Shown: positions 1-12,839 of the stretch, piece after piece
How the letters are laid out: every line of letters starts with the position of its first letter
How positions within the stretch are numbered: the first letter of the stretch is position 1
Source of the DNA: Deltaproteobacteria bacterium
Lineage (GTDB): Bacteria; Desulfobacterota; Desulfobacteria; Desulfobacterales; JAFDCJ01
Assembly: GCA_024277475.1 (NCBI GenBank)
Contig: JAJRVC010000499.1
Span: 1-12,839, forward strand
Direction of reading: 5' to 3'
DNA length: 12,839 nt
Program-made: the position numbers and the translations under genes
The notes under the pieces: generated by a model
What the model was told of the DNA's origin: nothing
What the model saw: only the letters and a program-made list of their open reading frames with translations
Database searches by the model: none

Positions 1-111
1 CGGGAAAGCAGGAGAACTTCAGATCCTGTGTTGTCAAGGATTCGAGGTAAACGACTACAACTTCACCCTTGACGCCTTGGCTCTGAAGCCCTCCTGCTTT
101 TGCAACGATAG
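1..111. repeat. 111-bp hairpin repeat, copy A (left part may be cut by the window edge)
   Basis: This sequence recurs at 7644-7754 in the same orientation with only three substitutions (positions 10, 37 and 95). It folds into a long imperfect hairpin: 5-14 pairs with 91-100, 17-23 with 82-88, 25-26 with 79-80, 33-39 with 67-73, and 44-48 with 60-64 around an 11-nt loop. Positions 10 and 95 face each other in the stem. They are A and T here but C and G in copy B, a compensatory change. It lies in the leader of the TonB-dependent receptor gene. The family is not recognised. A MITE/REP-like element or a structured RNA both fit. Confidence 0.85.
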
Positions 112-233
112 GGTTAAGCCCGTCAGGCAGGGGTCGGTATTAGCCCTGCCTTAACTCCAGCGGGTGCCAGGATCGATTGGTTTTACATAATGCATCCGTT
201 GGTGTTTCATAACGTTTCTAAGGCAAAAAAGTA
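112..233 (+). other. leader region before the receptor gene, with a short hairpin
   Basis: No gene is visible here. AGGCAGGG at 125-132 pairs perfectly with CCCTGCCT at 144-151 around an 11-nt loop. No T-run follows, so it is not a convincing terminator. CATAAT at 186-191 could be a -10 box but has no good -35 partner. A cobalamin riboswitch was looked for because the next gene is a TonB-dependent receptor, but the conserved B12-box and core motifs are not seen. Confidence 0.4.
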
Positions 234-2285
234 TTGATTCCTATCAAACCAAAGGCAATCAGAACTTCTCTATGGGTTGTGCTACTGATCCATCTCTTTT
301 TGGTGTCTGCTATAACGCCTGTAGCGTTGGCCCAGGAAATAGAAAAAGGCGGGAAAGTGCCACGGTTTGAGATGGAGGAGGTCGTGGTGACGGCTTCACG
401 TCAGGAGGAGGAGGTTCGTGAGACCGCGCGCAATGTCACGGTGATCACCGCTGACGACATCGCCCAGGCCACCAGCAGCTTCGTGCCGGATTTACTCTCG
501 CGTGAGGCCAACGTCACGCTGAAAAGTTTTTTCGGTACCGACAAGAACGCGGGGGTAGACATCCGGGGCATGGGTGAAACCTCCTCGAGCAATATAGTGG
601 TACTGGTGGATGGATACCGTTTGAACTCGCCGGATCTGGCCGGGCCGGACTTTTCCACCATACCGATTGGCGAAATCGAGCGGATCGAGATTGTGCGGGG
701 GGCCAACTCGGTGCTATACGGCAGTGGTGCCGTGGGAGGGGTGATCAACATCATTACCAAGCGAGGCAAAGGCAAGCCGTCGGCTTCTTTTTACGGTTCT
801 TACGGCAGCTATGATACAACCGATCTGCGGGCTTCGGGCGGCGGTTCCTATAAGGACCTGAACCTGAGCATTAATGCCGATTATTATGACGCCGACGGTT
901 ACCGTGACAACGGCGGACTTAAGAAAAAGGACGTGGGGATCCGGGCCGGTTACGACGCCACCAATCTCATCGGTGGCAATTTGCTGGAAGGTCTGTTGCT
1001 GAATCTGACCGCCGGCTATCATGATGACGAACAGGGTTTTTCCGGCGGGGTGCCTCTTGAAGACATTGATGACCGTAAAGACCGCCGCAAAACGAAAAGC
1101 CCGCAGGACAGTGCAAAAACCACAGACTTTCGGGCACGCGGAGGAATTGAGACGGATTTCGGCGCCGGCGGTGTGTTTAAACTCAACGCCGGTCTGCGGG
1201 ACCGTAACAGCGATTTTATATTCGGCTATACACCGCTGAAGTCAAAAAGCGATCAGAAAAGCCGGCTGGAAGAGGATACCGTCCTTTTAGATGGCGCATA
1301 TGTGTTAGACTATTCGTTTTGGGATCTGGGCAATACCCTGCAGATTGGCGCTGACTATTTTTATACCGATTATGTCAGCAGACGGCTCGACCAGCGCGAA
1401 CGCAAAAACAGCAAGCTTAACAACTATGGCCTGTTTGCCACCCACCGTTCCACCCTCGGCCCGCGATTGACGCTCAATCTTGGCTACCGCTACAACTATT
1501 TCGACGGGACATTTCGCAATGATGAGTTGATCGACTTCAGTGGCGATGATGTCTGGGTAAACGGAGACGAATTTGACCGCACTTACCATAACAATGCTTA
1601 TAACATCGGCCTGGTCTGGTCTCCGATCGACAGCATGTCGTTTTTTGCCAGTTTCGCCACCAGTTTCCGGATCCCCAACGTGGACGAATATGCCCTGGCG
1701 GACGATAAGTTGAAACCCCAGGAGGGGCGGCACCTCGAGGTGGGACTGCGCCAGTGGTATAAGGATCTGGTTGAGTATTCAGCCACCTTTTTCTATTTTG
1801 AAATTGACGATGAAATTTTTTTTGATGCAGACGCACGGGTCAACAGCAATTTCGAGGATACCACCCAACGAACCGGTGTGGAGTTGACCCTCAAGCTGTA
1901 TCCAGCCAAATCTCTGTATCTGTGGGGCAACTACACATACAATGAGGCCAAATTCAAGGGCAAGGATACAACTGTGCCGTTGGTGCCGAAACATCTGGCC
2001 AACTTCGGCATCGAGTGGCGCATTTTCGAGCCCCTGTCAGTGTCGTTTCTGGGAAGCTTTGTGGACGAAAAATTTGACGGCAACGACCATGACAACAAAT
2101 CCTTTGCCAAACTAGATTCCTACCAGGTGTTTGACATGAAAGCAACGTACACCCATAAATGGCTCCAGGTTTTCGGCGGGATCAACAATATTTTTAACGA
2201 ATTGTATTCCACCACAGCTTTCAGCGAGAGTTACTTTACGATGCCGACACGCAATTATTATGCCGGCGTTAAATTCTCATTCTAA
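234..2285 (+). CDS. TonB-dependent outer-membrane receptor
   Basis: This is a ligand-gated outer-membrane beta-barrel that imports a scarce nutrient using energy passed on by TonB. The product is 683 aa. Residues 1-34 form a signal peptide: a basic N-terminus, a hydrophobic core near 13-27 and an ALAQ end. A TonB box (EEVVVTA, 48-54) precedes the plug domain, which shows DIRGMGE near 109-115, VLVDGYRLN near 123-131 and IEIVRGANSVLYGSGAVGGVI near 151-171. The rest is barrel, ending in Phe (YYAGVKFSF), the usual barrel-assembly signal. The start is TTG at 234. An in-frame stop at 219-221 leaves little choice, and the Shine-Dalgarno site is weak. It heads a set with a surface protein and its own exbB-exbD-tonB. 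The plug resembles BtuB/siderophore-type receptors, but no riboswitch or metabolic neighbour identifies the ligand. Confidence 0.93.
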   Translation: MIPIKPKAIRTSLWVVLLIHLFLVSAITPVALAQEIEKGGKVPRFEMEEVVVTASRQEEEVRETARNVTVITADDIAQATSSFVPDLLSREANVTLKSFFGTDKNAGVDIRGMGETSSSNIVVLVDGYRLNSPDLAGPDFSTIPIGEIERIEIVRGANSVLYGSGAVGGVINIITKRGKGKPSASFYGSYGSYDTTDLRASGGGSYKDLNLSINADYYDADGYRDNGGLKKKDVGIRAGYDATNLIGGNLLEGLLLNLTAGYHDDEQGFSGGVPLEDIDDRKDRRKTKSPQDSAKTTDFRARGGIETDFGAGGVFKLNAGLRDRNSDFIFGYTPLKSKSDQKSRLEEDTVLLDGAYVLDYSFWDLGNTLQIGADYFYTDYVSRRLDQRERKNSKLNNYGLFATHRSTLGPRLTLNLGYRYNYFDGTFRNDELIDFSGDDVWVNGDEFDRTYHNNAYNIGLVWSPIDSMSFFASFATSFRIPNVDEYALADDKLKPQEGRHLEVGLRQWYKDLVEYSATFFYFEIDDEIFFDADARVNSNFEDTTQRTGVELTLKLYPAKSLYLWGNYTYNEAKFKGKDTTVPLVPKHLANFGIEWRIFEPLSVSFLGSFVDEKFDGNDHDNKSFAKLDSYQVFDMKATYTHKWLQVFGGINNIFNELYSTTAFSESYFTMPTRNYYAGVKFSF

Positions 2286-2328
2286 TGGTTGAATGGGGAA
2301 AAATGAATATTCAACCGGGAGAAATGTC

Positions 2329-2370
2329 ATGAAGTGGATTTGACGTATCAGCCTGTACGTTGCGGCTGCA
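2329..2370 (+). other. interrupted signal-peptide start of the surface protein (in-frame TGA)
   Basis: ATG at 2329 has a good ribosome-binding site (GGGAG, 2317-2321, 7 nt upstream) and is in frame with the following gene. It reads [18 protein letters not shown] and continues into the surface protein. Read through the TGA at 2341-2343, this is a typical Sec signal peptide: a charged start, a hydrophobic core and small residues. The next ATG (2371) has no clear ribosome-binding site and would cut off most of the signal. Possible causes are a nonsense mutation, a sequence error (TGG or CGA read as TGA), or readthrough. Confidence 0.8.
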
Positions 2371-4119
2371 ATGCTGACACACATGGCCGCTGCCGCCGGT
2401 CCCTATGCACCGGCAGCGGAAAAGCCGGGTACGACAGCCGTGTTCATGGACAGCGAGACGTTTATTGCCTGGGCCACCGGGTATGAAGCTTATATTCCTG
2501 GCGACGCGGTGACCTCCACCTGGCAAACGCCGGAGAAGGCGCTTGGAAAAGCAGCGGGTACTTCGTTTGATATCGTCAGCCTTGGCCGGGGCGGGCAGAT
2601 TACCCTGATTTTTGACCCGCCGATACGCAACGGCGGAGGCTGGGATTTCGCCGTCTTTGAAAATTCTTTCAGCGATGCTTATCTGGAACTGGCTTACGTG
2701 GAAGTATCGTCGGATGGTGTAACTTTTGTGCGTTTTGACAACGACTCGCTTACGGCCGCACCGGTTGGTGGATTTGGAACGGTTGATCCCACCAACATCA
2801 CCGGCTTTGCCGGAAAGTATCGACAGGGATTCGGCACCCCTTTTGACCTGCAGGATCTGGTGACCCGGGATGAGGTTCTTGCGGGTATCGTACAGCTGCA
2901 TCGGGTTACCCATGTCCGAATTGTGGATATCGTCGGTGACGGCACTTATTACGATACGGGCGGAGATGAGATCTACGATCCCTATCCGACCAGCCAGAGC
3001 GCTGGATTTGACCTGGACGCCGTGGGGGTCCGCTATGAATCCGGGGTGAATGTTCCACCCGATCAACCGCTTGCGGTTTCTCCTCAAGACGGAGCCGTCG
3101 ATGTCCCGCTTGATCCTGTTTTATCATCGGGCCCCTTCACGGATCCGGATACTCCCACCGGCGATTTTCATTCTATAACCCGCTGGCAAATTGCCCTGGA
3201 TGCCACTTTTACGGATATGGTTCTTGATCTGACCAGCCCGGTTTCCCTGACCAATCTGAACCTTTCCGGTTCGCTGCTGCAAACCGGTACCCCCTATTTC
3301 TGGCGCCTTCAATATTTTGACAGCGAGGACGCGGCCTCCGAGTGGTCCGCCGGCATTTCATTTACCATTACCACCGTTTCCGGTGATACCAGCGGCAACG
3401 GCATTCCCGACAAGCAGGAACTTGATCCCTCCAGCATGGTGGATCTCAATGACGACGGCATACCGGATGTCGATCAAATTAACGATCAATACAAGGTCCT
3501 TAACACGGTGCTGGGCGGGGGGCAGATGGGAGTGGCCGTATCCGGCCCCAATGTGGTTATTGAATACCTGGAATCAACCGATCCGGATCGATATCCACAA
3601 GGAAGCGGTGCGCCCGCGCCCCAGGAAACCTTGCTGGGATTGATCAGTTTCCGGATAAAGGTTCAGCATGCCGGCGATACGGAAACCATGACGATTTATT
3701 TTTCCGAACCCGTGCCGGACGACTATCAATGGAATAAATATGATCCTGTAAAGGGCTGGTACGTTTTCCCCGATGCCGAATTCAGTTCCGATCGCCGTTC
3801 CCTGACCCTGATCCTGACCGATGGAGTTGGGGGGGATGCGGACGGCCTTGCCAATGGGACCCTGATTGATCCCGGTGGGGCAGGTATCAACTCATCCGGT
3901 TCTGAATTCCCGGTGATTCCCAAAAGCGGATCTTCCGGGATCAGCGGCGGCGGCTCGCCTTGTTTTGTCTCAACGGCGGCAGACGGACAATTATCGGAAA
4001 TGTCCACCGGATCAATAATTGCATCAGTGCTTGTGTTTTTAATTTATCTTCCGGCAGCAATGATCCTGGGAATAGTTCGTCGCTCCGATGAAACAAGTGC
4101 GACAGATATTTCACCCTGA
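2371..4119 (+). CDS. secreted surface protein with choice-of-anchor U-type domain and C-terminal membrane anchor
   Basis: This is a large extracytoplasmic protein, probably attached to the cell surface and assisting the adjacent receptor. The role is inferred from position. Numbering from Met at 2371 (582 aa), residues about 20-225 form a beta-rich domain with [13 protein letters not shown] (88-100), [12 protein letters not shown] (111-122) and GFDLDAVGV (212-220). This pattern is common in uncharacterised bacterial cell-surface proteins. Residues about 230-335 look like an Ig/fibronectin-type domain ([23 protein letters not shown]). Residues 339-372 hold two D-rich calcium-type loops ([18 protein letters not shown]). 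Residues about 375-505 match the choice-of-anchor U pattern ([42 protein letters not shown]). The tail has [12 protein letters not shown] (526-537), a membrane segment (548-569) and an RR end, as in sorting signals. The true start is probably 2329, but a TGA breaks it, so secretion may be lost unless the stop is read through or is an error. Confidence 0.8.
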
Positions 4120-4173
4120 TGAAATAAGTACAACCAAAAAATTTTATTGGGTAGGGTTACCACGAGGAGAAGA

Positions 4174-4833
4174 ATGTATTTGCTGACAATTTTTACTAAA
4201 GGCGGGCTGGTTATGTATCCGCTGCTGGCGTGTTCTGTCATTGCATTGAGCGTGATCATTGACCGGACCCTTTTTTGGGTGAGGCAGAGTTTACTGAGAT
4301 CGCCGTCACTGGTCGATGAGATCCTGGAGCTTTATCGTTGCGGAGATCTTGAAGCAATTCGAAAAAAAACCACCGGATGCAAGGATTTTGTCGTTAAAGT
4401 CCTTGTCAGCGGCATTGTTCATCGCAAATTTTCCATGGTGAAAGCCATGGAATCGGCGGCAACTGAAGAAATTAAACGGATGCGGCGATTCATGCCCGTA
4501 CTGGATACTATGATTACCGTAGCCCCGCTGCTGGGGATTTTCGGGACCGTCCTGGGGATTATTTCATCGTTTGAAATCCTGGGTTCAGCAGGCATCGAAC
4601 AGCCCCAGGCTGTAACGGCCGGAATTGCCCAGGCCTTAATCACCACCGCCGCCGGTTTGGGGATTGCGATTATAGCCGTATTTCCCTATAATTATTTTAA
4701 TTCGCGTGTTGAAAATGAAATCCTGACGATTGAGCAATATGCCACCACTCTGGAGATTGTTTCACAGAAACAGGTACCTGGAGCAGGGGAGGCCGGGGGA
4801 AGACCGGATGAAAATTCAGCATCTGCCAATTAG
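4174..4833 (+). CDS. exbB: ExbB/TolQ-type proton channel subunit
   Basis: This inner-membrane subunit conducts protons with ExbD and drives TonB. The start is taken at ATG 4174, with GAGGAG at 4164-4169 just upstream. A TTG nine codons earlier lacks a site. The product is 219 aa, normal for ExbB. It has a membrane segment near 12-30, a cytoplasmic loop, and the two family-signature helices: ITVAPLLGIFGTVLGIISSF near 114-133 and ALITTAAGLGIAIIAVFPYN near 154-173. These contain the conserved Thr and small residues that line the channel. Its 3' end overlaps exbD by 26 bases, which points to translational coupling. TolQ or MotA would be alternatives, but the exbD and tonB neighbours make ExbB the better name. 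Confidence 0.93.
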   Translation: MYLLTIFTKGGLVMYPLLACSVIALSVIIDRTLFWVRQSLLRSPSLVDEILELYRCGDLEAIRKKTTGCKDFVVKVLVSGIVHRKFSMVKAMESAATEEIKRMRRFMPVLDTMITVAPLLGIFGTVLGIISSFEILGSAGIEQPQAVTAGIAQALITTAAGLGIAIIAVFPYNYFNSRVENEILTIEQYATTLEIVSQKQVPGAGEAGGRPDENSASAN

Positions 4834-5218
4834 AAAAGCCCGCATTGAAATGCTGCCGCTGATAGACATCGTTTTTTTACTGCTGGTGTTTTTTATTTAC
4901 GCGATGCTTTCTATGGCTGTGCACCATGGATTGCCGGTGGTGCTGCCAAGCTCGGTTTCAGCCGAAATCGATAAAAAATTGGTGCTCTCGTTGACCATCA
5001 AAGCTGATGAATCAATCTATGTCGATGAAGAGCCGCTGGCCTTGGAAACCCTCACGGAAGTACTGAAAACCAAAATCGCAGGCACCAAGGAACCCGGAGT
5101 CCTGATTTTTGCAGACCGCAGGCTTAAGTACCAGAAGCTTTATGAAGTTCTAGATAAGATCAGGCTGGCAGGGATAGACCGAATATCCCTGCAGGCTGAA
5201 TTTGAGAAAAATCAGTGA
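4808..5218 (+). CDS. exbD: ExbD/TolR-type energy-transducing protein
   Basis: This is the partner of ExbB in the TonB motor: one N-terminal membrane helix and a periplasmic domain. ATG at 4808 follows a G-rich stretch (GGGGGA, 4796-4801) and gives 136 aa, the usual size. An open stretch upstream in the same frame is an overlap with exbB, not coding. LPLIDIVFLLLVFFI (16-30) is the signature helix with the essential proton-carrying Asp at 20. The periplasmic part continues with SVSAEIDKKLVLSLTI and IFADRRLKYQKLYEVLDKIR, as in the ExbD/TolR fold. The stop codon overlaps the tonB start (GTGA at 5215-5218). Confidence 0.93.
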   Translation: MKIQHLPIRKARIEMLPLIDIVFLLLVFFIYAMLSMAVHHGLPVVLPSSVSAEIDKKLVLSLTIKADESIYVDEEPLALETLTEVLKTKIAGTKEPGVLIFADRRLKYQKLYEVLDKIRLAGIDRISLQAEFEKNQ

Positions 5219-6240
5219 AGCAGTTATGGCTTTCAATTTTTTTTTCCCTGGTTATTCATGCCGCTCTTTTTAGCCTAAATATTAGCCGGCTAAAAAACTT
5301 ACCATCCGTAACACCCTCCTCCAGCCGTATTACGATTACCCTGGTGTCTCTACAGTCGTTAGGGGACAAAAAGACTTCAACTCCCGAGAGGCTTTCAGAA
5401 ATTGCGGAGAAGACGCTGAGTACTCTAGAAGAAGAATCGCTATCCAGCCCGGTTGTTAAACAGATGCCGCAGCAGCCCACAAAGCGAGTACCCGCGCCGA
5501 ATCCGATCATGCCTCCGGTAGAAGAAGTTCCCCGGGGGATAACGATGAAAAAAGAATTGATGATAATCCCGGAAGTAAAACCGATTATTCTCCCATCAGA
5601 ATCAATTCCGCAGCAGACGAAGATAGCCAGAGAAACACTAATTAAAAAAGAAATGCCCGAAAAGAAGATAAAGCCAAAAAGAAGCCTTAAAAAACTGACC
5701 AAAAAGAAACAAAAAAAAGAGTCTGCCAAAAACGTCGCCCCGATCAAATCGATTAAGACATTTGTTCCAAAACCGGCAGTGGATTATAGAAATATTAAAA
5801 GGGCGGAGCTTGAGCAATCAGTAACCAGGCCGATCCCATTGCGATCGTCTAAAAATATTAACCAAATCATTAATTCCGGAATAGAAACAACAACCGAAAG
5901 CGGATCTGGATCCGAATCGATTAAACCGGCAACCAGAGGCGATCAATCAGTAAAACCAGCCCGAATTCTGATGGCAAGCCCCCTGTACCGAAGAAACCCA
6001 CCCCCCAAATACCCCAGACGCGCACGCTGGAAAGGTTATGAGGGCACTGTAGTCCTTGATGTTCTGGTGGATGAAAGCGGTACGGTTAAAGATCTGAAAG
6101 TATTTGAATCCAGCGGGTATGAGCTATTGGATAAATCAGCCCTGACGTCCGTACAAAAATGGCTGTTTACACCCGGAACCAAGGATGGTAACCCCATTGG
6201 GGTGTGGGTCCGCATACCGGTACGTTATAAATTGAAATAG
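5215..6240 (+). CDS. tonB: TonB energy transducer
   Basis: TonB spans the periplasm and transmits energy from ExbB/ExbD to the TonB box of the receptor. The start is GTG at 5215, overlapping the exbD stop, and gives 341 aa. Residues 6-24 form the single membrane anchor (SIFFSLVIHAALF) with a His at 15, placed like the functional His of TonB anchors. Residues about 50-250 are a long Pro/Lys/Glu/Ser-rich linker with a very basic stretch at 145-172. Residues about 262-341 are the TonB C-terminal domain: PPPKYPRRARWKGYEGTVVL, DESGTVKDLKVFESSGYELLD and a terminal RIPVRYKLK strand. The linker is more basic and AT-rich than the rest of the operon. The gene closes the exbB-exbD-tonB set. Confidence 0.93.
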   Translation: MKQLWLSIFFSLVIHAALFSLNISRLKNLPSVTPSSSRITITLVSLQSLGDKKTSTPERLSEIAEKTLSTLEEESLSSPVVKQMPQQPTKRVPAPNPIMPPVEEVPRGITMKKELMIIPEVKPIILPSESIPQQTKIARETLIKKEMPEKKIKPKRSLKKLTKKKQKKESAKNVAPIKSIKTFVPKPAVDYRNIKRAELEQSVTRPIPLRSSKNINQIINSGIETTTESGSGSESIKPATRGDQSVKPARILMASPLYRRNPPPKYPRRARWKGYEGTVVLDVLVDESGTVKDLKVFESSGYELLDKSALTSVQKWLFTPGTKDGNPIGVWVRIPVRYKLK

Positions 6241-6390
6241 CATACTCTATGGATTGCGCAGGCGTGCTGCCGGGGACAGGGCGACCTCGTCCATGGCCTA
6301 TTGTTATAAGAACCGGCAGGCTTTCTGTTTTGTCCGGAAGCAACGCAGCCGGACCGGATGGATAGACGGCCAAAAGGTTAAACTATTTTT
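6241..6390. other. intergenic stretch after tonB
   Basis: No gene can be supported. The short open frame at 6254-6436 has no ribosome-binding site or recognisable product and runs into the terminator. A 6-bp inverted repeat (GTCCGG 6332-6337 with CCGGAC 6349-6354, 11-nt loop) is present but has no T-tract. The rest shows no clear signal. Confidence 0.5.
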
Positions 6391-6394
6391 GAGT

Positions 6395-6434
6395 GGACCC
6401 GAAGTTTCTCGGAAACGCCTAGGGGGTCCTTTTT
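6395..6434 (+). terminator. rho-independent-type terminator of the receptor-tonB unit
   Basis: GGACCC (6395-6400) pairs with GGGTCC (6424-6429), directly followed by TTTTT (6430-6434). A second small stem lies inside, with GTTTC (6404-6408) pairing GAAAC (6412-6416). The paired length is modest, so efficiency is uncertain. The position, 150 bases after tonB and just before a new promoter, fits a transcript end. Confidence 0.65.
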
Positions 6435-6454
6435 AACCCCGAAATCACCCCGGA

Positions 6455-6490
6455 ATTCAGCTTGACAACTTAGTAAAGTATCTGTATCTC
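6455..6490 (+). promoter_or_regulatory. sigma70-like promoter of the ODP/RsbU unit
   Basis: A perfect TTGACA (6462-6467) is followed after 17 nt by TATCTC (6485-6490), a weak -10. An alternative -10, TATAAT at 6506-6511, lies in an AT-rich tract but lacks a -35 partner. The block ATTCAGCTTGACAACTT (6455-6471) matches 15 of 17 bases with the promoter at 8814-8830. Both promoters have ATCTGTAT over the -10 area. The leader to the start codon is about 140 nt. Confidence 0.55.
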
Positions 6491-6637
6491 TATATACCTG
6501 TATTTTATAATATTATAAATTATTGATGTAACGAATGCCTGAAAAAAATTGGGTCTTCAATACGGTCGTCCTCAGCAATTCTCTTCTTTCAGATTCAATC
6601 TTCATCCTATAAATAATGTTAGAAAAAAGGACATAAG

Positions 6638-7537
6638 ATGTCAGGTTATAAAAAAATGGCAACCGGTTACGACAATCCGATCGAAATCGCCGAAGGAATC
6701 TTTTGGGTCGGCTTTTATGACCGGCAATCAGGGCTGCATTGCAATCCCTATCTGATCGTCGATAACGATGAGGCTCTGGTGATCGATGGCGGAAGCCGCC
6801 CTGATTTCCCCACGGTCATGATGAAAATATTGCAGACCGGAATTGCCCCCAATCAGATTAAGTCCTTGATTTACCAGCACTATGATCCCGATCTTTGCGG
6901 CAGCATCCCGAATTTTGAGAGCATCATCAAACGCCGGGATTTAAAAATAATTTCAGCCACTGAAAATCTGATGTTTATCCGGCACTATTCAGTGTCTTCC
7001 AGCCTGTTTTCTCTCCGTGAAGAAGATTTTCAATTTGTATTTTCTTCCGGACGCACACTTCAGTTTATTAAAACGCCGTATTCGCATTCTGCCGGCAGTT
7101 TTATTACCTTTGATCCTGAAAGCAAAATTATTTTTTCCAGTGATTTGTTTGGAAGCTATGGCACCGAATGGGAGTTGTTTCTGGAATTGAAGCCCGAATG
7201 CGTTGAATGTGCCAATTTAGATGATTGCCCCCAAGGACTGCCGAATTGTCCGATCAATGATATATTGAATTTCCACAAAAAAATTATGCCGTCCTGCAAG
7301 GCCCTGAAGTATGCTCTCGAAAGATTTCTGACATTACCATTTAGAAATATTGCTCCTCAGCACGGCAGCATCATCAGGAATGAAAAGGAGATTAAATTTA
7401 TTTTTAAACTACTTACTTCTCTGACTGATGTGGGCATAGACGGGATTATCGATGACAAGTACCGTTTTGATTTTGACAACCTTGACGAACCCTTTAAACC
7501 CCCGTGTTGCATAAACAACATGGCAAAGAATATCTAA
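6638..7537 (+). CDS. metallo-beta-lactamase-fold diiron protein, oxygen-binding (ODP)/flavodiiron type, with four-Cys insert
   Basis: This is a 299-aa cytoplasmic protein with a metallo-beta-lactamase fold of the kind that holds a diiron site in flavodiiron proteins and ODP oxygen sensors. The flavodoxin domain of full flavodiiron enzymes (about 400 aa) is absent. Ligand-type residues are H81, D83 and D85 (in QHYDPDLCGS), H150 (SHSAGS), D169 (SSDLFGS) and H242 (PQHGS). The usual H-x-E-x-D-H motif ends here in Leu86, not His, so one metal ligand is replaced. A Cys set, C188-x2-C191-x5-C197-x6-C204, lies in an insert and could bind Fe-S or zinc. ATG 6638 has AAAAAGGA at 6624-6631. The last five codons lie inside the left arm of a downstream hairpin element. 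Its neighbour is an RsbU phosphatase, so an oxygen or redox sensing role is inferred. A hydrolase function is less likely. Confidence 0.8.
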   Translation: MSGYKKMATGYDNPIEIAEGIFWVGFYDRQSGLHCNPYLIVDNDEALVIDGGSRPDFPTVMMKILQTGIAPNQIKSLIYQHYDPDLCGSIPNFESIIKRRDLKIISATENLMFIRHYSVSSSLFSLREEDFQFVFSSGRTLQFIKTPYSHSAGSFITFDPESKIIFSSDLFGSYGTEWELFLELKPECVECANLDDCPQGLPNCPINDILNFHKKIMPSCKALKYALERFLTLPFRNIAPQHGSIIRNEKEIKFIFKLLTSLTDVGIDGIIDDKYRFDFDNLDEPFKPPCCINNMAKNI

Positions 7538-7638
7538 TACCCCGTTTTGTAGATGTCCCCCCTGGTGAATTCATCCGACTTCGCTCTTCGAGCTACGCCG
7601 GGACAAGAAGGATGGGGTCTATTTTGCCATGTTGTTTA
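7512..7638. repeat. long imperfect hairpin element next to repeat copy B
   Basis: Sixteen bases at 7512-7527 (TAAACAACATGGCAAA) pair perfectly with 7623-7638. Inside, ACCCC 7539-7543 pairs GGGGT 7614-7618, TTTTGT 7545-7550 pairs ACAAGA 7603-7608 with one wobble, and CCTGGTG 7561-7567 pairs CGCCGGG 7596-7602 with two wobbles. The left arm includes the last codons and stop of the upstream gene. Its right base (TTTA, 7635-7638) is also able to pair with the end of repeat copy B. Together the two hairpins fill the whole gap between the flanking genes. Confidence 0.75.
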
Positions 7639-7643
7639 CCCTG

Positions 7644-7754
7644 CGGGAAAGCCGGAGAACTTCAGATCCTGTGTTGTCAGGGATTCGAGGTAAACGACTA
7701 CAACTTCACCCTTGACGCCTTGGCTCTGAAGCCCTCCGGCTTTTGCAACGTTAG
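7644..7754. repeat. 111-bp hairpin repeat, copy B
   Basis: This is the second copy of the repeat at 1-111, 108 of 111 bases identical, in the same orientation. It has C at 7653 and G at 7738 where copy A has A and T, and these bases pair with each other. The third difference (7680, A to G) turns an A-T pair into a G-T wobble. The stem can extend outward here: TTTACCCT 7635-7642 pairs with AGCGTAAA 7753-7760 with one mismatch. The copy ends 8 bases before the RsbU start codon, so it forms nearly all the leader of that gene. Confidence 0.88.
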
Positions 7755-7762
7755 CGTAAATT

Positions 7763-8758
7763 ATGAAAATTGAAGAGATCATAAGCAATTATTTAAAATC
7801 CAGTGAGGCTAAAACCCCGCAATTATCTGCCCTGACTTATCAGCTGCTGGAGTTTTGGGCCACAACGAAAGATTTTGAAATAGACAACAGGTTATTGCAG
7901 GATCTTGTGTTTAAATACGCCGCTTCTGAAAAAAAGCTGAAACAACTCAATGAAGAACTGGTCCGGAGGCAGAATCGCATCGAGGAAGACCTGGCTGCAG
8001 CCGCGGAAATCCAGAAAAGCCTCCTGCCGCAAAAAATAGATACAATACAACACCTGGCAGTAGCATGGAAATTCAGGCCTTGCGAAAAAATTGGCGGCGA
8101 TATTTTTAACATGGTCCAGTTGGATGATAACCACTGGGCGATCTACATGCTGGATGTCAGTGGCCACGGGGTGCCTGCTGCCATGGTCACGGTTTCTGTT
8201 TTTCAAAATCTTCATCCTCAGGCCGGCAATATTTTACTGAAAACCGGTGGATCCCGGCAGACCCGCCAAATTAGAAGCCCGGCTAAAGTCCTTGAAAAAC
8301 TGGATCAGGAGTACACATTTGAGCGGTTCAATAATTTTTTTACCATAAACTATGTCATATTGAATGCGGCCACCGGAAGTTTTATCTGCAGCAGCGCTGG
8401 TCATCCACCTCCCATTATCATACGAAAATGTGGTACCCTGGACATTTTGGCGACCGGCAGCCCCCCCATGGGCACCATAGATTTACGCCTGGTGGAGGAA
8501 CAAGTTACCTTTTTTGAAGAACAAAAACAGATTCAGGCAGGGGATAAATTACTGCTTTATACGGACGGGGTGTTTGAGTATCAGAATCAGCAGGGTGAGT
8601 TTTACGGCAACAAGAGGTTTCACAAAAAATTAAGAGAACTAAAAGACATTCCAGTTTCGGCGCTGATTGACATGCTGTTTAAATCCTTAATGGAGTTTGG
8701 CAACGGCATGGAACCCCAAGACGATATCTCCTTTTTGGGAATAGAATTTAAGCAATGA
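7763..8758 (+). CDS. RsbU/SpoIIE-type PP2C serine phosphatase
   Basis: This is a cytoplasmic protein phosphatase that usually dephosphorylates an anti-sigma-factor antagonist in partner-switching control. The product is 331 aa. Residues 1-50 are an unassigned N-terminal region, and about 54-85 a coiled coil leading into AAEIQKSLLP (80-89), the typical entry to the catalytic domain. Metal-binding motifs are intact: GGDIFN (D113), MLDVSGHGVPAAM (D131), LLYTDGVFE (D268) and PQDDISFLGIEF (D320/D321), plus SAGHPPP (211-217). No receiver, PAS or GAF sensor domain is fused, so the signal must come from a partner, and the adjacent ODP-type protein is a candidate. ATG 7763 has no recognisable Shine-Dalgarno sequence. 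The hairpin repeat lies immediately before it. No anti-sigma or STAS gene is in the window. Confidence 0.92.
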   Translation: MKIEEIISNYLKSSEAKTPQLSALTYQLLEFWATTKDFEIDNRLLQDLVFKYAASEKKLKQLNEELVRRQNRIEEDLAAAAEIQKSLLPQKIDTIQHLAVAWKFRPCEKIGGDIFNMVQLDDNHWAIYMLDVSGHGVPAAMVTVSVFQNLHPQAGNILLKTGGSRQTRQIRSPAKVLEKLDQEYTFERFNNFFTINYVILNAATGSFICSSAGHPPPIIIRKCGTLDILATGSPPMGTIDLRLVEEQVTFFEEQKQIQAGDKLLLYTDGVFEYQNQQGEFYGNKRFHKKLRELKDIPVSALIDMLFKSLMEFGNGMEPQDDISFLGIEFKQ

Positions 8759-8813
8759 CGAGTAGCAGAAAACGGAGTTAAAAAAGAGATCTGTACGGTG
8801 ATACATCCATTCG

Positions 8814-8850
8814 ATTCGGCTTGACAAATTCAGGCGATCATCTGTATTGA
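8814..8850 (+). promoter_or_regulatory. sigma70-like promoter of the HhH-PPK2 operon
   Basis: TTGACA (8821-8826) and TATTGA (8845-8850) are separated by 18 nt. The block ATTCGGCTTGACAAATT (8814-8830) matches 15 of 17 bases with the promoter at 6455-6471, and ATCTGTAT (8840-8847) also recurs there one base closer. The similarity suggests a shared sigma factor or regulator. The following gene has a strong ribosome-binding site (AAAGGAG, 8895-8901). Confidence 0.6.
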
Positions 8851-8907
8851 AGATTATTAGGAAGTTTCCTGCTTTAGCAAAACAATTCGAGATTAAAGGA
8901 GATTAAC

Positions 8908-9483
8908 ATGGAAAAAGACGATCTTACTCAGGTAAAAAACATCGGTCCTGCGCGCATGAAACTGCTCAACGACTCCGGGATCACGACCCTCAGGCAACTT
9001 GATGAAACACCGCTGGAAAAACTGGCCGGGATAGAATCCATCGGCGAACATTATGCAAAACTAATCAAGGAAAATGTGACTGAATATTATGGGAAAAAGC
9101 CTGATGAATCAGCCGTAACGACTGCAGCCGGCGAAGAAAAGAAGGTCGTGGACATCAACCGGAATTTACGCAAACAAATTAAAGCTCTCAATAAGCGTTT
9201 AAAGCAGGCGAGAGAAAAATTAAAGCCCTTGGGGAAAAAGAAATATCTGGAAGCATACATCGATTTTAAAAAAAGATCCAACACACTCAAGTCCCGTCTC
9301 AAGGACCTGGCTCAAATAGAGGACCGTATTTCCAAAAAGGCTAAGAAAAAAATCATCAAGAAAGCCGACACTTTAAAAGGTGTCTTGAAAAGCGGAGGCA
9401 AAAATCCCAAAAAGAAAAACTATGAAAAAGTAGCCCGGGAAATCAAATCCTTTTCTAAAATGCTGCGGGATATAAGTTCCTAA
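8908..9483 (+). CDS. small helix-hairpin-helix protein with lysine-rich coiled-coil tail
   Basis: The product is 191 aa. Residues 5-62 form a tandem helix-hairpin-helix domain (VKNIGPARMKLLNDSGI, then LAGIESIGEHYAKLI), like the DNA-binding HhH units of DUF4332- and Rad51-type N-termini. Residues about 84-191 are a helical, very basic region (LRKQIKALNKRLKQAREKLK, ISKKAKKKIIKKA) likely to form a coiled coil. It has no enzyme motif. Binding to nucleic acid is the likely activity, and the basic tail could equally bind polyphosphate. It is the first gene after a good promoter and ribosome-binding site, and only 5 bases separate it from the metallophosphoesterase. No specific function is known to me. 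Confidence 0.75.
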   Translation: MEKDDLTQVKNIGPARMKLLNDSGITTLRQLDETPLEKLAGIESIGEHYAKLIKENVTEYYGKKPDESAVTTAAGEEKKVVDINRNLRKQIKALNKRLKQAREKLKPLGKKKYLEAYIDFKKRSNTLKSRLKDLAQIEDRISKKAKKKIIKKADTLKGVLKSGGKNPKKKNYEKVAREIKSFSKMLRDISS

Positions 9484-9488
9484 AAGCA

Positions 9489-10214
9489 ATGAAGAAAAAA
9501 ATACTCTTACTGGGCGATATTCACGCAAATTATCCGGCTTTTAAAGCTATTGTTAAATATATCCGTCCGGATTGGGTCGATTTGACCATCAACACCGGTG
9601 ATTTTACAGTTTACAGTACATTTCCTAATGAGACGATCCAATGGTTTCGTAAGAGAAAAAAGGCCCTTTGCATTTTAGGTAATACGGATCGGCGTATCTT
9701 ACGAATTTTAAAGGGCAAAAAATTAAAAAGACCCAAAAAAGAAGAAAAACGGGTCATGTACTTCTGGACTTCTGAAAATTTATTGCCTGAGAATATCACC
9801 TATCTGAAAAGTTTATCCAAACAAACGGATTTCAGCGTAGGCGCTACCCGCATCGGCGTATTTCACGGAAGCCGGGACGATGCTGAGGAAGAGCTGTTTC
9901 CAGATGCTTCTGAAGACCGTTTCCGTAAACTGGCAAAAAATTCACCTTATAAAATTCATATCATGGGCCATTCCCATGTGCCGTATCATAAAGTTGTCGA
10001 TGGGGTTCATTTCATCAATCCGGGCAGTGTCGGGCGTATGTTTGACGGTGATCCACGGGCGTCTTTTGCAATTCTGAAGATTTCTTCAGGGAAAATAGAC
10101 GTAGAACATTTTCGCATTCCCTATCCCGTGAAAGAGGTTGTCAAAAGCCTGAAAAAAAACCGCTTGCCGGATATTTATATTAAAATGTTCCAAATTGGGA
10201 AAAAATTAAATTAA
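9489..10214 (+). CDS. YfcE/MJ0936-like metallophosphoesterase
   Basis: This is a two-metal phosphoesterase of the calcineurin-like superfamily, 241 aa. All family motifs are visible: GDIHAN (D10, H12), NTGDF (D38), GNTD (N65), FHGS (H126) and MGHSHVPY (H161, H163), then FINPGSVGRMFDGDPRASFAIL (174-195), the typical C-terminal signature of the small YfcE-type enzymes. A basic insert at about 75-88 (KGKKLKRPKKEEKR) is unusual for the group. The C-terminal 30 residues extend past the usual domain. The substrate is unknown; related enzymes act on phosphodiesters. The start ATG lies 5 bases after the HhH gene, with only a weak ribosome site, so translation is probably coupled. Co-transcription with PPK2 genes suggests a role in phosphate or nucleotide turnover. 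Confidence 0.85.
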   Translation: MKKKILLLGDIHANYPAFKAIVKYIRPDWVDLTINTGDFTVYSTFPNETIQWFRKRKKALCILGNTDRRILRILKGKKLKRPKKEEKRVMYFWTSENLLPENITYLKSLSKQTDFSVGATRIGVFHGSRDDAEEELFPDASEDRFRKLAKNSPYKIHIMGHSHVPYHKVVDGVHFINPGSVGRMFDGDPRASFAILKISSGKIDVEHFRIPYPVKEVVKSLKKNRLPDIYIKMFQIGKKLN

Positions 10215-10226
10215 TTTGGAGTCTCT

Positions 10227-11207
10227 ATGAAATCCACAGAACGAAATGAAATTAATAACAGAGTGTTAGAAAATAGGGGGGCCGGTTCAACGGCTCAGAT
10301 CAGAGAGGTTGTCCAGAAAGTTGAGTCGAAAATAAAACATGCAACTCCAGGCAAACGGGTGCGCAAGGTTCTAAGAGTCCTCAAAAAGAAAGATAAAGAA
10401 GAAATCGTCCAGGCGGTACTGGAGAAATATTACAACTCTGAAGAATTAATACCCTACCAGGCGGAACTTATCAAAATGGAACGCCATCTGGAGCGGACCG
10501 CAAAAAAAATGGTCATCCTTTTCGACGGCCGGGATGCTTCCGGCAAAGGCGGGACCATCCGACGGGTGACGCGGTATATGAATGAAAAACGGTATCATAC
10601 GGTAGCCCTGGGCAAACCGAATGAACAGCAAAAAACAGAACTGCATATCAAACGGTATATCGAACACTTTCCCCATGCCGGCGAGATCGTTTTGTTTGAC
10701 AGAAGCTGGTACAACCGTGCCCTGGTTGAACCGGTGATGGGATTCTGTACTCATAACCAATACAAACGATTTTTAAAAAAGGTTATTAGCTACGAGCAGA
10801 ATTTTCTTGAAGATGAAGGTAAGACCATACTGATTAAGCTCTATTTTTCGGTAAGTAAGGAAGAGCAGGCCAGGCGTTTCGAAAGAAGAAAGAATGATCC
10901 GCTTAGGCAGTGGAAACTCTCCGAGGTAGACCTGCAGGCCCAGGATTTGTGGGACGAATTTACCGAAAAAAAATTCATGCTTTTGGAAAAGACCCATACC
11001 AAAAAATCACCCTGGCATATCATACGATCCGACGATAAGCATCTGGCCCGGCGTGAAACCATGAAGGTGATCCTCAATTCGGTGCGCTACAAAGGCAGAA
11101 GCCGCAAGCTGAATTTTACCATGGATCCGGATATTGTCATTCCAGGAGATAAGGAGTTGAAATTAATGAAAAAACAACATAGAAAATATGGTAAATTCCT
11201 GGTGTGA
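10227..11207 (+). CDS. ppk2: polyphosphate kinase 2 family protein (first of two)
   Basis: PPK2 enzymes transfer phosphate between polyphosphate and nucleotides, usually to make ATP or GTP from the diphosphate. The product is 326 aa, a single-domain form. Walker A GRDASGKGG (101-109) and Walker B LFDRSWYNR (156-164, D158) are intact, as are GFCT (172-175), LYFSVSKEEQARRFERR near 205-221, DLWDEF (240-245) and IIRSDDK near 268. The motif set resembles class I, which favours nucleoside diphosphates. Residues 1-75 are an extra basic helical region before the domain. A ribosome site (TTTGGAG, 10215-10221) is present 12 bases after the phosphoesterase. Direction of the reaction cannot be told from sequence. 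Confidence 0.93.
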   Translation: MKSTERNEINNRVLENRGAGSTAQIREVVQKVESKIKHATPGKRVRKVLRVLKKKDKEEIVQAVLEKYYNSEELIPYQAELIKMERHLERTAKKMVILFDGRDASGKGGTIRRVTRYMNEKRYHTVALGKPNEQQKTELHIKRYIEHFPHAGEIVLFDRSWYNRALVEPVMGFCTHNQYKRFLKKVISYEQNFLEDEGKTILIKLYFSVSKEEQARRFERRKNDPLRQWKLSEVDLQAQDLWDEFTEKKFMLLEKTHTKKSPWHIIRSDDKHLARRETMKVILNSVRYKGRSRKLNFTMDPDIVIPGDKELKLMKKQHRKYGKFLV

Positions 11208-11268
11208 TCCAAAAGAAAGGACAAATGTCGAATGATTTAATAGTCAATTCCAGACCGGAGGGGGAAAG

Positions 11269-12288
11269 ATGGCAAAAGAAACGAAAAAGAAATCCAAATC
11301 CAAAGGTGCCAAGCCGAAAGAAATCAAGCTGAAAGAAGCCAGGTCAATTGCGGTTGAGAAAAAGGATTCATCCAGGGCAAAAAGGAAAATAAGTGAAAAA
11401 GTCAAAAAGAAACCCAAAAAGCCAAAGGCGAAATTATCCGAACACACCAGCTTTAAAAATAAAGATAAGAAAAAGAAGAAAAACCGCAGGGCCGTTTGGG
11501 TAAAGAAATTCACCCTCTATTATGAAGACGAGTTGCACAAACTTCAGATCGAGCTTTTAAAATGGCAAAAACATGTCATTGCCAATCAAGAGCGCGTTCT
11601 AATGTTATTTGAAGGACGAGATGCCGCCGGAAAAGGCGGCACCATAAAAAGGATTATTGAACATATGAATCCACGTGGCGCCCGGGTTGTGGCACTTTTA
11701 AAACCCAGCGACAGGGAACGAACACAATGGTATTTTCAACGGTATATCCAACATCTCCCGTCCGGTGGTGAAATTGTACTTTTCGACCGCAGCTGGTACA
11801 ATCGCGCCATGGTTGAACCCACAATGGATTTTTGCACCGATGAGGAAAATAAACGTTTTTTGAAAGACACACCCATGCTGGAAGCGATGCTGGTAAAGAA
11901 CGGAATTATTTTATTCAAATTCTTTTTCTCCGTCTCTAAAGCGGAACAGTTGCGCCGGTTTGATTCTAGAGAGACGGATCCTTTGAAGCAGTATAAAATT
12001 TCTCCGGTTGACAGAGAGGCCCAGGAAAGGTGGGATGATTATACCGTTAGAAAGTTCCAGATGCTTAATGAAACCAATCGATCAATTTCTCAATGGACCA
12101 TCATCCGCTCTGACAATAAGAAAAAGGCCAGACTCAACTGTATCAAGCATATTCTGTCCAAAGTCGAGTATAAGGGTAAGATTTCCCAGGATGAGCTCAA
12201 GACAGATCCTGAGATCGCCATATCCGGCATTGATGAAATCAGATTCATGGAAGATCATTTGATGACGGGTGTTGAATTGCCCGGATAA
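11269..12288 (+). CDS. ppk2: polyphosphate kinase 2 family protein (second), with lysine-rich N-terminal tail
   Basis: This is a second PPK2 of 339 aa, clearly diverged from the first, so not a recent duplication. Walker A GRDAAGKGG (116-124), LFDRSWYNRAMVEP (171-184, D173), DFCT (187-190) and IIRSDNKKKARL are conserved. Residues 1-74 are an unusual low-complexity tail made mostly of Lys, Ala, Ser and Glu (for example KKKPKKPKAK at 47-54 and KDKKKKKNRR at 65-74), resembling histone-H1-like tails. It could bind polyphosphate or nucleic acid. A strong ribosome site (GGAGGGG, 11257-11263) precedes ATG 11269. The 61-base gap after the first ppk2 holds no other signal, so they are probably co-transcribed. 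Confidence 0.93.
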   Translation: MAKETKKKSKSKGAKPKEIKLKEARSIAVEKKDSSRAKRKISEKVKKKPKKPKAKLSEHTSFKNKDKKKKKNRRAVWVKKFTLYYEDELHKLQIELLKWQKHVIANQERVLMLFEGRDAAGKGGTIKRIIEHMNPRGARVVALLKPSDRERTQWYFQRYIQHLPSGGEIVLFDRSWYNRAMVEPTMDFCTDEENKRFLKDTPMLEAMLVKNGIILFKFFFSVSKAEQLRRFDSRETDPLKQYKISPVDREAQERWDDYTVRKFQMLNETNRSISQWTIIRSDNKKKARLNCIKHILSKVEYKGKISQDELKTDPEIAISGIDEIRFMEDHLMTGVELPG

Positions 12289-12322
12289 ATGGTTCGAATC
12301 AGAGTAGAAAAAAGGAGGCTGT

Positions 12323-12616
12323 ATGTCTGTTCAAGTTATAATTAAACGTAAATGGCAGGTCGACAAACCCGAGGAATTGCTTCCGCTGCTCACTGAACTA
12401 CGTTCTCTTGCCAAAAAACAGGCTGGTTATATTTCCGGCGAAACATTAAGAAGTCTTGACGATCCCGAAGATTTCAGGGTCGTCAGCAAATGGGAAACGG
12501 TTGACGACTGGCAGAAATGGTTTGACAGCAAACAAAGGAGGGATATTCAGGGCGAAGTGGATTCGCTGATCGGGGAAAAAACCTTTTACGAAATTTTTGA
12601 GACCGTGAGTCATTGA
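12323..12616 (+). CDS. ABM-domain (antibiotic biosynthesis monooxygenase-like) small protein
   Basis: The product is 97 aa, a complete dimeric ferredoxin-like barrel domain of the ABM family. It shows the pattern VQVIIKRKWQV, PEELLPLLTELRSLAKKQAGY, SGETLRSLDDPEDFRVVSKW and WQKWFDS. Members include heme-degrading and quinol-oxidising monooxygenases and many of unknown role, and no residue here points to one of them. ATG 12323 follows a very good ribosome site (AAGGAGG, 12312-12318), 34 bases after the second ppk2. It is the last gene before a terminator. A link to oxidative or redox stress is plausible but inferred. Confidence 0.85.
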   Translation: MSVQVIIKRKWQVDKPEELLPLLTELRSLAKKQAGYISGETLRSLDDPEDFRVVSKWETVDDWQKWFDSKQRRDIQGEVDSLIGEKTFYEIFETVSH

Positions 12617-12670
12617 CGAACGGCTGCCAATTTAAAAAAGACAGAGCAACCTGTCGGGTCGTAGCCGAAG

Positions 12671-12711
12671 GCGAAGCCTGAAGTGATTCAATTCTTCGGT
12701 TCGCTTGTTTT
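12671..12711 (+). terminator. rho-independent-type terminator of the PPK2/ABM operon
   Basis: GCGAA (12671-12675), CC (12677-12678) and GAAG (12680-12683) pair with CTTC (12694-12697), GG (12698-12699) and TTCGC (12700-12704). Two single-base bulges interrupt the stem. TTGTTTT (12705-12711) follows. It lies 55 bases after the last gene. A smaller 5-bp hairpin (GACAG 12640-12644 with CTGTC 12651-12655) precedes it. Confidence 0.65.
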
Positions 12712-12739
12712 AAAATAGATAAAGCGTAGCGTCATCAAT

Positions 12740-12781
12740 ATTCGAAGTTCGACGTTGGGCGTTCGATGTTCGACGTTCGAA
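12740..12781. repeat. tandem 7-bp repeats, consensus GTTCGAN
   Basis: Six consecutive heptamers read ATTCGAA, GTTCGAC, GTTGGGC, GTTCGAT, GTTCGAC and GTTCGAA. Two of them match the consensus imperfectly. The array is in non-coding DNA after a terminator. The unit contains TTCGA, so neighbouring units can also pair as TTCGAA palindromes. The remaining bases to 12839 show no gene. Confidence 0.85.
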
Positions 12782-12839
12782 AAATTCACTGTTCCGGCCA
12801 GGCGGTGTTTCTTGCGAACCCGGTTGCCGGCAGCCAAAG

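Follow-up and report, generated by a model that had tools for sequence, protein, structure and literature searches.

The stretch of DNA analysed here (the window: 12,839 nucleotides, contig JAJRVC010000499.1, from a Deltaproteobacteria bacterium) carries two distant, near-identical hairpin repeats on the same strand, which raises the question of what they are and whether their fold is under selection. The copies lie at 1–117 and 7644–7760 and share 95% identity; the repeat unit does not end at position 111, where the initial annotation had placed its limit. Four differences rather than three fall within 1–111 (sites 10, 37, 95, and 108), and six up to 117. Sites 10 and 95 do lie opposite each other in the stem and have changed jointly from A-T to C-G, as proposed. 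The A to G change at site 37 is a pairing-preserving wobble if the plus strand folds, but a C·A mismatch on the minus strand, and site 108 lies within a terminal inverted repeat. Both hairpins, folded from the plus strand, beat 200 of 200 shuffles, with energies of −46.4 and −47.6 kcal/mol and z scores of −6.3 and −5.1, and a model search of the window matched exactly two copies. Two copies alone are insufficient to show selection, for which the initial annotation had relied on this one comparison. Repeats of a diversity-generating retroelement were considered and rejected by eye, as the A-only pattern fails at site 95 (T to G).

The second copy forms the right-hand portion of a mobile element (Table I); its mobility, marked by inverted ends and target-site duplications, accounts for the presence of two copies in the window. 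The left part of element 1 lies outside the window, whose edge cuts this copy. In the wider family the left terminal inverted repeat takes the form CCTYAACGTTGCA, and the small hairpin of relatives is mostly CCCGNAGGG on the minus strand. The final 12 codons and stop of the ODP gene lie inside the element; in the relative L145 this gene ends at an empty site with one TAAA. Among 13 loci fetched from relatives, eight have a relative of the SpoIIE-type gene adjoining the ODP gene, and inspection by eye of the 200 bases after the gene in 12 of the 13 found the element in none. An open reading frame (7504–7773) crosses the element, yet its stems covary, and a coding origin was set aside as unlikely.

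Table I. Features of the two elements and neighboring genes, in window coordinates
Feature	Position	Strand	Basis
Complete 258-bp mobile element	7499..7756	− (strand inferred to fold)	Full-length set of 45; empty site in L145
Target-site duplication, left, TAAA	7495..7498	.	Direct reading; single copy in L145 empty site; 4/4 match
Target-site duplication, right, TAAA	7757..7760	.	L145 empty site; 4/4 match
Degenerate terminal inverted repeat at the left end, CCCCCGTGTTGCA; one side of junction stem P1	7499..7511	+	Alignments
P2 hairpin, left arm	7513..7527	+	Pairs with 7623–7637 in minus-strand fold
P2 hairpin, right arm	7623..7637	+	Minus-strand fold
Small hairpin CCC-TGC-GGG, between P2 and P3	7639..7647	−	Alignments; paired in folds
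P3 hairpin, covarying core; arms 7648–7666 / 7725–7743	7648..7743	−	Pair counts; model 126.8 bits, minus strand
Right terminal inverted repeat, TGCAACGTTAGCG	7744..7756	+	Alignments
Second element, right part: P3 5–100, right inverted repeat 101–113	1..113	−	Alignments, model match
TTAA, putative target-site copy on the right of element 1	114..117	.	Position only; left copy outside window
ODP-type metallo-beta-lactamase-fold gene	6638..7537	+	ORF; PF19583
SpoIIE-type phosphatase gene, downstream of element	7763..8758	+	PF07228

A 22-bp scar is all that remains of many copies. Exact 4-bp duplications flank 9 of 13 short scars (0.8 expected) and 28 of 66 longer end pairs (4.3 expected). In a related family from G089, G126, and G262, 21 of 23 elements are flanked by exact duplications of 5 bp, against an expectation of 1.4, and 0/23 by duplications of 4 or 6 bp. 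Within a full-length set selected between 236 and 292 bp, 36 of 45 elements measure 253–261 bp, a length that leaves no room for a transposase, and the ends are 13 bp long. Given these inverted ends, no transposase gene, target duplications with an empty site, and dispersed copies, the element is a MITE, a non-autonomous DNA transposon of an already known kind. An 818-bp end pair in G089, a candidate autonomous element, proved to be a nested insertion.

BLAST identified relatives of the element in 21 of 58 related genomes, including three Desulfobacterales MAGs with 18, 17, and 38 matches at E values of 10 or less, counting partial and cross-arm ones; in these MAGs the copies are mostly one per contig. 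Relatives were also present in 15 of 297 genomes of the phylum sample and in 22 of 398 Pseudomonadota. Marine Pseudoalteromonas are among the carriers. Searches with the window copy or its patterns gave one 20-base match in plasmids, short weak matches in 25 phage records (best E 0.03, mostly one phage gene), and no match in viral contigs; a match in Luminiphilus looks like a chance 19-mer. No Rfam 15 family reached its gathering score over the element in the window, 16 divergent loci, or nine Pseudomonadota loci, the window copy giving one match of 12.8 bits at E up to 10, so the comparison with Rfam suggested in the initial annotation yielded no family. The Rfam scan of L239 returned two tRNAs. 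No published description of the family was recognised in the literature searched, which lay outside subscription journals and ISfinder.

Collecting further copies from relatives, as also suggested initially, upheld the claim of covariation. From 100 loci fetched around copies, 101 matches were kept, including the window's two, of which 76 were long enough to align. The first alignment (A1) holds 73 rows (L182, L071, and L203 left out), the second (A2) 55, after removal by hand of 18 partial, near-duplicate, and some outlying rows, and the third (A3) 37, after removal of 18 more, 15 of these with a bulged base in stem 4. When 37 copies are aligned by sequence alone, changes on both sides occur in 10 of 33 hairpin pairs (55 cells; at most nine in slid controls), and 96.9% of cells are paired. 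A model-fitted alignment of 44 copies (A5) raises this to 29 of 33 pairs and 329 cells, with at most 69 in slid controls. RNAalifold on A1 recovered only 14 pairs (−0.26 kcal/mol). Several stem pairs show two to three Watson-Crick types across copies, far above slid controls, which bears out the earlier proposal that selection acts on a folded single strand. This suggests that folding ability is kept by matched paired mutations, and that the fold does a job. Loops are slightly better conserved than stems (mean 0.75 vs. 0.70; positions at or above 90%, 12/31 vs. 15/66). Covariation in P2 was small in a rough test on 41 of 45 elements (own arms 16.6 vs. 15.1 swapped, standard deviation 1.9).

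The family data favor folding of the minus strand, which is antisense to the genes of the window. Stem wobbles number 52 for the minus strand and 16 for the plus strand (p = 7e-6), with loop transitions balanced at 46:46; 30 divergent copies give 65 and 15 wobble cells, respectively (alignment A5 and these 30 rows were fitted to a minus-strand model). The whole element is predicted to fold as a junction of hairpins, not as one hairpin: six of six complete elements folded gave a closed four-way junction (z scores −6.0, −8.2, −9.0, −10.4, −17.4, and −11.9). L233, folded without its end, did not close P1 (z score −4.0).

IS1380-family insertion sequences make target duplications of 4–5 bp. In the divergent family of G126, partial frames of the IS1380 family lie at two contig ends (1.1e-21 and 9.3e-45, each below the curated cut-off of 180 bits), adjoining the ends CCCGGATTATGCA and CCCGAATTATGCA; both contig ends are truncated, and one piece contains a stop. 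Across 1.26 Mb (both strands, loci partly overlapping), the 13-mer end of G126 occurs only there and at the ends of these elements. The likeness to IS1380 lies in matching ends in one genome and in duplication length, and the difference in that the element carries no transposase. No IS1380-type transposase with ends of the window's family was found when the ends were checked at matches in 2 of 11 genomes, all short of the cut-off, and in 4 of 13, with two exceeding it. DDE_Tnp_1 (PF01609) transposases, present in 8 of 11 genomes, were rejected as candidates, none having an end within one mismatch.

We consider it probable that the element is a MITE of approximately 256 bp, moved in trans, likely by an IS1380-family enzyme, with a minus-strand four-way junction selected for the element's spread or persistence. 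A DDE transposase, most likely of this family, would recognise the 13-bp inverted ends and insert the element into short A/T-rich sites, duplicating 4 bp in the window's family, for which both the duplication and an empty site are observed. The minus strand would form a closed four-way junction of P1 (the paired inverted ends), P3 with conserved internal loops, a CCC-NNN-GGG hairpin, and P2; this junction is predicted by folding, and covariation and wobble asymmetry back its P3 part. Minus-strand RNA or exposed single-stranded DNA is most likely the form in which the fold acts, RNA being somewhat favored, and a protein would bind it through the conserved loops. Since copies lie in either orientation to genes and at unrelated sites, with genome-specific paired-base variants in several genomes, selection probably operates in active source copies, rather than through regulation of each neighbor gene. 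G007 and G012 contain mixed pair variants inside one genome.

Compensation without selection on a fold could come from neutral upkeep of the palindrome by template switching or conversion between arms. Such quasi-palindrome correction is a known mutational process, and the arms are long and near each other. It should, however, also mend mismatches and bulges, whereas the internal loops keep their place across families, and it should affect both strands equally, in contrast to the stem wobble asymmetry; we consider it improbable. A regulatory RNA of the host, whether attenuator, terminator, or mRNA-stability hairpin, under selection at each locus is no more probable. The window element does separate a conserved gene pair, and there is precedent in ERIC and Correia/NEMIS, whose MITE transcripts influence neighbor mRNAs in the accounts given in parts of PMC2229807 and PMC10969869. 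Against this, the element is absent at the window's site in the 12 loci of relatives inspected, many copies are reduced to the scar, and orientation shows no clear bias over 101 copies, flanking frames running with the element in 44 cases and against it in 34, and 37 copies being uninformative on both sides; the placement before genes mentioned in the initial annotation carries little weight. Least probable of all is an integron attC-like site or a REPIN-like element that a Y1 (RAYT) transposase moves on single-stranded DNA. Dispersed strand-specific hairpins would suit such enzymes, Y1 matches occur in 13 of 13 genomes searched (all element-bearing, an uncontrolled count), the Y1 locus L317 has one exact 13-mer end of the window's family, and the element's ends resemble attC core boxes. 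REPIN-like and attC elements are not known to create target duplications on insertion, however, while the element has clear duplications and inverted ends, and a model search of 29 transposase loci, including 20 of the Y1 type, gave no match to its P3 hairpin at E values of 5 or less.

A strand-specific fold is conserved across families differing in ends and target duplications. Whether these form one superfamily in at least two phyla, in which a single fold was carried by different transposition systems, with ends and targets (4-bp, 5-bp, TA-like) changing and junction and internal-loop letters staying, is close to an even question, leaning slightly against. The Pseudomonadota matches could instead be unrelated palindromic MITEs merely resembling the model, since they have other ends and other likely target sites, TA-like in several, their E-values come from a shortened calibration, and 5 of 12 inspected loci have no exact inverted end of at least 14 bp. 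Such convergence is rather unlikely: the best Pseudomonadota matches share the internal-loop letters CAAGGC and AACG, 11 of 12 loci contain the CCC-NNN-GGG hairpin by eye, the seven loci with long inverted ends span 216–269 bp, and both Pseudomonadota elements folded (L283 and L291) give the same junction.

Among described elements, ERIC/IRU, Correia/NEMIS, RUP, and QMITE2 are likewise short, multicopy, and devoid of a transposase gene, with inverted ends, target duplications, and stable predicted transcript folds, as presented in sections of PMC2229807 and PMC10969869. The MITEs listed in the table of PMC2229807 measure less than about 200 bp, most with TA ends, and ERIC, Correia, and RUP have a TA target duplication; the present element differs in its length, its 4-bp (window's family) or 5-bp duplications, its four-way junction, and its covariation with strand bias. 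Chunjie, a 235-bp MITE that lies in an operon of Geobacter uraniireducens and has many partial copies, is comparable by its description in PMC10969869 only. CIR elements of Caulobacter and Brucella also have two hairpin arms and a linker but, unlike the element, no terminal inverted repeat listed in the table of PMC2229807.

MITEs are usually viewed as passive leftovers of insertion sequences, their hairpins a by-product of inverted repeats. A strand-preferring fold maintained by compensatory change in families whose ends differ would imply functional structure in some MITEs, and makes it possible to test whether the spread of a non-autonomous element benefits from a structured RNA or single strand. 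If the superfamily reading is true, the selfish part would be the fold itself, in RNA or single-stranded DNA form, partnered with a host factor and not with one transposase.

The hairpin repeat is present in two copies on the same strand of the window, 95% identical, and both fold with better energy than 200 of 200 shuffles. The copies differ at four sites within positions 1-111 (sites 10, 37, 95 and 108) and at six up to position 117; the initial annotation had counted three, omitting site 108. The compensatory change that it saw at sites 10 and 95 is genuine. A model constructed subsequently matches only these two copies within the window. Rfam gave no matches for the window at curated thresholds, and for the window copy a single 12.8-bit match at E values up to 10. 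Both 111-bp copies are real, but the repeat is not a complete unit: alignment of fetched copies shows it to be the right-hand portion of a larger element with left end CCTYAACGTTGCATAAACAACATGGCAAA and right end TTTTGCAACATTAAGG.

Features of the window discussed in the text
Feature	Position	Remarks
Hairpin repeat, copy 1	1-117	cut by window edge
Inverted repeat AGGCAGGG...CCCTGCCT	125-151	just after copy 1, before TonB-dependent receptor gene
ODP-type metallo-beta-lactamase-fold and SpoIIE phosphatase genes	6638-8758	
Element (MITE)	7499-7756	TAAA at both flanks
34-bp piece (TCCGACTTCGCTCTTCGAGCTACGCC...)	7574-7607	inside hairpin P2
Hairpin repeat, copy 2	7644-7760	
Two adjacent polyphosphate-kinase-2-like genes	10227-12288	first by PF03976, second by eye

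A DNA-pattern scan returned 11 stretches, which by their record titles belong to three Desulfobacterales MAGs, one contig binned as Calditrichota and one Luminiphilus contig. The Calditrichota-binned contig (L010, JAJRYW010000521.1), whose copy is 99% identical to that of the window over 142 bp, may be a misplaced Desulfobacterales contig. BLAST matches in the three MAGs number 18, 17 and 38 (E up to 10, partial and cross-arm matches counted). The 13-mer CCTYAACGTTGCA occurs 20, 1 and 37 times in these MAGs and is absent from a fourth genome; read backward as a control, it is absent from all four. The 34-bp piece matches separately at several places in genomes G008, G009 and G002, and therefore looks like another dispersed repeat.

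In an alignment of 73 right-hairpin copies, with three columns shifted by hand to accommodate a bulged base, several pairs occur as two or three Watson-Crick types (e.g., TA/CG/GC, CG/TA, and CG/TA/AT). From this alignment RNAalifold recovered only 14 pairs and a consensus energy close to zero; the bulged base is the probable cause. In the 37 minus-strand copies lacking the bulge, 96.9% of cells are paired and 10 of 33 pairs have changed on both sides (55 cells, compared with at most 9 in slid controls). Across groups with different ends, 44 copies fitted to the model show such changes in 29 of 33 pairs (329 cells vs. at most 69). The compensatory stem change proposed from the two window copies extends to further copies. 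The counts, made on a structure drawn on the window copy, are not probabilities, since shuffles and slides leave some kinship effects.

Cells that depart from Watson-Crick pairing are mostly plus-strand A.C, equivalent to minus-strand G.U (106 vs. 19, excluding one nearly invariant G.T pair). When each event is scored a single time for a given genome, pair and type, departures from the paired genome consensus comprise 52 minus-strand and 16 plus-strand wobbles (one-sided sign test, p=7e-6), 13 pairing-preserving double changes, 27 single mismatches and 2 double mismatches. Transitions in unpaired columns are balanced (46 and 46). Neither a strand bias in mutation nor symmetric repair of the palindrome predicts this pattern. 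Thirty divergent copies, found and aligned with the minus-strand model, favor the same strand (G.U 65, A.C 15, other mismatches 87). Selection on a folded single strand, the initial suggestion, is well supported, and the wobble counts point to the minus strand. On that strand, three full-length elements of the window family are predicted to fold into closed junctions (z -6.0, -8.2, and -9.0), in which the inverted ends pair as P1 and enclose the long hairpin P3, the hairpin P2 and, between these two, a tiny CCC-NNN-GGG hairpin. For P2, covariation is weak in a rough test.

The element has moved. At the related locus L145, a single TAAA joins the upstream and downstream genes (proteins 80% and 84% identical to those of the window), which overlap at ATGA. 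In the window the element occupies this site between two TAAA copies, and the last 12 codons and stop of the upstream gene are therefore supplied by the element. Exact 4-bp duplications, with expectations derived from re-pairing flanks, are found at 9 of 13 short scars (0.8 expected) and at 28 of 66 longer end pairs (4.3 expected), the latter including some alternative pairings of one copy; 35 further pairs classed as "other," mostly chance pairings, are exact in 5 (0.8 expected). The 22-bp scars consist of two element ends fused at a shared TTGCA, and the whole hairpin appears to have been lost between short direct repeats. Scars such as CCTCAACGTTGCAACATTAAGG with exact 4-bp duplications are seen at L093, L103, L104, L106, L110, L115, L116, and L118 (genomes G001 and G003). 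These traces show that the element was moved by a transposase that duplicates its target. The metallo-beta-lactamase-fold and SpoIIE genes are adjacent in 8 of 13 relatives' loci (L145-L157).

BLAST finds matches in 21 of 58 relatives. A looser end pattern finds 35 of 58, many with one to three matches, which is the backward-control level of some genomes. Hairpin model R1 detected 15 of 297 genomes in a phylum sample, including G003. Some elements found in this way have different ends (CCTAAATCCTGCA, CCCAAATTATGCA) and 5-bp duplications; in G089, G126, and G262 the width-5 duplication is exact in 21 of 23 (1.4 expected), and widths 4 or 6 in none of the 23. G089 has 243 end matches at ≤1 mismatch against 15 in the backward control; this 2.5-Mb genome carries a very heavy element load, with a nested insertion at L266.

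A second model, R2, matched 22 of 398 Pseudomonadota genomes. Of 12 loci inspected, seven are bounded by exact inverted repeats of 14-25 bp, e.g., TAGGGTCTGTTGACC, and measure 216-269 bp from end to end; five lack such ends. Both tips carry TA in L283, L286, L291, and L292, an arrangement that L282 and L285 do not share. By eye, the CCC-NNN-GGG hairpin is present in 11 of the 12, and the two elements folded (L283, L291) form the same junction. In L281, L282, and L286 the second hairpin also matches the model, in reverse, which suggests a symmetric ancestor. BLAST relatives of L286 comprise 15 records from replicons of Vibrio, Pseudoalteromonas, and Catenovulum, with no genes listed at the 12 places shown in an incomplete gene table. 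Stand-alone hairpins with the same core, without the second hairpin or the rest, were seen by eye at L254, L259 (also folded), L260, and L261.

No PF01609 transposase was found with such ends. In G126, PF13701 matches at two contig ends are partial IS1380-family frames, below the NCBIfam full-length cut-off, with CCCGGATTATGCAGCTCAAAGGCC and CCCGAATTATGCAGCTC at their borders. One element of this genome starts with CCCGGATTATGCACTTCAAATGCC, which is identical to CCCGGATTATGCAGCTCAAAGGCC at 21 of 24 letters, and among all fetched loci a 13-mer of the IS ends is confined to those ends and to the ends of elements. In G142 a longer frame of the IS1380 family scores 184 bits, above the cut-off; after it comes CCTGAATTTTGCG, which differs by one letter from an element end in G164. 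IS1380 elements duplicate 4-5 bp of target, which fits the duplications seen here. Judged from sequence, the link to this family appears strong in G126 and only suggestive for the window's element. Matches to RAYT-type (Y1) transposases, the REPIN alternative, occur in all 13 genomes searched, all element-bearing (G089, G126, G262, G142, G069, G164, G003, G001, G060, G023, G049, G007, and G009); frames >290 aa are listed in 11, and only shorter ones in G001 and G049. The P3 hairpin is absent from all 20 fetched Y1 loci, one of which (L317) has one exact window-family end.

MITEs with stable hairpin transcripts are already known (PMC2229807, PMC10969869), as are those of Thiomargarita (PMC4853749). 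Palindromic multicopy families are described in Geobacter (PMC2700814). The literature searched contained no report of this element family, the sequence of the Geobacter uraniireducens MITE Chunjie lying outside the comparison. The inverted repeat following copy 1 has no Rfam match and is possibly a terminator or leader structure.

Copies are oriented 44 to 34 relative to flanking open frames, 37 of 101 being uninformative on both sides. Paired variants peculiar to a single genome are seen in several of the genomes; G007 and G012 each contain a mixture. Tolerance of G.U wobbles and retention of some internal-loop letters favor RNA over single-stranded DNA as the folded form. Single-stranded DNA is the less favored reading, but G.T pairs form in DNA too and conservation in the loops exceeds that in the stems only slightly, which weakens the argument for RNA. 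Given the unrelated sites, free orientation and genome-specific paired variants, selection on the fold, favored as RNA, most likely acts in active source copies of the element.
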